Part shown: piece after piece, positions 1 to 64,000 of the stretch
Layout: each line of letters opens with the position of its first letter
Numbering within the stretch: position 1 is the stretch's first letter
From: Granulosicoccaceae bacterium
Lineage (GTDB): Bacteria; Pseudomonadota; Gammaproteobacteria; Granulosicoccales; Granulosicoccaceae
Direction: 5' to 3'
DNA length: 64,000 nucleotides
Assembly: GCA_020629835.1 (NCBI GenBank)
Contig: JAHDCO010000001.1
Coordinates: 62,001 to 126,000, forward strand
The notes under the pieces: model-generated
What the model saw: the letters and a program-made list of their open reading frames with translations, nothing else
Databases searched by the model: none
Told to the model about the DNA's origin: nothing
Position numbers and translations under genes: made by a program

Positions 1-1
1 T

Positions 2-1816
2 TTGTCCAAGCAGGAAGGTCAGATCATTTTGTTCATCGATGAAATTCATACCATGGTGGGTGCGGGAAAAGCTGAAGGTGCTATGGATGCAGGCAATATG
101 TTAAAGCCTGCGTTAGCACGTGGCGAATTACATTGTATTGGTGCAACCACACTGGATGAGTATCGCCAGTACGTGGAAAAAGATGCTGCCCTCGAACGAC
201 GCTTTCAAAAGATCATCGTGGATGAACCTTCCGTGGAACACACCATTGCTATTCTGCGTGGGCTGAAAGAACGGTATGAAGTACATCATGGTGTGGAGAT
301 TACTGACCCCGCCATCGTGGCGGCAGCCACCTTATCGAATCGTTATATCAGCGACCGGCAGTTGCCTGATAAAGCCATTGATTTGATCGATGAAGCGGCA
401 TCGCACATTCGTATGGAAATCGATTCCAAACCCGAAGAGCTGGACAAATTAGAACGTCGCATTATTCAGTTAAAAATTGAACGCGAAGCCCTTGCCAAAG
501 AAACCGACGAAGCGTCAAAGCGTCGATTGGCAGACTTGGACGACAGCATCAGTTCGGTTGAAAAAGAGTACGCCGATTTAGAAGAAATCTGGTTGGCTGA
601 AAAAGCATCGGTTCAAGGTGCAACATCAGTTAAGGAAGAGCTTGAACGTGTGCGTTTGGAATACGAGACCGCCCGCCGAGCCGGTGATTTGGCCAGAATG
701 TCAGAACTGCAGTACGGGAAAATTCCGGCGTTGGAAAAGCAACTGGCGGACGCCTTGGAACACGCCGATCAATCGGATATGCAGTTACTTCGAAATAACG
801 TCACCAGTGAAGAGATTGCGGATGTGGTGTCTAAATGGACTGGCATACCGGTCAGCAAGATGATGGAAGGCGAGCGCGATAAGTTATTGCGCATGGAAGA
901 CGAGTTATCACAACGTGTCATTGGTCAAGCTGAAGCGGTGGAAGCGGTCTCGGATGCGGTGCGGCGTTCGCGCGCTGGACTCAGCGACCCTAATCGTCCG
1001 ATTGGTTCTTTTTTATTCCTGGGCCCAACCGGTGTGGGTAAAACCGAACTGACCAAGACGCTAGCGAATTTCCTGTTCGATGATGAAGACGCTTTAGTTA
1101 GGGTGGACATGTCTGAATTCATGGAAAAACATTCGGTTGCGCGTTTGATTGGTGCACCTCCAGGGTATGTCGGGTACGAAGAGGGTGGCTATCTGACTGA
1201 AGCGATTCGCCGCAAACCGTATTCTGTCATCCTGTTGGATGAAGTGGAAAAGGCACATGCGGATGTATTCAATATTTTGTTGCAAGTGCTGGATGACGGT
1301 CGCTTAACCGATGGACAGGGTCGTACGGTAGATTTTCGTAATGCAGTCATTGTTATGACCTCAAACTTAGGTAGCCACGTGATTCAAGAGATGTCGGGCG
1401 CTGAGCAGTATGAGGACATGAAAGATGCCGTCATGACGATTGTCGGTACGCATTTTCGACCTGAGTTCATTAACCGAATCGATGAGTCGGTTGTGTTCCG
1501 ACCGCTGGCGGCCGAGCACATTCGATTGATATGCGGCATTCAGATGAAGCGGTTAGCCAACCGATTGGCTGCTCGTAATGTGGAGCTCGTGGTTAGTGAC
1601 GCTGCGCTGGACAAGATTGGCCAGGCAGGGTTTGATCCGGTATATGGCGCACGGCCTTTAAAGCGTGCTATCCAGCAAGAAGTTGAAAACCCGTTAGCTC
1701 AACATTTGCTGGCAGGGGATTTTTTACCTGGCAGTACAGTTTATGTAACGGTGCAGGGTACGGGCTTACATTTCAGTACCGAAGCCCAAGCCGATGCCAG
1801 CGTAGCGATTCATTAA
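2..1816 (+). CDS. clpB: ATP-dependent disaggregase ClpB, 5'-truncated by window edge
   Basis: This is the C-terminal 604 residues of the Hsp100 chaperone ClpB, which with DnaK extracts and refolds aggregated proteins in the cytoplasm. The open frame runs off the left edge, so the N domain and the first Walker A are missing. What remains is the Walker B of NBD1 ([10 protein letters not shown], about residue 10), the coiled-coil M domain (about 150-270, with [12 protein letters not shown]), and a complete NBD2 with Walker [10 protein letters not shown] (about 340), the pore-loop motif [10 protein letters not shown], Walker [12 protein letters not shown] and the D2-small domain. The M-domain and NBD2 wording matches ClpB rather than the type VI secretion ATPase ClpV. 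It converges on a PP2C gene 9 bp downstream. The visible TTG at position 2 is not the real start. Confidence 0.97.
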
Positions 1817-1825
1817 AACCTGTGA

Positions 1826-2620
1826 CTAGGACGGCGGCCAGGGACCGGCCGCCGCTACCGGGATCTGCACGACTATCGCGGTAATGTTGTCCGTGCCACC
1901 CCGACGTAACGCCAGTGACATCATCGCTTCCACAGCGTCGTCAGGCCCACTGCTGATACAACGGGCTTTGAGCTCGTCATGACTTACGTCTTTAAACAAG
2001 CCATCGCTACACAGTAAAAATCGGTCACCGGGTTTTACTGAAATTCTTCTGACTTGTGTTTCCAACGTGTCGTGCACGCCAACCGCGCGGGTAATGACGT
2101 TGGATGATGGATGGTTATCCAGATCATCATCGGATAATTCGCCTAATCGAAACAACTCTTGCACCAACGAGTGGTCATCGGTGAGTTGCACAAAGTCCGG
2201 TGCACGATAGCGATACAGTCGGCTGTCGCCGGCCCAGATTACGTAAGCATGCGTGCCGTAAACGTACAACGCTGCAACCGTGCTGCCCATAGTGCCTCGG
2301 CCTGCCGATTCTTCTCTGCACAATTGGTTGGCTTCGTCTAAACGCGCAAGGATGTCATTCAGGTCTTGTTCGTGATTTTTGGTTTTTGAAAAATCCGATA
2401 GAGCGCTAATGATTGCCTGGCTGGCGCGATCCCCTCGGCTATGCCCGCCCATACCATCAGCCACTACCCATAACCCTTGTTCTTGAGCGTCCAAAAAAGC
2501 GTCTTCATTGGCTTTTCGCACATGACCCACGTTAGTACGCGCACTGGAAAACCACTCGGTTCGGTGCGTGCGCACGTTTGTGCGAAGGGGAGGACGCTGT
2601 TGTGGGCTAGCGGCAGACAT
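1826..2620 (-). CDS. PP2C-family Ser/Thr protein phosphatase
   Basis: This is a 264-residue cytoplasmic PPM/PP2C phosphatase (Stp1/PrpC type), a metal-dependent enzyme that removes phosphate from Ser/Thr residues. The metal-binding signatures are all present: NEDAF near the N terminus, VVADGMGGH, GSTVAAL, WAGDSRLYRYR, LLCSDGLF and the C-terminal GGTDNITAIVVQI. The ATG at 2620 is chosen because the alternative GTG at 2638 adds six residues without a better ribosome site. It is divergent from gltX (67 bp apart) and convergent with clpB. No partner Hanks-type kinase gene is in the window, so its target is unknown. Such phosphatases often sit beside type VI secretion genes, but none are seen here. 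Confidence 0.9.
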   Translation of the reverse strand: MSAASPQQRPPLRTNVRTHRTEWFSSARTNVGHVRKANEDAFLDAQEQGLWVVADGMGGHSRGDRASQAIISALSDFSKTKNHEQDLNDILARLDEANQLCREESAGRGTMGSTVAALYVYGTHAYVIWAGDSRLYRYRAPDFVQLTDDHSLVQELFRLGELSDDDLDNHPSSNVITRAVGVHDTLETQVRRISVKPGDRFLLCSDGLFKDVSHDELKARCISSGPDDAVEAMMSLALRRGGTDNITAIVVQIPVAAAGPWPPS

Positions 2621-2687
2621 AAAAACTCTAAAAAACACACAGTACCGTCAGTATAGCTGGAAGGTCTGCGGTGCTACACTTTCCGGC

Positions 2688-4094
2688 ATGACTACTGTAC
2701 GTACACGATTTCCCCCCAGCCCCACGGGCTATCTCCATATTGGCAGTGCGAGAACTGCACTGTTCAACTACTTATTCGCGCGCCAGCATGGCGGTGAGTT
2801 TGTGTTGCGAGTGGAAGATACCGATCGTGAGCGATCTACCGACGAAGCGGTCCAGGTCATCATGGACAGCATGGAATGGATGGGCCTGGAATACGACGAA
2901 GGCCCATTTTTCCAGACCCAGCGTTTCGATCGATATCGAGAGGTGATTGATCAGTTGCTCGAAAGTGGTCATGCCTACCGCTGCTATTGCACTCCCGAGG
3001 AACTCACCGCCATGCGTGAGACGGCAATGGCAAATAAAGAGAAGCCGCGTTACAACGGCTACTGGCGTGACCGCACCGATACGCCACCAGAAGGCATTGA
3101 CCCGGTTATTCGGTTTAAGAACCCACTGGATGGTGTCGTGGTTATTGAAGATGCGGTTAAAGGGCCCATCACCGTAGCGAATGCTGAGCTCGATGATTTG
3201 GTCATCATGCGCTCGGATGGAACGCCTACCTATAATCTGTGCGTTGTCGTTGATGATATCGACATGGCAATTACACACGTTATTCGCGGTGACGACCACG
3301 TGAATAACACGCCACGACAGATCAATATTTTTAAAGCGCTTAATGCGCCCTTACCGGTGTTTGCGCATTTGCCCATGATTTTGGGCGAAGACGGCAAACG
3401 TATGTCAAAGCGGCACGGTGCGGTGAGTGTTATGCAGTACGCGGAAGATGGGTACTTGCGAGAGGCGTTGTTAAATCACTTAGTTCGCCTAGGTTGGTCT
3501 CACGGTGATCAGGAAGTATTTTCACTGGAGGAAATGAAAGCTTTATTCAGCCTGGATGGCGTGAATAAATCCGGAGCCGTATTCGATGTAAAGAAATTGG
3601 ATTGGTTAAATCAGCAGTACATTCAGTCCGCTAGTGCTGAGACCCTGGCATCGGGGCTAACCGAGCAGCTTGAAAAGATGGGTTTAAGCACGGCAAGCGG
3701 GCCTGATGTGGCTGTGGTGGCAGACTTGCTGCGTGACCGTGCCAAAACCTGGCTGGACATGGCCGAAGCTGCCAAACCTTTTTATCAAGCACCGGCTGAG
3801 TACGATGCTAAAGCGGTCAAAAAGCAGTTCTCGGCAGAAGCGGGAGAGCGCTTGCAGGTGGTGCACGATAACCTGGCCGCGCTAAGTGACTTCTCACCGG
3901 CATCGGTAGATGCCTGCCTGCAAGACACCGTGGCACAGTTGGAAGTGGGCTTTGGCAAAGTAGGGCTACCGCTGCGTGTGGCCCTGACCGGCAACACCGC
4001 ATCCCCCGCGCTGGACCAGACGGTTTCGGTGATTGGAAAGGAGGCGGTACTGCAACGATTGGTGGCCGCAGTTCAATACTGCCAAACTTTATAG
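2688..4094 (+). CDS. gltX: Glutamyl-tRNA synthetase
   Basis: This 468-residue class I aminoacyl-tRNA synthetase charges tRNA-Glu with glutamate. The N terminus carries the signature FPPSPTGYLHIGS, with the HIGH-type motif at residues 17-20. The KMSKR-type loop RMSKR is at residues 238-242. Between them lie CYCTPEEL and the catalytic-domain block GDDHVNNTPRQ. The length fits bacterial GltX (465-470). The frame is open further upstream, but homology begins at the ATG at 2688, where MTTVRTRF immediately precedes the Rossmann strand. The last 120 residues form the alpha-helical anticodon-binding cage. The gene is followed by the promoter and gene for tRNA-Ala. A tRNA-Glu gene lies 10 kb away, not in the same operon. 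Confidence 0.97.
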   Translation: MTTVRTRFPPSPTGYLHIGSARTALFNYLFARQHGGEFVLRVEDTDRERSTDEAVQVIMDSMEWMGLEYDEGPFFQTQRFDRYREVIDQLLESGHAYRCYCTPEELTAMRETAMANKEKPRYNGYWRDRTDTPPEGIDPVIRFKNPLDGVVVIEDAVKGPITVANAELDDLVIMRSDGTPTYNLCVVVDDIDMAITHVIRGDDHVNNTPRQINIFKALNAPLPVFAHLPMILGEDGKRMSKRHGAVSVMQYAEDGYLREALLNHLVRLGWSHGDQEVFSLEEMKALFSLDGVNKSGAVFDVKKLDWLNQQYIQSASAETLASGLTEQLEKMGLSTASGPDVAVVADLLRDRAKTWLDMAEAAKPFYQAPAEYDAKAVKKQFSAEAGERLQVVHDNLAALSDFSPASVDACLQDTVAQLEVGFGKVGLPLRVALTGNTASPALDQTVSVIGKEAVLQRLVAAVQYCQTL

Positions 4095-4103
4095 GAAGTA
4101 TAC

Positions 4104-4132
4104 TTGACAGCGTAGAGCGACAGCCGTACTCT
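4104..4132 (+). promoter_or_regulatory. Sigma70 promoter of tRNA-Ala
   Basis: A perfect -35 hexamer TTGACA (4104-4109) is followed after 17 bp by TACTCT (4127-4132), and then by a GC-rich discriminator just before the tRNA gene at 4144. A strong -35 with a GC-rich discriminator is typical of stringently controlled stable-RNA promoters. The -10 matches the consensus at only three of six positions. Confidence 0.6.
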
Positions 4133-4143
4133 ACGCGCTCTGT

Positions 4144-4219
<76 letters not shown>

Positions 4220-4437
4220 AATCCCTTCCCGGCACCTTTCTTCCATCCGACTGAAAACCACTTGGCTCGCGTTGGGTTTCGTCCTGAATATCATCCACAA
4301 CCGACAGCCCGGTTGGCCCCTATATCTATGCGCCATTGAGTAATGGCACTTCGAGTAAACGGCCAATGGCTCTTTCAACTTTGCGCCTGACTCTCGTACG
4401 CTGTGGTTCTTAATCCAGTCAATAGACCAGGCCAGAT

Positions 4438-5601
4438 ATGCAACGCTACGTACTGTTTGGCTTTTTTTTCTTTGCAGTCTTTTTGCAAGCGGGAGCCTAC
4501 GGTCTGACGTTCATGCTCCCCGAGTTGTTTGCCGACTTCGGTGCGAACGAAAAAGCGGTTGGCTTCATGTTGCTGATTACCGCGATGGCCACGCTAGTGT
4601 CTGTGGCGCTCTCTGGCCATATAGCGGATCTATTCGGGCGATTACCTACGTTGTCAGGCGCTTGTGGGTGCATAGCGGTTGCACTGGTGCTGTACGGTCA
4701 AGCCGGCCGATTGGGAGTTGGCATCACAGCCGCGAGCATACTGCTTGGGGTAGGTTGGGGTCTGACTTACACCTTAGCTCCCATCGTGTTAACGCGGATA
4801 GTCATACCGGAGCAACGCGTGCGTTACTTTGCTTTGTTATCGGTGGCTGTCATGGCAGGCTTCGGACTGACGCCAGTACTTGCTTCTGTACTGGAACGGA
4901 TGGGTTATGCGGTATCGCTGACGTTTTACATTACTGGCGCGATTTGCGTTCTGGCTGCTGGTTTGTTTTTGTTGATTACACCGCACGTCCGTGATCATTC
5001 GATTGAATCGGGTGCAGAAGCGTTGTCACGGCTAACCACAGCGGCTTTTGTCAACGTCATGCGAACACCTGCCCGGCTTCCGATTGTTATGGTGTTGTTG
5101 GGGGCGTGTGTATTCGCTGGCATGAACAATTTTCAAACTGTCTATGCAGATCAAAGAGGTTTGGATTACGCACAGTATTTTTTGATCTATACCGTAACGG
5201 TTGTTGCTCTGCGTTTGCTGTTAGCTGGGTTTAGAGGTGGCCCTAATCCCTATCGAGTTATTGCGTGGTTGCAGTATGTTATGACTGGCAGCGTGGTGCT
5301 ATTCATCTTTAGTGGGAGTAGTTTGGTTAGCTATGGTTTAGTGGCGTTGTTGTTCGGGGTAGGTTACGGCGTGTCGTATCCAATCCTTGCAGCCATGGCG
5401 GCTAACGATGCTGATGATCACGTTTTATCGCAAACGCTTCAGTTGTTTGCCTTGTCATATTTTGTCGGGATTTTTGGATTTCCTTTGTTTGCTGGGTGGT
5501 TATTAGTGGACTATGGCAGCCTATCGGTACTGCTGGTTAGCGCCCTATTGGCTATGACTGAAGCGTCGCTCGCTTTGAAACGCGCCTTTCGATTTAACTA
5601 A
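4438..5601 (+). CDS. Major facilitator superfamily transporter
   Basis: This 387-residue integral inner-membrane protein has about 12 hydrophobic segments in two halves separated by a charged stretch (about residues 180-200, HVRDHSIESGAEAL). The loop between TM2 and TM3 has the MFS-type pattern GHIADLFGRLPTL, a variant of the DRxGRR loop. It is a single-gene unit downstream of tRNA-Ala, and no regulator or enzyme beside it suggests a substrate. The start ATG at 4438 directly precedes the first transmembrane helix; the upstream ribosome site is weak. It could be a drug, sugar or metabolite carrier, and the sequence does not settle this. Confidence 0.85.
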   Translation: MQRYVLFGFFFFAVFLQAGAYGLTFMLPELFADFGANEKAVGFMLLITAMATLVSVALSGHIADLFGRLPTLSGACGCIAVALVLYGQAGRLGVGITAASILLGVGWGLTYTLAPIVLTRIVIPEQRVRYFALLSVAVMAGFGLTPVLASVLERMGYAVSLTFYITGAICVLAAGLFLLITPHVRDHSIESGAEALSRLTTAAFVNVMRTPARLPIVMVLLGACVFAGMNNFQTVYADQRGLDYAQYFLIYTVTVVALRLLLAGFRGGPNPYRVIAWLQYVMTGSVVLFIFSGSSLVSYGLVALLFGVGYGVSYPILAAMAANDADDHVLSQTLQLFALSYFVGIFGFPLFAGWLLVDYGSLSVLLVSALLAMTEASLALKRAFRFN

Positions 5602-5636
5602 AAGCTGAATGTAAGCGCAGCATGAAACAGCGCTAA

Positions 5637-5688
5637 CTGCCTTGCTCAACCTCTGCAGTTAAAACACCGCAAAGATTGAACAAGGCAG
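5637..5688. repeat. Inverted repeat between convergent genes
   Basis: Thirteen-base arms (5637-5649 and 5676-5688, CTGCCTTG...CAAGGCAG with one mismatch) flank a 26-nt loop between the 3' ends of the MFS gene and the DUF7282 gene. It could act as a bidirectional transcript end or RNA stabiliser. There is no T-run on either side, so it is not a classical intrinsic terminator. Confidence 0.5.
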
Positions 5689-5717
5689 AGCAAACAAATA
5701 CCAATATTTCTTCGTGC

Positions 5718-6134
5718 TTATTGCGCGGTGATAACTTGCATGACCAACTTATCATCAATGCGAATAGGGCCATCTTCTTTTGCACCTAATGTGTATTCAA
5801 ATACACCGGTAGCGTTACCACCCTGTTCACTGTGAATCATAAGCATCAGCATCTCACCCGCTGCAACCGGCTCTTGTAAAATCGCTGCAACGTCAAGGTT
5901 TTCGCCATGGCGCAAAGGTGCGTAGCCCACGACAGGGCCTGGCTTCATGGTTTCATCTGTTCGGTGTACTACCAGCCAGCCGTTCTCGCCGGCAGTAACC
6001 ATGCTAGCGCTAACGATGCCGTTAGAAACATCTTGATCCTGCGCTTCAACCATCGGTGCTTTGGCGTGACCACCAGCGAATGCAACGCTTGTTGCCATTG
6101 TCAGCACAGCGGCTGCGTAAGTCATTTTTCTCAT
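5718..6134 (-). CDS. Secreted DUF7282-type domain protein
   Basis: This is a 138-residue exported protein. The N terminus MRKMTYAAAVLTMATSVAFA is a signal peptide, with cleavage expected after AFA. The mature part resembles the DUF7282 domain seen in many archaeal and bacterial secreted proteins: GWLVVHRTDE, a PGPVVGYAPLRHGEN turn and the IRIDDKLVMQ ending. Function is unknown. An upstream ATG at 6140 lies only two bases after the AAGGA ribosome site, whereas ATG 6134 sits at normal spacing, so the shorter start is preferred. The gene stands alone, convergent with the MFS gene. Confidence 0.7.
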   Translation of the reverse strand: MRKMTYAAAVLTMATSVAFAGGHAKAPMVEAQDQDVSNGIVSASMVTAGENGWLVVHRTDETMKPGPVVGYAPLRHGENLDVAAILQEPVAAGEMLMLMIHSEQGGNATGVFEYTLGAKEDGPIRIDDKLVMQVITAQ

Positions 6135-6281
6135 CAACATAATCCTTCGGTGCGTATCTGCGGTTTGGACTTTGAATTACGCAGAGCAAGCGATAAAAGT
6201 TGCAGTGAGTTACGACTGACTTTATTAACGAATGGAAAGTGATGGTTGTCGTTTTGACTAAACCAGGCTGTTGATGCGTTT

Positions 6282-6353
6282 AGTGGCGCACGCAGTGACG
6301 CACGTAGTGGCGCATGCAATGGCGCACGCAGTGACGCACGCAGTGACGCATTG
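6282..6353. repeat. 12-bp tandem repeat array, six copies
   Basis: Six contiguous 12-bp units follow the pattern aRTGRCGCAYGC (for example agtggcgcacgc, agtgacgcacgt). They start at 6282, 6294, 6306, 6318, 6330 and 6342, and each copy differs from its neighbours at one to three positions. The array fills the gap between the DUF7282 gene and the 3' end of the DUF2805 gene. It has no spacers, so it is not a CRISPR array. Confidence 0.9.
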
Positions 6354-6358
6354 TTCGG

Positions 6359-6676
6359 TTATCGAACTTTGTACTGGGTCGGGCAATACCCACGGCTAAC
6401 ACCAGCAGGTCTTTTCTTTCCATGCTTGGTGACCCGTCCTGATACGCGTTCCCGCCACAACTTAAACGAGCTGTGTTTCATCTCACGGCGCATCAGTTTG
6501 ATAACGCCTTGTTCGTTCAGGCCGAACGTTGCCTCGATGGCCTCGAACGGTGTGCGATCTTCCCACGCCATTTCAATGATGCGCGAGGTATCTTCTTCGT
6601 TGAACTTGGTTCCCACGGTTGGTGCTATATCCGACGTTGCCAGGGTAAATGTGAGCAAAGGTCTGTCCGCGCTCAC
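6359..6676 (-). CDS. DUF2805/TIGR03643 family protein
   Basis: This is a small basic cytoplasmic protein of about 105 residues. The central block is characteristic of the DUF2805 (TIGR03643) family: IIEMAWEDRTPFEAI, FGLNEQGVIKLMRREMK and FKLWRERVSGR. That region reads like a helix-turn-helix, and family function is not known. The basic tail (TKHGKKRPAG) suggests nucleic-acid contact, which is inference. The start is taken as GTG at 6676. There is no good ribosome site there and no in-frame ATG before the conserved domain, so the first 20 residues are uncertain. It is divergent from hsp20. Confidence 0.75.
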   Translation of the reverse strand: MSADRPLLTFTLATSDIAPTVGTKFNEEDTSRIIEMAWEDRTPFEAIEATFGLNEQGVIKLMRREMKHSSFKLWRERVSGRVTKHGKKRPAGVSRGYCPTQYKVR

Positions 6677-6786
6677 AGGGTTTTACGCGATCGGGGCAAA
6701 ACAGCTCAGGCAGCGTGTGCACTATCGTGTCTCATTGAAAAAATTCTCATTTTTACGGCATCGCGCAGAGCACAGGAAGGGCGCAT

Positions 6787-6814
6787 CTTGAACTCGTGAT
6801 TTTGATCCCCAATG
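6787..6814 (+). promoter_or_regulatory. Candidate heat-shock (sigma32) promoter 1
   Basis: CTTGAAC at 6787-6793 is followed after 13 bp by CCCCAATG at 6807-6814. This resembles the RpoH consensus CTTGAA-N13-14-CCCCATnT, with two mismatches in the -10. It lies about 200 nt upstream of the hsp20 start. Confidence 0.45.
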
Positions 6815-6905
6815 GGCTTTGAGAAAACGACTTCAAGTGTCTCAAGTCTTTGTTTTATATGACTTTGATGACATTCAGAATGTGCGTTTAGGCCCAAATC
6901 AATCG

Positions 6906-6934
6906 CTTGAAAATCAAAGGGTCAGAGCCAATCT
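6906..6934 (+). promoter_or_regulatory. Candidate heat-shock (sigma32) promoter 2
   Basis: CTTGAAA at 6906-6912 is followed after 14 bp by GCCAATCT at 6927-6934, which matches five of the seven defined RpoH -10 positions. This copy is about 70 nt before the hsp20 start codon, so it is the better placed of the two candidates. The rest of the 331-nt gap between 6677 and 7007 shows no gene. Confidence 0.5.
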
Positions 6935-7007
6935 TTTTCTCCGTTAGCAAAGGTCTCAAAGAGAATTTGCAACAACCCTTTTATTGCTTCAATTTCGGAG
7001 AATGAGA

Positions 7008-7460
7008 ATGAAAATCGATTTAACCCCTTTATATGCTTCTACTGTTGGCTTTGACCGATTCGGTTCTTTGCTCGATGCTGCCATGAACGCAGACCGGCAA
7101 GGCGCTGGTTACCCTCCTTACGACATCGAACGCGTGGAAGACAACGAGTACACCATTTCAATTGCCGTCGCTGGCTTCCGCGAGAGCGAGCTGGACGTGC
7201 AAGTGGAGAACGGCGTACTAACTGTTCGCGGTAAGAAGGAAGCGCCTAAGAAAGATGCACAGTATCTTCACCGTGGTATCGCCACTCGGTCTTTCGAGCG
7301 CAAGTTCAACTTAGCCGACCATGTAGAAGTGCACGACGCCAAGCTGGATAATGGACTACTGGAGCTGCACTTAGTGCGGGAGATTCCTGAGGCGATGAAG
7401 CCGCGACGAATCCCGGTAGGATCCTCCAAGCCCGCAGCGATTGAGCAGGCCGCGGCGTAA
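7008..7460 (+). CDS. Small heat-shock protein Hsp20 (IbpA-like)
   Basis: This 150-residue alpha-crystallin-domain holdase keeps unfolding proteins soluble for DnaK/ClpB. The N-terminal arm MKIDLTPLYASTVGFDRF and the start of the domain, PPYDIERVEDNEYTI, match the IbpA/IbpB group. Further hallmarks are VAGFRESELDVQVENGVLTV, the LHRGIATRSFERKF segment and the C-terminal IPV oligomerisation motif (RRIPVGSS). Of three in-frame ATGs, 7008 is chosen because the GGAG ribosome site lies 7 nt before it; the others are too close or upstream. Two RpoH-like promoters precede it and a strong hairpin terminator follows at 7592. Confidence 0.95.
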   Translation: MKIDLTPLYASTVGFDRFGSLLDAAMNADRQGAGYPPYDIERVEDNEYTISIAVAGFRESELDVQVENGVLTVRGKKEAPKKDAQYLHRGIATRSFERKFNLADHVEVHDAKLDNGLLELHLVREIPEAMKPRRIPVGSSKPAAIEQAAA

Positions 7461-7480
7461 CGTGAAAAGCCAAACGGGGC

Positions 7481-7528
7481 GGATGCAATCACGGATGTAA
7501 TCGCGGATGCAGTCACGCATGTAAACCA
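7481..7528. repeat. 12-bp tandem repeat array, four copies
   Basis: Four 12-bp units follow the hsp20 stop codon: ggatgcaatcac, ggatgtaatcgc, ggatgcagtcac and the decayed gcatgtaaacca, starting at 7481, 7493, 7505 and 7517. The period equals that of the array at 6282, but the unit is different. Confidence 0.8.
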
Positions 7529-7591
7529 TCCGCGAGCGCCGCGGCAGTGAATTAACCGCGCCGCTCGGATGCATCCCAACCGGGCTTAATG

Positions 7592-7632
7592 AACGGGCAA
7601 TCCCTCACGGGGTTGCCCGTTCTTGGTTTGGG
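7592..7632 (+). terminator. Rho-independent terminator of hsp20
   Basis: Perfect 9-bp arms AACGGGCAA (7592-7600) and TTGCCCGTT (7613-7621) enclose a loop that can add three more C:G pairs. TTCTTGGTTT follows. It lies 130 nt after the hsp20 stop. Confidence 0.75.
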
Positions 7633-7674
7633 CTGTGGTACCTTCGTTAAACTGTAAATACATCCAGTTATCAC

Positions 7675-8067
7675 GTGGCGCACCGGCGAAGCAAACCAAA
7701 ATCTGGCATTGACCATAACAGGACGCCTTTAACGCCTGCCTCGCAGCCGTTATCACAGCGTCAGATATCGTTTCTGCAGCGGGTGGCAGCCGGTATTCCC
7801 AGGCTTTTCGTGGCACTGGAAGAGGGCAACGTTAAATCAGAATTAATACTGGGGCTTAGAAGAATACGCAGCCGACAGGCAAGGTTAAAGCTGGTGGCTG
7901 AATTAGTAGACCCTGGAGCCAACCCCTTAAAAACGCATGGGGCCAAATCAGCCGACGCAGTAACAGACAAATCAGCAACTGACCGGCGCCCTGAGAACCA
8001 GACTAATGCGCCTGTAGCTGAGGAGCTACCGAGTGAAAAGATGACAACCGATGAAACCATAACGTGA
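7675..8067 (+). CDS. Uncertain small hypothetical protein
   Basis: This is an open frame of 130 codons starting with GTG, with no clear ribosome site. The middle (about residues 28-80) reads like a pair of helices (ISFLQRVAAGIPRLFVALEE, RRIRSRQARLKLVAELVD), and the tail is polar and low in complexity. I do not recognise a family. Arginine codons are unusually rich in AGG and AGA compared with neighbours, which argues either for foreign origin or for chance. No convincing alternative gene is on the other strand, so this is the best candidate in the 694-nt stretch between hsp20 and flgM. Confidence 0.3.
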   Translation: MAHRRSKPKSGIDHNRTPLTPASQPLSQRQISFLQRVAAGIPRLFVALEEGNVKSELILGLRRIRSRQARLKLVAELVDPGANPLKTHGAKSADAVTDKSATDRRPENQTNAPVAEELPSEKMTTDETIT

Positions 8068-8072
8068 AACGT

Positions 8073-8131
8073 TGCGACGCACACACTCAATAACCCGCGT
8101 TATTTGCGAGGTCATCAAGCGGTGCGTCGCA
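8073..8131. repeat. Nested inverted repeat between hypothetical ORF and flgM
   Basis: The outer 10-bp perfect arms are TGCGACGCAC (8073-8082) and GTGCGTCGCA (8122-8131). Within the loop lies a second perfect hairpin, AATAAC-CCGC-GTTATT (8089-8104). The structure sits between convergent 3' ends and probably forms an RNA fold at the end of the flgM transcript. Confidence 0.65.
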
Positions 8132-8154
8132 CCGTGATCTGTCGGTGAATGGGT

Positions 8155-8397
8155 TTACCGACCCTCGCGTTCGATGAACTTGTCCGCAATGCGGGCGGCA
8201 TCTATTTTGTAGCTACCGGCCTCAATTTCAGCCTTGAGTTTGGCCACCTTCTCGTAATCAATTTTTCGATTGGGTGTTTTGGACTTTTTCTTAACTGCAT
8301 CACCTGCTGGTGATGAGTTTGCGTCTTTCGACCGGCGTGCTTCGGAAATATGAGTCACGTTGTCGAGAGGCGCAGCGTTGCTCTCAAGTAGAGCCAT
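8155..8397 (-). CDS. flgM: Anti-sigma28 factor FlgM
   Basis: This 80-residue cytoplasmic protein would bind and silence the flagellar sigma factor FliA until the hook-basal body is complete. The C-terminal half carries the FlgM signature: KIDYEKVAKLKAEIEAGSYK and IDAARIADKFI, the helical region that contacts sigma28. The N terminus is disordered and polar, as usual for the family, whose members are about 90-100 residues. The ATG at 8397 has a clear AGAGGA ribosome site 6-7 nt upstream. It is transcribed divergently from fleQ. FlgN and FlgA, its normal operon partners, are absent. Confidence 0.85.
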   Translation of the reverse strand: MALLESNAAPLDNVTHISEARRSKDANSSPAGDAVKKKSKTPNRKIDYEKVAKLKAEIEAGSYKIDAARIADKFIEREGR

Positions 8398-8645
8398 GAT
8401 AAATCCTCTTTGCTCCCGTCAGGCGCCAGTTTCAGTACTGATCTTCCCTCGGGAATTCTTATTATTATTTTAGTGTGCAGCTGGGCCAGTGGCATCAACT
8501 ACACCCCATGGATCGGCGATCCCTGGTTTTTGCGTACCTCTTTGGTTCACAGAAAGTCGTCAATACTTTGTCTTTTCCAAATCCTTGTCTATGCTTTTGT
8601 GATCGGTGTCAAGATTACGGTCGGTGCGACAGGAGCCCGTCACCC

Positions 8646-10133
8646 ATGAGCAGCAAGCGCGAAGTGAAAAAAGTTCTTATCGTTGATCCCAACTCGGAGC
8701 AGTCTGCCCGGTTGGCGCATCAGCTCCAATTCATTGATTTTGATACCAAAGTGTTCAGTTCAGCGGACATGGTTGAAGCTTTGCCCGAGGTGTCTGAGTT
8801 CCAGGCGGTACTGGTGGCAAACTTTCACGGCATCGTGGATTGGGTTACCCGATTGAAAGCCAAACACGAAGGTTGCCCGCCATTTGTGCTGTTGCTGGGT
8901 AACCAGCCGGCAGACATCAGCCAAAAAGAAATTGAAGACAATTTCATTGGCTGTTTGAAGGATGAAATCCGCTACGCGAACCTGTCTGACATTCTGCACC
9001 GGGCTGAGGTTCGGGGCAGCGCGAACACCGAAGTGCCGAAAGAGAGCACGCAAAATCCGGAGCTGTTCCGAAGTCTTGTGGGTAACAGCCGCGCGATTGT
9101 GCGAGTTCGTAAGATGATTGACCAGGTCGCGCCGACTGAAGCTACCGTGTTAATTCTTGGCGAGTCGGGCACGGGTAAAGAAGTGGTAGCTCGGAACATT
9201 CACTACTACTCAAATAGACGCAGTAAGCCGTTTGTACCTATTAACTGCGGAGCCATTCCAAGCGAGCTATTAGAGAGCGAGTTGTTTGGTCACGAGAAGG
9301 GTTCGTTCACGGGTGCAGTCGGTGCTCGTCAGGGCCGCTTTGAACTGGCCGAAGGCGGAACTATATTTCTGGACGAGATAGGGGACATGCCTCTATCCAT
9401 GCAGGTTAAATTGCTGCGCGTTATTCAGGAGCGTTCCTTCGAACGAGTAGGTAGTAACAAAAGCATCAAAAGTGACGTTCGAATCGTGGCCGCGACGCAC
9501 CGCAACTTAGAAAAGCTGATCGAAGATGGCAAGTTCCGAGAGGATCTCTTCTACCGCTTGAATGTATTCCCCGTTGAGATGCCGCCGTTAAACAGCCGCG
9601 CTGAAGACCTGCCGCTTTTGGTTAACGAACTGATCACGCGTTTAGAGCATGAGAAGAAGTCCTCTGTGCGCTTAACGCCTGCAGCCATGATGGCTTTATG
9701 TAATTACGATTGGCCCGGCAATGTGCGCGAATTAGCTAATTTAATGGAGCGTTTAACTATCTTGCACCCCTATGGTGTGGTTGACGCTGCGGATCTACCG
9801 GCAAAGCTGGCTCCACATGGTGCGCAAGTGGCGTCGTCTTCTGGTGATTCGGCCGGTACAGCGTCCGCTGATCAATTAAACGATGACGTGGGCTCAGCGC
9901 CATTGATTCAGGGCATGCCACAAATGCCATTGAACAATAAACCCAGGCTTCCCCGCGACGGTATCGATCTTAAGCAGCACCTAACCGATATTGAAATCAT
10001 ATTAATCGAGCAAGCGTTGGATGAATGCTCAGGCGTGGTGGCACATGCGGCTAATCGATTAAAGATTCGTCGTACCACGTTGGTTGAGAAGATGCGTAAG
10101 TACAACATCCAACGCCCGGAAGAAGTGTCTTAG
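8646..10133 (+). CDS. fleQ: Flagellar master regulator FleQ/FlrA, sigma54 activator
   Basis: This 495-residue enhancer-binding protein turns on class II flagellar genes with RpoN and, in Pseudomonas, responds to c-di-GMP and FleN. Residues 1-125 form the degenerate receiver-like FleQ domain. The AAA+ domain has Walker A GESGTGKE at 172-179, the sigma54-contacting loop as GSFTGA at 219-224 (a variant of GAFTGA), Walker [11 protein letters not shown] and the arginine-finger region [19 protein letters not shown]. The Fis-type HTH ends the protein ([20 protein letters not shown]). The open frame extends upstream to 8475, but homology starts at ATG 8646. It sits apart from any flagellar structural genes. 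Confidence 0.95.
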
Positions 10134-10474
10134 TACGACACAGTATTTGACGGTTCGTCTGCGCGTCGACTTCGGGTTGACTGAAAGTTGACTGAGAGTT
10201 GACGCGCAGGGCAGTACGCAAGCAAAGTTAGCGTGTGAAGTAGTCAACGCTTTGCGCGCTTTGAGTGCATGCCACATTCCCCTCTAGTGACCCCGTTTTG
10301 TTACTTGAAGTTAACAAACTGAGGCACGTTTCCCAAATCCCTCATTGCTCGCCCTGGCACGGTTCCCGAAACCCCTGTTAGGCCAGTTCCGTGGTTCGAG
10401 ACTTGCAGCCACCGTTGCGTCTCCCGCGGTGGGCGTGTGTTTGCACAAACGCTGGCGGGTTGTTGAAATTTTGG
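10134..10474. other. Intergenic region between fleQ and fleN, with short direct repeat
   Basis: This 341-nt stretch holds no supported gene. From 10176 it contains an 11-bp direct repeat (gttgactgaaa, gttgactgaga, then a partial gttgac copy to about 10203). A TGGCACG motif at 10355 is reminiscent of a sigma54 -24 element but lacks the GC at -12. No clear promoter for fleN was found. Confidence 0.5.
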
Positions 10475-11371
10475 ATGCCCATTCGTTTGAGCGCTGCTGC
10501 ACACCAATCTATTGCCGACGAGTTTGAAGGCCGACCCACGGCGGGCGGATCTTCAGCTCCGGTGCAAACCATTGCCGTCATCGGTGGCAAGGGCGGAATT
10601 GGCGTCACCAACGTGGCCGTGAACCTGGCGGTTGCCATGGGCGCGTCCAATCATAAGGTCTTGCTGATGGATGCTGACCTTGCCATGGGTAATGTGGACT
10701 GTTTGCTCAATTTACAACCCAAACTGACATTGGCAGACGTCATGCAGGATCGGTGTGAGCTGGCAGATGTTTTGTTGCCAGGGCCGCCAGGCGTTTCAGT
10801 GATCCCTAGCGCAAATGGGGTGACTGACATGGCACGTCTTTCACAGTTTGAGCAAGCTCGCCTGGTTTCACTCTTCAGTCAACTGGGTGTTGATGCCGAC
10901 ACTCTACTCATAGATATCCAATCAGGCCTGGACGACAGCGCGGTGTTTTTTGCGCGTGCAACGAGAGAAGTGGTGGTGGTGGTTTGTGATGAACCCACAG
11001 CCATTAGGGATGCATTAACAACGATTCGTGTGCTGAGCGAGTCGGGCCGAATTCGACGGTTTCGGATTGTGGCTAATCAGACGGATTCTGCACAGCACGG
11101 GCTAGATCTCTACGCAAAGCTTACGCGACACACCGATCGTCATTTAGATGTGTTGCTCGATTTTTGCGGTTCCATCCCGTTCGACCCACAGCTTAAGAGT
11201 GCCGTGGGCCAGCGATCTTCGGTAGTGAACGCGTTCCCTCGCAGTCCTGCCGCGCTGGCTTTTTCGAAACTTGCACGCCGTGTGGATCGTTGGCCAACTC
11301 CGGCAGCGCCTGCTGGCCATATTGAATTTTTCGTTGAGCGGTTGGTACAGACCGCCGGCGGTCATCGGTGA
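10475..11371 (+). CDS. fleN: Flagellar number regulator FleN/FlhG, MinD-like ATPase
   Basis: This 298-residue ParA/MinD-superfamily protein would limit FleQ activity and the number of polar flagella. Visible features are a deviant Walker A with the signature lysine at residue 39, the switch I region MDADLAMGNVDCLL, the switch II region LLIDIQSGLDDSA, and a helical C terminus. The position normally held by the P-loop lysine (GKT) is valine 44 (KGGIGVTN), so nucleotide hydrolysis may be impaired. Homology begins near ATG 10475; the frame is open to 10391 but that part looks non-coding. The ribosome site is poor. fliA follows after 12 bp, as in polar-flagellum clusters, but flhA and flhF are missing. 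Confidence 0.9.
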   Translation: MPIRLSAAAHQSIADEFEGRPTAGGSSAPVQTIAVIGGKGGIGVTNVAVNLAVAMGASNHKVLLMDADLAMGNVDCLLNLQPKLTLADVMQDRCELADVLLPGPPGVSVIPSANGVTDMARLSQFEQARLVSLFSQLGVDADTLLIDIQSGLDDSAVFFARATREVVVVVCDEPTAIRDALTTIRVLSESGRIRRFRIVANQTDSAQHGLDLYAKLTRHTDRHLDVLLDFCGSIPFDPQLKSAVGQRSSVVNAFPRSPAALAFSKLARRVDRWPTPAAPAGHIEFFVERLVQTAGGHR

Positions 11372-11383
11372 GAACGAAGTAAC

Positions 11384-12112
11384 ATGAATGCACACGCAAT
11401 GTATAACGAGGTGGATACGGTCGATCCCGAAGGGGTTGTGGCTGCTAATCGCGACCTCGTCAAACGTATCGCGTTTCACTTAATGAATCGGTTGCCACCC
11501 AGCGTGCAGGCCGAAGACTTGATTCAGGCCGGCATGATCGGATTGCTGGAAGCTCGTCGTCACTATGACCCGTCGCAGGGAGCCAGCTTTGAAACCTACG
11601 CTGGAATTCGTGTGCGCGGTGCGATGTTGGATGAAATCCGTCGCTCGGATTGGACTCCCAGATCGGTGCACCGTAAAAACCGAGAGGCAGCTGAAACGCT
11701 GCGTTCGATTGAACAAGAAACCGGACGTGATGCCAAGCACACCATTGTGGCAAGTCGTCTGGGTATTGAACTCTCGGCCTACCATACGATATTGACTGAG
11801 AGTTCAGCCGCACATATCTTCAGCTACGACCAACCCGATGAACATACCGGCGAATCGATTGCGCTGCCTCAAAGTGACGAGGCCACCCCGGGTGAACAGG
11901 TTGAGTATTCCTCTTTTAAAGGTGCGTTGGCTGAAGCGATTAAAAATCTTCCAGAGCGAGAGAGTTTGGTGATGTCGCTCTATTACGACGAAGATCTAAA
12001 CCTTCGTGAAATTGGCGAGATTTTGGGTGTGAGTGAATCTCGCGTATGTCAGATCCATGGTCAGGCGTTGGTTCGATTGAAAGCGCGTTTGGCTGAGTGG
12101 ACTCAGAAGTAA
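11384..12112 (+). CDS. fliA: Flagellar sigma factor FliA (sigma28)
   Basis: This 242-residue sigma70-family factor directs RNA polymerase to late flagellar and chemotaxis promoters. Region 2 is clear (DLIQAGMIGLLEARRHYD, ASFETYAGIRVRGAMLDEIR, DWTPRSVHRKNRE), and region 4 ends the protein (LPERESLVMSLYYDEDLNLR, EIGEILGVSESRVCQIHGQA). The length is normal for FliA. It lies 12 bp behind fleN and ahead of a GYF_2 membrane protein, so the three are probably co-transcribed. FlgM, its antagonist, is encoded 3 kb upstream on the opposite strand. Confidence 0.96.
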   Translation: MNAHAMYNEVDTVDPEGVVAANRDLVKRIAFHLMNRLPPSVQAEDLIQAGMIGLLEARRHYDPSQGASFETYAGIRVRGAMLDEIRRSDWTPRSVHRKNREAAETLRSIEQETGRDAKHTIVASRLGIELSAYHTILTESSAAHIFSYDQPDEHTGESIALPQSDEATPGEQVEYSSFKGALAEAIKNLPERESLVMSLYYDEDLNLREIGEILGVSESRVCQIHGQALVRLKARLAEWTQK

Positions 12113-12126
12113 GCGGCTAACGATCT

Positions 12127-12711
12127 ATGGTCACTGATGACCCACAGTGGTATGTGCAGAAGGGCGCCAGAGTTCAGGGCCCTTATTCAACCAGCGAGAT
12201 CGGCCGGTTTCTGCTGCTTGGCCGGGTGCGTAACTCGGATCGAGTGTCGCGTGATGGCGAGCTGTGGGAGCCTGTGACACAAGTACCAGAACTCATTCCG
12301 GATGAATTGCTGGATTTGAACACCGAGCAAGGTTGGGAGCGATTTTTTACCGCACGCAACGAAGCCGATGAGCGAGATGCCTCAAATTCAGCACATCAGG
12401 TTATGAAGGGCAGGCGCCAGGCCGATGTAGCTCAAAGAGGGTGGTTGAGGCTTGCTGGAACTCACCTCCGGCCGGGACGCAACATGGATGCCGGTCTGGA
12501 TATCGACTTGGCCGAAACCAGCACGCCCTATGCGGCCTATGACCTATTACCTCCGCCAGACCAGCTTAGAGAGGCTGATCGTGTGCGAGATGATTGGAAC
12601 CGGTCTGCCCAACCTGCGTCCAGCGCATTGCCGTGGTCCTTGCTTGGGGTGACGTTGGTCGTACTTGGCGTGGTCGTGTACTTGAATTCCGTGGGTGTCC
12701 AACCCTCCTAG
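12127..12711 (+). CDS. GYF_2 (DUF4339) domain membrane protein
   Basis: This 194-residue protein has an N-terminal GYF_2-type domain (about residues 4-60: WYVQKGARVQGPYSTSEIGR followed by GRVRNSDRVSRDGELWEPV). The linker is polar and low in complexity, and a single C-terminal transmembrane helix (about 168-190, WSLLGVTLVVLGVVVYL) ends it. This is a tail-anchored topology with the domain in the cytoplasm. GYF_2 domains are thought to bind peptides or partners, and its partner is unknown. It starts 14 nt after fliA. The position suggests a role linked to motility or to the GGDEF protein downstream, which is inference. Confidence 0.7.
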   Translation: MVTDDPQWYVQKGARVQGPYSTSEIGRFLLLGRVRNSDRVSRDGELWEPVTQVPELIPDELLDLNTEQGWERFFTARNEADERDASNSAHQVMKGRRQADVAQRGWLRLAGTHLRPGRNMDAGLDIDLAETSTPYAAYDLLPPPDQLREADRVRDDWNRSAQPASSALPWSLLGVTLVVLGVVVYLNSVGVQPS

Positions 12712-12722
12712 TGAGGCCTGCA

Positions 12723-12792
12723 AAGTCTTAACTGGCAAGTCTTAACTGGGAAGTCTTAACTGGGAAGTCTCTATTGGGAAGTCTTAATTAGT
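12723..12792. repeat. 14-bp tandem repeat array, five copies
   Basis: Five 14-bp units, aagtcttaactggg and variants, start at 12723, 12737, 12751, 12765 and 12779. The second and third are identical and the outer ones have decayed. The array fills most of the gap between the GYF_2 gene and the GGDEF gene and is immediately upstream of the latter's leader. Confidence 0.92.
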
Positions 12793-12859
12793 AAGCACCG
12801 GTCGGTGTGGAACGTCCTTTGCACTCTCTCTTTCAATCCTCGAATGAAGGTGGGCGATT

Positions 12860-13792
12860 ATGGCTGCGTACCCAACAACCACGGCGTCTGTGACGTCATT
12901 TGCTTCAGTGAAACGCCAGCAATTGGACGTTCAACTGCGGCAATTGGAGTTTCATGCGCTGCTGCATCGAAAACTCGACCTGGTCCACCTGTTTGAAAGC
13001 TTCCTGATGGGCGGCCAGGTGTTTATTCCATTTGAAGGCTTAGAGTTTATCGCCGCAAGCCGCGGTAGCGATGTGCTGGTGGGTGACCAGCGACAACATC
13101 GATTGCGATTCGACTTATCACTCGGTGGTGAAGCCTTAGGGCAGGTGTCGTTATTACGTGATTCTGCGTTTCAAACCCGGGAAGCCCGTCTGGCTTCGCG
13201 CATGATGGAATCGTTACGCTATCCGCTGGAGAATGCGTTGGCCCACCACGATGCGCTGATGGTATCCATGACTCACAGTGAGTCCGGCCTGCATAACGAG
13301 ATGGCGTTGGAATTGGAGCTGCCTCGCGAAATGCGCAACGCCAAACGCACCGAGCAACCGCTGGCTATGATGGTTATTGCGGTGGACTACATCGAGTCCA
13401 TTACAGAACACCACGGCCCCGACGTCGCGACAACAGCGCTTCATGCGGTATCCGCAGCCCTGGTGGATCAGCTTCGGCAAAGTGACCGACTCTTCCAGGG
13501 TGTGAACGATGAATTCATTGCGATCTTGCCCGTGACTGATTTAGACGATGCCATGGTGGTTGCACACCGCTTGCAGAACACCGTAGCGTTGTCAGTTAAG
13601 GACCAGAACGTGGCCTGTGTGCTAACCGCGAGCTGCGGCATCACGGAATTGGACGGTAATGACGATCCGGAACGCTTATTGAAGCGGGCTCGCAAAGGGC
13701 TGAATAAAGCTCGTCGGCATGGACGCAGTCAGGTGAAGGTGATACCCGCGGAATTTCCAGTGGGCTCAGGTTTTGACCCCTCAGTGGCTTAA
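12860..13792 (+). CDS. Degenerate GGDEF-domain protein
   Basis: This 310-residue cytoplasmic protein has an N-terminal region (about 15-120) resembling a small sensor or GAF-like domain and a C-terminal GGDEF fold (about 145-300: PLAMMVIAVDYIE, LRQSDRLFQG, LTASCGITEL, LKRARKGLNKARRHGRSQVK). The active-site motif that should read GGDEF is VNDEF at residues 215-219, so both glycines needed for GTP binding are lost. It is probably not an active diguanylate cyclase and may act as a receptor or scaffold. An AAGGTGGG ribosome site precedes the ATG. Genes like this often follow fliA in gammaproteobacteria. It closes the flagellar regulatory block. Confidence 0.8.
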   Translation: MAAYPTTTASVTSFASVKRQQLDVQLRQLEFHALLHRKLDLVHLFESFLMGGQVFIPFEGLEFIAASRGSDVLVGDQRQHRLRFDLSLGGEALGQVSLLRDSAFQTREARLASRMMESLRYPLENALAHHDALMVSMTHSESGLHNEMALELELPREMRNAKRTEQPLAMMVIAVDYIESITEHHGPDVATTALHAVSAALVDQLRQSDRLFQGVNDEFIAILPVTDLDDAMVVAHRLQNTVALSVKDQNVACVLTASCGITELDGNDDPERLLKRARKGLNKARRHGRSQVKVIPAEFPVGSGFDPSVA

Positions 13793-13837
13793 TGCTAAAA
13801 AAGTTTGCCGCAACGCCCACACACTAAAAATTGTGGT

Positions 13838-13843
13838 TATAAT
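13838..13843 (+). promoter_or_regulatory. -10 element of tRNA-Glu promoter
   Basis: A perfect TATAAT is followed by GGGCAGC and lies 34 nt before the tRNA-Glu gene. The hexamer at 17-bp spacing (GCCCAC) is a poor -35, so only the -10 is claimed. Confidence 0.5.
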
Positions 13844-13877
13844 GGGCAGCTCGAAGGCGCCCAATTGGGCATACAGC

Positions 13878-13953
13878 GTCCCCTTCGTCTAGTGGCCTAG
13901 GACTCCGCCCTTTCACGGCGGCAACAGGGGTTCGAGTCCCCTAGGGGACGCCA
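13878..13953 (+). tRNA. tRNA-Glu (anticodon TTC)
   Basis: This 76-nt tRNA has acceptor strands GTCCCCT and AGGGGAC, discriminator G and an encoded CCA. The anticodon stem CCGCC/GGCGG encloses CTTTCAC, giving anticodon TTC. The T arm contains GGTTCGAGTCC. It is a single-copy unit with its own TATAAT box. Confidence 0.97.
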
Positions 13954-14094
13954 TTTCGACTTTCTGTCCGCACACTTGTTAGCGGCAACAAGAACCCCTG
14001 CAACTTCTCCCGAACCCCCACCAGTAAACCGCATCGCGGTCACGTGCCCGCCCGGCGCAGCACCTATCAATAAATCGCAAGTATCATCATCGCT

Positions 14095-16701
14095 ATGCAA
14101 CGATTAAGCGACGTGGTAAAGGCGATTCCTGGTACCGACAAGACGGCCGTGGATTATCAGTCCGTGTTGGGATCTTCGGTTCGAACGCTGCCGTATTCAC
14201 TGCGCGTATTAGCAGAGAACGTTGTTCGGCAGCAGTCAGAGAATGACGAGGTGCATCACGTCACCGATCGCGTCGGTGGTTCGATTCCGTTTCGGCCATC
14301 ACGGTTACTCCTTCAGGACATGCTGGGCCTGCCACTTCTGGTGGACATGATGGCGATGCGTAGCCAGATCGAGCAGGTTGGTGGTGATCCGGGCAAAGTG
14401 GATATGAGCCTGCCTGTCGATTTGATCATCGACCACTCAATGACCATCACGCACTGGGCTGAACAGCAGGCGTTACCGCGCAACATGCAGCGCGAGTTTG
14501 AGGTAAACGAAGAGCGTTTCGCATTCATTAAGGCTTGCGAAGAACGTTTTTCAAACCTTCGTGTGGTACCGCCGGGCGGAGGGATCATGCACCAGGTCAA
14601 TCTGGAATATCTGGGTCGCATGGTGATGCCGTCCAGCAAGGATGCTGCGTTACTAACACCGGATACGAATCTGGGTACCGACAGTCACACCCCCATGATC
14701 AACGGGCTCGGTGTGCTTGGCTGGGGTATCGGTGGTTTGGAAGCTGAAGCGATTATGTTTGGCGACAGTACGGCCGTGAATGTGCCGCGCGTGATTGGTT
14801 TGGAAGTTAAGGGTCGCCTGGCCGATGACGCCACCGCCACGGACATTGCGTTAACAGTGGCTGAGAAACTGCGGGCAATCGGCGTTGTGGATTGTTTTGT
14901 AGAAATGTTTGGAGCCGGCTATGCCAACCTGTCGGTTGCAGACCGCGCCACCATTGCCAACATGGCGCCAGAGTACGGCTCTACCACCGTCTTTTGCCCG
15001 TGCGACGACAACACGTTGCGATACCTGAGTGAGACTGGAAGATCTGCAGATCATGTGTCGCAGGCTGAAGCGTACAACCGTGCACAAGGGCTGTGGTTTG
15101 ATGCTGACGAATCCCGTTCGATTGAATTTGATGCGGTTGTGGAGCTGGACCTTTCGCGCATTGGTCGCTCGGTAGCGGGGCCCAGTCGTCCCGAACAGCG
15201 TATGGATCTTGATGCAGCAACAGCGCAATTAACCAGTACTGAAGAACGCCGCGCGGCTCGTCGCGTTCCTGTACCGGGTAAAAGTTATACGATCGGTGAC
15301 GGCGACGTTATCATCGCCGCGATAACAAGTTGTACCAACACCGCGAATCCTCGGAACATGATTACCGCGGGTCTACTGGCTAAAAACGCGGTTGAAAAGG
15401 GATTGACGGTTAAGCCTTACGTTAAAACTTCGCTTGCCCCCGGCAGTCGTGTGGTTGCGAAATACTTAACCGATTCAGGGCTTATGGAACCGCTGAGCGC
15501 GTTGGGATTTCAGATCGCTGCGTTCTCCTGCTCAACGTGTAACGGTATGTCAGGACCGCTCGCACCCGAACATGAAACCGCTATTACTGGTAACAACATA
15601 CAAGGCATCGCCGTGTTGTCGGGTAACCGTAACTTTGCCGGCAGAATTCATCCGTTGGCCAGTCGAAACATGATTGCAGCACCTCCACTGGTGGTCGCGT
15701 ATGCCTTATTTGGGACCGTCCTGAAGGACATAACCACTGAAGCTATCGGGCACGATGCCAACGGTAATGCGGTGATGTTGTCCGATCTTTGGCCTAGCCG
15801 AGAAGCGGTTGACGAGCTCGTTGATAACTTTATTCAGCCGGACGATTTCGTATCGAATTACCGAACGATATCGATGGTTAATGAACGCTGGAATGATTTG
15901 AATGTGCGCGCGGATAGTTACGACTGGATGCCATCAACTTACATTACGTTCCCGCCGTTTGTTAAAAGCATTGAACAGACATCAAACCCCAATTTTCGAC
16001 TGACAGGCCTAAGGCCATTGGCGATATTGGGAGACTCGATTACAACTGACCATATATCCCCATCGGGTTCTATACCGATGGAAAGTGATGCAGCCCAGTT
16101 CCTGATGGAACGTGGTGTTGAGCCGCGAGACTTCAATTCATTTGGTACCCGACGCGGATCATCCGATGTTGTTATTCGATCTACCTTCAGTAACGTTCGG
16201 CTGCGTAATGAGATGACGCCCGACAAGGAAGGATCGTGGACACGCATCGAGCCGGAGGGCGAGGTAACGAGCATATTCAAAGCAATCGAAACCTATCGCA
16301 ACAGAGGACAGAATCTGATTGTTATAGGAGGCAAAGAATATGGCTGTGGGTCATCGCGTGACACGGCCGCAAAAGCCCCATGGCTTGCCGGAGTGCGAGC
16401 CGTGGTTGTGGAAAGTTTCGAGCGGATTCATCGATCTAATCTGGTCAATATGGGTATCGCACCGCTTTGTTTCACAGATGGCGTGACACGGAAATCGCTG
16501 GGTCTGGATGGCAGCGAGTTATTCGATATTGAACTGTCTGAATCTCTGACGGATGCGAGTATGACCATCACTCGTAACGATGGCGAGCAGGTGAGGCTGG
16601 TACTGGATTTACGGCTGTATAACGACAACGAACGAGAGACCTTTCGTAACGGTGGGCTGTTGCCGAGATCGTTCCGAAGTTTTCTTGGGCACGTTGCCTG
16701 A
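14095..16701 (+). CDS. Aconitase-family hydratase (AcnA superfamily, AcnD-like by context)
   Basis: This 868-residue [4Fe-4S] hydro-lyase dehydrates and rehydrates a tricarboxylate. Cluster cysteines are Cys413 (ITSCTNT) and Cys479/Cys482 (FSCSTCNGMSGPL). Substrate-binding blocks include LGTDSHTPM, SGNRNFAGRIHPLASRN, LGDSITTDHISPSGSIP and GSSRDTAAKAP, followed by SFERIHRSNLVNMGI. The sequence diverges from housekeeping aconitase in its N-terminal third. The gene overlaps prpF by one base (TGATG). Since AcnD-PrpF pairs convert 2-methylcitrate to 2-methylisocitrate, an AcnD-like role is likely, but citrate or trans-aconitate chemistry is possible. The ATG at 14095 lacks an obvious ribosome site. 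No regulator gene is adjacent. Confidence 0.9.
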   Translation: MQRLSDVVKAIPGTDKTAVDYQSVLGSSVRTLPYSLRVLAENVVRQQSENDEVHHVTDRVGGSIPFRPSRLLLQDMLGLPLLVDMMAMRSQIEQVGGDPGKVDMSLPVDLIIDHSMTITHWAEQQALPRNMQREFEVNEERFAFIKACEERFSNLRVVPPGGGIMHQVNLEYLGRMVMPSSKDAALLTPDTNLGTDSHTPMINGLGVLGWGIGGLEAEAIMFGDSTAVNVPRVIGLEVKGRLADDATATDIALTVAEKLRAIGVVDCFVEMFGAGYANLSVADRATIANMAPEYGSTTVFCPCDDNTLRYLSETGRSADHVSQAEAYNRAQGLWFDADESRSIEFDAVVELDLSRIGRSVAGPSRPEQRMDLDAATAQLTSTEERRAARRVPVPGKSYTIGDGDVIIAAITSCTNTANPRNMITAGLLAKNAVEKGLTVKPYVKTSLAPGSRVVAKYLTDSGLMEPLSALGFQIAAFSCSTCNGMSGPLAPEHETAITGNNIQGIAVLSGNRNFAGRIHPLASRNMIAAPPLVVAYALFGTVLKDITTEAIGHDANGNAVMLSDLWPSREAVDELVDNFIQPDDFVSNYRTISMVNERWNDLNVRADSYDWMPSTYITFPPFVKSIEQTSNPNFRLTGLRPLAILGDSITTDHISPSGSIPMESDAAQFLMERGVEPRDFNSFGTRRGSSDVVIRSTFSNVRLRNEMTPDKEGSWTRIEPEGEVTSIFKAIETYRNRGQNLIVIGGKEYGCGSSRDTAAKAPWLAGVRAVVVESFERIHRSNLVNMGIAPLCFTDGVTRKSLGLDGSELFDIELSESLTDASMTITRNDGEQVRLVLDLRLYNDNERETFRNGGLLPRSFRSFLGHVA

Positions 16702-17846
16702 TGAGCCGCAAAAAAGTCAGGGCGGCGTTTTATCGCGGCGGGACGTCCAAAGCGGTGATGTTTAACGCAGCGGATTTGCCTGCTGACAAAGCGCTTCGTG
16801 ATCGTATCTTTTTGCAGGTGATGGGCAGCCCTGATGCCTACGGCCGCCAACTTGACGGGATGGGCGGCGGACTGTCGTCACTATCAAAAGTCGTCATCGT
16901 GGAGGCTTCATCGCGTGATGACGCGGACATCGATTACACCTTTGTCCAGATCGCTGTGGGCGAACCCGTGGCTGACTATGGACAGCTGTGCGGGAATATG
17001 TCGTCGGCTGTCGGTCCATTCGCGCTGGAAGAGGGCCTGGTAAGTGCCACCGGTAGCCAAACGGTGGTGCGCGTCCACAACACCAACACCGGCAAGGTGT
17101 TTCATTCGCGCTTCGCTACCAAAGATGGACTCGCCGTGGAAGAGGGGGAATTTGAGATTCCGGGGGTAACGCAGCCAGGCGCTAAGGTACAACTGGATTT
17201 TCTTGACCCGGGTGGGTCGCGCACAGGTCAGCTGATGCCAACCGGACACGCCGTGCAAACGCTGGACGTACCCGGGCATGGCACATTTACCGTTTCAATG
17301 ATTGATGCCTCCAACCCGGTCGTTTTCGTTCAGGCCACCGACTTAGGCGTGCGTGGGGACGAAAGCCCGATGGATCTCGACGCCAACGTGGCACTGTGTC
17401 AAACACTAGAAGCGATTCGTCAGCACGGCGCTGTCGCCATGGGCTTGGCTGCAGAGCCTCAGGACACAGAATTGTCCACGCCTAAGGTGGCAATTGTTGC
17501 CTCTCCTTCGGAGTTTGTTGCACTGGATGGTCGAACCTATGCGCCTGTGGACTATCACGCCTCGGTAAGGCTTGTATCAATGGGGAATTTTCACCGAGCC
17601 ATCACGCTGACAGGTGCGTTGTGTGTGGCCGTTGCAGCGCGAATTCCGGGTACGCTCATCGCCCATCACGTTCCGCCGTCGGTCGACGTTCTGATTGGCA
17701 ACCCATCCGGGGTTCTGCCGGTGCAAGCCGAAGTCAGTGAGGGGCCAGATGGCCTGATCGCCCATTCTGCGACCACTTTTCGAACCCAGCGCCGAATCAT
17801 GGAAGGCTATTTGGCTTATTCATCCGGGCTGGAGGCGCTGGCATGA
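16701..17846 (+). CDS. prpF: PrpF-family aconitate isomerase
   Basis: This 381-residue cytoplasmic protein has the diaminopimelate-epimerase-like fold used by PrpF. Members isomerise aconitate-type double bonds, such as trans- to cis-2-methylaconitate for AcnD, or tautomerise oxalomesaconate. Family blocks are AAFYRGGTSKAVMF at the N terminus, LDGMGGGLSSLSKV, DYGQLCGNMSSAVGPFALEEG, GHAVQTLDVPG and the C-terminal HHVPPSVDVLIGNPSGVLPV. Its start codon overlaps the stop of the hydratase, so the two are translationally coupled. With prpB downstream, a role in the methylcitrate pathway is the simplest reading. Confidence 0.9.
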   Translation: MSRKKVRAAFYRGGTSKAVMFNAADLPADKALRDRIFLQVMGSPDAYGRQLDGMGGGLSSLSKVVIVEASSRDDADIDYTFVQIAVGEPVADYGQLCGNMSSAVGPFALEEGLVSATGSQTVVRVHNTNTGKVFHSRFATKDGLAVEEGEFEIPGVTQPGAKVQLDFLDPGGSRTGQLMPTGHAVQTLDVPGHGTFTVSMIDASNPVVFVQATDLGVRGDESPMDLDANVALCQTLEAIRQHGAVAMGLAAEPQDTELSTPKVAIVASPSEFVALDGRTYAPVDYHASVRLVSMGNFHRAITLTGALCVAVAARIPGTLIAHHVPPSVDVLIGNPSGVLPVQAEVSEGPDGLIAHSATTFRTQRRIMEGYLAYSSGLEALA

Positions 17847-17848
17847 AC

Positions 17849-17856
17849 TGTATACA
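17849..17856. promoter_or_regulatory. Candidate GntR-type operator palindrome
   Basis: TGTATACA is a perfect 8-bp palindrome directly after the prpF stop codon and 90 bp before tctC. TGTATACA-like cores are common operators of FadR-subfamily GntR regulators. No such regulator gene is in the window, and an 8-bp palindrome can occur by chance. Confidence 0.25.
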
Positions 17857-17938
17857 CTGAAGTACCCATTGCTCCTGTGTGCCGCAGCGCAATGCAAATC
17901 TGGATTAAACATACTAACTAGAGAGGAGAATCCAACCA

Positions 17939-18922
17939 ATGGCAATTTTTAAATCAACCTGGCGCGCCGCAATGGTGGCTGCCGCAACCTTCATGCTTGC
18001 AGGACCTGTCCATGCTGATGGCCATCAGGTGCTCGAGAGCATTCACTTTTTAATCCCTGGTGGAGCCGGTGGTGGCTGGGATGGCACAGCACGAGGCACG
18101 GGTGAAGCGCTGACTAATGCTGGGCTTGTTGGCTCTGCTTCCTACGAAAACATGTCTGGTGGCGGCGGCGGTAAAGCCATCGCGTACCTGATCGAGAATG
18201 CGGAAAGTAACCACGGCACGCTGATGGTTAATTCAACTCCCATCGTGATTCGTTCACTGACGGGTGTATTCCCGCAAAGCTTTCGCGATTTGACCCTGGT
18301 TGCGGGCACCATTGGCGACTACGCAGCAATCGTTGTTGGCAAGGACAGCGCAATCAACTCGATGGATGATCTGGTTAAAGCGTATGCGGCTGATCCTAAC
18401 GGCACAGCTGTTGGCGGTGGCTCAGTTCCTGGCGGTATGGACCATCTTGTTGCCGCCATGGTTATGGAAGCAGCCGGTCAGGATCCGATCGGCGTTAAAT
18501 ACCTGGCCTACGATGGTGGTGGTCAGGCGATGGCAGCCCTTCTGTCTGGCGAAATCAAAGCCTTGTCGACCGGTTTCTCAGAAGCCGTTGAGTTGGCTAA
18601 TGCGGGCGAAGTCAAGATCATCGGTGTGACTTCCGACGAGCGTGTTGACGCTGCACCGGATGCACCAACCATGATGGAACAGGGCATCGACACAACGTTC
18701 GTTAACTGGCGTGGTTTTTTCGCAGCTCCCGGCCTGCCTGATGACAAGTTGACGATGTATAAGGACGCCATCGCGATGATGTACGAAACGCCTGAGTGGG
18801 AAGAGGTGCGTGCGCGTAATGGTTGGGCGAACATCCACAACCCAGGTGATGAATTCGAAGCTTTCCTTGAGAACCAGGAAGAAGTGATCGGGACCTTAAT
18901 GAAAAAGTTAGGTTTCCTTTAA
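17939..18922 (+). CDS. tctC: TctC-type periplasmic tricarboxylate-binding protein
   Basis: This 327-residue substrate-binding protein belongs to a tripartite tricarboxylate transporter. The signal peptide is MAIFKSTWRAAMVAAATFML, with cleavage expected after VHA near residue 26. Family features are IHFLIPGGAGGGWDGTARGT, YENMSGGGGGKAIAYL, the VGGGSVPGGMDHL loop that binds carboxylates, and a C-terminal WRGFFAAPGLPDDK segment. GAGGAGA ahead of ATG 17939 is a strong ribosome site. A perfect hairpin follows the stop codon, which fits the usual need for more binding protein than permease. Ligand specificity cannot be read from the sequence; the neighbours point to methylcitrate or a related tricarboxylate. 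Confidence 0.93.
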   Translation: MAIFKSTWRAAMVAAATFMLAGPVHADGHQVLESIHFLIPGGAGGGWDGTARGTGEALTNAGLVGSASYENMSGGGGGKAIAYLIENAESNHGTLMVNSTPIVIRSLTGVFPQSFRDLTLVAGTIGDYAAIVVGKDSAINSMDDLVKAYAADPNGTAVGGGSVPGGMDHLVAAMVMEAAGQDPIGVKYLAYDGGGQAMAALLSGEIKALSTGFSEAVELANAGEVKIIGVTSDERVDAAPDAPTMMEQGIDTTFVNWRGFFAAPGLPDDKLTMYKDAIAMMYETPEWEEVRARNGWANIHNPGDEFEAFLENQEEVIGTLMKKLGFL

Positions 18923-18929
18923 GCGTTAC

Positions 18930-18969
18930 GCGTGAAACCAACTTACCCGCGGGTGGGTTGGTTTCACGC
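18930..18969 (+). terminator. Intra-operon hairpin after tctC
   Basis: Perfect 13-bp arms (18930-18942 GCGTGAAACCAAC and 18957-18969 GTTGGTTTCACGC) are extended by an inner CCCGCGGG. No T-run follows. Placed between tctC and prpB, it most likely stabilises the upstream tctC mRNA or causes partial termination. Confidence 0.75.
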
Positions 18970-18989
18970 CATATTAAAAGGATCTCCCC

Positions 18990-19898
18990 ATCATCCGATC
19001 CACACTGAGCTCGTCGGATAAGCGAGCGGCCTTCCGGCTAGCGCTGTCGAGCGGGAAAATCATTCGTGCGCCTGGCGCTTTTTTGCCGCTGGTTGCTATT
19101 GAAATCGAACGACACGGCTTTGAGGCGATTTATCTGTCCGGCGCGGTGTTAGCGGCTGAGCTTGGCTTGCCGGATATTGGTCTGACGACCATGACCGAAG
19201 TGGCTGATCGTGCTGAACAATTTGCACGAGTGACCAACCTGCCCATTATTCTCGATTGTGACACCGGTTTCGGCGAGCCGATGAACGTTGCTCGGTGTGT
19301 TGAGATCATGGAAAGTCGCGGGATGGCGGCCTTACAGATTGAGGATCAGGAAATGCCCAAACGCTGTGGGCATCTGGATGGGAAGACCTTGGTCTCCATT
19401 GATCAGATGCGACAGCGGATCGGTGCGGCGGTAGCTGCCCGACGTGATCCTGCCACCGTCATCATTGCGCGCACCGATTCGTTTGCCAATGAAGGTATTG
19501 ATGGCGTTATCCAGCGTTCGCAGGCTTATGTTGAGGCAGGTGCGGATGTGATCTTTGCCGAAGCGCTCGCGGGCGCGGACGACTGGAACACGGCTTCGAA
19601 AGCCATTTCAGCACCGCTACTTGCCAACATGACTGAATTTGGTAAGTCTGAATTACTGAGCGCATCCGAGCTGCAAACTCTGGGTGCGAGCGTTGTCATA
19701 TACCCGGTAACGCTACTACGACTTGCCATGGGCACCACGCGAGAGTCTCTGACTGAAATCGCAAGTAAAGGCACCCAGACCGATCTAGTGTCACGCATGC
19801 AGACCCGTGCTGAGCTTTACGAGCTTCTCGACTACGAAGCGTTTAATCGCTTCGACAGTTCAATTTACAACTTCACTCTTCAAACTGAGGAGGACTGA
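18990..19898 (+). CDS. prpB: 2-Methylisocitrate lyase PrpB, apparent ATC start
   Basis: This enzyme cleaves 2-methylisocitrate to succinate and pyruvate in the cytoplasm. Recognisable blocks are YLSGAVLAAELGLPDIGL, LPIILDCDTGFGEP, the catalytic loop PKRCGHLDGK, VIIARTDSFANEG, LANMTEFGKSELLS and the C-terminal GTQTDLVSRMQTRAELYE. The first usable TTG is at 19083 and would remove the beginning of the barrel. In frame upstream there is no ATG, GTG or TTG before the stop at 18975. AAAAGGA stands 7 nt before ATC 18990; starting there gives 302 residues, with KRCGH at 124-128, close to its place in E. coli PrpB. tctB follows after 3 nt. Carboxyphosphonoenolpyruvate or oxaloacetate chemistry in the same superfamily is less likely. 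Confidence 0.88.
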   Translation: MIRSTLSSSDKRAAFRLALSSGKIIRAPGAFLPLVAIEIERHGFEAIYLSGAVLAAELGLPDIGLTTMTEVADRAEQFARVTNLPIILDCDTGFGEPMNVARCVEIMESRGMAALQIEDQEMPKRCGHLDGKTLVSIDQMRQRIGAAVAARRDPATVIIARTDSFANEGIDGVIQRSQAYVEAGADVIFAEALAGADDWNTASKAISAPLLANMTEFGKSELLSASELQTLGASVVIYPVTLLRLAMGTTRESLTEIASKGTQTDLVSRMQTRAELYELLDYEAFNRFDSSIYNFTLQTEED

Positions 19899-19901
19899 GT
19901 T

Positions 19902-20381
19902 ATGGCTCTTGACCGATGGATCGCATTTTTTTTACTGCTGGCCTTTGCGATTTATGGCTACACAGCCTTTTTTACGATGGACGAGCTGCTACCGCCTATC
20001 ATGCAAAGAAATCCGGTTTGGCCCTCCAGCTTTCCAAAAGTCTTAGCCATCGGTGGCACCGTCTCTGCGTTAATCGTGTTGCTGGGCTTTGAAAAATCCT
20101 CTGACCCTGACGCAGCAGACATTAACTATCGAAAGCTCACTCAGTACAAACTGGGTCAGGCACTCGGTCTCCTTGGCTTAATGGTTGTGTACGCGCTCGT
20201 GTTGCGCCCGTTGGGCTTTATTGTGGCTACATTCTTATTCCTCGCCCTTGGCAGCCTTGTGCTCGGTGAACGTCGATACCTGATAATCGCCATCGTATCG
20301 GGTCTGGCGGCTGGCGGAATTTGGTATCTCGTTAATGTTGTGTTGGGCATATTCCTGCCAGCGCTACCTAGCTTCATGTAA
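19902..20381 (+). CDS. tctB: TctB-type small membrane subunit
   Basis: This 159-residue inner-membrane protein with about four hydrophobic segments is the poorly conserved small subunit of the tripartite tricarboxylate transporter. The segments lie at about residues 5-22 (WIAFFLLLAFAIYGYTAFF), 45-62, 85-103 and 110-150. It partners TctA in the membrane and does not bind substrate by itself. It starts 3 nt after the prpB stop, with GAGGA upstream, and lies 12 nt ahead of tctA, which fixes its identity. Confidence 0.88.
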   Translation: MALDRWIAFFLLLAFAIYGYTAFFTMDELLPPIMQRNPVWPSSFPKVLAIGGTVSALIVLLGFEKSSDPDAADINYRKLTQYKLGQALGLLGLMVVYALVLRPLGFIVATFLFLALGSLVLGERRYLIIAIVSGLAAGGIWYLVNVVLGIFLPALPSFM

Positions 20382-20393
20382 GAGAGGTTTCCC

Positions 20394-21911
20394 ATGCTCG
20401 AAGGTCTCATGATCGGCCTCACCACGGCACTGTCAACTCAAAACCTCATTCTGGTTGTCGGTGGGTGTCTGGTAGGAACGTTTATCGGCATGCTCCCCGG
20501 TCTTGGGCCGATGTCGATCATCGCTATCATGATTCCCATCGCGGTCACGATTGGTGATGCCTCTGCAGCGTTGATTCTTTTGGCAGGGGTGTACTACGGC
20601 GCGGTATTTGGTGGATCCACCTCGTCAATTCTGATCAATGCACCCGGTGTGGCATCCACCGTAGCAACCAGTTTTGATGGTTACCCGCTCACGCGTCAGG
20701 GTAAGGCCGGCAAGGCTTTAACCATAGCGGCCATATCCTCTTTCGCGGGCGGTACGATTGGAGCGATTCTCTTGTTGGTCTTTGCGCCGATGCTGGCAAG
20801 CGTGGCACTGCTGTTCCATTCGTCGGAATACTTTGCACTGATGGTTGTCGGCTTGTCGGCTATCGCAGCCTTCGCCGGTACCGGCCAGGTGTTTAAAGCG
20901 CTGCTTATGACTTTCCTTGGTCTGGCGCTGGGGACCGTGGGTGAGGGTGTGTTATTTAATATGCCGCGTTTTACCGGCGGTATTCTGGATCTGCAATCGG
21001 GATTCGGGTTTATCACGCTGGCGATGGCGATGTTTGCGCTGCCTGAAGCGCTTTATCTCGTGCTTGACCCCGATCGTTCTAAACAAACCGGTGCGGGTGG
21101 GAAAATCAAGGATCTTCGCATCACCAAAGATGAGGCTAAATCGATTGCGCCTGTGATTGGTCGCCAATCCATTCAGGGTTTCTTAATTGGTGTGCTGCCC
21201 GGAGCAGGTGCAACGATCGCATCATTTTTAGGCTATGCCGTAGAACGCAACCTGGCTACGAAAGAAGAACAAGCAAAATTTGGTAAAGGCTCTGTAAAAG
21301 GTTTGGCAGCACCTGAATCAGCAAACAATGCCGCCTGCACGGGTTCCTTTGTACCGCTGCTTACCTTGGGCATTCCCGGGTCAGGGACAACAGCGATACT
21401 GCTGGGTGCGCTTATCGCGTTGAATGTATCGCCCGGGCCGCGGCTGATGATTGATGATCCAGAGATCTTCTGGGCTGTGATTATCTCGATGTACATCGGC
21501 AACCTGGTGCTGTTGATTTTGAACCTGCCGTTGATTCCGTACATTGCAAAGGTACTGGCTGTGCCTCGCAATTATCTGATCCCATTCATCCTCTTCTTTA
21601 CGTTGATGGGGGCTTATATCGGGCAAAACAACGCAACGGAATTACTGATTCTCGTGGGCTTTGGTGTTGTAGCAACCGCCTTTCGATTTGCTGACTATCC
21701 GCTTGCGCCGTTATTGATCGGATTCATTCTTGGCCCTCTATTAGAGAACAACTTCGCCCGTTCCATGCAACTCTACGATGGCATTGCTTTCATTTGGCAG
21801 CGCCCGATGACGATGGTTTTGTTGATACTTGCTGTGCTGCTGATCCTGTTGCCTGGTTTCCGTGCGCGGCGGGCTGCAGCGCGAGCAAAAGGCGCCGCTG
21901 ATGGTGACTGA
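20394..21911 (+). CDS. tctA: TctA-type large permease subunit
   Basis: This 505-residue inner-membrane permease of a tripartite tricarboxylate transporter has about 12 membrane segments and the repeated family motif seen as GTFIGMLPGLGPMSIIAIMI in the first half and LIGVLPGAGATIASFLGYAV in the second. Other TctA hallmarks are GVYYGAVFGGSTSSILINAP and CTGSFVPLLTLGIPGSGTTA. Solute delivered by TctC is moved by a sodium or proton gradient. AGAGAGG precedes ATG 20394. It closes the hydratase-prpF-tctC-prpB-tctB-tctA unit; a hairpin lies between its end and the convergent RND gene. Confidence 0.95.
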   Translation: MLEGLMIGLTTALSTQNLILVVGGCLVGTFIGMLPGLGPMSIIAIMIPIAVTIGDASAALILLAGVYYGAVFGGSTSSILINAPGVASTVATSFDGYPLTRQGKAGKALTIAAISSFAGGTIGAILLLVFAPMLASVALLFHSSEYFALMVVGLSAIAAFAGTGQVFKALLMTFLGLALGTVGEGVLFNMPRFTGGILDLQSGFGFITLAMAMFALPEALYLVLDPDRSKQTGAGGKIKDLRITKDEAKSIAPVIGRQSIQGFLIGVLPGAGATIASFLGYAVERNLATKEEQAKFGKGSVKGLAAPESANNAACTGSFVPLLTLGIPGSGTTAILLGALIALNVSPGPRLMIDDPEIFWAVIISMYIGNLVLLILNLPLIPYIAKVLAVPRNYLIPFILFFTLMGAYIGQNNATELLILVGFGVVATAFRFADYPLAPLLIGFILGPLLENNFARSMQLYDGIAFIWQRPMTMVLLILAVLLILLPGFRARRAAARAKGAADGD

Positions 21912-21933
21912 AGTTAAAACGTGATGGTTAGCA

Positions 21934-21971
21934 GGCGATTGGCCAGCACGCGCAAACGTGCAGCCATCGCC
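21934..21971. terminator. Hairpin between convergent tctA and RND genes
   Basis: An imperfect stem pairs GGCGAT with ATCGCC on the outside and GCACG with CGTGC on the inside around a CGCAAA loop. No T-run follows on either strand, so it may be a factor-assisted end shared by both transcripts. Confidence 0.45.
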
Positions 21972-21982
21972 GCTATGCATGC

Positions 21983-24900
21983 CTAGGTTGATGCAGCCGT
22001 TGTCTGATTGGCAGACGCCGTCGCTGACTTCAATGCACTGGCTTTACGGGCCGCTTTCTTATGCTTTCGAACTTTAATTGAAGCGCTAACCTTCGCCCCT
22101 AACACCAACAAGCACGGCGTTAAGAACAGCGTCAGTAACGTGGTAAACGCTAAGCCACCGGCTATGGCGCTGGCCATCTGAGTCCACCACATAGTGGATG
22201 GAGCACCGAAGGTAATGGTGCGTTCCAACAGGCTGATGTTCATCGATAACACCATGGGCATTAAGCCCAGGATGGTGGTGATGGCGGTCAGTAATACCGG
22301 ACGCGCGCGGACAGCACCGGTAAGTAATGCAGCATCGATAGCGGCCGCACCGGCCGCGCGAAAGCGGTTGTAAGTATCAATCAGCACGATGTTGTTGTTC
22401 ACGACAATGCCGGCTAACGCAATGATGCCGATCCCCACCATCACAACGCCGAAGGTTTGCTTGGCGAGCATCAGGCCAATCAAAACACCGGATGTAGAAA
22501 ACACGATGGCACTCAGTATTAGTAGTGCGTGGTACACACTGTTGAACTGAGTGACCAGGATAACCATCATCAAAAATATGGCCGTAATGAATGCAGTGGC
22601 CAGAAATATCATTGCCTCCTGTTGCTCTTCGGCTTCACCTTTAAAGTTGATTGATACCTCGGGGTCCTGCGGGCCGTTCTGTAGCGCTTCCTGCAGTAAC
22701 TTTAATTGCGTATCGGGTATAAAGCCTTCAGCCATGTTGGCTTCAACGGTGATTACGCGCTGCGTATCCACGCGTGTAATGGTGCCGGTTTTCTGTACCG
22801 GTTGAATAGAGACAAAGTTGCTCAGGGGTACCATGCCGCGTGGCGTTCCAATGCGAATGTTTTTGATTTGATCCAGGGTTCGGTTTTCAACCGGGTAACG
22901 CACCCGAATATCCAGTTCGTCCGTGGCGTCGTCGGGTCGGTAACCTGCCACTCGTATACCACTGGTAATCATTTGTACTGCGTTGCCGATCATGGCGATA
23001 TCCACACCATTGCGCGCCGCTTGTTCTCGATCTACCGCCAGTTCCCATTCAATGCCGGGTAGGGCGCGGTTATCACTGATTTCTACAAAGCCGCCAACCT
23101 CATTCATCAAGTTGCGTAAGTACACCACCGCTTGTTCCTGCTTTTGATCACTGCGCGCACTGACTTGTATGTTGATGGGCTTGCCACCGCCGCCCGGTCC
23201 GCCTTCGTTCTTGGCAAACTCGAGTTTAATACCGGGTATGTGACTGGTTTTTTCGCGTAGCTCTTCGATGATGTCGACCACTTTTGGCCGCGTGTTCCAC
23301 GGAGTGAGCTCTAATACGATACTACCGATTTTGTCGGCAGCGCTATTGTCGGCCCCACCGCCACCGCCTGTTTTTGCATAGACGGTTCGTACGCCCTCCT
23401 GCTCGTATAGATAAGACTCGACATTGCGCACGATGGCATCTTGTTCAAAGATCGATAAGTCACCACGGGCGTACACTTGCACCGCCATAGACTCTGGCTC
23501 GATATCCGGGAAGAATTCAACCCCGCGGCCAAGTACCCCATACACAAAGTAGGTAACGATGGTAAAACCCAGTACAAACAGAAAGGTGATAAACGGGCCG
23601 CGTAACAGCACGTGCAGGAATTTTAAATAACCACTTTTAAAACCTGTGGTGCCATCGTGAATATCGCGGGCACTGATTTGACCCGCGTTAGCCGCCATGT
23701 CAGGATTTTGCAATAGGCGACGCAGGGCCGCTTTAGGGTCATTACTGACGTCCTGCTTTTCCGTTGTCTTAGGGGGGTTACGCCCAATCAGTTTTCCCAA
23801 CACCGGAATGAACACCAGTGCCATAGCCAATGAAGCAATCAGGCAGGTGATGACCGTGATAGGCATGTACTTCATAAATTGCCCGATAACACCAGGCCAA
23901 AACAGTAACGGGGTAAATACCGCAATGGTTGTGAACGTAGAGGCTGTAACGGGCCAGGCCATACGCTTAGCTGCCGCGCGGTAAGCCTCATCCTTACTCA
24001 TGCCATCTTCTATATTCCGGTCGGCCAGTTCGGTCACGATGATCGCGCCATCAACCAACATACCGACAACCAGGATCAAGCTGAATAACACCACAACATT
24101 CATCGTGAAGCCCAGCATATTGATAACAAAGATGCCTGCTAAAAATGAACCCGGTATCGCGACACCTACCAATAACGCAGACCGAAAACCCAAAGCTGCC
24201 ATGATGACAATCATTACCAGCACAATGCCCGAGACCACATTGTTCTGCAGATCTGTCAGCATGGTGCGTGTTTCTTTCGCTTTGTCCTGGTGATAACGAA
24301 CAATCAAACTCTCTGGCAGTCGCGCTTGCTCTTCAGCGATGATTTGGCGCACCGATTCAATCGTACTTATAACGTTTGCACCCAGTCGTTTAGAGATCTC
24401 CAGGACCAACGTCGGGGAGCCGTTTAAACGGGCAAAGCTATGAGGGTCTTTAAATGTCCGTCGTACTTCAGCCACATCACCAAAAGTAACCACGTTATTA
24501 CCGTCTACTTTGACCGGTAGGCTCATGACGTCGTTAATGTTCTCGATAACGCCGGGCACCTTTAACACCATGCGCCCGACGCCGGTATCAATCGCGCCTG
24601 CGGCAACCAGTAAGTTGTTTGATTGAATCAGTGAAAAGAGCTCGTTGAAGTCGACGTTGTATGTTTCCAGTACTACCGGATCAACAATCACTTCCAAAAC
24701 TTCTTCGCGTTCCCCGGCGACGTTTGCTTCCAGCACACCCGGTAACGCTTCCAGTTTGTCTTTGAGTTCTCTGGCGATGGTGACCAGGGTGCGTTCGGGT
24801 AAGTTGCCCGACAGGCTCACACTTAACACCGGAAACAAAGCAACATTAACTTCATTCACCGTGGGTTCGTCGGCTGCGGCGGGAAGGTTGCTTTTAGCGC

Positions 24901-25243
24901 GCTCAACCTTTTCACGCGCATCCAGTAACGCCTGTTCACCATCAAAGCCTGCATCAAATTCCAATAACACCGACGCGTGACTTTCCGACGCAGTGCTCGA
25001 CATAGTCTTCAGGCCGTCAATGCTTTGCAGTTCTTTTTCCATAGGCCGAACCAGCAGTCGTTCCGCGTCGTCAGGTGATATCCCATCCAGTGACAACGAC
25101 ACGTAGATGATGGGAATCGGAACGTCGGGTTCCATTTCCTTGGGGATGCTGGTGTACGCCAACACACCGGCAACGATCAAAAACACAAACACCATAAAGA
25201 CGGTGCGGCTTCGGTCAAACGCTGCATCGATAATCGCTAGCAT
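21983..25243 (-). CDS. RND-family efflux permease (AcrB-like)
   Basis: This 1086-residue inner-membrane proton-driven exporter has the RND architecture: TM1 at the N terminus, a large periplasmic loop, TM2-6, a second loop and TM8-12. The N-terminal pattern KEMEPDVPIPIIYVSLSLDG and the TM4 motif VVGMLVDGAIIVTELADRN are typical. In TM4 the usual Asp-Asp relay reads Asp-Gly (VDG), so one acidic residue is retained, as in some environmental RND subgroups. Its stop codon lies beside the tctA hairpin. The adaptor gene ends 3 nt upstream, so the two are one operon. No TolC-like channel or TetR regulator is encoded here. Substrate is unknown. Confidence 0.93.
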   Translation of the reverse strand: MLAIIDAAFDRSRTVFMVFVFLIVAGVLAYTSIPKEMEPDVPIPIIYVSLSLDGISPDDAERLLVRPMEKELQSIDGLKTMSSTASESHASVLLEFDAGFDGEQALLDAREKVERAKSNLPAAADEPTVNEVNVALFPVLSVSLSGNLPERTLVTIARELKDKLEALPGVLEANVAGEREEVLEVIVDPVVLETYNVDFNELFSLIQSNNLLVAAGAIDTGVGRMVLKVPGVIENINDVMSLPVKVDGNNVVTFGDVAEVRRTFKDPHSFARLNGSPTLVLEISKRLGANVISTIESVRQIIAEEQARLPESLIVRYHQDKAKETRTMLTDLQNNVVSGIVLVMIVIMAALGFRSALLVGVAIPGSFLAGIFVINMLGFTMNVVVLFSLILVVGMLVDGAIIVTELADRNIEDGMSKDEAYRAAAKRMAWPVTASTFTTIAVFTPLLFWPGVIGQFMKYMPITVITCLIASLAMALVFIPVLGKLIGRNPPKTTEKQDVSNDPKAALRRLLQNPDMAANAGQISARDIHDGTTGFKSGYLKFLHVLLRGPFITFLFVLGFTIVTYFVYGVLGRGVEFFPDIEPESMAVQVYARGDLSIFEQDAIVRNVESYLYEQEGVRTVYAKTGGGGGADNSAADKIGSIVLELTPWNTRPKVVDIIEELREKTSHIPGIKLEFAKNEGGPGGGGKPINIQVSARSDQKQEQAVVYLRNLMNEVGGFVEISDNRALPGIEWELAVDREQAARNGVDIAMIGNAVQMITSGIRVAGYRPDDATDELDIRVRYPVENRTLDQIKNIRIGTPRGMVPLSNFVSIQPVQKTGTITRVDTQRVITVEANMAEGFIPDTQLKLLQEALQNGPQDPEVSINFKGEAEEQQEAMIFLATAFITAIFLMMVILVTQFNSVYHALLILSAIVFSTSGVLIGLMLAKQTFGVVMVGIGIIALAGIVVNNNIVLIDTYNRFRAAGAAAIDAALLTGAVRARPVLLTAITTILGLMPMVLSMNISLLERTITFGAPSTMWWTQMASAIAGGLAFTTLLTLFLTPCLLVLGAKVSASIKVRKHKKAARKASALKSATASANQTTAAST

Positions 25244-25246
25244 GGC

Positions 25247-26389
25247 TTAACTCTCGTTAGTAGCTTGTGTGCCCGCTGATGCAGCGTCACCCTCTGTATC
25301 CTGTTCAGTCGCCTCGATAGGGTCAACTTTTTCGCCCACGGCAACAAACGCCTGGCCCAACGTGATGACGCGGCTGCCGGTTGGGATACCCGATACCCAG
25401 GCGCCGTCAATCGTTGTGCTGAGTAAAGACACCGGAATAAATTGCACCGTGTCCTCATCGTCCACAAGCTTTACGCCTAGCTCTCCTGCATCGCCTAATG
25501 CCAGGGCTGAGGGGGTTAAGAAAACCGTGTCTATGGTTTCCACAGGGATTCGAAGTGATGCACTGACGCCGGCGGCAATAGGTTCGCCCGTGCTTCTGAC
25601 TTTTGCTTCCACGGTAAAACTGCGCGTTTGTGAGTCAGCGACTGAGGCGACAAAGGTCAGTTCACCGCGTAGTACCTGACCTGTGATCAGTTCGACATCT
25701 ACGGGTTGGCCGACTTTTAATTCGCTAACCGATTGTTGGGCTACTTGTGCACTGACCTTGAAACTGGAGTCATCAACTAACTGTGCGATAGTATCGCCGT
25801 TATTGACTAATTCACCCAGCTCCACCGGTAACGCATTGACAATGCCGTTAAACGGGGCAGTAATTTGTGTATTTGCGATATCTCTGCGAATGCGGTTCCT
25901 TTGCGCTTGGGCCGATGCCAGACTGGCGGCTGCCTGTTGGGACTGCACTTTAGACTGCAACCCTTGTTTACGAAGTTCTGCAGCTGCATTTTGCTGGCTC
26001 ACAGCGGCCACGACCTGGGCGTCCGCTTCGGCTAAATCCACATCGCGGCCATTCAGCGCGAGCGTGGCTATGACGTCATTTGCGCGCACTCGCTGGCCTT
26101 TTGCAATGGGTAAGGTTTCGATTGTGCTGCTGGTCTCTGCACGCACAGCCAACACCCGAGCGGGCTCTATCTGGCCTTGTAAGACAATTTCACGCGCTCG
26201 GGATTCCAGATTCGCGACCGATACCTGTACCTTCATCAGCCCCTCATTAGCGGCGTTTTCGGTACCCTCGGCAACGGCGGCTGAATTGGCTTCAGCGTCT
26301 GAGTTTTGATCGCCAGTGAGTAGCCCGCTAGCCATCCACAAGGCTAAAACCAAGACCAACACACAGGCTGCAATGATTGATGTTTTCAT
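25247..26389 (-). CDS. RND periplasmic adaptor (membrane fusion protein)
   Basis: This 380-residue HlyD/AcrA-type adaptor bridges the RND permease to an outer-membrane channel. The N terminus MKTSIIAACVLVLVLALWMA is a membrane anchor with no lipobox. The barrel-sandwich halves appear as GQIEPARVLAVRAETSSTIE and IAKGQRVRANDVIATL, then ITAPFNGIVNALPVELGELV, with a helical hairpin rich in Ala and Gln between them (about residues 120-170). The beta-barrel domain follows with VGQPVDVELITGQVLRGEL. It is the first gene of the efflux operon, translated just ahead of the permease. Confidence 0.92.
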   Translation of the reverse strand: MKTSIIAACVLVLVLALWMASGLLTGDQNSDAEANSAAVAEGTENAANEGLMKVQVSVANLESRAREIVLQGQIEPARVLAVRAETSSTIETLPIAKGQRVRANDVIATLALNGRDVDLAEADAQVVAAVSQQNAAAELRKQGLQSKVQSQQAAASLASAQAQRNRIRRDIANTQITAPFNGIVNALPVELGELVNNGDTIAQLVDDSSFKVSAQVAQQSVSELKVGQPVDVELITGQVLRGELTFVASVADSQTRSFTVEAKVRSTGEPIAAGVSASLRIPVETIDTVFLTPSALALGDAGELGVKLVDDEDTVQFIPVSLLSTTIDGAWVSGIPTGSRVITLGQAFVAVGEKVDPIEATEQDTEGDAASAGTQATNES

Positions 26390-26546
26390 ACTGGCCCTTA
26401 ATATGAATGGTGCTGTGTAAGTCGATACATTGACTATATCTCACTGTATATGCATAAACCGTGAGCGGTTCGCTCAGGTGACTGGACAGAAAAGTTTGAT
26501 TTCACGCCTTACCCAATGCTTGCAACCACCGTATTTGCATCGGCAC

Positions 26547-27419
26547 GTGGTACGCGTGTGTGAAAAACTGGTCTTAGGTTTAGTGCTTGTGACGTTGGTC
26601 GGCTGCGCAACGCCTACCGGCAAGTTGGTAGCTATTGCCGATGAGCAACAGTTTATACGCCATGACATTAACGCTAATGGTTATAGACACTTAGTGTTAC
26701 AAAACAGGCCGATTAACCGCTCGAATGCAGACACCCTTCATGTGTATCTGGAAGGCGATGGTTCACCCTGGCGTTATCGCGTGTTGCGCATGCGAGACCC
26801 CACGCCGCGTCAACCGTTGATGCTCCGTCTTATGAGTTTTGATGATCAAGCTGCGGTGTATTTAGGCAGGCCTTGCTACAACGGCACCTTTGCAGAGTCC
26901 GGCTGTAATGATGATCTTTGGACGTCAGCCCGATATTCCGAAGCGGTGGTTGCCAGTATGACCGGTGCGCTTCAGCAAGTGATTGCTGAGTCGGGTGCCA
27001 CGCGTGTACGTTTATTTGGCCACAGTGGCGGCGGAGCCTTGGCTTTGCTGATCGCTGAACGGCTACCAAGCGTGGTGCATGTGGTTACGTTGGCTGGCAA
27101 CCTGGATACCGATGCGTGGGTGGCCCATCATCGTTACTCGCCCTTGTATGGATCCCTGAACCCGGCAACGCGTTCCCCGTTAAGGCCTTCGGTGATTCAG
27201 TGGCATTTGCTTGGAGGAAAGGACACGGTCATTCCTCCGCAGCTGGTGCGCACGTTTGTACGCGCGCAAACCAATGCCTTTGGGGTAGAGCTGGGGTCAT
27301 TTAATCATGGCTGTTGCTGGCAAAGTATCTGGCCTGCGGTGTTGCAGGGATTGGATGACAACGATGTTCAACGCATCCCCGGTGTTCGGTTTAAGTACCC
27401 TCGCTCTACGTTGCGCTAA
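26547..27419 (+). CDS. Alpha/beta-hydrolase-fold lipoprotein
   Basis: This is a predicted exported lipoprotein with a serine-hydrolase fold. The signal sequence CEKLVLGLVLVTLVGC ends in a lipobox (LVGC), so it is probably membrane-anchored. The nucleophile elbow is LFGHSGGGALALLIAE (GHSGG). An Asp candidate lies in LLGGKDTVIPP and a His in SFNHGCCW near the end. Start assignment is weak: no ATG exists in frame, a TTG lies at 26430, and GTG codons at 26547 or 26556 give a normal lipoprotein leader. GTG 26547 is used here. The last 14 bp overlap the convergent GDPD gene. Its natural substrate is unknown. Confidence 0.75.
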   Translation: MVRVCEKLVLGLVLVTLVGCATPTGKLVAIADEQQFIRHDINANGYRHLVLQNRPINRSNADTLHVYLEGDGSPWRYRVLRMRDPTPRQPLMLRLMSFDDQAAVYLGRPCYNGTFAESGCNDDLWTSARYSEAVVASMTGALQQVIAESGATRVRLFGHSGGGALALLIAERLPSVVHVVTLAGNLDTDAWVAHHRYSPLYGSLNPATRSPLRPSVIQWHLLGGKDTVIPPQLVRTFVRAQTNAFGVELGSFNHGCCWQSIWPAVLQGLDDNDVQRIPGVRFKYPRSTLR

Positions 27420-28152
27420 TCTCGTTTAACAGCAGCTTGGGCTTGTCGGTAAATACCCCATCGACACCCATGCCCAATAGACGGTGTGCCTGGCTGACCT
27501 CGTTGACGGTGTAGCAGTACAACCCATAACCTGCCGCTTTGATAGCTTTCGCGTCTGTCTCGTTCAGTAACTCGGCTGCCATGTGAAAGTTCGTACATTC
27601 CAATGCCTTCAGCGTGTTTTCCCAGTCCGGTGGCACAGCGCAGGTAATCAACGCACGCTGAGCATTTGGCAGCAGTGCCTGCGCCACTTCCAATGCGTCC
27701 TTACTAAATGAAGAAATGATTAACGGCAATTCACTGGGCCAAGTGGCTTCTAATTCGGCAACCACAGCTGCTGCTGTGGCTTGTTCCAGCCCAGGTGTGG
27801 GTTTGATCTCCAGGTTCAAACCGGTTTTCTTCTCGATGAGTAAATCCAGCGCTGCTGACAAACGCGGTAAGGGTTCACCCGCAAACTGGGTGTGCTTGCC
27901 AGATGCGTCAAGTGCATCCAATTCAGAGGCTGAGGCGGCGCAAACGTAACCACGACCATTGGTGCATCGTTCCAGACCATCGTCGTGGTGTAGGAAGGCT
28001 ACGCCATCTTTAGAAATCATCGCATCGACTTCGACGCAGTTTGCACCGTATTCAATGGCGAGGTTTAAAGCGCTTAAGGTATTCTCAGGTGCATCGGCGG
28101 ACGCGCCTCGGTGGGCTACAACGCGGCTGAGGTTGTTACTGGATGGCGCCAT
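27406..28152 (-). CDS. Glycerophosphodiester phosphodiesterase (GDPD/UgpQ type)
   Basis: This 248-residue enzyme has a TIM-barrel GDPD fold and hydrolyses glycerophosphodiesters to sn-glycerol-3-phosphate and an alcohol. Catalytic motifs are AHRGASADAPENTLSA at the N terminus (HRG), EVDAMISKDGVAFLHHDD (metal ligands and the second His) and LNLEIKPTP. The barrel closes with YCYTVNEVSQAHRLLGMGVD and GVFTDKP. There is no signal peptide, so it is cytoplasmic like UgpQ. The upstream lipoprotein gene overlaps its start by 37 bp on the same strand, indicating an operon. Confidence 0.93.
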   Translation of the reverse strand: MAPSSNNLSRVVAHRGASADAPENTLSALNLAIEYGANCVEVDAMISKDGVAFLHHDDGLERCTNGRGYVCAASASELDALDASGKHTQFAGEPLPRLSAALDLLIEKKTGLNLEIKPTPGLEQATAAAVVAELEATWPSELPLIISSFSKDALEVAQALLPNAQRALITCAVPPDWENTLKALECTNFHMAAELLNETDAKAIKAAGYGLYCYTVNEVSQAHRLLGMGVDGVFTDKPKLLLNEISAT

Positions 28153-28418
28153 AACGGTGAACTCTTTTCGGTAGCTCGAGATTCGCGCAAGAATTCATTT
28201 CGCATGCGCTCGTACTCATTGTATTCGCGCTGGTAAGAACGGGTGCAAAAAATCTCAACCTCGTTGCGCTTGCAGTCTTCGTGGCGCAACGCAGAGTAGG
28301 CCGCCTGCCGATAATTGATTGAGGAACAGCCTACCAAACTTTCTGATGCAATCAGCACGCACAAAACAGTGGCTGACTTGGACCAGTTTCGACGAAGTTT
28401 TGTGGCGAAGAACATCAT
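28116..28418 (-). CDS. Small hypothetical lipoprotein
   Basis: This is a predicted 100-residue lipoprotein. The leader MMFFATKLRRNWSKSATVLC is followed by ASESLVGCSS, with lipidation expected at the cysteine of LVGC. The mature part is charged and helical, with a tyrosine- and arginine-rich stretch (RSYQREYNEYERMRNEFLRE) and two more cysteines that could form a disulfide. I do not recognise a family. The frame is open further upstream, but ATG 28418 gives the proper leader. It overlaps the downstream GDPD gene by 37 bp. Confidence 0.65.
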   Translation of the reverse strand: MMFFATKLRRNWSKSATVLCVLIASESLVGCSSINYRQAAYSALRHEDCKRNEVEIFCTRSYQREYNEYERMRNEFLRESRATEKSSPLWRHPVTTSAAL

Positions 28419-28651
28419 GTAAGCACCGTCGTTGTTTCTGTCGTGCAGTGGCTGTCGGGGCTGGGGAGTATAGGCATTTGATAATGACTTTCCAGCCATC
28501 TGCCCCGCTAAAATCACACTGCTTTACAACTGTAATAATTGGGCGAATTATTGCGCAGTGCGGGCCAGTCCTTATGACAGACAGTGCGCATAAATGGCGT
28601 CAAAACTCGCTTGCCGTGTCGATGCTGTGACGGGGTTGGTACACTGGCGCT

Positions 28652-29509
28652 ATGTCGATACTCACCTCCGATAACATCCAAGCTATTCGTTGTGCGGTTG
28701 ATCACGCTCTGGACCAGGCAGCGACTGTGACGCTACCCAACTTTCGGCAGCCACTTGCCGTGGCTAACAAGGCGCAAACCGGGTTTGACCCCGTAACCGA
28801 AGCGGATCAACAAGCCGAGCAAGTACTGCGAGACTGCTTAATGGCTGCACTGCCTGAGGCGGGATTTTTAGGGGAAGAGAACTCGCGCCCGTCTGCTGGC
28901 GACGCGATTGCTGCCTTAGCTATTGATCCGGCTGTGCAGTCACAGTTGACCTGGGTTGTGGACCCCATTGATGGCACACGAGCGTTTATCACGGGCTTAC
29001 CGCTGTGGGGAACCTTGGTGGGCTTAAACGATGGACAAGACGTGCTGTTCGGTGCGCTCGACCAACCATGGACACAAGAGCGGTTTCTGGGCTGGGACGG
29101 TCACGCAGAATGCGTTCACCAGGGGGGTACTCGACCGTTATCCACACGAGACTACCGTCCATTAACTGAATGCATCGTGCAAACCACCACGCCAGACATG
29201 TTTACAACCTCAACCACACAAAAGCAGTTTCGCTCGGTTCGTGATGCTGTGGCCATGACCCGCTATGGCGGAGACTGTTATGCCTACGCGTTACTGGCTA
29301 TGGGCGGGATTGATGCGGTCATAGAAAGTAGCCTGCAACCGTATGACATACAGGCGCTTATCCCAATCGTGCACGGCGCAGGTGGCGTTATCACGCAATG
29401 GTCGGGTGAGCCGTGCCTCGACGGTGGTAGTGTCGTGGCGTCTGCCAATGCAAAATTGCATGAGCAGTTACTCACCCTGCTGCAAAATGCTCACACCGAC
29501 ACCACATAG
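28652..29509 (+). CDS. Inositol-monophosphatase-family phosphatase, HisN type
   Basis: This 285-residue Mg2+-dependent phosphatase has the two family signatures: WVVDPIDGTRAFITGLPLWG (metal-binding DPIDGT) and GGDCYAYALLAMGGIDAVIE with SSLQPYDIQALIPIVHGAGG near the C terminus. TEADQQAEQ and GFLGEE supply the remaining acidic ligands. The RAFITGLPLWG and GDCYAYALLA wording matches the histidinol-phosphatase HisN subgroup, which performs the penultimate step of histidine synthesis where no HisB phosphatase exists. No other his gene is nearby, so an inositol-phosphate or nucleotide-phosphate role remains possible. Confidence 0.88.
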   Translation: MSILTSDNIQAIRCAVDHALDQAATVTLPNFRQPLAVANKAQTGFDPVTEADQQAEQVLRDCLMAALPEAGFLGEENSRPSAGDAIAALAIDPAVQSQLTWVVDPIDGTRAFITGLPLWGTLVGLNDGQDVLFGALDQPWTQERFLGWDGHAECVHQGGTRPLSTRDYRPLTECIVQTTTPDMFTTSTTQKQFRSVRDAVAMTRYGGDCYAYALLAMGGIDAVIESSLQPYDIQALIPIVHGAGGVITQWSGEPCLDGGSVVASANAKLHEQLLTLLQNAHTDTT

Positions 29510-29521
29510 TAGTTTGTGTCG

Positions 29522-30925
29522 TTAGTCGTTAACCACCAATCGAAACTGATCGGTCACTGTACCGCCGCGATTGTCTGTGGCTTCCACACGGATCAACCAG
29601 CGTCCGTCGTTTTGCGCGTTAGCGGTTCCTGTCAACAACCCAGCTGCGGATAAGGTGGTACCAGGCGGTAAGTTGGTAGAACTAAACGTAAGCGCATCAC
29701 CATCGGCATCCGAGAAGTAAGGTGATACGTCGTATTCAAAGTTGCCCGATACCGTTCGGTTTGGAATATCAGTGACTTCCGGGGGGGTGTTTGTCGGGCG
29801 GTTATCGCGGATTTGCACGGTAAAGCTTTGTCGAAACGTGTGTAAGCCGTCGCTGCTGATTACAGTGATCTCTTCTGTGCCGAAATCCTCTTGAGTGAAG
29901 CTACCGGTAATCAGTCCTGCATCGCTGATTTGTATTTTACCGGCATCAACAAGAGGGCTCGATTCCAGGCGAAACTGCAGTGGGTCACCATCCGCATCAG
30001 ATACGTATCCGGAAACATCAAGTTCCAGTGAACCTGTTAGATCATCGTCAAGGATCACGGGCGTCGCTGGGATCTGTTGTACGGTGTTGGGGCGAATACT
30101 GCTGGCCACCAAACGAAAATGAATAACCGAAGGTACGGAGTGCACACCATCGCTGACAATCAGATCAACCCGATCTTCAAGTTGTTCATCGGCTGCGATG
30201 TACAGATCGGCGGATGGCGTATAACGAAATGCACCATCGGCGGTTATGAATAGATTGTCAGCGTACCTGGGGGCGCTGGTAATCTCTTCAATAAACAGCG
30301 GTTGGTTACGAACATGCTCATCGTCGTTATCATTTTTAAGTACGGCGAATGGGTCATTGGCTTCAACGGTTCGAATTTGATTGGCCAACACTAAGTAGTG
30401 ATTTTCGACAACCGAAGGCGCTTCATTTATGGCAATGCCACAGACGGTTTGCCGTTGGCTGTAAGTTTCACCGGACGATAGGGTGGTTTCCAGTGAATAG
30501 GCCAAGGCAACCGGTGCGGACAGCGTGGGTAAACGCACATCGAATACGGTACCTGTGCCACTGGTAAATTCCTGGATTTGCAGTTCGCAATCGGCCGGGT
30601 TTGAACAGGCGTTGGTTAGCGAGGTTTCTGCCACCAACCCGTCCAGACCATGCTCGGTTTGGCACAGCGATACATCATTTTCATCTGGTAGAAATCGCCA
30701 TGTCCAGGTGCTCGGCGCATCCACAGATTTTAAAAGCGGGAAACGCTTGGTGGTATTTTCATTCAGGCTTACTGAACCGTCCGCGATCAACGCGCCACCG
30801 GCTTCAATGGAGGTTAGCCCGCCACTGTCACGTCCACCTTGTTGCCCGGTTGAATCCACCCAGCCGCAACCGACCAGCGTGAGACAAAGCAGGGCACAAG
30901 CGATTGGTGTGTAGCTGTTAGTCAT
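29522..30925 (-). CDS. Lipoprotein with cadherin/Ig-like (He_PIG) repeats
   Basis: This 467-residue exported protein has the leader MTNSYTPIACALLCLTLVGC, ending in a lipobox. The distal half contains two putative-Ig (He_PIG-type) repeats with the usual pattern: LDVSGYVSDADGDPLQFRLE...GLITGSFTQ and YDVSPYFSDADGDALTFSST...GLLTGTANA. These bind calcium in related surface adhesins. The middle has a cadherin-like block (FRYTPSADLYIAADEQ). The frame is open to 31006, but homology to a leader begins at ATG 30925. It converges on the HisN-type gene with a 12-nt gap. A surface or cell-wall structural role is likely; partners are unknown. Confidence 0.8.
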   Translation of the reverse strand: MTNSYTPIACALLCLTLVGCGWVDSTGQQGGRDSGGLTSIEAGGALIADGSVSLNENTTKRFPLLKSVDAPSTWTWRFLPDENDVSLCQTEHGLDGLVAETSLTNACSNPADCELQIQEFTSGTGTVFDVRLPTLSAPVALAYSLETTLSSGETYSQRQTVCGIAINEAPSVVENHYLVLANQIRTVEANDPFAVLKNDNDDEHVRNQPLFIEEITSAPRYADNLFITADGAFRYTPSADLYIAADEQLEDRVDLIVSDGVHSVPSVIHFRLVASSIRPNTVQQIPATPVILDDDLTGSLELDVSGYVSDADGDPLQFRLESSPLVDAGKIQISDAGLITGSFTQEDFGTEEITVISSDGLHTFRQSFTVQIRDNRPTNTPPEVTDIPNRTVSGNFEYDVSPYFSDADGDALTFSSTNLPPGTTLSAAGLLTGTANAQNDGRWLIRVEATDNRGGTVTDQFRLVVND

Positions 30926-31202
30926 GGTGGCACCTGAAGGCGGTGTGTAAACGGATACCCATGGTGTAAAACAGCGGCGGAGTCGTCTGTGCCTGAATGC
31001 ACACAACCGGTCATGCCAAGGTTGCTATGTGCTCATGCACCAAAACTGTGATGTAGCGCGTGAATAGTAAAAGCTGAATGCTTGCGTTAAATCGCGTGTC
31101 ATCGATCGGTTATGAGACGTATGTCGATGCGGATCAGTGGTTGCGTACGCTATTCGAGTTACCATAGAAACCCGCTCAATTTCTCAGGTTAATCCGCCCG
31201 TA

Positions 31203-32117
31203 ATGTCTGCTTTGGCATCCCCCTCAGATCACTGGAGTGAACCCGCTATCGGTGGGTGGGTAGCCGGTGTCTGCGTGTCTGTGGCGGCGCTAATGATGCT
31301 AGCGGCTGCATTGGTGCAGGGGCATCGATGGGTGGGTGAGTCGTTGGGTGGGTTGTCTGCAGCTAACATCGCCTCTCCTGAAACGGCAGAGCTTGTAGAG
31401 CCTGTGCAAATCGAACGTCAGACACTCCCCCCTTCCAGTCCGGGGGCATCCACCGAAGTTTCCGAACCGATTTCCGCAGTAACGGTATCGCAGCGCTTGA
31501 ATGTGCCGCTGGCCGATGAAACGGCAGACACCGTTTCTTCTACCGAGCCAACAGAATCAACAGCCACAACTGTCGATCCTGCTGCTCCCATCGATCTCGT
31601 TACCGCCGTTGATTCTGATGAATCTGCGGAAGTTGACGTTGCAGTTGCAGATGCAGATGCAAATGCGGATGCAAATGCGGATGCAAATGTGGTTACCAGC
31701 ACGGCAGAGGATGCTGCTGAAAACACGGTGCCAGCAACGCCGGCACAGCCCAGTGCTAATGATTCGCTCGCTATCTTGCGTCGCACGGTATTAGGGGCGA
31801 TGACGGAGCGCTCGAAGAGGGTAACGTTTCTAAATGGCAGAGCAGACTTAACCGCTCAGAGTGAAGGTTTACTGCAAGAAATCTTTGAGGATCTGTTTTT
31901 GTATTCGGAATCGCTTATCGTGGTGGAAGTTGCCAGTGATGACGCACGCTCAGGAAGCAGTAACCGAGTGCTTTCAGAAGAACGAGCGCGAACCATCAGA
32001 ACGTTTCTGACAAACCGCGGGCTGGAGCAATCCCGGCTTATTACTTCGGTGTTGCCGCGCGTGACTGAGTCAGGGCGCAGCCAATACGTCAATATTCAGG
32101 CGAACCTCGATGAATAG
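31203..32117 (+). CDS. Membrane-anchored OmpA-like domain protein
   Basis: This is a 304-residue protein with a single N-terminal transmembrane helix (about residues 19-45, VAGVCVSVAALMMLAAALV), a long acidic Ala/Asp/Thr-rich linker (about 55-190) and a C-terminal OmpA-like fold (about 200-304: VTFLNGRADLTAQSEGLL, LSEERARTIRTFLTNRGLEQ, SRLITSVLPR). OmpA domains usually bind peptidoglycan. With an inner-membrane anchor and flexible linker it would span the periplasm. The classical peptidoglycan-binding residues are only partly evident. It overlaps the next gene by 8 bp, so the two are coupled. Confidence 0.7.
   Translation: MSALASPSDHWSEPAIGGWVAGVCVSVAALMMLAAALVQGHRWVGESLGGLSAANIASPETAELVEPVQIERQTLPPSSPGASTEVSEPISAVTVSQRLNVPLADETADTVSSTEPTESTATTVDPAAPIDLVTAVDSDESAEVDVAVADADANADANADANVVTSTAEDAAENTVPATPAQPSANDSLAILRRTVLGAMTERSKRVTFLNGRADLTAQSEGLLQEIFEDLFLYSESLIVVEVASDDARSGSSNRVLSEERARTIRTFLTNRGLEQSRLITSVLPRVTESGRSQYVNIQANLDE
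31656..31691 (+). repeat. In-frame 12-bp coding repeat
   Basis: Three 12-bp units (gatgcaaatgcg, twice identical, then gatgcaaatgtg) encode the Asp-Ala-Asn-Ala run in the linker of the OmpA-like protein. Because the period is a multiple of three, copy-number change would alter linker length without a frameshift. Confidence 0.85.
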
Positions 32118-32685
32118 CGCGACTCGATTATTCGAAAGCCTCGAGTCTCAGTGGGGCACGCTGGCCGTTTTGGGCGGGTTGTTTGGTTTGACCGCTCTGG
32201 CTGGGTTGCTGCTCGGGATCTGTCTAATGGGGTTGGTGGGGGCGTTTCGCCGCCGTCGATGGTCACGCGAAGCCAACGAAGAACGTGAGTTACTAAAACA
32301 ACTTTTGGAGGATTCGCGTAAGCACCGGGTGTTAGTGCAAGCCGAGCGCGATTCCTTACGCTCTAAAAACAACGGCCTTGAGAACCAGCTGTCGCGCTAC
32401 AAGGGGCGTATGGAGACGCTACAGGGTAAGTTGATCGCCTCGCAAAAATTGCTGGCCCGCAAAGAAAAAGAACGTGCGCTGCTCACGACACCCACGGACC
32501 AAAAGGCCTTGCCCACGCTATTGAAACGAGTGCCTGCAGATAACGAAGGCTCGCTAACTGCGGCAGACACTGGCATTATTCCAGACGATCAAATCATTCC
32601 AACGTTGCCAGAGGCAGAACTGACCGCCAATGTGGAAGCTTACGACCTGTCCGATCTTGAAGACTTGGTACTGCAAGATAAGTAG
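32110..32685 (+). CDS. Membrane-anchored coiled-coil protein
   Basis: This 191-residue protein has one N-terminal transmembrane helix (about residues 17-45, LAVLGGLFGLTALAGLLLGI) followed by a basic stop-transfer (RRRRWSRE). Next comes an alpha-helical coiled coil (about 58-130, with ELLKQLLEDSRKHRVLVQAE and LENQLSRYKGRMETLQGKL), and then an acidic disordered tail. It resembles no named family I can identify. Translational overlap with the OmpA-like gene suggests the two proteins work as an envelope-spanning pair, one facing the periplasm and one the cytoplasm. This is inference. Confidence 0.65.
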   Translation: MNSATRLFESLESQWGTLAVLGGLFGLTALAGLLLGICLMGLVGAFRRRRWSREANEERELLKQLLEDSRKHRVLVQAERDSLRSKNNGLENQLSRYKGRMETLQGKLIASQKLLARKEKERALLTTPTDQKALPTLLKRVPADNEGSLTAADTGIIPDDQIIPTLPEAELTANVEAYDLSDLEDLVLQDK

Positions 32686-32721
32686 CGCAACCGGTTACCT
32701 GTTCGCCGGAGGCCGTTAGCG

Positions 32722-34206
32722 GTGTCGCGTTCGCGAGAGCAGCCTATGTGGCAGCAGCTGTTTCAGCTCAATCACGAAGATACCCAAAGCCTGCAAACGC
32801 AATTGCGGCAATCGTTAGTGAATGCCATCCTCGACGGCCACGTAGCGGTGGACATGCCTCTGCCATCATCCCGAGAGCTGGCCAAGCAATTGAGCGTTGC
32901 AAGAAATACGGTCGTTTTGGCCTACCAGCATCTGGTTGATGAAAACTATCTGATTGCGCGTGAGCGTCGTGGCTATTTTGTTAACCCCGAAATTCTTGAA
33001 GGCCGGGTGGACGGCACCACAAAGCATAAACAAAGTACGCCGAAAGACGACATCGAAGTCAGTACAGTTCTGGACCTCGGTTCCCAGCGCAACTTACGCC
33101 GGCCTGCGGATTGGAACCACTATCAGTACCCCTTCATTTACGGTCAAGTGGACTCATCGTTGTTCCCGGTTAACGACTGGCGTGAGGCTTGTCGTTTGTC
33201 GCTCCACGTGGGCGCCATTAATGAATGGACACACGATCGTATTGCCCGTGACGACGAGCTGCTCGTTGAACAGATCCATAAGCGTGTATTGCCGCGGCGT
33301 GGCGTATGGGCCGATTCCGATCAAATTCTGATTACCACCGGCGCTCAGAATGCTCTGTTTATCACCGCCCAGCTGTTATTGAACAAGCAATCCAAAGTGG
33401 GTATCGAAAACCCTTGCTATCCGGATGCGCGCAACATTTTTTCGTTGTTTGCCGGCGAGCAAATTCAATTCCCGGTGGGTAATGAAGGCGTTCAAACCGA
33501 TGAGCGATTGGCTGATTGCCAATTAATGTACGTAACACCCAGTCATCAGTGCCCAACCACCACAACCATGCCGTTAGCGGCCAGGCAGGAATTACTGGCA
33601 CTGGCAACCGAGCACAACGTGATGGTGGTAGAGGACGACTACGAAAGTGAATTGAATTTTGTCGGCAAACCCACCCCGGCTTTGAAGAGCCTCGATCAAT
33701 CACAGAACGTTATCTATATTGGCAGTTTGTCTAAAACGCTTGCCCCTGGATTGCGAGTGGGGTTCATGGTTGGGCCAAAATCATTCATTGCTGAAGCCAG
33801 AGCGCTGCGCCGACTCATGTACCGACACCCACCAAGCAATACCCAGCGCACCGTTGGTCACTTTTTGGCTTTGGGGCATCACGATGCGGCAGTGCTGCGT
33901 TTGTCGCAGGCGTACAAGAAACGCTGGGAGCTAATGAATCAGTCCCTTGGTAAGCATCTGAGTTTATCGTCGGTAGCGCCCGCGTTCGGCGGTTCGTCTT
34001 ACTGGGTGCGCTTGCCGGCTCATATTGATGCACAGCAGCTTGAGCTGCGAGCGGCGGCTGAAAGCGTCTTTCTTAATGCGGGCGATACCTACTTTGCCGA
34101 ACCTGAAGGCAATCGTCATTTCTGCCGACTCGGCTTCTCATCTATTCCAGATGACCGAATCGAGCCTGGAATCGAGCGGCTTGCGGCCGTTATTGAGACT
34201 TTTTAG
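32722..34206 (+). CDS. tauR: MocR-family regulator, probably TauR
   Basis: This 494-residue regulator has an N-terminal GntR-type winged helix (about 20-90: LPSSRELAKQLSVARNTVVL and ERRGYFVNPEI) fused to a fold-type I aminotransferase domain that binds PLP. The PLP lysine is Lys338 (IGSLSKTLAPGLRVGF), with further motifs VTPSHQCPTT and EDDYESEL. MocR proteins next to xsc are TauR activators that switch on taurine degradation in the presence of taurine. The start is GTG 32722. xsc begins 106 bp downstream in the same direction. A small GC hairpin lies at 34224-34241 between them. Confidence 0.88.
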   Translation: MSRSREQPMWQQLFQLNHEDTQSLQTQLRQSLVNAILDGHVAVDMPLPSSRELAKQLSVARNTVVLAYQHLVDENYLIARERRGYFVNPEILEGRVDGTTKHKQSTPKDDIEVSTVLDLGSQRNLRRPADWNHYQYPFIYGQVDSSLFPVNDWREACRLSLHVGAINEWTHDRIARDDELLVEQIHKRVLPRRGVWADSDQILITTGAQNALFITAQLLLNKQSKVGIENPCYPDARNIFSLFAGEQIQFPVGNEGVQTDERLADCQLMYVTPSHQCPTTTTMPLAARQELLALATEHNVMVVEDDYESELNFVGKPTPALKSLDQSQNVIYIGSLSKTLAPGLRVGFMVGPKSFIAEARALRRLMYRHPPSNTQRTVGHFLALGHHDAAVLRLSQAYKKRWELMNQSLGKHLSLSSVAPAFGGSSYWVRLPAHIDAQQLELRAAAESVFLNAGDTYFAEPEGNRHFCRLGFSSIPDDRIEPGIERLAAVIETF

Positions 34207-34245
34207 CTCATTATTGGTTATTCTGGCGCTCCCCGGCGCCAACCT

Positions 34246-34255
34246 TTGGACCTAG
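34246..34255 (+). promoter_or_regulatory. Candidate TauR-binding half-site
   Basis: TTGGACCTAG matches eight of ten positions of CTGGACYTAA, the motif I recall from TauR-regulated promoters in Rhodobacter. It lies between tauR and xsc. A second direct copy is not convincing, so this is tentative. Confidence 0.3.
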
Positions 34256-34312
34256 CGAATAGGCCAGAGGCTAGCTACAGTTACATCCTCACACTCTAGG
34301 AGTTATACAGCC

Positions 34313-36076
34313 ATGCCACGCATGACCCCCAGTGAAGCGTTTGTAGAAACGCTTGTCGCTAACGGCGTTACAGACATTTTCGGCATCATGGGCTCTGCGT
34401 TCATGGATGCAATGGACATATTCGCACCTGCGGGTATCCGACTCATTCCGGTTGTGCACGAGCAGGGTGCTGCTCACATGGCCGATGGTTACTCTCGAGC
34501 AACGGGTCGTCACGGTGTTGTGATCGGTCAGAACGGTCCGGGTATCTCTAACTGCGTTACCGCTGTTGCGGCGGCTTACTGGGCGCACAGCCCAGTCGTT
34601 ATGATCACTCCGGAAACCGGCACCATGGGTATGGGTTTGGGTGGTTTCCAGGAAGCCAACCAGCTGCCAATGTTCCAGGAGTTCGTGAAGTACCAGGGTC
34701 ACGTAAATAACCCTAATCGTATGGCTGAGTACACAGCCCGTTGTTTTGATCGCGCCATTTCTGAAATTGGCCCCACCCAGTTAAACATTCCACGCGATTA
34801 CTTCTATGGCGATATCAACGTCGATATTCCCAAGCCGATGCGATTGGATCGTGGCGCAGGTGGTGAAGACGTACAACGAGAAGCTGCCGAGCTATTAGCT
34901 TCTGCAAAATTCCCGGTCATCCTGTCTGGCGGTGGTGTGGTGATGGCAGAGGCCGTTGATGATTGTGTTGCCCTGGCAGAGCGCCTGGGTTGCCCGGTCG
35001 TTAACAGCTACCTGCACAACGACTCATTCCCTGCAAGCCATCCTCAGTGGGCAGGCCCTCTGGGTTATCAGGGCTCGAAAGCCGGCATGAAGCTGATCGA
35101 AAAGGCGGATGTCGTTCTAGCGTTGGGTTCACGTCTTGGGCCATTCGGCACCTTGCCACAACACGGTATGGACTACTGGCCGAAAGATGCCAAGATCATT
35201 CAGGTAGACGCTGACCACAAGATGTTGGGCTTGGTTAAGCCAATCTCTGTCGGCATCTGTGGTGATGCAGGCGCAACCGCACGTGCTTTGCTGGCTCGTT
35301 TGAACGACATGACGCTGGACTGCGATGCCACACGTGATGAGCGTATGGCAACCACCAAGCAGGAAAAAGACGCCTGGGAAGCGGAGCTGGATGCATGGGT
35401 TCACGAAACTGACAGCTTTAGCCAGGACATGATCGCTGAAGCTGAGGCCGAAGAAGGCAGCTGGTTAGCGCCTCGCCAGGTCTTGCGTGAACTCGAAAAA
35501 GCCATGCCCGCTGATGTCATGGTGTCTACCGACATCGGTAACATCAACTCAGTGGCAAACAGCTACTTGCGTTTTGAACGTCCACGCAGTTTCTTTGCGC
35601 CAATGAGTTTCGGTAACTGTGGATACGCACTGCCGACGATGATCGGTGCGAAGTGTGCAGCGCCTGAGCGTCCAGCCGTGGCCTACGCTGGTGATGGTGC
35701 CTGGGCCATGAGCATGACAGAGGTTATGACCTCCGTTCGTCACAATATCCCGGTTACGGCGGTGGTTTTCCACAACCGTCAATGGGGTGCTGAGAAGAAG
35801 AACCAGGTGGATTTCTACGGTCGTCGATTCGTGGCCGGTGAACTTGAAAGTGAAAGCTTTGCTGAGATGGGGCGTGCGATGGGCGCCGAAGGTGTCACTG
35901 TGGATCAGTACGGTGATGTGGGCAAAGCGCTGAGCAATGCGATCGATGCACAGATGAATCACGGTAAGACCACGGTCATCGAAGTCATGTGTAACCGAGA
36001 GCTGGGCGACCCCTTCCGCCGCGATGCATTGTCAAAGCCAGTACGTCACCTGGCGAAGTACAAAGACTACGTATAA
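34313..36076 (+). CDS. xsc: Sulfoacetaldehyde acetyltransferase
   Basis: This 587-residue thiamine-diphosphate enzyme converts sulfoacetaldehyde and phosphate to acetyl phosphate and sulfite, the key desulfonation step of taurine, isethionate and related sulfonate degradation. Xsc-specific stretches include the N-terminal TPSEAFVETLVANGVTDIFG, HEQGAAHMADGYSRATGRHG, TGTMGMGLGGFQEANQLPMF and the ThDP/Mg motif YAGDGAWAMSM followed by NRQWGAEKKNQ. AGGAG lies 8 nt ahead of the ATG. tauR is upstream and a strong terminator follows. Phosphotransacetylase (pta), taurine dehydrogenase or transaminase and sulfite exporter genes, common neighbours, are not present in this window. Confidence 0.96.
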   Translation: MPRMTPSEAFVETLVANGVTDIFGIMGSAFMDAMDIFAPAGIRLIPVVHEQGAAHMADGYSRATGRHGVVIGQNGPGISNCVTAVAAAYWAHSPVVMITPETGTMGMGLGGFQEANQLPMFQEFVKYQGHVNNPNRMAEYTARCFDRAISEIGPTQLNIPRDYFYGDINVDIPKPMRLDRGAGGEDVQREAAELLASAKFPVILSGGGVVMAEAVDDCVALAERLGCPVVNSYLHNDSFPASHPQWAGPLGYQGSKAGMKLIEKADVVLALGSRLGPFGTLPQHGMDYWPKDAKIIQVDADHKMLGLVKPISVGICGDAGATARALLARLNDMTLDCDATRDERMATTKQEKDAWEAELDAWVHETDSFSQDMIAEAEAEEGSWLAPRQVLRELEKAMPADVMVSTDIGNINSVANSYLRFERPRSFFAPMSFGNCGYALPTMIGAKCAAPERPAVAYAGDGAWAMSMTEVMTSVRHNIPVTAVVFHNRQWGAEKKNQVDFYGRRFVAGELESESFAEMGRAMGAEGVTVDQYGDVGKALSNAIDAQMNHGKTTVIEVMCNRELGDPFRRDALSKPVRHLAKYKDYV

Positions 36077-36099
36077 AGCGAGTCTGGTAGGTCAGAAGA

Positions 36100-36132
36100 G
36101 GGAGCGGTGTTACCATGCAGCGCTCCTTTTTT
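36100..36132 (+). terminator. Intrinsic terminator of xsc
   Basis: GGAGCG (36101-36106) pairs with CGCTCC (36121-36126), and a T6 tract follows directly. It lies 24 nt after the xsc stop codon and separates xsc from the dehydrogenase gene. Confidence 0.85.
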
Positions 36133-36168
36133 ATGTCTGCAATAAACAGTTGAGATTGAGGTGTTGAT

Positions 36169-37047
36169 ATGGCCACAGTTGCGTTCTTAGGCTTAGGTGT
36201 TATGGGTTACCCCATGGCCGGCTATCTCATCAAAGCAGGCCATGACGTGCGTGTTTACAACCGCACTGCGTCAAAAAGTGCTGATTGGGTGAGCACGTAC
36301 TCGGGTGGCACAGCATGCGAAACGCCGAAAGAAGCGGCCACAGGTGCTGAGTTTGTTATGGCTTGTGTAGGCAACGATGATGATTTGCGATCGGTGGTAC
36401 TGGGTGAGAACGGTGCGCTTGCTGGCATGAGCGAAGGTTCTTTGTTTGTTGATCACACCACCGCATCAGCATCGGTTGCAAGAGAGCTTTACTCGGTTGC
36501 TGCAGAGCAGGGTGTGGGCTTTCTTGATGCGCCTATCTCAGGCGGGCAGGCCGGTGCAGAGAACGGGGCATTGACCATCATGGTGGGTGGAGATTCCGAG
36601 GCGTATAACCGGGCCGAACCCGTGATGGAGCTGTACGCAAAATCCGTGCGGTTGATGGGGGATAGTGGTGCCGGACAGCTCACCAAAATGGTTAACCAAA
36701 TTTGTATTGCCGGGCTTGTTCAAGGTTTATCAGAAGGGCTGCATTTTGCCGAGTGCGCAGGGCTTGATGGTCGTGCGGTTGTTGATGTGATCTCCAAAGG
36801 TGCCGCACAGTCATGGCAAATGGAGAATCGCTACGAGGGTATGCTCGATCGGGAATTCGATTACGGCTTTGCGGTGGATTGGATGCGTAAAGACCTGGGG
36901 ATCGTTCTGGACGAAGCGCGCGTGAATAAAGCGTCTTTACCCGTAACGGCCCTGGTGGATCAGTTCTATCGGGATGTCCAGGCCGCTGGTGGTGGCCGTT
37001 GGGATACCAGCAGTCTCATCGTAAGGCTGCCGAAAGCGGATTCTTAA
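36169..37047 (+). CDS. NAD(P)-dependent beta-hydroxyacid dehydrogenase family protein
   Basis: This 292-residue oxidoreductase belongs to the family of 3-hydroxyisobutyrate dehydrogenase, tartronate-semialdehyde reductase and sulfolactaldehyde reductase. The N-terminal dinucleotide motif is FLGLGVMGYPMAGYLIKAGH, the substrate-binding signature DAPISGGQAGAENG, and the catalytic lysine lies in GQLTKMVNQ. It has its own GAGGTG ribosome site but sits downstream of the xsc terminator, so it may be expressed partly by read-through. Given the location, reduction of a C2 or C3 sulfonate aldehyde is an attractive guess, but family similarity alone does not give the substrate. Confidence 0.85.
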   Translation: MATVAFLGLGVMGYPMAGYLIKAGHDVRVYNRTASKSADWVSTYSGGTACETPKEAATGAEFVMACVGNDDDLRSVVLGENGALAGMSEGSLFVDHTTASASVARELYSVAAEQGVGFLDAPISGGQAGAENGALTIMVGGDSEAYNRAEPVMELYAKSVRLMGDSGAGQLTKMVNQICIAGLVQGLSEGLHFAECAGLDGRAVVDVISKGAAQSWQMENRYEGMLDREFDYGFAVDWMRKDLGIVLDEARVNKASLPVTALVDQFYRDVQAAGGGRWDTSSLIVRLPKADS

Positions 37048-37220
37048 GCGAAAAAATGCTGGTTTTGCGGGTAAAAGTTCGATGCCGACCGCGTAATTTA
37101 GCTTAGACACAATTGAAAGCTGCAGTAACGGCCGGGCTTGGCCGATTAGCTTGACGTCAGCCCGGGCTTTCAGTGTGTTGGTTATCACAGTTTGCTCGGC
37201 GCCCAGGATCGAGCACACTC

Positions 37221-38768
37221 ATGATCAAACCTTACCTTGTTGCAGGCCTATCGGTTGCGTTCGTCAGCCTGCCCATTCTGCTGTCAGCCTATCCGGATGC
37301 CCTGATTCCATGGCAATCAAACAGCACCAGTGACGGCACCAGCATCACCCCACGGCACGAGACGGGTTCAGTGGTTGTTGATGGGGATATGTACGTACTG
37401 GGTGGGCGTGGCATGCGCCCGGTTGAGGTGTATCGCTCTGGGCAGAACGGCTGGGAATCCCTGGGCGCCACCCCGCTTGAGATTCATCATTTCCAACCCG
37501 TGGCGGTAGGGTCAAAAATCTACGCGGTCGGCGCAATGACATGTTGCTACCCGGATGAACCTTCGGTTGCTGATATACACGTTTTTGACACCGCCAACAG
37601 CAATTGGAGCACCGAAGGAGTCATTCCAGTTGCAAGACGACGTGGGGGCGCGGGCGCGGTTGTTTATAACGAGCGTATCTATGTGGTAGGTGGAAATACG
37701 CTAGGCCATAACGGCGGTTCAGTTGCCTGGTTTGATGAGTTTGATCCCGCTACGGGAACATGGCAGACCTTGCCTGATGCACCGAACGCGCGGGATCATT
37801 TTCAGGCAGTGGTGGTGGGTAATCAATTGATCGTTACCGGTGGTCGTCAAACTGATCTTCCGAACCCGTTTGATAACACGGTAGCTGCTACTGACATCTA
37901 CAATTTTGACACCGGTGTTTGGCGAACCGGTGCCAGCATACCGACCTTGCGAGCGGGTTCGCCCACCGTGGGGTTTGGCACAGAGGTGATCGTTGTCGGT
38001 GGCGAAGCCGCCGGTCAAAGCACAGCATTTGATGTGGTTGAAGCCTATGACGTTGCCACAGATTCCTGGCGCACGCTGCAACCGATGTTGGAAGGAAGAC
38101 ACAGCGGTGCGGGTGCTGTTCTGGGTGATCGCCTGCACGTTATGGCAGGCAGCGCAGGCGTGGGCGGGGCACCGGAAATCGCTTCCCATGAAAGTGTGTC
38201 TTTAGTGGGTGGGGTAGAGGCGGATACCGATGTCGACAACGATGGATTATCCAATATGGATGAAGTCACCGTTCACTATACGGACGCGCAGTTGTCGGAC
38301 TCTGATAACGATGGTTTAAACGACGGCGCGGAAGTCATTAGCTTCAATACCAATCCTTTGATGGCAGATACCGATGCTGATGGTTTAAGTGACGGCGACG
38401 AAGTGAACGTACACAACACCAATCCTCTGGTGGCTGATAGTGACAGTGATGGCGTAAACGACGGTGATGAAGTTAATACTCAGAACACCGACCCGAATGA
38501 CCCGACCAACCCAAGTCAGAACACCGATGGTGGTACAACTGATGGTTCTGCTGGTGGTAGTGGCTCCGGTGATGGTGGTGGTTCAACCGACGGCAACGAC
38601 GGTGGTTCTGCAGGTAGTACTACGGGAGGTTCTGCGGGTGGTACAGACACTGGTTCAAATAGCGGCAACCAGAGCACCACAAAACGCGGTGCCTTGTCAC
38701 CTTTGGGTGCTACGCTCCTGCTTGTACTGACTGGGTTTCTATCAGTGCGGCGGCGCAAGGCGCAGTAA
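37221..38768 (+). CDS. Exported Kelch-repeat protein with calcium-repeat stalk and C-terminal anchor
   Basis: This 515-residue surface or periplasmic protein has a signal peptide (MIKPYLVAGLSVAFVSLPIL) followed by about five Kelch repeats (residues 40-320, with MYVLGGRGMRPVEVY, IYVVGGNTLGHNGG and LIVTGGRQTD) forming a beta-propeller. Four thrombospondin-type-3-like calcium repeats follow (DVDNDGLSNMDEV, DSDNDGLNDGAEV, DTDADGLSDGDEV, DSDSDGVNDGDEV). Next is a Gly/Ser/Thr-rich stalk, and finally a tripartite tail (SPLGATLLLVLTGFLSVRRRK) of hydrophobic helix plus basic cluster, as in sortase-like sorting signals. The Kelch ligand is unknown. The frame is open upstream, but ATG 37221 gives the signal peptide. 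Confidence 0.85.
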   Translation: MIKPYLVAGLSVAFVSLPILLSAYPDALIPWQSNSTSDGTSITPRHETGSVVVDGDMYVLGGRGMRPVEVYRSGQNGWESLGATPLEIHHFQPVAVGSKIYAVGAMTCCYPDEPSVADIHVFDTANSNWSTEGVIPVARRRGGAGAVVYNERIYVVGGNTLGHNGGSVAWFDEFDPATGTWQTLPDAPNARDHFQAVVVGNQLIVTGGRQTDLPNPFDNTVAATDIYNFDTGVWRTGASIPTLRAGSPTVGFGTEVIVVGGEAAGQSTAFDVVEAYDVATDSWRTLQPMLEGRHSGAGAVLGDRLHVMAGSAGVGGAPEIASHESVSLVGGVEADTDVDNDGLSNMDEVTVHYTDAQLSDSDNDGLNDGAEVISFNTNPLMADTDADGLSDGDEVNVHNTNPLVADSDSDGVNDGDEVNTQNTDPNDPTNPSQNTDGGTTDGSAGGSGSGDGGGSTDGNDGGSAGSTTGGSAGGTDTGSNSGNQSTTKRGALSPLGATLLLVLTGFLSVRRRKAQ

Positions 38769-38982
38769 GCTAAAACCGTGTAGCAACAGAACTTGTTTCG
38801 TCGGTAACATGACGCAACTGTAAGTTCTTTGACTTAAAAGTCAAATAATTGATGACGAGCGCGTGCATTGTAATTCGTTCGTTCAATACAATTTAACGCT
38901 TGCCGCTGCGAAACCCTGCAGTGCAAGCTATCCTTGTAGCCTTAACATCAGTCGTTCTATGGCTACAAGGATTCCGCGCCCC

Positions 38983-40377
38983 ATGAATAAGTTCGCAGCC
39001 AGCGCTTTTTTTGTGTCACTTACTGTGACCAGCACGCCTCTATTTGCACAAACCCTTGAGCAAGGCGAAACATTACCAAACGCAAAGCCAGGTGAGTGTT
39101 ACGCAAAAGTGGTAACGCCTGCGAAGTTTGAAACTCGCACCGAAGAAATTGTGGTGCAAGAGCAATCGGAGCGCATTCAAACCGTTCCCGCTTCTTTTGA
39201 AACCGTTGAGCAACGCGTGTTGGTACGTGAAGCCAGTCGGACACTCACGTATGTGCCTGCCACCTACAAAGAGGTGGTCGAGAAAGTGGAAACGCGGCCT
39301 GCTGAAGCAAACTGGGAAATGAAGGTAGGTAAGGTTTCGCATCCGGCTAGCCCCGGTGCGTTAGACGGCATCGCGGCGTCGGGCGTTGATTTAGATACCG
39401 TTCCAGAGACCGTATGCTTTCATGAACATTACACACCGGCTGAATACCGCACACAAGATCAGCGTGTATTGAAGCGTGCTGGCGGTGAAACCATTCAGGT
39501 GAGTGCCGCTGAGTATGAAACGGTGGAAGAGCGGGTGGTTATAAAAGAAGCTTCCAGTCGGTTGGTCAATGTGCCTGCGGTTTACCGAACGGAAACTGAA
39601 TCTGTCCTGGTTGAACCTGCACGCAGTGTTTGGAAAAAAGGTCGGGGACCGCTGGAACGCATTGATGACACGACTGGCGAAATCATGTGTTTGGTTGAAA
39701 TTCCAGCCCGCTATGAAACCGTAACCCGTTCGGTTCTTGAGTCTCCGGCCACCACGAAAACCGTGGATATCCCAGCCGTTTACAAAACGCTGGAAGTTGA
39801 GCGAGTGGTTCAGCGCGCATCGGAAGAGCGCGTGGCTGTCGAACCTCAGTACGCCACTGTGCCGACTCGAGTCAAAGTGGCCGATGCCGGCTTCTTTTGG
39901 TTGAAAAAAGGCGAAGAGGCCAGCGCAAGCGCAACTTACACAGGCAGAGAAGTGTGCTTAGTCCCGCGCCCTGCAGAATTTACAACGGTCAAAACGCAAG
40001 TGATTGATGTGCCTGCGTCTGTGAAAGTCGTTGAGCGTCCAGCGCAGTTTGAAACGGTGAAAGTACAACGCCTGGTGAAGCCTGCATCCGAAGAACGAAC
40101 AGAGATTCCGCGTTTGGTAAAAACGGTGACCCGACAGGTTCAAGTCGCACCGCCCACACTTGTGTGGCGACGTGTTCTGTGTGAAACCAACACCACACCT
40201 GAAATCATTCAACGCTTACAGCGAGCGCTTGCCCGCGAAGGGTTTGACCCAGGTCCGGCCGATGGTGTACTCGGCAGTGCGACGTTGTCTGCGGTTAAGG
40301 CTTATCAAGAAAAAACAAATCTTGATGTTGGCGGTGTTACTTACGAAACGTTGAAGTCGTTAAAAGTCGAGCGCTAA
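38983..40377 (+). CDS. Repeat-rich exported peptidoglycan-binding protein
   Basis: This 464-residue secreted protein has the signal peptide MNKFAASAFFVSLTVTSTPL, with cleavage expected after LFA. The body is built from about ten degenerate copies of a 20-25-residue strand unit of the type VPAxYxTVxxxVLVxPASxR, for example VPASFETVEQRVLVREASR, VPAVYRTETESVLVEPARS and IPAVYKTLEVERVVQRASEE. These are arranged as super-repeats each holding a Trp-rich insert and a Cys. A PG_binding_1 domain closes the protein (TTPEIIQRLQRALAREGFDP and GPADGVLGSATLSAVKAYQE). I do not know a characterised relative of the repeat part. ATG 38959 is an alternative start. The 3' end overlaps the convergent DUF457 gene by 18 bp. 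Confidence 0.8.
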   Translation: MNKFAASAFFVSLTVTSTPLFAQTLEQGETLPNAKPGECYAKVVTPAKFETRTEEIVVQEQSERIQTVPASFETVEQRVLVREASRTLTYVPATYKEVVEKVETRPAEANWEMKVGKVSHPASPGALDGIAASGVDLDTVPETVCFHEHYTPAEYRTQDQRVLKRAGGETIQVSAAEYETVEERVVIKEASSRLVNVPAVYRTETESVLVEPARSVWKKGRGPLERIDDTTGEIMCLVEIPARYETVTRSVLESPATTKTVDIPAVYKTLEVERVVQRASEERVAVEPQYATVPTRVKVADAGFFWLKKGEEASASATYTGREVCLVPRPAEFTTVKTQVIDVPASVKVVERPAQFETVKVQRLVKPASEERTEIPRLVKTVTRQVQVAPPTLVWRRVLCETNTTPEIIQRLQRALAREGFDPGPADGVLGSATLSAVKAYQEKTNLDVGGVTYETLKSLKVER

Positions 40378-41055
40378 GAACCACGACTGCCAGTTAGGAT
40401 CGATCGTCTGTAAGCGTTTGACAAAAGCGCTTACAGGCGGCGCCATCCATAAGCCGACAATCGTTACGGCAATAACCGCAGCGCTGCCCGGCCAGCGCGC
40501 AGTATCTATCACTTTTAAAGCAGAACCAAACGAACGTTTCACGCGCGCACCAGTAAAATCCACGCTGTAAATTTCATCCAGGATTAAGTGCGTCAAGCAG
40601 CCCAACATGACACCGGTACCCACCAGCCAACTAATGTCTGCGTCCTGCTGCCAGTAGCGATGGCATAACACTGCGGTACCAACACCAAACATAAGGCTTG
40701 CGGCCAGAGAGTGCAGTGAGCCTCTATGAACGGTAAATTTATGAAATAGCGCTCGCAATAGAAAGCGCACCACCACGAATAAAATTGCACCCAGTGCCAG
40801 GAGCTCCAGTACGCTGAAACGTGGCACGTGCTGCAGCATGCCTAGGATGGCTATCATCGCTCCGAGTACTAAAAACAAAGCCCGGCTGGGTGTTGATGCC
40901 TTCAGGTCGATATCGGGCAGTATGCCGCCAACGGCCGTAGCCGCAGCTAACAGCAGCGCAGGGGCCGTTGGAATGGACAAGCCTTTGGTTGCAACGGTGG
41001 CGTACACGGCACCCACAGCGGTTGCGGTGAAAATGTGTGTGTTAAAGTCAGCCAT
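40360..41055 (-). CDS. YdjM/DUF457-type inner-membrane metal-dependent hydrolase
   Basis: This 231-residue integral membrane protein of the DUF457 family has members that carry conserved His/Asp residues thought to bind metal. The pattern is present: MADFNTHIFTATAVG at the N terminus, AVGGILPDIDLKASTPSR, HRGSLHSLAASLMFG and GCLTHLILDEIYSVDFTGAR. About five to six membrane segments are seen. Substrate and physiological role are unknown; E. coli YdjM is an SOS-induced relative. No LexA box was identified upstream. It overlaps the convergent repeat protein gene and is divergent from the DUF1840 gene with a 33-bp gap. Confidence 0.85.
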   Translation of the reverse strand: MADFNTHIFTATAVGAVYATVATKGLSIPTAPALLLAAATAVGGILPDIDLKASTPSRALFLVLGAMIAILGMLQHVPRFSVLELLALGAILFVVVRFLLRALFHKFTVHRGSLHSLAASLMFGVGTAVLCHRYWQQDADISWLVGTGVMLGCLTHLILDEIYSVDFTGARVKRSFGSALKVIDTARWPGSAAVIAVTIVGLWMAPPVSAFVKRLQTIDPNWQSWFLALDF

Positions 41056-41088
41056 AGAGACCTGTCTACTGCTCGAGAAGCGAACAGC

Positions 41089-41400
41089 ATGTTAGTGACT
41101 TTTAAAACCGCTGGGCAAGCGAACATCACCATGTTTGGTGATGTGGCTAAAGACCTTTTAACGATGATGGGGCAAAGTGGCAATGTGCCTGGCGCCATTA
41201 TGGCTGAAGATGTCAGTTCGGCTCTGGCTGAATTACAAACGGCATTGAGTAATGTGGTTGAGGACGACGCGCCGCCACCGCTTGATGATGAGGACAACAC
41301 ACCCTCTCCGGTGGCCTTATCCGTGCGCGCTGCACCGCTGATTGATTTACTCGAATCAGCGGTGGCCAGTAACGAATCCGTGTTGTGGGAATCCGACTAG
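41089..41400 (+). CDS. DUF1840 family protein
   Basis: This 103-residue cytoplasmic protein matches the DUF1840 pattern: MLVTFKTAGQANITMFGDVA at the N terminus, LLTMMGQSGNVPGAIMAEDV, then a disordered acidic and proline-rich linker (DDAPPPLDDEDN), and VALSVRAAPLIDLLESA at the end. Function is unknown. The frame is open upstream, but the family begins at ATG 41089. The stop codon overlaps that of the convergent DUF1501 gene by 4 bp. Confidence 0.8.
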   Translation: MLVTFKTAGQANITMFGDVAKDLLTMMGQSGNVPGAIMAEDVSSALAELQTALSNVVEDDAPPPLDDEDNTPSPVALSVRAAPLIDLLESAVASNESVLWESD

Positions 41401-42809
41401 GCTTTCATAAAACCTAAATCCCGTACAGCAAAATTCTGCAGGTCGGGCAAGGCGGCTTGAATGGCGGTTTCATCAACGCCCATCCATCTCGACAGTGTGG
41501 CTCCGTATTGATTCACCGATAACTTCGGGATGATACGTCCGGCAAACGAACCGTCGTCTTCGCCGGCGTCATCCGGATTATTGTTACGGCGGTAGCTTGG
41601 CATCTCTCCAACCACTCGGCCACCGTCCACGGCGCCGCCAAAAACGAAGTTATGTCCGCCCCAGCCGTGATCGGTGCCGTTACCGTTACTGGTTAAGGTG
41701 CGCCCGAAATCGCTGGCGGTAAATGTGGTTACTGAATTTGAAGCGCCTATGTCATCGATAGTGTCTTGATAAGCTCCAACGGCTGCATTTAATTCCTGCA
41801 TGAGCAGAGGCTCGCGAACGCCTTGATTGGAGTGCGTATCAAAACCGCCCATCAAAACAAAAAACACCTGGCGAGTCATGCCCAGTTCTTCTCTTGCCGC
41901 GATAAGCCGAGCCACCAGATGCAGTTGTTTGGCGAGCTTATTCCGACTGTCGTAGCGCATTTGTGGCAACGTATTGCGGAGTAGCGCGGCGTGTAACGAA
42001 GCGGTGGCTACCGTTGCTCGATCAATACCACTCGAGATCGTTCTTAGCATGGCGGGGTTACCACTGGCTTCGCCTTGCGCAATTAAGTCTTCTAGTGTGT
42101 TGCCCACACGGCTTAATCGCGTGGACGGAATCCATTCAGAAATGTTATCCAGGCCGTACATTCTTTCCACGGCGAAATCTGCGTTCAGGCTTATGTAGCG
42201 AGAGTCGGCGGCGTCCAGCCAGGGATTGGATCCGGCAATGGAGAAAGCCGGGGTGATGGCTGACGGGCCGTTACACGTCACCGCGTGTTCTGTGATGGCG
42301 CCGCCCCAGCCAAAGCTGGATGTGCCACTGACGATGCCAGCACCGGTTTGCCATAGCTTCTGCTGTGTGTTGTGTGCAAACAGCGACTCGGGTAGGGCTT
42401 GTTCTGCCAAGTAATCCGATTGCGTAGTAGGGCGAATTAAGGTGCCGACGTTACTCACAACGGTCATGCGCTTTTGGTCATACAGAGTTTTAAATGCCGG
42501 CAACAGTGCATTGAAGCCGAACGCACCCTGGTCTGCATCACTGACGTTTAATAAGCCAGATTCAGGTATGGCAATTTCACCGCGCGATTCCAGGTAGTCG
42601 CTGTAGCCCTGATTACTGCCGGGGACAAACATATTGAATGAATCAGCGCCGCCTGCCATAAACAAGCAGACCAGCGACTTGGCTCCGCCGTCACAGCCCA
42701 TGGCGAGCGCATCTGTACCCGTCAGCATAGAAACACCAGAGCCGAGAGGAACCGCTGCTAATTGCTTCAGTAGCTTGCGTCGCTGTTTTTGAAAATTTGG
42801 TTTAGCCAT
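41397..42809 (-). CDS. DUF1501 family protein with Tat-like leader
   Basis: This 470-residue exported protein belongs to a sulfatase-like alpha/beta family found in many environmental bacteria. The leader has a twin-arginine pattern (QRRKLLKQLAAVPLGSG). Core motifs are LVCLFMAGGADSFNMFVPGS, SNVGTLIRPTTQSDYL, VLMGGFDTHSNQGVREP, VTTFTASDFGRTLTSNGNGT and DHGWGGHNFVFGGAV. These resemble the metal-binding layout of alkaline-phosphatase-superfamily enzymes. No enzymatic activity is established. The frame is open to 42977, but ATG 42809 is right for the leader and lies 2 bp after the stop of the DUF1800 gene, so the two form an operon. Confidence 0.9.
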   Translation of the reverse strand: MAKPNFQKQRRKLLKQLAAVPLGSGVSMLTGTDALAMGCDGGAKSLVCLFMAGGADSFNMFVPGSNQGYSDYLESRGEIAIPESGLLNVSDADQGAFGFNALLPAFKTLYDQKRMTVVSNVGTLIRPTTQSDYLAEQALPESLFAHNTQQKLWQTGAGIVSGTSSFGWGGAITEHAVTCNGPSAITPAFSIAGSNPWLDAADSRYISLNADFAVERMYGLDNISEWIPSTRLSRVGNTLEDLIAQGEASGNPAMLRTISSGIDRATVATASLHAALLRNTLPQMRYDSRNKLAKQLHLVARLIAAREELGMTRQVFFVLMGGFDTHSNQGVREPLLMQELNAAVGAYQDTIDDIGASNSVTTFTASDFGRTLTSNGNGTDHGWGGHNFVFGGAVDGGRVVGEMPSYRRNNNPDDAGEDDGSFAGRIIPKLSVNQYGATLSRWMGVDETAIQAALPDLQNFAVRDLGFMKA

Positions 42810-42811
42810 GA

Positions 42812-44602
42812 TTAGCGCTGCCATTGAATTTGAGGGGTCGTCAGAATCAAGAACAAGGTGTCTTGAACTAATTCGAAACGACCTTGCGAATTGGTCGGAT
42901 AACTGCTGGCGAAACGAAACAGGGTTTCGCGCATATCTGTGGGCATACCGCCAGCAAACAAGTGCAGGTTGTACCAATCCAGCAACGCGTTACGATTGCC
43001 TGCAATATCAACCAGTGGCGCAAGATTAATAATCGTGACGCGTGGGTTATCGTCACTTAGATTTGAGCGGTTGTTAAAGCGATACACCTGGTGGTGCCAA
43101 TTGTTGTGCGTGGCGGCCAGGTTGGCTTCTGACATGATCTGCATTTCCGGAGAGGTCAATGTGGCACCCGCACTCAACGGGTTGTCGGGTAAGTAGAAGT
43201 TAAACACCGACTTCGACCGCAGTACCGCTTGTCCGGTCATGGAATCCAATTGCTCCATAGGGTAATCGGCTGTTGCGTGTACGCCGCCAGCAGAAGGGCC
43301 AGGGGTGGCATCCAGTGCACGCCACAGCTGTGACCATCGCATAACCGGTTCTTTTAGTTTGCCAAAATTGGTTAGGGTTAAATGTCCGTTGCGCGCTTCT
43401 TCATCGGTGAGCACCGCGGTAATAACGGCCTGTAGATCCCCACGTACGCCACTGCCATTGTTAACAAACGCCTGCGCAACACGTTCGACGTATTCGGGCG
43501 TTGGGTTGCTGGTAGTGAAGCGCTGTATGAAATGTTTGGCGATAAATGGCGGCACGTTGGGATGCTGAAACAAGTTATCCAGTGCCAGGCTAATATCTTC
43601 CTGCGCACTCAGGCCAGCGGGAGCAACCGTACCGCGCAGAAGATTCTTTGCCCCTTTATCGTGGAAGTTTTCATTTGCCACCATCCGACCTTCATAGGCG
43701 GCGTTGGTCAGGTTGTTGTCTGTCCATGAGCGTACATTCGGGTAATTCCAACCGGTAAAAACTCGAGCAAACTCTTCCACATCGTTTTGCGTGTATGTGG
43801 GTTTTGGGTTTCCAATGGGAATCGCTTCACCGCGCATGTTAAGTTCAAATAAACCCAGCGTGAATAGCTGCATGACTTCACGTGCGTAGTTTTCATCGGG
43901 CCGAATGTTTTTCTCAACGTTCGCTTTTTCATTACGGACCATACTGAGGTATACACCCATAGCGGGGTGTAAGGTCACATCCTCTAACAAGGTTCGAAAA
44001 TTACCCAGCGAACCACGCGCCAGCATGTCGTAGTAATCGGTAACCCCGTACTGTGCATTGCCTAATGCGTAATCGACATCGGATATGACGAACAGTTGGC
44101 TTAGTGCAAACGCCATGCGCTGACGTAACTGATCGGGTTCGTCCATCACGTTATTCCACCAGCCGTGATGACGTGGGCCGCGTAAGCTTCCATTACTGTT
44201 TTCTTCGGTGTAGTCCTTGGTTGTGGATACCGGTAAGCTCGCCTGCCAGTTTATCCACGCTTCTATCGATCCATAGCGACGAAACTCAGCAATGGTATCG
44301 GCGCTGGGACCGAAGGTGGCTTGAGTCAGAAAGCGTGCTGCGGCCACATCAGCCGGGTTTAAGTTACCGGCATTAAAGTCCCCGGTGTCGGGCGCCGCTG
44401 CTGGTGTTTCCGGGCCTGCGTCGGGGTCAACGTTTGAAGGTGGTGTAACGATAGGGCTGCCCGGCTGGCCACCGCCATTGTCAATGGCACCGTTTGATGC
44501 ATTGTCCCCCACCACAACGGTGTCACCACAGGCGGTCATGGCTACGGTCAGTACCAGTAGCAAAAGCCAGTTTGGTGTGTTTTTTAAGCGCATGATGCTC
44601 AT
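42812..44602 (-). CDS. DUF1800 family lipoprotein
   Basis: This 596-residue protein is almost always paired with DUF1501 proteins. The leader ends in a lipobox (VLTVAMTAC), so it should be a lipoprotein. A Gly/Pro-rich linker (about residues 35-80) precedes the DUF1800 core: AARFLTQATFGPSADTIAEF, MAFALSQLFVIS, YYDMLARGSLGNFRTLLEDV, DENYAREVMQLFTLGLFELN, ARVFTGWNY and PPFIAKHFIQRFTTSNP. Function is unknown; the pair is often linked to extracellular polymer use or surface assembly, without proof. It is the first gene of the two-gene unit. Confidence 0.9.
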   Translation of the reverse strand: MSIMRLKNTPNWLLLLVLTVAMTACGDTVVVGDNASNGAIDNGGGQPGSPIVTPPSNVDPDAGPETPAAAPDTGDFNAGNLNPADVAAARFLTQATFGPSADTIAEFRRYGSIEAWINWQASLPVSTTKDYTEENSNGSLRGPRHHGWWNNVMDEPDQLRQRMAFALSQLFVISDVDYALGNAQYGVTDYYDMLARGSLGNFRTLLEDVTLHPAMGVYLSMVRNEKANVEKNIRPDENYAREVMQLFTLGLFELNMRGEAIPIGNPKPTYTQNDVEEFARVFTGWNYPNVRSWTDNNLTNAAYEGRMVANENFHDKGAKNLLRGTVAPAGLSAQEDISLALDNLFQHPNVPPFIAKHFIQRFTTSNPTPEYVERVAQAFVNNGSGVRGDLQAVITAVLTDEEARNGHLTLTNFGKLKEPVMRWSQLWRALDATPGPSAGGVHATADYPMEQLDSMTGQAVLRSKSVFNFYLPDNPLSAGATLTSPEMQIMSEANLAATHNNWHHQVYRFNNRSNLSDDNPRVTIINLAPLVDIAGNRNALLDWYNLHLFAGGMPTDMRETLFRFASSYPTNSQGRFELVQDTLFLILTTPQIQWQR

Positions 44603-44726
44603 CGGTTTGTCGGTGGCATCACGCTAACAGAAGTGCTTTGTAAGGTCGTGTTACGTTGCGCAAATTTGCATTTGATACGCTGCCGCAGGTGGGTAAAACA
44701 GGCCAGCTGTGATCCGATTCTCGAAA

Positions 44727-45653
44727 CTAGGTCACAACAACGCGTTGCTGTGTTTCGCGCCACGCCACATAGCCTCCCGCAGCAACGATAAACAAGACAC
44801 CGAGCCACGTTAACGCGTGTGGCCAATCACCGAAAATCCACCAGCCAAGCAATGTGGCTGCAATGATTTCAGAGTAGCCAAACGGGGCAAGTACCGAGGC
44901 GGGTGCTCGGCGCATTCCCATAACGACCAGGGTGTGGGCAATGGCAGCTAACAACCCAATGGCGAACAACCATGCCCATTCCACAGCGGTGGGTTGCTGC
45001 CAGGCCCAGCTGTTCGGAAAAAACTCTGCGAAGCCCAACAACACACTGAGAAACAGAGCGCCGCCTACTCCGGAAGCCATCTGCTGAATCGCCGGAGTAT
45101 CGACTAGGGCAAAAGCGCGTGTGACGGCCAGATAAATTGCGTAGAACAGGGCAGCCGCCAGTGGTAACAAATAGTAGAAAGAAAACTCCGCGCCGCCCGG
45201 GCGAATAATAATTAAGGCGCCAATAAAACCAACGACTACCGCCACCCGGCGGTGAGTGCCAATGGTCTCGCCCAAAAACCACGAGGAAAGTAGCGTCAGG
45301 ATCATCGGTTGCACAAAGAAGATAGCGATACATTCGGTTAATGGGAGATGTTGCAGCGCCCAAAAAAACAATAGTGTTGCGGTTGCTAACAACGCCCCTC
45401 GTACCATGTGCAACCCGAACCGATGGGTGTGCAAAGCGCGCAAACCGCCCGAACCTATCAGCAAGGTAAGCATCAGCACACTTTGAAACGCGAATCGCCC
45501 CCAGGTAATAACCAGAGGTGACAGCGAGTCACCGAGGTGCTTGGCTACTGCGTCCATGCCTGGGGCCATGAAGGTACCCAATGTCATAAAAATAATACCG
45601 TTGCGGTACGAGGCGCTCAGGCTATTCGCCTCTGGTGTTGTCATCTGCTTCAT
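44727..45653 (-). CDS. EamA/DMT-family transporter
   Basis: This 308-residue inner-membrane protein has ten hydrophobic segments in two EamA repeats, the drug/metabolite transporter layout. Clear signatures are the first-repeat ending CIAIFFVQPMILTLLSSWFLGE followed by GTHRRVAVVVGFIGALIIIRPG, and the second-repeat APFGYSEIIAATLLGWWIFG. Many members export amino acids or other small metabolites, but the substrate cannot be read here. It appears monocistronic, ahead of the ppk gene end on the same strand by 40 bp, though not clearly linked in function. Confidence 0.88.
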   Translation of the reverse strand: MKQMTTPEANSLSASYRNGIIFMTLGTFMAPGMDAVAKHLGDSLSPLVITWGRFAFQSVLMLTLLIGSGGLRALHTHRFGLHMVRGALLATATLLFFWALQHLPLTECIAIFFVQPMILTLLSSWFLGETIGTHRRVAVVVGFIGALIIIRPGGAEFSFYYLLPLAAALFYAIYLAVTRAFALVDTPAIQQMASGVGGALFLSVLLGFAEFFPNSWAWQQPTAVEWAWLFAIGLLAAIAHTLVVMGMRRAPASVLAPFGYSEIIAATLLGWWIFGDWPHALTWLGVLFIVAAGGYVAWRETQQRVVVT

Positions 45654-45693
45654 CGCTGGTTAGTGCCGACAACAGTTTACCAGCGACCATAGA

Positions 45694-47805
45694 TTAGTCG
45701 TCTTGTTCGTTGTGTGCCTGGTGCAGCTGGACCAAGCGTTTCTGGACGTTAAACGGTTCGTCTTCGCCTGGATTACGCCGAGCGTATTCACCACTGGGTA
45801 ATAGATCCCAACTGGAGCAGTTGTCGGCTAAGTACATATCCAAACACTCTCTTTTTACTCGTTCCAGCAACATGCCCTTGACTGGTATGGCAATCTCAAT
45901 ACGTTTAAAAAAGTTTCTGGGCATCCAATCCGCGCTACTGATGTACAGCGACTCTTTACCCTCGTTGTGAAAGTAGAAAACGCGTGAGTGCTCTAAAAAA
46001 CGGCCAAGCACTGAAATAACGCGAATGTTGTCAGATAAGCCAGGTACCTGAGGTACCAGCACGCAGATACCGCGTACGATTAAATCGATTTTCACACCCG
46101 TTTGTGAAGCGTTGTACAAAGCATTCACGACACCCGGGTCTACCAAAGAGTTCATTCGAGCGATGATATGGGCAGGCTTTCCGTTGCTTGCATTTTCGGT
46201 CTCCTGCGCAATCTGCGAGATGATGAACTTGTGCAACGTGAAAGGCGCTTGAATCAACCGATCCAGCGACATAACCTGTCCCAGCCCGGTGAGTTGTTGA
46301 AAGACCCGGTTTACATCGTCGGCTATATGATCATTATTTGTTAGCAGGCTGATGTCGGTATAAGTTCTGGCGGTTGTGGTGTGATAATTTCCGGTACCAA
46401 CGTGGGTATATCGTTTTAATCCATTTTTTTCACGTCGAACTACCAGCAACATTTTTGCGTGTGTTTTATAGCCCACTACGCCGTACACAACTTGAATCCC
46501 AGCCTCCTGCAGTTGGGTAGCCAGCGACACATTGGCTTCTTCATCAAAGCGCGCCAGCAATTCAATGACAACGGTTACGTCTTTGCCTCGACGTGAGGCT
46601 TCCATCAGGTGTTCAACGATGATGCTGTCTTGCCCGGTGCGATACAGCGTTTGTTTTATGGCCAGTACCTCGGGGTCTACCGAGGCTTGGCGCAGAAGTT
46701 CGGTAACGGCAAGGTAGGACTCGTAGGGGTGGTGTACCACCAGCGAAGACTGAGTAGCGAGGGTTTCAAAGATATTGCTTTCATCGCTCAGTTGACTGGA
46801 AATGGCCGGCCGGAACGCAGGGAACTTCAAATCGGGTCGGTCGATTTGATCGGGAATGGTAATTAAGCGGTTAAGGTTGACTGGACCGTCTACGCGGTAG
46901 ACTTCACTGTCCTGTAGCCTGAATTGTTTTTGTAAGTAACGAACGATACGTGGTGGGCAGGTGTCATCAATTTCTAATCGAACCGCTTGACCAAACGCAC
47001 GTTGCAGTAATTCACTTTCTATTGCGCGCTTCAGGTTAGCCACGTCTTCTTCGGACACATACAAATCACTGTTGCGGGTAACCTTGAACTGAAACGTGCC
47101 CTTCGGTTTCATGCCATAAAACAGTTCGTCGACATTGGCGTGAATCACCGACGACAGAAAAATAAAGCCATGTTCCACGCCACCCACGTCTTTTGGCACA
47201 GCAATAACACGCGGCAAAGATCGGGGCACTCGGAGCAGGGCGAAACTGGCCTCACGGCCAAATGCATCATTACCTTCAATTTCGATAATGAAGGTTAAGC
47301 TTTTGTTTGTCAGGCGCGGAAAAGGGTGCGAGGGGTCTAAACCCAAGGGACTTAACACGGGAGCGATCTCGCGCTCGAATAGCTGTGTAACCCACTTCTT
47401 CATCGGCTTTGACCAGCTAGAGCGGCGGAAGAAATGAATGTCTTCGTTTTGCAAGCGCGGGATGAGTGCGTCATTAAGCAATTCATACTGTCGCTTAACC
47501 ACCACGTTTGCTCGTTCAGTAATTAACGCCAATTCCTGAGACGGCGACAAGCCATCGACTCCAGCGCTTTCTACGCCGGCTTGTACTTTCTGACGAGTAC
47601 CAGCAACGCGGACTTCGAAAAATTCATCAAGGTTACTGGCGGAAATACATAGATACCGCATCCGTTCGAGTAGTGGTACAGAATCATCGGCGGCCAGCTC
47701 CAACACGCGTTCATTAAAACGCAAAAGCCCGAGCTCTCGATTGAACATACGCTGCCGAGGGTCTGGGTGACTGCTGGGTGGGGCTGTTATGGCGTCAGGT
47801 GTCAT
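45694..47805 (-). CDS. ppk1: Polyphosphate kinase 1
   Basis: This 703-residue membrane-associated enzyme reversibly makes polyphosphate from ATP. The N domain opens with FNRELGLLRFNERVLELAAD and RYLCISASNLDEFFEVRV. The phospholipase-D-like catalytic core contains VVIELLARFDEEANVSLATQ, the autophosphorylated-histidine region TKTHAK-type (GYKTHAKMLLVVRRE) and YTHVGTGNYHTTTARTYTD. The C-terminal domain carries YFHNEGKESLYISSADWMPR with the second His. Length and order are normal for Ppk1. It is divergent, with a 206-bp gap, from a DHH-family phosphoesterase gene that may act on polyphosphate. Confidence 0.96.
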   Translation of the reverse strand: MTPDAITAPPSSHPDPRQRMFNRELGLLRFNERVLELAADDSVPLLERMRYLCISASNLDEFFEVRVAGTRQKVQAGVESAGVDGLSPSQELALITERANVVVKRQYELLNDALIPRLQNEDIHFFRRSSWSKPMKKWVTQLFEREIAPVLSPLGLDPSHPFPRLTNKSLTFIIEIEGNDAFGREASFALLRVPRSLPRVIAVPKDVGGVEHGFIFLSSVIHANVDELFYGMKPKGTFQFKVTRNSDLYVSEEDVANLKRAIESELLQRAFGQAVRLEIDDTCPPRIVRYLQKQFRLQDSEVYRVDGPVNLNRLITIPDQIDRPDLKFPAFRPAISSQLSDESNIFETLATQSSLVVHHPYESYLAVTELLRQASVDPEVLAIKQTLYRTGQDSIIVEHLMEASRRGKDVTVVIELLARFDEEANVSLATQLQEAGIQVVYGVVGYKTHAKMLLVVRREKNGLKRYTHVGTGNYHTTTARTYTDISLLTNNDHIADDVNRVFQQLTGLGQVMSLDRLIQAPFTLHKFIISQIAQETENASNGKPAHIIARMNSLVDPGVVNALYNASQTGVKIDLIVRGICVLVPQVPGLSDNIRVISVLGRFLEHSRVFYFHNEGKESLYISSADWMPRNFFKRIEIAIPVKGMLLERVKRECLDMYLADNCSSWDLLPSGEYARRNPGEDEPFNVQKRLVQLHQAHNEQDD

Positions 47806-48011
47806 GAGTGAACCGCGTGGTATCTACAATGTGAGGCCTGTCACAATTCTAGCTGCTTTGGCAGGTGAGTTAGGTTAACAGTAAGCGCACGCATGGTTTG
47901 CACCAATCCTGCGTGATTGAGCTTGAAAAAAATCACTGATATTCGCTAAGGGCTTTGACGCCGCAGCCGCTAACGTTTCCGAGTTAAACAGAAGTTTACA
48001 GGCTAAAGGGT

Positions 48012-48962
48012 ATGAAGAAATTTCGGTTGGTTACTCGCAGTGACTTCGATGGTTTGGTGTGCGCCGTACTGTTAAAGCACCTGGACATGATTGATGACAT
48101 CAAGTTTGTGCATCCTAAAGATATGCAGGATGGCAAAGTTGAAATCACGAACGAAGACATCACGACAAACTTACCTTACGTTGAAACTGCCCATTTGGTA
48201 TTCGACCATCACGAATCAGAAGTGATGCGTAACGGATCAGGCCAGCGTAATTACGTTATCGATTCAGAAGCTGATTCTGCCGCTCGCATCGTGTGGAAAC
48301 ACTACGGTGGTCATGAAGCGTTCCCAGAAGCGTGGGACGACATGATGGTCGCGGTGGATAAAGCTGATTCAGCGCAATTCAGTATGGAAGAGGTGTTAGA
48401 GCCCAAAGACTGGGAGCTACTCAATATGCTGATGGATTCGCGTACTGGGCTGGGGCGATTCCGTGAGTTTCGGATTTCGAACTATGAACTGATGATGCAG
48501 CTTATCGATTACTGTCGTGATCACACCATTGAAGAGATCCTGGCGTTACCTGATGTGGTTGAGCGAGTGGAGTTGTATGAAGCGCATAAAGCGGATTTCC
48601 ATGAGCAGCTGAAGAACTGTTCAACGGTCTACGGCAACCTGGTTGTGCTGGACCTTCGTGACCAGGAAGTCATTCACCCGGGTAGCCGCTTTGCGATTTA
48701 CGCGATGTTTCCTCAGTGCAATATATCGATTCACCAAATGTGGGGCCTGCGTAAAGAGAACACCGTGTTTGCAACAGGTAAGTCGATCTTTGATCGCAGC
48801 AGCACCACGAATGTAGGTGAACTGATGTTGTCTTATGGTGGGGGTGGCCACATCGCGGCCGGTACTTGTCAGGTGAGTAATGATCTGGCAGACAGTACGC
48901 TCAAAGAGTTGGTTGCCAAGATCAATGCAGATGAGGCCCAGGCCTTAAAGAAGGCCAGCTAA
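48012..48962 (+). CDS. DHH-family phosphoesterase
   Basis: This 316-residue cytoplasmic enzyme belongs to the DHH/DHHA1 superfamily. The Mn-binding motifs are RSDFDGLVCA near the N terminus and the DHH signature in LVFDHHESEVM (about residues 67-70). SEADSAARIVWKHYGG follows, and the glycine-rich DHHA1 site near the end is SYGGGGHIAAGTCQV. Members include exopolyphosphatase (PPX1-like), nanoRNase and cyclic-dinucleotide phosphodiesterase. Because the gene faces ppk1, a role in polyphosphate turnover is plausible but unproven. A strong hairpin follows the stop codon. Confidence 0.85.
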   Translation: MKKFRLVTRSDFDGLVCAVLLKHLDMIDDIKFVHPKDMQDGKVEITNEDITTNLPYVETAHLVFDHHESEVMRNGSGQRNYVIDSEADSAARIVWKHYGGHEAFPEAWDDMMVAVDKADSAQFSMEEVLEPKDWELLNMLMDSRTGLGRFREFRISNYELMMQLIDYCRDHTIEEILALPDVVERVELYEAHKADFHEQLKNCSTVYGNLVVLDLRDQEVIHPGSRFAIYAMFPQCNISIHQMWGLRKENTVFATGKSIFDRSSTTNVGELMLSYGGGGHIAAGTCQVSNDLADSTLKELVAKINADEAQALKKAS

Positions 48963-48981
48963 CAGCAGCCTACGGAACAAC

Positions 48982-49012
48982 AGGCTGTGGTGGTGTCCCC
49001 GCTACAGCCTGA
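48982..49012 (+). terminator. Hairpin after DHH phosphoesterase gene
   Basis: CAGGCTGT (48982-48989) pairs with ACAGCCTG (49005-49012), with an inner GTGG/CCGC extension. No long T-run follows. It lies 20 nt after the stop codon. Confidence 0.6.
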
Positions 49013-49108
49013 CTATCTATTTGCAGTAACGAGTTATTTCACGCTCGAACCCTAACGATCCCCCGCCTTAATGGTATTGTTCCGTAACGACTTTCGCGGA
49101 GCAGACTC

Positions 49109-51184
49109 ATTGCCTCTAGAAACCCATCTTCGCTGACACGAACCGTTTGCCCGCACGACTGCCCCAGTGTGTGTGCGCTGGATGTAGAAGTTCTCAGCGA
49201 TCAGCGCATTGGCCGTGTTTATGGCGCAAAAGATCATGACTACACCGACGGTGTTATTTGCGCGAAAGTCTCACGTTATAAAGAACGCGTACATCACGCT
49301 GATCGATTGACGCAGCCGCTGCTGCGTGTAAACCCCAAAACAGACGCTGAACCGCACTTTGAAACCGTAAGTTGGGACAAAGCACTGGATGTCATCGTGC
49401 AACGGTTTACTGATTTGGCAAGCACGCACGGCACCGAATCCATCTGGCCTTATCACTACGCCGGCACCATGGGGCTTGTACAGCGGGACGGGTTGGATCG
49501 TTTTCGCCACGCTTACCGCACCACCAAACAAAAGTGCACCATCTGCACGGCGCTGGCAGACGCCGGATTCGAGGCGGGCCATGGCACGAAACGGGGGGCT
49601 GATCCCAGGCGAATGCAGCAAAGCGATTTGATTGTTGTGTGGGGTGGTAACCCGGTCAATACCCAAGTGAATGTCATGAACCACATTGCTAAAGCTAGGC
49701 GGCAGCGCAACGCTCGCCTGGTGGTTGTGGATCCGTACCGAACTCGAACAGCGGAGAAAGCTGACTTGCATCTGTGCTTGAAACCCGGCACGGATGGCGC
49801 TCTCGCGTGTGCGGTTATGCACGTGTTGTTTCGCGATGATTATGCGGACCGAGCGTATTTGGAAAAGTACACAAAGGATTCTGATGCTCTGGAAGAACAC
49901 CTGCGGTCGCGGGGGCCAGACTGGGCCGCTCGTATCACCGGTTTATCGACCGTAGAAATTGAACAGTTCGCCCAGTGGTATGGGGAAACCGCCAACAGCT
50001 TTATTCGATTAGGGTACGGATTTTCCCGCTCTCGCAATGGCGCGGTGAACATGCACGCGGCCAGTTGTTTGCCGGCTATAACGGGGGCCTGGCAGCACCC
50101 GGGTGGTGGCGCACTCTACGGGCAATCGAGTATCTATCACCTGGATAAAACCGTGATTGAAGGTAAGGACGTTAATGACCCGAACATCCGCACCATCGAT
50201 ATGTCAAGAATTGGCCCCGCACTTAACGGCTGTGAAGAGGATTTACAGGGTGGCCCGCCAATTAAAGCGTTGTTAATTCAAAACACAAATCCTGCCGTGG
50301 TTGCCCCACAAAGCGCAGATGTTAAAAAGGGTTTGCTAAGAGAAGATTTGTTCACGGTAGTGCATGAACAATTTATGACTGATACAGCAAAGCTTGCCGA
50401 TGTGGTTTTACCGGCAACCATGTTCCTGGAACACGATGATATCTATACCGCTAGTGGTCATACGCACTTGCAAATTGGTCGTAAACTCATCGACGCGCCA
50501 GGTGAATGTCGCAGCAACCACTGGTTGTTACAACAACTTGCCAAGCGCCTTGGATTGAATCACCCGGGTTTTGAGTTATCCGAATGGGAACTCATTGATG
50601 ATTTACTGGAACGCTCTGGTTGGCCAGATGCGCAGACGGTGCACGAGCAGGGGGGCATTGATTGTGCTCAGTCATTTGAAGACATGAATCATCTCAATGG
50701 TTTTGGTACACCCGATAAGCGTTTTCATTTTTCTCCCGACTGGGCTGCCATTGGGCCAAACAGTGCGGGTATGCCTAAATTGCCCGATCATTGGGAAGTG
50801 ATTGACGCGGCAACCGAGGAGTGTCCGTTGCGATTGGTTGCGGCTCCGGCGCGTCAGTTCTTAAATACCAGTTTTACAGAAACCGCCACATCGAAAAAAA
50901 TGGAGAAACAGCCGCTTGCCTGGATGCACCCGGATGATATGACCACTTACCAAGTGGTGGACAATGATTGGGTTGCTTTGGGTAACCAACACGGTGAAGT
51001 CATTCTTAAAGCTCAGGCTTTCACTGGCGTGCAAGTGGGTACCGTGATTGTGGAGAGTATTTGGCCGGATGAGCACTTTAAAGGCGGGGCAGGCATAAAT
51101 ACGCTGGTCTCTGCCGATGCAGGACAACCTAATGGTGGTGCGGTTTTCCATGACACCGCTATTTGGGCGCGACCTTATTCGTGA
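49109..51184 (+). CDS. Molybdopterin oxidoreductase, DMSO-reductase superfamily, apparent ATT start
   Basis: This is a cytoplasmic bis-MGD oxidoreductase of about 691 residues with no Tat leader. The N-terminal [4Fe-4S] ligands are TVCPHDCPSVCALD plus VICAKV, giving Cys14, 18, 22 and 51 when translation starts at ATT 49109. The first ordinary start codon (GTG 49169) would cut off the first two cysteines and leave only the last two. GGAG lies 7 nt before that ATT. Other motifs are the Mo-domain CTICTALADAGFEAGHG, LIVVWGGNPVNTQVNVMN, LVVVDPYRTRTAEKADLHL, ADVVLPATMFLEHDD and the C-terminal molydopterin-binding domain from about residue 570. The substrate is unknown; relatives are often annotated as formate-dehydrogenase-like or BisC-like. 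The stop overlaps the next gene. Confidence 0.85.
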   Translation: MASRNPSSLTRTVCPHDCPSVCALDVEVLSDQRIGRVYGAKDHDYTDGVICAKVSRYKERVHHADRLTQPLLRVNPKTDAEPHFETVSWDKALDVIVQRFTDLASTHGTESIWPYHYAGTMGLVQRDGLDRFRHAYRTTKQKCTICTALADAGFEAGHGTKRGADPRRMQQSDLIVVWGGNPVNTQVNVMNHIAKARRQRNARLVVVDPYRTRTAEKADLHLCLKPGTDGALACAVMHVLFRDDYADRAYLEKYTKDSDALEEHLRSRGPDWAARITGLSTVEIEQFAQWYGETANSFIRLGYGFSRSRNGAVNMHAASCLPAITGAWQHPGGGALYGQSSIYHLDKTVIEGKDVNDPNIRTIDMSRIGPALNGCEEDLQGGPPIKALLIQNTNPAVVAPQSADVKKGLLREDLFTVVHEQFMTDTAKLADVVLPATMFLEHDDIYTASGHTHLQIGRKLIDAPGECRSNHWLLQQLAKRLGLNHPGFELSEWELIDDLLERSGWPDAQTVHEQGGIDCAQSFEDMNHLNGFGTPDKRFHFSPDWAAIGPNSAGMPKLPDHWEVIDAATEECPLRLVAAPARQFLNTSFTETATSKKMEKQPLAWMHPDDMTTYQVVDNDWVALGNQHGEVILKAQAFTGVQVGTVIVESIWPDEHFKGGAGINTLVSADAGQPNGGAVFHDTAIWARPYS

Positions 51185-52194
51185 AAAGTCTGTGGCCTCT
51201 GATTTGGGTTTTATGCCTATCGTATCTGACGCACCTCGGCGCATCACCGGATTGGCGTGCACCGGAGGTTATCCAAACCTTCGTAAGCGCCAACGAGTGG
51301 TATGACAACTCACAATGGAATACTGAACCCGAAGGCGCTCGGCTGGCTGAGGGACCGGATCGTTCGGTGTACCTGGTAGGGCCGAGTAATCGTTGGTTAC
51401 ATGCAAAGCGTTCTTTTGCGTTAACTGAGGCAGATCGACTCATTCGTTTGCAAGCCACACTTCGTTCGATCACACCTCCGCTGCAGCGGGTGACGCCGTT
51501 TCCGAGGCCTGTCTTACATGTTCATATAGAACAAGCAACCGAACCGTATCCTTTAGTCGAACACCCGATGTTTTTTCAATCCAAAGTGGTGTTGGATAAA
51601 ATTGTAGAGCTGGATTCCAGTGCAACATCCATGGAGCTTGCGTTAATTGCATCCCCAGGTTCGCATTGGCGCCTATCCGACGTCATCGTGACCTCTGTGG
51701 TTGCCAATGATCGGTATCAGATCGGGTTATGGGTGTTAGCCTTGCTCTGGTTACTGACCTTGCTTGCTGGCGTTTACTTTGCGTGGCAACGGGCAAAATT
51801 GCCTACGGTGGTCGTTGGTGTTGTATTCAGTACCGTGCTGGTGGGTGTGTTGTCATCGCGAACGCAAGTGATCGAAAGTTTTGGAGTAATCAGCCGTGGT
51901 ATGCAAACCATTGGCACGGACTTAAACACCGGGCACCTCACGCTGTTCATGCAGATCGGGCATGTCTCGTTATTTACTGCGTTAACGTTTAGTGCGTTGC
52001 TATTTCATACCCACTGGCGCTTTACGTTTAAGCAAGTGTTGCTGTGGCTTGTTGCACTGGCTATCGCCACCGAAGCGTTACAACGGCACGTGATAGGCCG
52101 CAATCCGGATATTCAGGATTTTATGTTCGATATCGTTGGCATCGGGTTGGGTGTTGTATTTTATTTTGTGGTTCAGCGCTTTGTGCCTCGGTAG
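51181..52194 (+). CDS. VanZ-like membrane protein
   Basis: This 337-residue protein has a signal anchor (MKSLWPLIWVLCLSYLTHLG), a beta-rich periplasmic domain (about 25-180) and a C-terminal multi-helix VanZ-like region (about 185-335). The VanZ signature is HVSLFTALTFSALLF and EALQRHVIGRNPDIQDFMFD followed by IVGIGLGVVFYF. GTG 51181 is preferred to TTG 51163 because it forms the 4-bp GTGA overlap with the stop of the upstream oxidoreductase. VanZ is linked to glycopeptide tolerance in Gram-positives, but most proteobacterial relatives have no known role. The overlap implies co-translation with the Mo enzyme. Confidence 0.8.
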   Translation: MKSLWPLIWVLCLSYLTHLGASPDWRAPEVIQTFVSANEWYDNSQWNTEPEGARLAEGPDRSVYLVGPSNRWLHAKRSFALTEADRLIRLQATLRSITPPLQRVTPFPRPVLHVHIEQATEPYPLVEHPMFFQSKVVLDKIVELDSSATSMELALIASPGSHWRLSDVIVTSVVANDRYQIGLWVLALLWLLTLLAGVYFAWQRAKLPTVVVGVVFSTVLVGVLSSRTQVIESFGVISRGMQTIGTDLNTGHLTLFMQIGHVSLFTALTFSALLFHTHWRFTFKQVLLWLVALAIATEALQRHVIGRNPDIQDFMFDIVGIGLGVVFYFVVQRFVPR

Positions 52195-52209
52195 TGTGAG
52201 CACTCGCCC

Positions 52210-54018
52210 ATGAAGAGGCTTTTTGGCATTGCTGCCACGGTCTTGGTCTTAGCGCTACTTTGGTTGTTTTTCTACCTCGCCGAGCAACGTCAATCCGACG
52301 CGGAAAAGACCGCGTTGTTGTTGAGTCATAAAGAGGCGTTTGAGCGCGAACTGAATCAACTTTCCTTTGTGCCAAAACTGCTGGCAAATGACCCTAGCAT
52401 TACGTCGTTGCTGCAAGCGAATCTGGTAACGAAGAACCCTCAAAGCGTATTCGCTGCGGCCAACGCGCGTTTAAAAGAAACACAATTGGCCAGCGGCTTG
52501 GAGTTCAGTTTTTTATTGAACCGTCAGGGTATTACGATTGCGGCAAGCAACTGGCAGGATGCCGTGTCATTCGTTGGGCAGGACTACTCGTTCAGGCCAT
52601 ATTTTCAACAAGCCATACTTGGAAGCCGAGCCACGTACTACGCGGTGGGTGCTACGACCGGTATACCGGGTTACTTCATCGCCGAACCTGTCAATATTGA
52701 CGGGATAACGCAAGGGGTGGTTGTAGCAAAAGTCTCACTGAGCGGTGTTGCGCAGTCGTGGGGTGCCTTAGGTATGGATACGTTAGTGGTCGATGGGTTT
52801 GGCGTGGTCATATTGAGTTCTGATGATCAATACCTGTATCAGCCCACTAAGCCGTTAACCAGTACAGAAATAGCTAAGCTGGTCTCCGAGCGCCGTTACG
52901 GCTCGTTGTTCGTTGATGCGGACAGTGCGCGCGCCACAGAAATTCTGGACTTTGTTGATTACCGTGTGCAGTCGCGTGCCATTGACGATGCTCAATGGCG
53001 CATGCAGGTGGTGTTACCTAATCAACTGGTCCTGATGCGCTCATTGTCAAAAGCCAGCATTGCTTTTGCAGCGCTTTTAATCGCGTGGTTACTGTATTCG
53101 CTGTATCGACAACAGCGTTTAACTGTTGCTGCCGAGCAGCGAGTGTCCAGAGAATTGGAGCAACAGGTAAAACAGCGCACACAGGAATTAGAAGCGATAC
53201 AAAAAACGCTGATTGCTGAATCCAATTTTGCCATGTTGGGACGCATGTCGGCAGCCATCAATCACGAAGTGAATCAACCACTGGCCACGCTTAGGTTGAA
53301 CTTAGCGTCATTGCGATCGTTGTTTAAAGAGCCGTCTTTAAACGATAACGCCTGGGATTCTATTCAGCAAATCGTGACCGACAGCGACCTGACGACCAAG
53401 CGCATAGCGCGGGTGATTACCAGCTTACGCAGCTATGCGCAGCGTAATCGCATGGATAAACAATCCTTGACAGCTGCGGAGCTGTTGCAGGAAGTATTAG
53501 CCACCATTCATACCGAACGACCCAACATGGCGTCGTTTATACAGACAGATATAGTCGATGAACCGCTGTTCATCAGCGGCGACTCTACGCTGCTGCAGCA
53601 AGGTGTGCTCAATTTACTGTACAACGCGTTTGATGCGGTATTAAACAAAGAGGACCCCGCCGTAGTGATTAAAGCCGAACGGTGTTCTGGTGTTATCGCT
53701 GATGAGTCAGATCAAGGCAGTGACCGCACTAAGGCACTTACCGCCGATCTTGGCCCGGGTAAAGGTGTTGATGCAAGGCACGATCTTATCGTTATATCGG
53801 TTATTGATAACGGCGATGGGATTGCTGATACGATAAAAGAAAGCCTATTTGAGCCGTTCACCACCGATCGATTGCATACCGGTGGACTGGGCTTAGGTTT
53901 GACTATCACGCAGCAAATTATTGAAAGCCACGACGGACGCTTAATTTGCGATTCAAGTGATCAGGGGAGTCGTTTTTCCATGTATCTGCCGGCGTGCAAT
54001 CAAGACGATAGTAGGTAG
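52210..54018 (+). CDS. DctB-like sensor histidine kinase
   Basis: This is a 602-residue inner-membrane sensor. TM1 (about residues 5-23), a periplasmic double-Cache-type sensing domain (about 25-275) and TM2 (about 280-300) precede a short coiled coil. The HisKA domain has the phosphoacceptor His352 in AAINHEVNQPLATLRLNLAS. The HATPase domain has the N box LLYNAFDAVLN, the G1 box SVIDNGDGI and the G2 box TGGLGLGLTITQQI. The organisation matches DctB, the C4-dicarboxylate sensor. A response regulator gene follows after 7 nt, and a TAXI-TRAP transporter lies further downstream, so it probably senses that transporter's substrate. Confidence 0.9.
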   Translation: MKRLFGIAATVLVLALLWLFFYLAEQRQSDAEKTALLLSHKEAFERELNQLSFVPKLLANDPSITSLLQANLVTKNPQSVFAAANARLKETQLASGLEFSFLLNRQGITIAASNWQDAVSFVGQDYSFRPYFQQAILGSRATYYAVGATTGIPGYFIAEPVNIDGITQGVVVAKVSLSGVAQSWGALGMDTLVVDGFGVVILSSDDQYLYQPTKPLTSTEIAKLVSERRYGSLFVDADSARATEILDFVDYRVQSRAIDDAQWRMQVVLPNQLVLMRSLSKASIAFAALLIAWLLYSLYRQQRLTVAAEQRVSRELEQQVKQRTQELEAIQKTLIAESNFAMLGRMSAAINHEVNQPLATLRLNLASLRSLFKEPSLNDNAWDSIQQIVTDSDLTTKRIARVITSLRSYAQRNRMDKQSLTAAELLQEVLATIHTERPNMASFIQTDIVDEPLFISGDSTLLQQGVLNLLYNAFDAVLNKEDPAVVIKAERCSGVIADESDQGSDRTKALTADLGPGKGVDARHDLIVISVIDNGDGIADTIKESLFEPFTTDRLHTGGLGLGLTITQQIIESHDGRLICDSSDQGSRFSMYLPACNQDDSR

Positions 54019-54025
54019 CAAACCG

Positions 54026-54640
54026 ATGACTTCAAAACCAGACGCAGCGCCATTCTGTGTTTTATTGGTAGATGATGACCACGATGTTCTTGGCGCGAAT
54101 GCGCGTTACTTACGCATCGAGGGTTTTGAAGTGGTGGTAGCGAATTCTGCCGATGTAGCGTTTGAGCGTTTGCATGAACGTGATGTCGACGCGGTGATCA
54201 CTGATCTCATCATGCCAAATACACCTGGGCTGGCATTTGCACAGAAGCTGCGATTTTCACATCCGCTGTTACCCATCGTATTTTTTTCAGGTCACGCCAG
54301 CGTGCCCGATGTCGTGAACGCCATGCGTTTGGGCGCCGTTGACTTCCTTGAAAAACCCATAGACCCTGAAGTGCTGTTGAAAACCTTAACCGATTTGCGT
54401 GATCGATACGAACGAACGGCAGTCGTTGAACGAACAGCTTTTATGCCCGATGAAACGTCTGCGGGAACGGTTTCGTTTCGCACGCGTGTGCTCGCTTATG
54501 AAAAATTTATTATTGAAGCAAGCTTAGAAGAGCACGAGGGCAGTGTGGCCAAAGTGATCGATGCGCTGAAAATAAACCGGCGAACCTTGAATGAAAAAAT
54601 GGTGAGATTAGGAATCCGCCGTTCAGGTGACAGTGCATAA
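54026..54640 (+). CDS. REC-Fis response regulator
   Basis: This 204-residue two-domain regulator has a receiver domain (about 10-125: VLLVDDDHDVLG, phospho-acceptor Asp60 in VITDLIMPNTPG, switch residues in VFFSGHAS, and AVDFLEKPIDP). It has a C-terminal Fis-type helix-turn-helix (about 160-204, EHEGSVAKVIDALKINRRTLNEKMVRLGI). The sigma54-dependent AAA+ domain that DctD proteins carry between these is absent, so it should act with sigma70 polymerase, as RegA/ActR types do. The frame is open upstream into the kinase gene, but AGGT and ATG 54026 mark the real start. It ends 209 bp before the TAXI gene. Confidence 0.88.
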   Translation: MTSKPDAAPFCVLLVDDDHDVLGANARYLRIEGFEVVVANSADVAFERLHERDVDAVITDLIMPNTPGLAFAQKLRFSHPLLPIVFFSGHASVPDVVNAMRLGAVDFLEKPIDPEVLLKTLTDLRDRYERTAVVERTAFMPDETSAGTVSFRTRVLAYEKFIIEASLEEHEGSVAKVIDALKINRRTLNEKMVRLGIRRSGDSA

Positions 54641-54643
54641 AAA

Positions 54644-54661
54644 TCGGCAAAAATTTGCCGA
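54644..54661. promoter_or_regulatory. 18-bp perfect palindrome after regulator gene
   Basis: TCGGCAAAAATTTGCCGA starts 3 nt after the stop codon of the response regulator and ahead of the TAXI gene. Read as RNA it forms a tight stem; read as DNA it is a symmetrical operator-like site. The rest of the leader to 54848 is AT-rich with no clear -35/-10 pair. Confidence 0.45.
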
Positions 54662-54848
54662 CGGACGCGAAATCGATTCAGATACCTCTGAGCAATATTG
54701 TTTTAATCTCATAAAAACAATAACTTAGCAGCTATTGCCTGCGCTTGCGAATCATTACACACTTGCTGTACAACACACGTTGTTAATTTTTTTTGGCCAA
54801 ATCGGCACACGATCGATGGCCCTTACTCTCTTTTGGAGGATTGGATTC

Positions 54849-55850
54849 GTGCGTACAACCTTAAAAACCGTGGTCGCAGCCGCGCTACTCAGTGCAGGCT
54901 TAGTGGGTACAGCCACAGCAGACACAGACTATGTATTAAACACAGCGTCCACCGGTGGAACCTACCATCCGGTTGGTACTGCAATAGCCACGCTATCTAA
55001 AGTTAAGCTACTGCCTAAGCAAAAATTCAGCTTGACCGCAGTTAACTCTGCAGGTTCTGGCGCAAACGTGCAGGCGCTAGCTGCCGATACCGCTCAATTC
55101 GCTATCTTGCAAGGCCTGTACGGTTCGTATGCTGCCACAGGAACCGGGCCAGTATCCGAGCCACAAACCGGCATGCGCTCAGTCACCATGTTGTGGCAGA
55201 ACGTAGAGCAATTCATCCTGGCCAATGATTTGGTTGACGGTGGAACGGTTAGCGACATGATGGCGGCGAAAGGTCAACCGGTTGCTATGGGTAAAGAGAA
55301 CTCAGGTACTCTGGGTTCAAACAAAGTACTGATGTCCGGCTTGGGTGTTGATTTCGAAAACGACTTCGAATTTGTTTACGCTGGCTATGGCCCGTCAGTT
55401 GATGCACTGGCTAACGGACAAGCCGTTGGAGCAGGCATTCCATCAGGCCCTCCAACCAGTGCTATCACCAAACTGATGTCTGCAAATGCAGATAAATTCA
55501 CGTTGTTAAATGTCACAGCAGAAGAAGCTGCGATGATGGACGGCGGTAGAAACCTCTGGACGCCATACACCATTGCGGCTGGCACATACCCAGGTGTGGA
55601 TAGCGATGTAGAAACCATCGCACAGCCTAACTTCCTGGCTGTTAATGCTTCTGTTGACGAAGAGCATGTGTACTTACTGACAAAAACCATTTACGAAAAC
55701 CTTCCGTTCTTACAAGCGATTCACCCAGCCACAAAAGCAATGGCGGTTGAAAAGGCCATGGCGGGATTACCCGTGCCACTGCATCCGGGTTCTGCTCGCT
55801 ACTACAAAGAAATGGGTTTAGAGATTCCTGAGCGCTTAATGGCTCAGTAA
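54849..55850 (+). CDS. TAXI-family TRAP transporter binding protein
   Basis: This 333-residue periplasmic substrate-binding protein serves a TAXI-type TRAP transporter. GTG 54849 is chosen because GGAGGA lies 8 nt upstream and the resulting signal peptide (RTTLKTVVAAALLSAGLVGT) is ideal; cleavage should follow TATA. Family features are LNTASTGGTYHPVGTAIATL at the start of the mature protein, VNSAGSGANVQALAADTAQF, GKENSGTLGSNKVLMSGLG and the C-terminal HPGSARYYKEMGL. TAXI ligands include glutamate- and dicarboxylate-like compounds. A perfect 12-bp hairpin follows before the permease gene. Confidence 0.92.
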   Translation: MRTTLKTVVAAALLSAGLVGTATADTDYVLNTASTGGTYHPVGTAIATLSKVKLLPKQKFSLTAVNSAGSGANVQALAADTAQFAILQGLYGSYAATGTGPVSEPQTGMRSVTMLWQNVEQFILANDLVDGGTVSDMMAAKGQPVAMGKENSGTLGSNKVLMSGLGVDFENDFEFVYAGYGPSVDALANGQAVGAGIPSGPPTSAITKLMSANADKFTLLNVTAEEAAMMDGGRNLWTPYTIAAGTYPGVDSDVETIAQPNFLAVNASVDEEHVYLLTKTIYENLPFLQAIHPATKAMAVEKAMAGLPVPLHPGSARYYKEMGLEIPERLMAQ

Positions 55851-55862
55851 GCAGTACCGCTG

Positions 55863-55896
55863 TGCTGGCCCACGTGAGTTGCTGCGTGGGCCAGCA
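55863..55896 (+). terminator. Intra-operon hairpin after TAXI gene
   Basis: Perfect 12-bp arms TGCTGGCCCACG (55863-55874) and CGTGGGCCAGCA (55885-55896) enclose a 10-nt loop, with no T-run after. A second 7-bp hairpin (TTGCCCA/TGGGCAA, 55913-55935) follows. Both lie before the permease gene, so partial termination or mRNA protection is likely. Confidence 0.75.
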
Positions 55897-56033
55897 TAGA
55901 AACCCCTCTGGCTTGCCCACGCCTTTACTGGGCAACTCCTGCGTCACTTTACGTTTGTAACCGATACATTCAGGCTAATTCGGCTCTGTCAGCCGTGTGC
56001 TGTGGATGGCGTTATTGCGCAAGGCTATCTGGC

Positions 56034-58166
56034 ATGAACCAAGTCACTTCTGAGTCAGCTCATCACATTGCCAATCTAGAGCGTACCGAGAATCGCTCGC
56101 CATTCGATTGGTTGGTGTTTATCGGCGCGGTGGCGTTCGCGCTGTGGCATATCTACACCAACCTGGTGCTTATTGAACCCGGTATTTGGCAGAACGCTAT
56201 TCACTACGCCGGATTTGCTTTTCTGGCAGCGGTTACCACGACAATGTTCGTTGGACCTCAATCTAAACTGGCGTTTGGATTAAACATCGCGTTTGGTTTG
56301 TTTATCGCTTTTTCTGCGCTGTGGATAGCGGCGGCTGAGAATGGTTTGTATGAGCGTACTCTGGCTAAGACCGGTTTAGCGTGGCAGTTTGGTGTCATAG
56401 ACTGGATCGCCGGTTTTGCTGTCATCATCGGTGCTATCGAACTCACACGTCGATTGACGGGTTGGATCATACCGGCGCTTGTGATCCTCGCTGTTTCATA
56501 CATTTTATTTTTGGGCGAGCATTTACCCGGCGCTTTCCGCGCTGCGAGTTTACCGCTAGATGATGTACTGTTTCGCTCGTTGTATAACGACGAAGGCATG
56601 TTTGGCATCATCACAACGATTTCGTCATCCAATATCACACTGTTTATGATCTTCGGTGCGTTCCTGGTGGTGTCGGGCGCATCTGATTTCGTTATCGAAA
56701 TCTCTAAAGTCATTGCCGGTCGATTCAAGGGTGGAGCAGCGTTTGTTGCGATCATCTCATCAGCACTGACCGGCACCATCTCGGGTTCAGCAATTGCCAA
56801 CACCGCCTCCACGGGTGTCATCACCATTCCATTGATGAAGTCCAATGGTTTTCGAGGGCAGTTCGCTGCCGGCGTGGAAGCAGCGTCGTCGACGGGAGGA
56901 CAGCTAATGCCACCGATTATGGGGGCAGGGGCATTCATCATGGCCAGTTACACCGGAATTCCTTATGGCACCATCGTCGCTGTATCGGTGGTACCGGCAA
57001 TTTTATATTTCTTATCCGTGGGTTTTGTCGTTCGCATAGAAGCGGTGAAGCATCAGATTGGCACAGAACAAGTGGCTGCCATCGATAAACAAAAGATGCT
57101 TGCCGGTTTATTGAATTTTGTATTGCCGCTCGGTGTGATGACGTATCTGTTGGTGAGTGGCAGAACACCAAGTTTTTCAGCCTCGGTAGCCATGGCAACG
57201 TTGGTTGTCGTAAGTTTTGCTACACCGAATAAGATGACACCGAAACGATTGTCTAAAGCTTTAGCGCTTGGCATAAAAACTTCCATCATGACAGCGGTGT
57301 TGTTGGTGGCCGTAGGCTTGATAAACAACGCCGTAACCACCTCAGGTCTAGCCAATACGTTTGCACTCATGATTGCGCAGTGGTCACAAGGCTCCTTGTT
57401 GATTGCGTTAGCGCTTATCACAGTTGCATCATTGGTATTAGGTATGGGCTTACCGGTTACCGCTGCCTATATCGTGTTGTCGATTCTGTCGGCACCGGCG
57501 CTGGCTGGCATGCTGGCCGATAGCCTGATTGTTGAGCAACTGATGACTGGCATCTCAGACCCTGGAGTGGCTGCGATGTTTATGCTGGTGGATCCTGAGC
57601 TGCCGGCGCGACTAGCGGCCGGCTTGTCCGAGGCAGACGCGCGTGCACTGTTGTCGACCATGCCTTTTGATCTCTCAGTGGCTTTACGGCCGTTATTGGT
57701 CGATCCGGCGGTGATGACGACCTTTCTATTAACCGCGCATCTCATTGTGTTCTGGCTCAGTCAGGACAGTAACGTAACGCCGCCGGTGTGTTTGGCCGCA
57801 TTTACAGCAGCCGGGATCGCCGGTTCAAAACCTATGGCAACCGGTGTAGAAGCCTGGAAGATAGCCAAGGGGCTTTACGTCGTGCCATTGTTGTTTGCGT
57901 ACACGCCCATGATCGGTGCCGATTTTCCGGATTTGATGCGGCTGGCGGTGTTTTCGCTGTTTGGTATTTATGCTTTGAACGTGCTGTTGCAGAACTATGC
58001 TGAGGGCCCGATTCCAATTTGGGGCTACCCCATCTTTGCCCTGGCGGCCGTAGCGTGCTTCATACCGTTAGAGTGGGCCTTGAATATCGTGGGTGCCATC
58101 GTGGTATTCACGATGATGTTGTACACAAAGCGAACCGGTGGTACCGAAGCGGCTGCCTCGACGTAA
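56034..58166 (+). CDS. TRAP transporter fused permease (DctQM)
   Basis: This 710-residue inner-membrane protein joins the small (DctQ-like, about residues 25-150) and large (DctM-like, about 160-700) TRAP subunits, as is usual for TAXI systems. Motifs of the large part are FMIFGAFLVVSGASDFVIEI, ALTGTISGSAIANTASTGVI, ASSTGGQLMPPIMGAGAFIM and LVLGMGLPVTAAYIVLSILS. About 17 hydrophobic segments are visible. It uses an ion gradient to import solute delivered by the upstream TAXI protein. The frame is open to 55995, but AAGG ahead of ATG 56034 fits better. Confidence 0.94.
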   Translation: MNQVTSESAHHIANLERTENRSPFDWLVFIGAVAFALWHIYTNLVLIEPGIWQNAIHYAGFAFLAAVTTTMFVGPQSKLAFGLNIAFGLFIAFSALWIAAAENGLYERTLAKTGLAWQFGVIDWIAGFAVIIGAIELTRRLTGWIIPALVILAVSYILFLGEHLPGAFRAASLPLDDVLFRSLYNDEGMFGIITTISSSNITLFMIFGAFLVVSGASDFVIEISKVIAGRFKGGAAFVAIISSALTGTISGSAIANTASTGVITIPLMKSNGFRGQFAAGVEAASSTGGQLMPPIMGAGAFIMASYTGIPYGTIVAVSVVPAILYFLSVGFVVRIEAVKHQIGTEQVAAIDKQKMLAGLLNFVLPLGVMTYLLVSGRTPSFSASVAMATLVVVSFATPNKMTPKRLSKALALGIKTSIMTAVLLVAVGLINNAVTTSGLANTFALMIAQWSQGSLLIALALITVASLVLGMGLPVTAAYIVLSILSAPALAGMLADSLIVEQLMTGISDPGVAAMFMLVDPELPARLAAGLSEADARALLSTMPFDLSVALRPLLVDPAVMTTFLLTAHLIVFWLSQDSNVTPPVCLAAFTAAGIAGSKPMATGVEAWKIAKGLYVVPLLFAYTPMIGADFPDLMRLAVFSLFGIYALNVLLQNYAEGPIPIWGYPIFALAAVACFIPLEWALNIVGAIVVFTMMLYTKRTGGTEAAAST

Positions 58167-58221
58167 GTGGGAAGCAGGCTATAATCCCGGCACCACCTAA
58201 ACATCTGACGCTACAAACACT

Positions 58222-58827
58222 ATGCAAGCTTTTTTAGCCCGCTACCGGATCGGCGTGTCTCGGGCGTTTTTTGCGGTAGCCATTGCGCTTATCCTGTTTA
58301 CCGTTTCTGCCTGGGAACCCTCTGGTGCAGTGGCGCTGGCACTCAGAGCGCTGGGTTTTGCGTTGGTCACCGTAGCGGCGCTTGGCCGCTTGTGGTGCTC
58401 TATTTATATCTGCGGTTACAAAAATCGACGAGTCATACAGGATGGCCCGTACTCTGTAGTCAGAAACCCGCTGTATTGCTTCAGCCTATTAGGCGGCGTG
58501 GGCATTGGGTTTCTGGTGGGGTCTTTGGTGATAACCGCGCTGATACTACTGTTCTTCATTTGGATTTACCCCATCACAATCCGTGATGAAGAAGCCAATC
58601 TAGAGCGCATGCTGGGTCAGGATTATCTGGACTACAAAGCCAAAACGCCTCGGCTCGTACCGGCATTTTCACAGTTCTCAAACGTTGAGCAATACACCAT
58701 CAATATCCACCAAATGCAAAACGCTTTTCTGGATGCCGTGTGGTTTTTGCTGGCGGTACCTATTTTAATTGGGATTGACTTGGCGCATCGATCGGGCGTT
58801 TTACCCGCCATACTCTCTCTGTACTAG
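58222..58827 (+). CDS. Isoprenylcysteine methyltransferase-like membrane protein (ICMT/PEMT fold)
   Basis: This 201-residue inner-membrane protein has about five hydrophobic segments. The SAM-binding signature of the ICMT/PEMT superfamily is visible: DGPYSVVRNPLYCFSLLGGV in the middle and RDEEANLERMLGQDYLDYKA near the C terminus. Bacterial members methylate membrane lipids or small isoprenoids, or have unknown substrates. It lies 55 nt after the TRAP permease gene in the same direction and could be in that transcript, although a functional link is not obvious. It converges with the MscS gene. Confidence 0.82.
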   Translation: MQAFLARYRIGVSRAFFAVAIALILFTVSAWEPSGAVALALRALGFALVTVAALGRLWCSIYICGYKNRRVIQDGPYSVVRNPLYCFSLLGGVGIGFLVGSLVITALILLFFIWIYPITIRDEEANLERMLGQDYLDYKAKTPRLVPAFSQFSNVEQYTINIHQMQNAFLDAVWFLLAVPILIGIDLAHRSGVLPAILSLY

Positions 58828-58834
58828 GGACAAC

Positions 58835-60532
58835 TTAAGGCTTGTGAACCACTAGCTGCGGAAATGGTATCGACCAGCCATTCTGATTAGCTGCATCTAC
58901 GCACGCTTGCAGAATGGTTCGGCGTAACGCGAAATACTCATTCGCTTTATCCGATGGAAACTGCGCGAATATTAAAAAGTCCAGCGACGACGCACCGGCC
59001 TCGTTGAGTTCAACCAACAAGTTATCAGCCGATTCTGCATATCCTTTTTCACGAAGTGCGGCATCAACATGGGCTTTGAGTGTCGTTGGTATCTCATTTA
59101 ATGAAAGATCCTGTAAGCCATAGTCCAGGCCAAACACCGAGGCAATTCCGTAGTTTTCCCCGCGGGATAAATTCGTGATGGGCATGGCGTAAAAGTCGCC
59201 AGTAGAGAAACTTTTCAACATACCGCCTCTAACACTAACCTGCACCAATTCTGGGGTTTGCTCCACCACTTTGCCAAAGGTTTCATCCGGTAACAAAATG
59301 AAATCATCACGATCGGTAGGAAACCATAGCGAATCTTTATAAGGCCGAGAGGTTAGGTTTTTAACATCGGCAATAGGTAGCCTGAGCACCCCGTTTAACG
59401 CAGGGTTGCGCAGTATCGTTTGTAAGTTAATGGCTTCAACGTTCCATGGAATGCCGTTGTATAGAACTCGTTCTTCTTCACGCACAGCGCCGATGTTAAG
59501 TAACAAACGTGTTTCGTTTAAATAGTTAGGTAGATAATTACGCATACCCAACAGCAGCGTAACGACTAACACTAACGCGACAGCCAGTAGAAGGGTGTCT
59601 TGCCTGGCTTGTAGCACGCCAATGAATGCGATAAACATGGCAATACCAGTAAACAGCGCAAAACTGTAAGATGCCAGCCGAAACCAAATGGCTTTGCGTC
59701 GCGTGTGTTTTGTGAGTAGTCGGTTAACCACCAACCACCAGATTGCCCTGAATAACATCCAAACGATTGCCGACGCACTGATGGCAAGTAACAAGGTCAG
59801 ACCACGACCCAGAACAAAATCCTTTAAGCCATTGTGTAATCGTTGGCTTACGGGCACCTCGTTGTCTTGCAATATCTGCAGGCGAGTTTCATTATTCAGC
59901 AACTTGTCCTGAGCTGTTTGCAGTCGATCTTCCCAATCGGATTTAATCGTGGCAAGCTCTTCCACCAGTGACGTGGTCATCGTCGTATCGGATTGGCTGC
60001 TCAGTATTTGAATAGCTCGCGAGGCTTCAGCAATCTGTTGCTCGTTCCGATCGATATCGGCGCGGAGCTCACTCAGCTGTCTGGACTTCTCGGTAACATT
60101 TTTGATCGAATCGACAATGGGTGCTGCGACATCGCTGAGTTCTTGTTGCCAGTTAAAATCTTCTTCAGGGTTTTGCTGAAAGACGGATGCGTCCACATCG
60201 CTCAACGCCAATAATGCAAACGACTCGCGAACTTCCACGAGTTCGGCATTCAACTCTTGCAGTTGGATGGTTTGAGCGTCATTGAGCGACGCGACTGAGT
60301 TTCCGTTTTGTGCCAAAAGCTCAGTTCTTGCCGCTTGTAATTCGTTGATTCGGTTACTGAGAGTTTCCAGCCTTAGAACGACCTTGGGCGCGTAGGCCGA
60401 TGCGGTGGTGGGCGACGTGGGCGATGGAATATCCTGAGCACTAGCGCCTGCCGACAGGACCAGAAATGCGACAAACAGGTGGGCTAAGAATGTCTTGCCA
60501 GTCCACTGAAATGGCGTTGAGTAAAGCTTCAT
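58835..60532 (-). CDS. MscS-family mechanosensitive channel
   Basis: This is a 565-residue inner-membrane protein. The signal or anchor (TFLAHLFVAFLVLSAGASAQ) is followed by a long periplasmic coiled coil (about 50-235, NRINELQAARTELLAQNG). Transmembrane helices span about 245-345. A glycine-containing pore-type helix and beta domain follow (LLLGMRNYLPNYLNETRLLL, GIPWNVEAINLQTILRNPAL, DDFILLPDETFGKVVEQTPE), and the mixed C-terminal domain ends with FPQLVVHKP. It has the layout of an extended MscS/MscK-like channel that opens on osmotic downshock. The beta domain diverges from E. coli MscS, so a signalling variant is possible. Confidence 0.8.
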   Translation of the reverse strand: MKLYSTPFQWTGKTFLAHLFVAFLVLSAGASAQDIPSPTSPTTASAYAPKVVLRLETLSNRINELQAARTELLAQNGNSVASLNDAQTIQLQELNAELVEVRESFALLALSDVDASVFQQNPEEDFNWQQELSDVAAPIVDSIKNVTEKSRQLSELRADIDRNEQQIAEASRAIQILSSQSDTTMTTSLVEELATIKSDWEDRLQTAQDKLLNNETRLQILQDNEVPVSQRLHNGLKDFVLGRGLTLLLAISASAIVWMLFRAIWWLVVNRLLTKHTRRKAIWFRLASYSFALFTGIAMFIAFIGVLQARQDTLLLAVALVLVVTLLLGMRNYLPNYLNETRLLLNIGAVREEERVLYNGIPWNVEAINLQTILRNPALNGVLRLPIADVKNLTSRPYKDSLWFPTDRDDFILLPDETFGKVVEQTPELVQVSVRGGMLKSFSTGDFYAMPITNLSRGENYGIASVFGLDYGLQDLSLNEIPTTLKAHVDAALREKGYAESADNLLVELNEAGASSLDFLIFAQFPSDKANEYFALRRTILQACVDAANQNGWSIPFPQLVVHKP

Positions 60533-60614
60533 CTTGTTTCCAGGCAGCGCTAAATCTTTACAACGGCCTGTCTGTGCGGGCGTGTTTGTTACCGCTCAGG
60601 CCAGCATCGCTGTG

Positions 60615-61532
60615 TTACTGAATACGAGTATAGGCTGCGGATGTAATAACGGGCCCGGTGGGTACCGCTTCCGGTGAGCCACCAGCAGGCTCCAGACTTA
60701 CTGCAAAAGCCACGCCTTGTGCCAGATTAGCTTTGAGAAGGGCGTCCTCGAGTACAAAGGATTGCTGGCTGCCTTCTCCGTACGGCAGTAAGCCCACCGA
60801 TTGCACGCCCGTGTCATCGGGCAGAATTATCCAGAGCTGGTGTGAGTTATCCGGGGTTGATTCCGGTGTTTGTAAACCCACAACGTTCACGGTGCCCGTA
60901 TCGGCGTTAGCCAGCACAGTCCATAAATCCTCACCGCTTTCGTTTGATAAAACCGACAACACGTTGTAGTCGGCGTCTTGCGAGGAAGCCACGACGTCCG
61001 TGGTTACATCTATCGGCTCGTCAATGAGTTGTGGCTGTGTTTTGATTGCGAGAACGGTGGCAAAAACCGATGCAGCCATAGCGGCTACGGTAATGCCTGC
61101 CCAGGTTCCGCTGCTGGGTGAATCTTTATAAACGGTTGGCGCAGGTGGGGGCGCAACCGCCACTCGGCGTTGCGGTGGTGTTGCTTGGGAGGTAGTTTGC
61201 GATGTTGCCTGTCCTGTGGGACGCATGGGCACCACGGTACCCGGTGCGGCTTCGGATGAGGGCTGTGTTACTTCTGCACCACTGGAGTGTTCATCAATTT
61301 TAGCGCGGATACTAGGCCAAATATTATTCGGTACTTCAGTGATAGTGTCGTCTTGAGCTAAGGCAATATCAATCGCCTGGAAATGCCGTTCCCAGTACTC
61401 TACATAACTACGTGCTTCCGGGTCACGATCAATAACCTTTTCAAATAAATCGCGTTCGGCACCGCGTAGCGTACCCAGGACGTATTCGCCTGCTTCAACC
61501 AGCCACCAATGTTCTTGATCACTCGTGTTCAT
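60615..61532 (-). CDS. RskA-type anti-sigma factor
   Basis: This 305-residue single-pass inner-membrane protein has a cytoplasmic N-terminal anti-sigma domain (WWLVEAGEYVLGTLRGAERD, then VEYWERHFQAIDIAL), a Pro/Gln/Thr-rich linker and one transmembrane helix (about 148-166, WAGITVAAMAASVFATVLAI). Its periplasmic C-terminal domain is of RskA type (DNSHQLWIILPDDTGVQSVG and ALLKANLAQGVAFAVSLEPA followed by GGSPEAVPTGPVI). It is expected to hold the adjacent ECF sigma factor until a periplasmic signal leads to its proteolysis. The gene overlaps the end of the sigma gene by 14 bp. There is no zinc-finger HxxxCxxC motif. Confidence 0.9.
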   Translation of the reverse strand: MNTSDQEHWWLVEAGEYVLGTLRGAERDLFEKVIDRDPEARSYVEYWERHFQAIDIALAQDDTITEVPNNIWPSIRAKIDEHSSGAEVTQPSSEAAPGTVVPMRPTGQATSQTTSQATPPQRRVAVAPPPAPTVYKDSPSSGTWAGITVAAMAASVFATVLAIKTQPQLIDEPIDVTTDVVASSQDADYNVLSVLSNESGEDLWTVLANADTGTVNVVGLQTPESTPDNSHQLWIILPDDTGVQSVGLLPYGEGSQQSFVLEDALLKANLAQGVAFAVSLEPAGGSPEAVPTGPVITSAAYTRIQ

Positions 61533-62085
61533 CGAGACACCGTTTTAACGCCAGTAGACTTCGACGTATCCAACTCTTTACTGTACCAACCGGAGACCCC
61601 ATCTCGCGGCTCAGCTCATCGTGTGAATAACCTTCGACATAGGCTTTCACCACACAATAGCGTGGCTTATCTGTGAGCCGACCCAAGCAGTTTAGTAACA
61701 GGCCACGCAGCGCCTGATTATCAGGGGAGTCCGCTGATGGTGCAGCACCGAGCATGTCGAGTAAGGCATTGTCATCGTGCAGGTCGTGATCGGGCCGGAC
61801 TTTTTGATACCGCAGGGTGTCTATAGCTTGATTACGGGCGATTCGGCCCATCCACGCCATTGGAGCGGCGCGGTCGGATTTAAATCGATGTGCGTTTTCC
61901 CAAATCTTCACGAAAGTCTCTTGCAGTGCCTCTTCAGCGATGGCCTCTGTCTTCAACATACGCACGAGGATCCGAAAAAGAGGCAAGGAGACTTGTTGAT
62001 ACAAGGACTCCATCGCAGAAACGTTACCTTCGGCAACATCTCGCAACAGCGCTGCAATCAATATGTCCTGATCTGTGGTTTGCAT
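61519..62085 (-). CDS. ECF-family RNA polymerase sigma factor
   Basis: This 188-residue sigma factor has only regions 2 and 4. Region 2 reads MESLYQQVSLPLFRILVRML, EEALQETFVKIWENAHRFK and AAPMAWMGRIARNQAIDTLR; region 4 reads LGRLTDKPRYCVVKAYVEGY, SHDELSREMGSPVGTVKSWI and RRSLLALKRCLDE. It belongs to the group that pairs with RskA-type anti-sigma factors. The downstream anti-sigma gene overlaps it. The DUF4331 operon starts 217 bp away on the other strand and carries an ECF-type promoter, so it is the likely target. Confidence 0.93.
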   Translation of the reverse strand: MQTTDQDILIAALLRDVAEGNVSAMESLYQQVSLPLFRILVRMLKTEAIAEEALQETFVKIWENAHRFKSDRAAPMAWMGRIARNQAIDTLRYQKVRPDHDLHDDNALLDMLGAAPSADSPDNQALRGLLLNCLGRLTDKPRYCVVKAYVEGYSHDELSREMGSPVGTVKSWIRRSLLALKRCLDEHE

Positions 62086-62218
62086 GGAGCGCTGCTGACT
62101 ATCCGGTTTTTATTTATCGGCTGTAATAGGAGCATAGCATAGCGATGAAGGGGTAAAAATGACGGTCAGATAGGGCGTTCAATGAAGTAAAAGACACGCG
62201 AAGTTTTTTTTCTAAGGG

Positions 62219-62246
62219 TGCAACTTTTATAAATCTGTGGGCGTAA
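62219..62246 (+). promoter_or_regulatory. Candidate ECF-sigma promoter of DUF4331 operon
   Basis: TGCAAC (62219-62224) and CGTAA (62242-62246) are separated by 17 bp. This matches the AAC...CGT architecture of ECF promoters. It lies 56 nt ahead of the DUF4331 start codon and close to the divergent ECF sigma gene. Confidence 0.45.
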
Positions 62247-62301
62247 GGCGTTTTAGGAAGCGAGATTCGCTTCACTACTTGAATACCCTCTTGGAGAATT
62301 T

Positions 62302-63888
62302 ATGAAACGCCTACCAGTTTCGTTTAACAGAACGCTTAGCCACGTGTGTTGTGCTGTTGTTGCCACCGTGCTTACCGCATCAGCACAGGCTTCATCACAT
62401 GGTGAAGCTCCGTTTGTGAAAACACGCCCAGCCGTTGACGCTACCGATTTCTATATGTTCCGCAGTTACGAACCGGGACGCGAAGATTACATTACTTTGA
62501 TAGCCAACTATTACCCGTTACAGGACCCGTACGGCGGCCCGAACTACTTTGCCTTGGATGCAGATGCAATTTATGAATTGCACATCGATAACGACGGAGA
62601 TGCTGTTGAAGATCTGACTTTTCTGTTTGATTTTGACAACGGATTGCAAAATTCAGATGAAGGCCTGGCCCTACAGGTTGGAGGAGAGTCTGTTGCGGTG
62701 CCTCTTAAGCACATTGGGCCACTGGGTACCGGTGATAACCGAGGGGTTTTAAATGTTAATGAAACGTACCTGGTGGGTATGGTTGCAGGCGATCGTCGTG
62801 GGTCTTCGCCCGATTGGGCGCAACGCCCTGATTCAGGGTTACGTTTGTTTTCCAAGCCCTACGATAACGTGGGCACAAAGAGCTACCCCCAAGGCTATGA
62901 CGCCTACGTCAAGAGCCTAACCAACACGGGTGAACTGTATTACAACGTTGAATTTGGACTCTGTCCAACGCACGCAAATCAAGGACGTGTATTCGTTGGT
63001 CAGCGTAAAGATAGCTTCTCAGTAGCGCTGGGTGAAGTCTTTGACTTGGTTAATTTTGTACCTTTAGCTAATGCGTTGCCCGATGATGCACTACGTGATG
63101 ACTTAGGCGATAAAAACGTAACCAGCCTGGCGTTAGAAATACATAAAGACTGCTTGGTAGGTGACGGTAACGGTGTTATTGGTGGTTGGACGACTGCTAG
63201 CCAACGTAACTCGGAATTTTTAAATGCATCGCCGTCTTATCGAGAACCTGCGCAGCGACGAGGTCTTTACCAGCAGGTATCGCGTTTAGGTCAGCCGCTG
63301 GTAAACGAAGTGGTCATCGGTTTACCGGATAAAAATACGTTTAATGCCAGCGAACCACAGAATGACGCACAGTTTGCTACGTACGTAACACATCCAACCC
63401 TGCCGACCATACTCGATATCTTATTTCGGGATGCGGTAGGTGCGTCCTCAACCATTGCACCAACAAACTACCCGCGCATGGACTTGGTGACTGTGTTTCT
63501 GACAGGCGTTCCTGGCGTGAATCAGTTAGCGACGGTTACGCCATCGGAAATTCTACGTCTGAATACAGGCATACCCGCTACCGCTAAAGACAATCAACAT
63601 AACTTAGGTGTTGTTGCTGGTGATTTAGCCGGTTTCCCGAATGGTCGCAGACCCGGCGATGATGTAACTGACATCGCCTTGCGAGCCATGATGGGTGCGC
63701 TTTGTCATCCTGTGGCGCTGGATCTGGATGCTAGTGGAACCGCGGGGGATGCAGGCGATAACTTAGGAGTGTGTAGCCCAAGTGATGCGATTGTTGGAAC
63801 CGCGCCGTTCACCGACGGCGCACCGCAAAATGCCGATCAGTTTATGAATCACTTTCCGTACTTAACCACGCCCATCGCAGGCTCATAA
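62302..63888 (+). CDS. Secreted DUF4331 family protein
   Basis: This 528-residue exported protein has a signal peptide (LSHVCCAVVATVLTASAQAS) with cleavage expected after AQA. The mature protein begins with the family hallmark SSHGEAPFVKTRPAVDATDF, followed by YITLIANYYPLQDPYGGPNY, YELHIDNDGDAVEDLTFLFD, NTFNASEPQNDAQFATYVTH and the C-terminal FPNGRRPGDDVTDIALRAMM. DUF4331 proteins are frequently found beside ECF sigma/anti-sigma genes, and their function is unknown. GGAG precedes the ATG. A lipoprotein gene starts 10 nt after its stop. Confidence 0.92.
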   Translation: MKRLPVSFNRTLSHVCCAVVATVLTASAQASSHGEAPFVKTRPAVDATDFYMFRSYEPGREDYITLIANYYPLQDPYGGPNYFALDADAIYELHIDNDGDAVEDLTFLFDFDNGLQNSDEGLALQVGGESVAVPLKHIGPLGTGDNRGVLNVNETYLVGMVAGDRRGSSPDWAQRPDSGLRLFSKPYDNVGTKSYPQGYDAYVKSLTNTGELYYNVEFGLCPTHANQGRVFVGQRKDSFSVALGEVFDLVNFVPLANALPDDALRDDLGDKNVTSLALEIHKDCLVGDGNGVIGGWTTASQRNSEFLNASPSYREPAQRRGLYQQVSRLGQPLVNEVVIGLPDKNTFNASEPQNDAQFATYVTHPTLPTILDILFRDAVGASSTIAPTNYPRMDLVTVFLTGVPGVNQLATVTPSEILRLNTGIPATAKDNQHNLGVVAGDLAGFPNGRRPGDDVTDIALRAMMGALCHPVALDLDASGTAGDAGDNLGVCSPSDAIVGTAPFTDGAPQNADQFMNHFPYLTTPIAGS

Positions 63889-63898
63889 GGAGACGGGT

Positions 63899-64000
63899 AT
63901 GCGTTCGCGGATGAACAAGATTACGCAAAGGATTCTTACCGTGGTTTTGATCGCAAGCGCTGCCGCTGGCTGTAGCGGCGGTGGTAGCGTGACGTCCGGT
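63899..64000 (+). CDS. Lipoprotein, 3'-truncated by window edge
   Basis: This is the first 34 codons of a gene that runs off the right edge. The leader MRSRMNKITQRILTVVLIAS ends in AAAGCSGGGS, a lipobox with lipidation at Cys26. AAGGAG lies 7 nt before ATG 63899. It follows the DUF4331 gene by 10 nt and belongs to the same operon; such loci often continue with tetratricopeptide or further exported proteins. Nothing more can be said without the rest. Confidence 0.75.
   Translation, partial: MRSRMNKITQRILTVVLIASAAAGCSGGGSVTSG

Follow-up and report, generated by a model that had tools for sequence, protein, structure and literature searches.

Comparative evidence for a conserved ATT/ATC start codon in a molybdopterin oxidoreductase gene of Granulosicoccaceae

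RESULTS

Start region and identity of the gene

The window, meaning the whole 64,000-nt stretch of DNA analyzed here, belongs to a genome of 4.34 Mb in 149 contigs (G000). Its forward strand carries a molybdopterin oxidoreductase gene, recognized by Pfam and NCBIfam profile matches, which spans 49109–51184 and encodes 691 amino acids when read from a proposed ATT start codon (49109–49111). Upstream, the frame is closed by an in-frame TAA (49085–49087), which is followed by the codons CGA CTT TCG CGG AGC AGA CTC and then by ATT GCC TCT AGA. A Shine–Dalgarno sequence (SD), GGAG (49098–49101), precedes the ATT, with the 7-nt spacer cagactc between them. The four cysteines of the cluster motif CX3CX3CX28C (49148–49261) are encoded at 49148, 49160, 49172, and 49259, and the first conventional start codon, GTG 49169–49171, lies within this motif, so that two cysteines would be lost by starting there.

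The sequence-only reading had held that no ATG, GTG, or TTG occurs in this frame from TAA 49085 to GTG 49169, that the first two cluster cysteines (49148 and 49160) lie upstream of that GTG, and that a start at ATT 49109, 7 nt after GGAG, yields the complete motif; each of these points was confirmed. From the set ATT, ATC, ATA, and CTG, the frame contains only ATT 49109 and CTG 49133 (49133–49135) before the first cysteine, the CTG being situated five codons ahead of that cysteine and lacking an SD. A leader frame in another register (49071–49136, forward strand), with ATG 49071, TTG 49110, and the stop TGA 49134, overlaps the ATT. At the other end of the gene, a VanZ-like frame starts with TTG 51163 and overlaps the last 22 nt of the oxidoreductase gene (51163–51184).

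The Pfam families PF04879, PF00384, and PF01568 all scored above their gathering scores in the oxidoreductase. The matched Fe4S4, molybdopterin, and dinucleotide-binding domains place the protein in the DMSO reductase/formate dehydrogenase superfamily. The score against the formate dehydrogenase alpha family TIGR01591 was 252.8 bits, below its cut-off of 666.25, and no named NCBIfam equivalog reached its curated cut-off among the best 25 of 27 matched families. The best-scoring solved sequences were formate dehydrogenases and their relatives.

Comparison with orthologues

The N-termini of orthologues were compared at 43 loci from the genus, the family, and the class, of which 40 had the cysteine motif (G033, G036, and G044 were without it). 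A conventional start at least 21 nt before the first cysteine was present in 37 of these 40, and the exceptions were the window's own genome, G021, and G008. The last two hold the nearest orthologues found, with 77% (G021, an uncultured Granulosicoccaceae metagenome assembly) and 73% (G008) identity to the window's protein. Their first conventional codons lie at −15 nt and −12 nt from the first cysteine, respectively, and are farther off in the 37 other orthologues. All three genomes have an ATH codon exactly 39 nt before the first cysteine, in the blocks ATT GCC TCT AGA (G000), ATC GCC TCT CGA (G021), and ATC GCC TCT CGC (G008), which give a common Ile-Ala-Ser-Arg context. The SDs and spacers were GGAG-7-ATT, GGAG-8-ATC, and AAGGA-7-ATC in the same order, and the same type of AUH codon with an SD is therefore kept among these relatives. 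Where a conventional codon might have stood, the two nearest homologues thus carry ATC, preceded by SDs and set in the shared IASR context, which favors ATT and supports the earlier proposal that the oxidoreductase starts at ATT 49109.

An ATG is located at −39 nt in four genomes (G002, G029, G037, and G046), and several genus members have starts nearer the cluster that read MSSR, MTTR, or MTSR and resemble IASR. Eighty further loci were taken from named genomes, 77 of them with the motif. Only two of these 77 had no conventional start six or more codons ahead of the cysteine: L035, which duplicates G021, and L091, whose ATG is at only −15 nt. In a maximum-likelihood tree of 38 orthologues, for which 41 of the 43 loci had been supplied, G000, G021, and G008 formed one clade with support of 100/100, which fits one switch to ATH in the ancestor of the three and a later exchange between AUU and AUC.

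Strength of the conservation

The oxidoreductases of the three species share 73–77% of their amino acids, and the identical fourfold degenerate sites amount to 62/249, 71/236, and 70/242 in the pairwise comparisons (25–30%), the level of random sequence, so that these sites are saturated. Saturation of synonymous sites across three species argues that the ATH codon has been kept by selection, rather than reflecting recent origin or error. The block ATY GCC TCT MGN has three variable columns in the three species, with synonymous changes only, and none of the 12 nucleotides of the linker that follows IASR (codons 5–8) is invariant. Since four-codon windows at least as conserved as this first block make up 23% of the gene, the IASR block is not exceptional by itself. 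What counts instead is its position, directly after an SD in three species and, in the gene of the window, with no other start available. By the same definition, an SD was found ahead of 28 of 170 conserved ATG starts in G000, and the SD tetramers counted here are found at a random position in 4.4% of cases. In G023, the 8-mer ATTGCCTC stands immediately upstream of the ATG but in a different reading frame, so that the IASR block may in part be derived from leader sequence.

A second conserved case

A gene for a hybrid histidine kinase with HisKA, HATPase, and receiver domains (L206:5029, identical to G000:C55:25029) has ATC in G000, G021, and G008. It was first spotted by eye, together with the PrpB-like gene described below, when G000 genes whose first start lies late were listed. 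Its start blocks are ATC GCC GCG CTA GAC (G000), ATC GCA GCA CTA GAT (G021), and ATC GCC GCC CTC GAT (G008), so that codons 2–5 show synonymous changes only after an invariant ATC, and an SD lies 8 nt before the ATC in G000 (GGAGG) and G008 (AAGGA). Eleven relatives were compared, with L267 and L269 left out as unresolved; in all nine that could be resolved by eye, ATG, GTG, or TTG occupies the position of the ATC, and in L261 and L262 a TTG at this codon is followed directly by ATG or GTG. Two observations speak against the ATC: G008 has an ATG 14 codons further upstream, and the GTG at codon 8, the first conventional start in G000, is shared with G021, with GTC in G008. The match in G021 contains a TAG, and the orthologue in G025 (78% identity) gave no match to the ATC start pattern.

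As to the other AUH-type start in the window counted by the sequence-only reading, the most probable codon is ATC 18990, which follows AAGGA (18978–18982, forward strand) at 7 nt and would open a PEP-mutase/PrpB-like gene (18990–19898, forward strand) whose next conventional start is a TTG 31 codons downstream. This part of the earlier count is plausible, but it was seen in one genome only. No relative exceeded 46% identity among the matches listed from the 46 genomes searched. CTG 19005 is a rival start for this gene, and ATC 18990 is consequently presented as a candidate, weaker than the oxidoreductase and kinase starts.

Frequency of ATT and ATC starts

A survey of the genome for further ATT or ATC starts, an idea of the sequence-only reading, had a divided outcome: there was no excess of such codons, and a second conserved case, the histidine kinase, was obtained. 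In 703 G000 genes from about 910 kb sampled, SD-preceded ATH codons upstream of the first conventional start numbered 13/236, compared with 198/4764 for other codons. A smaller sample of 399 genes, in which codons directly before the start were included, gave 18/185 for ATH and 205/3368 for the others (one-sided p = 0.039), and nine of those 18 ATH codons adjoin a conventional start directly. A genome-wide excess of ATH starts was rejected on the counts of the 703-gene sample. A codon-usage test for coding sequence upstream of first starts flagged no gene and missed even the oxidoreductase, so this method was too weak.

Regardless of SDs, G000 genes were also compared by homology with their counterparts from portions of the G021, G008, and G023 genomes. 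This survey of four genomes comprised 262 G000 genes and flagged 20 rows, none of them from G023 and seven from G000. After reading, three of the seven remained: infC, the oxidoreductase, and the hybrid histidine kinase. infC was excluded from the frequency count because its contig had been chosen on account of infC. The four other G000 rows were ordinary or unclear by eye, comprising two frames that we take to be DUF1501-like and purD-like, each with its own ATG, as well as two short rows, C18 15839 and C18 401. For some of the rows with an SD and ATH (among purD-like C110, C55 13933, C18 162863, and rows of G021 and G008), a better start was seen by eye. For a thioesterase-like gene of G021 (C4 143203), the sequences compared contained no partner.

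A gene in G021 C4 and G008 C66, presumably ExbB/TolQ-like, was rejected as an ATT/ATA case, as it has a shared GTG start. Before this GTG it has a conserved in-frame leader, IRYHS..KG (L287–L289, L327–L338; L298, L366), which is perhaps a leader element.

Translation machinery

The sequence-only reading had named infC as the best-known AUU case, and infC of G000 does start with ATT, with GGAGG 8 nt before it. Its product IF3 looks ordinary and aligns with E. coli IF3 over its length, apart from short gaps. No sign of a special initiator tRNA or an altered IF3 was found, and the initiator tRNA gene has the usual anticodon stem (stem-loop GGGCTCATAACCC). Folding of the initiation regions revealed nothing telling. 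In the G000 initiator tRNA gene (L179:1501–1577), the acceptor stem ends with a T facing a T; the E. coli initiator tRNA has C and A at this place.

DISCUSSION

The best explanation for the ATT and ATC codons, with a probability of about 0.83, is weak, adjustable near-cognate initiation at ATT 49109, where an AUH codon would have been gained once in the ancestor of the three species and kept since. Initiation at the ATT codon itself is what we infer from the comparison of sequences. In the mechanism proposed, GGAG would place the 30S subunit at the start, and AUU would serve as a near-cognate start codon for the standard initiator tRNA (anticodon CAU), which would insert formyl-methionine, whose removal should be permitted by the alanine that follows. 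The mispaired third base would make initiation weak, presumably with a low yield, and adjustable via IF3, to which it should be sensitive, and the start codon would thereby limit how much enzyme is made. In the ancestor of the three sampled species, a conventional start would have changed to AUH once, and AUH would since have been kept while drifting between AUU and AUC.

The start is probably both SD-dependent and IF3-sensitive, and the retention of AUH over saturated divergence suggests selection for a low or adjustable dose. AUH would here probably represent a weak start that was kept as a regulatory choice. Translation in G000 is characterized by a few genes with AUH starts, not by an altered rule.

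The main rival to ATT 49109 is a start at CTG 49133, which would give a protein beginning MTRTVCPHDC and would turn IASR into a conserved leader or regulatory sequence; G021 has TTG at this codon, and G008 has GTG one codon later. CTG and TTG are near-cognate or ordinary starts, and the LTRTV codons of G000 and G021 differ only synonymously, but the aligned codon of G008 is ACA, hence there is no shared start at this position. SDs are optional in G000, as the figure of 28/170 for conserved ATG starts indicates, but none precedes CTG 49133, the TTG of G021, or the GTG of G008, while SDs lie 7–8 nt before the ATH codon in all three species. The homologue L091, starting at −15 nt, indicates that a short N-terminus is tolerable, and the ExbB/TolQ-like gene offers an example of a conserved leader; against this, the distance of 39 nt has been kept without indels over a diverged linker. 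A start at CTG 49133 would moreover itself be a non-canonical start in the window. We therefore consider it less likely than ATT 49109 and distinctly improbable.

It is very unlikely that ribosomes enter from the leader ORF in the other register (ATG 49071 to TGA 49134), whether through a frameshift or by terminating and re-initiating close to the ATT. The leader frame does span the ATT in G000, with its ATG at −38 and its stop at +25, and the corresponding frame of G021 spans the ATC, with AAGG before an ATG at −50 and the stop TAG at +19. In G008, however, a TAA immediately ahead of the ATC closes the frame, which lacks any start upstream; TTG 49110 is TCG in both G021 and G008, and inspection by eye revealed no conserved slippery site. 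Two of the species would allow re-initiation after a leader, and ATT or ATC would then still be the start codon. That the gene is broken, or that the ATT is an assembly error for an ATG or GTG with a conventional true start, is hardly credible: the genome is a 149-contig assembly and ATT is one change away from ATG, but ATC occurs independently at the same codon in two other species, record L035 agrees for G021, and the frame is otherwise open, with 73–77% identity to the two orthologues.

Initiation at ATT 49109 can be compared with several known systems. In E. coli infC, and likewise in infC of G000, AUU follows a strong SD, as in the oxidoreductase gene. E. coli pcnB also has an AUU start, and the work of Hecht et al. 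in 2017 reportedly dealt with all 64 start codons. In contrast to the oxidoreductase, which is a metabolic enzyme, infC encodes the fidelity factor itself and is autoregulated (excerpts of PMC5472188).

In Staphylococcus aureus, cvfC1 (AUU) and ccpN and citZ (both AUA) reached about 10% of the activity of an AUG reporter when the medium was poor, according to excerpts of PMC13009471. The AUH starts of cvfC1 and ccpN are similarly conserved across species and preceded by an SD, and were seen there by ribosome profiling; these cases differ in having extended SDs, in encoding a regulator and a small protein, and in belonging to the Firmicutes (the same excerpts). By comparison, G000, G021, and G008 have SDs of 4–6 nt before the putative AUH start of an oxidoreductase gene. 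The GTC start of Streptomyces sigR is repressed by IF3 and resembles the oxidoreductase start in that a non-canonical codon would hold expression down; it differs in being GTC rather than AUH, in serving the stoichiometry with an anti-sigma factor, and in that the effect of IF3, predicted for the oxidoreductase, was proven there (excerpts of PMC5472188). In Listeria, non-canonical starts are fixed in 6 of 2265 conserved genes, including infC with ATT and rnhC with ATC, and a reporter gave the order ATG > ATA > ATT (PMC13068326). Both there and here such fixation concerns a handful of conserved genes, although the Listeria set was found within one species and consists of other genes.

An ancestral reconstruction of start codons counted one AUG-to-AUU switch among 61,358 AUG starts (excerpts of PMC5622118). 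Because this switch was so rare there, the retention of AUH in three species with saturated synonymous sites is unusual, and it suggests that weak or adjustable initiation has been selected for. No report of an AUH start in this gene or clade was found among the literature matches listed, a set with subscription journals mostly outside it. Conserved AUH starts outside infC are already known, and the oxidoreductase would add another gene to them.

Gene finders limited to ATG, GTG, and TTG would shorten the oxidoreductase gene and lose two of its four cluster cysteines. A comparative test that combines ATH, an SD, and an N-terminus kept over saturated divergence picked out a second gene here. 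Whether the Granulosicoccaceae clade has a start-codon regulon, that is, a small fixed set of AUU/AUC genes (infC, the oxidoreductase, the kinase, and perhaps the PrpB-like lyase) set jointly by the level of IF3, is a tentative and rather doubtful extension. Elsewhere in the window, the gene at 32686–34206 has a GTG, and the aligned codon is ATG in its G008 and G021 orthologues.
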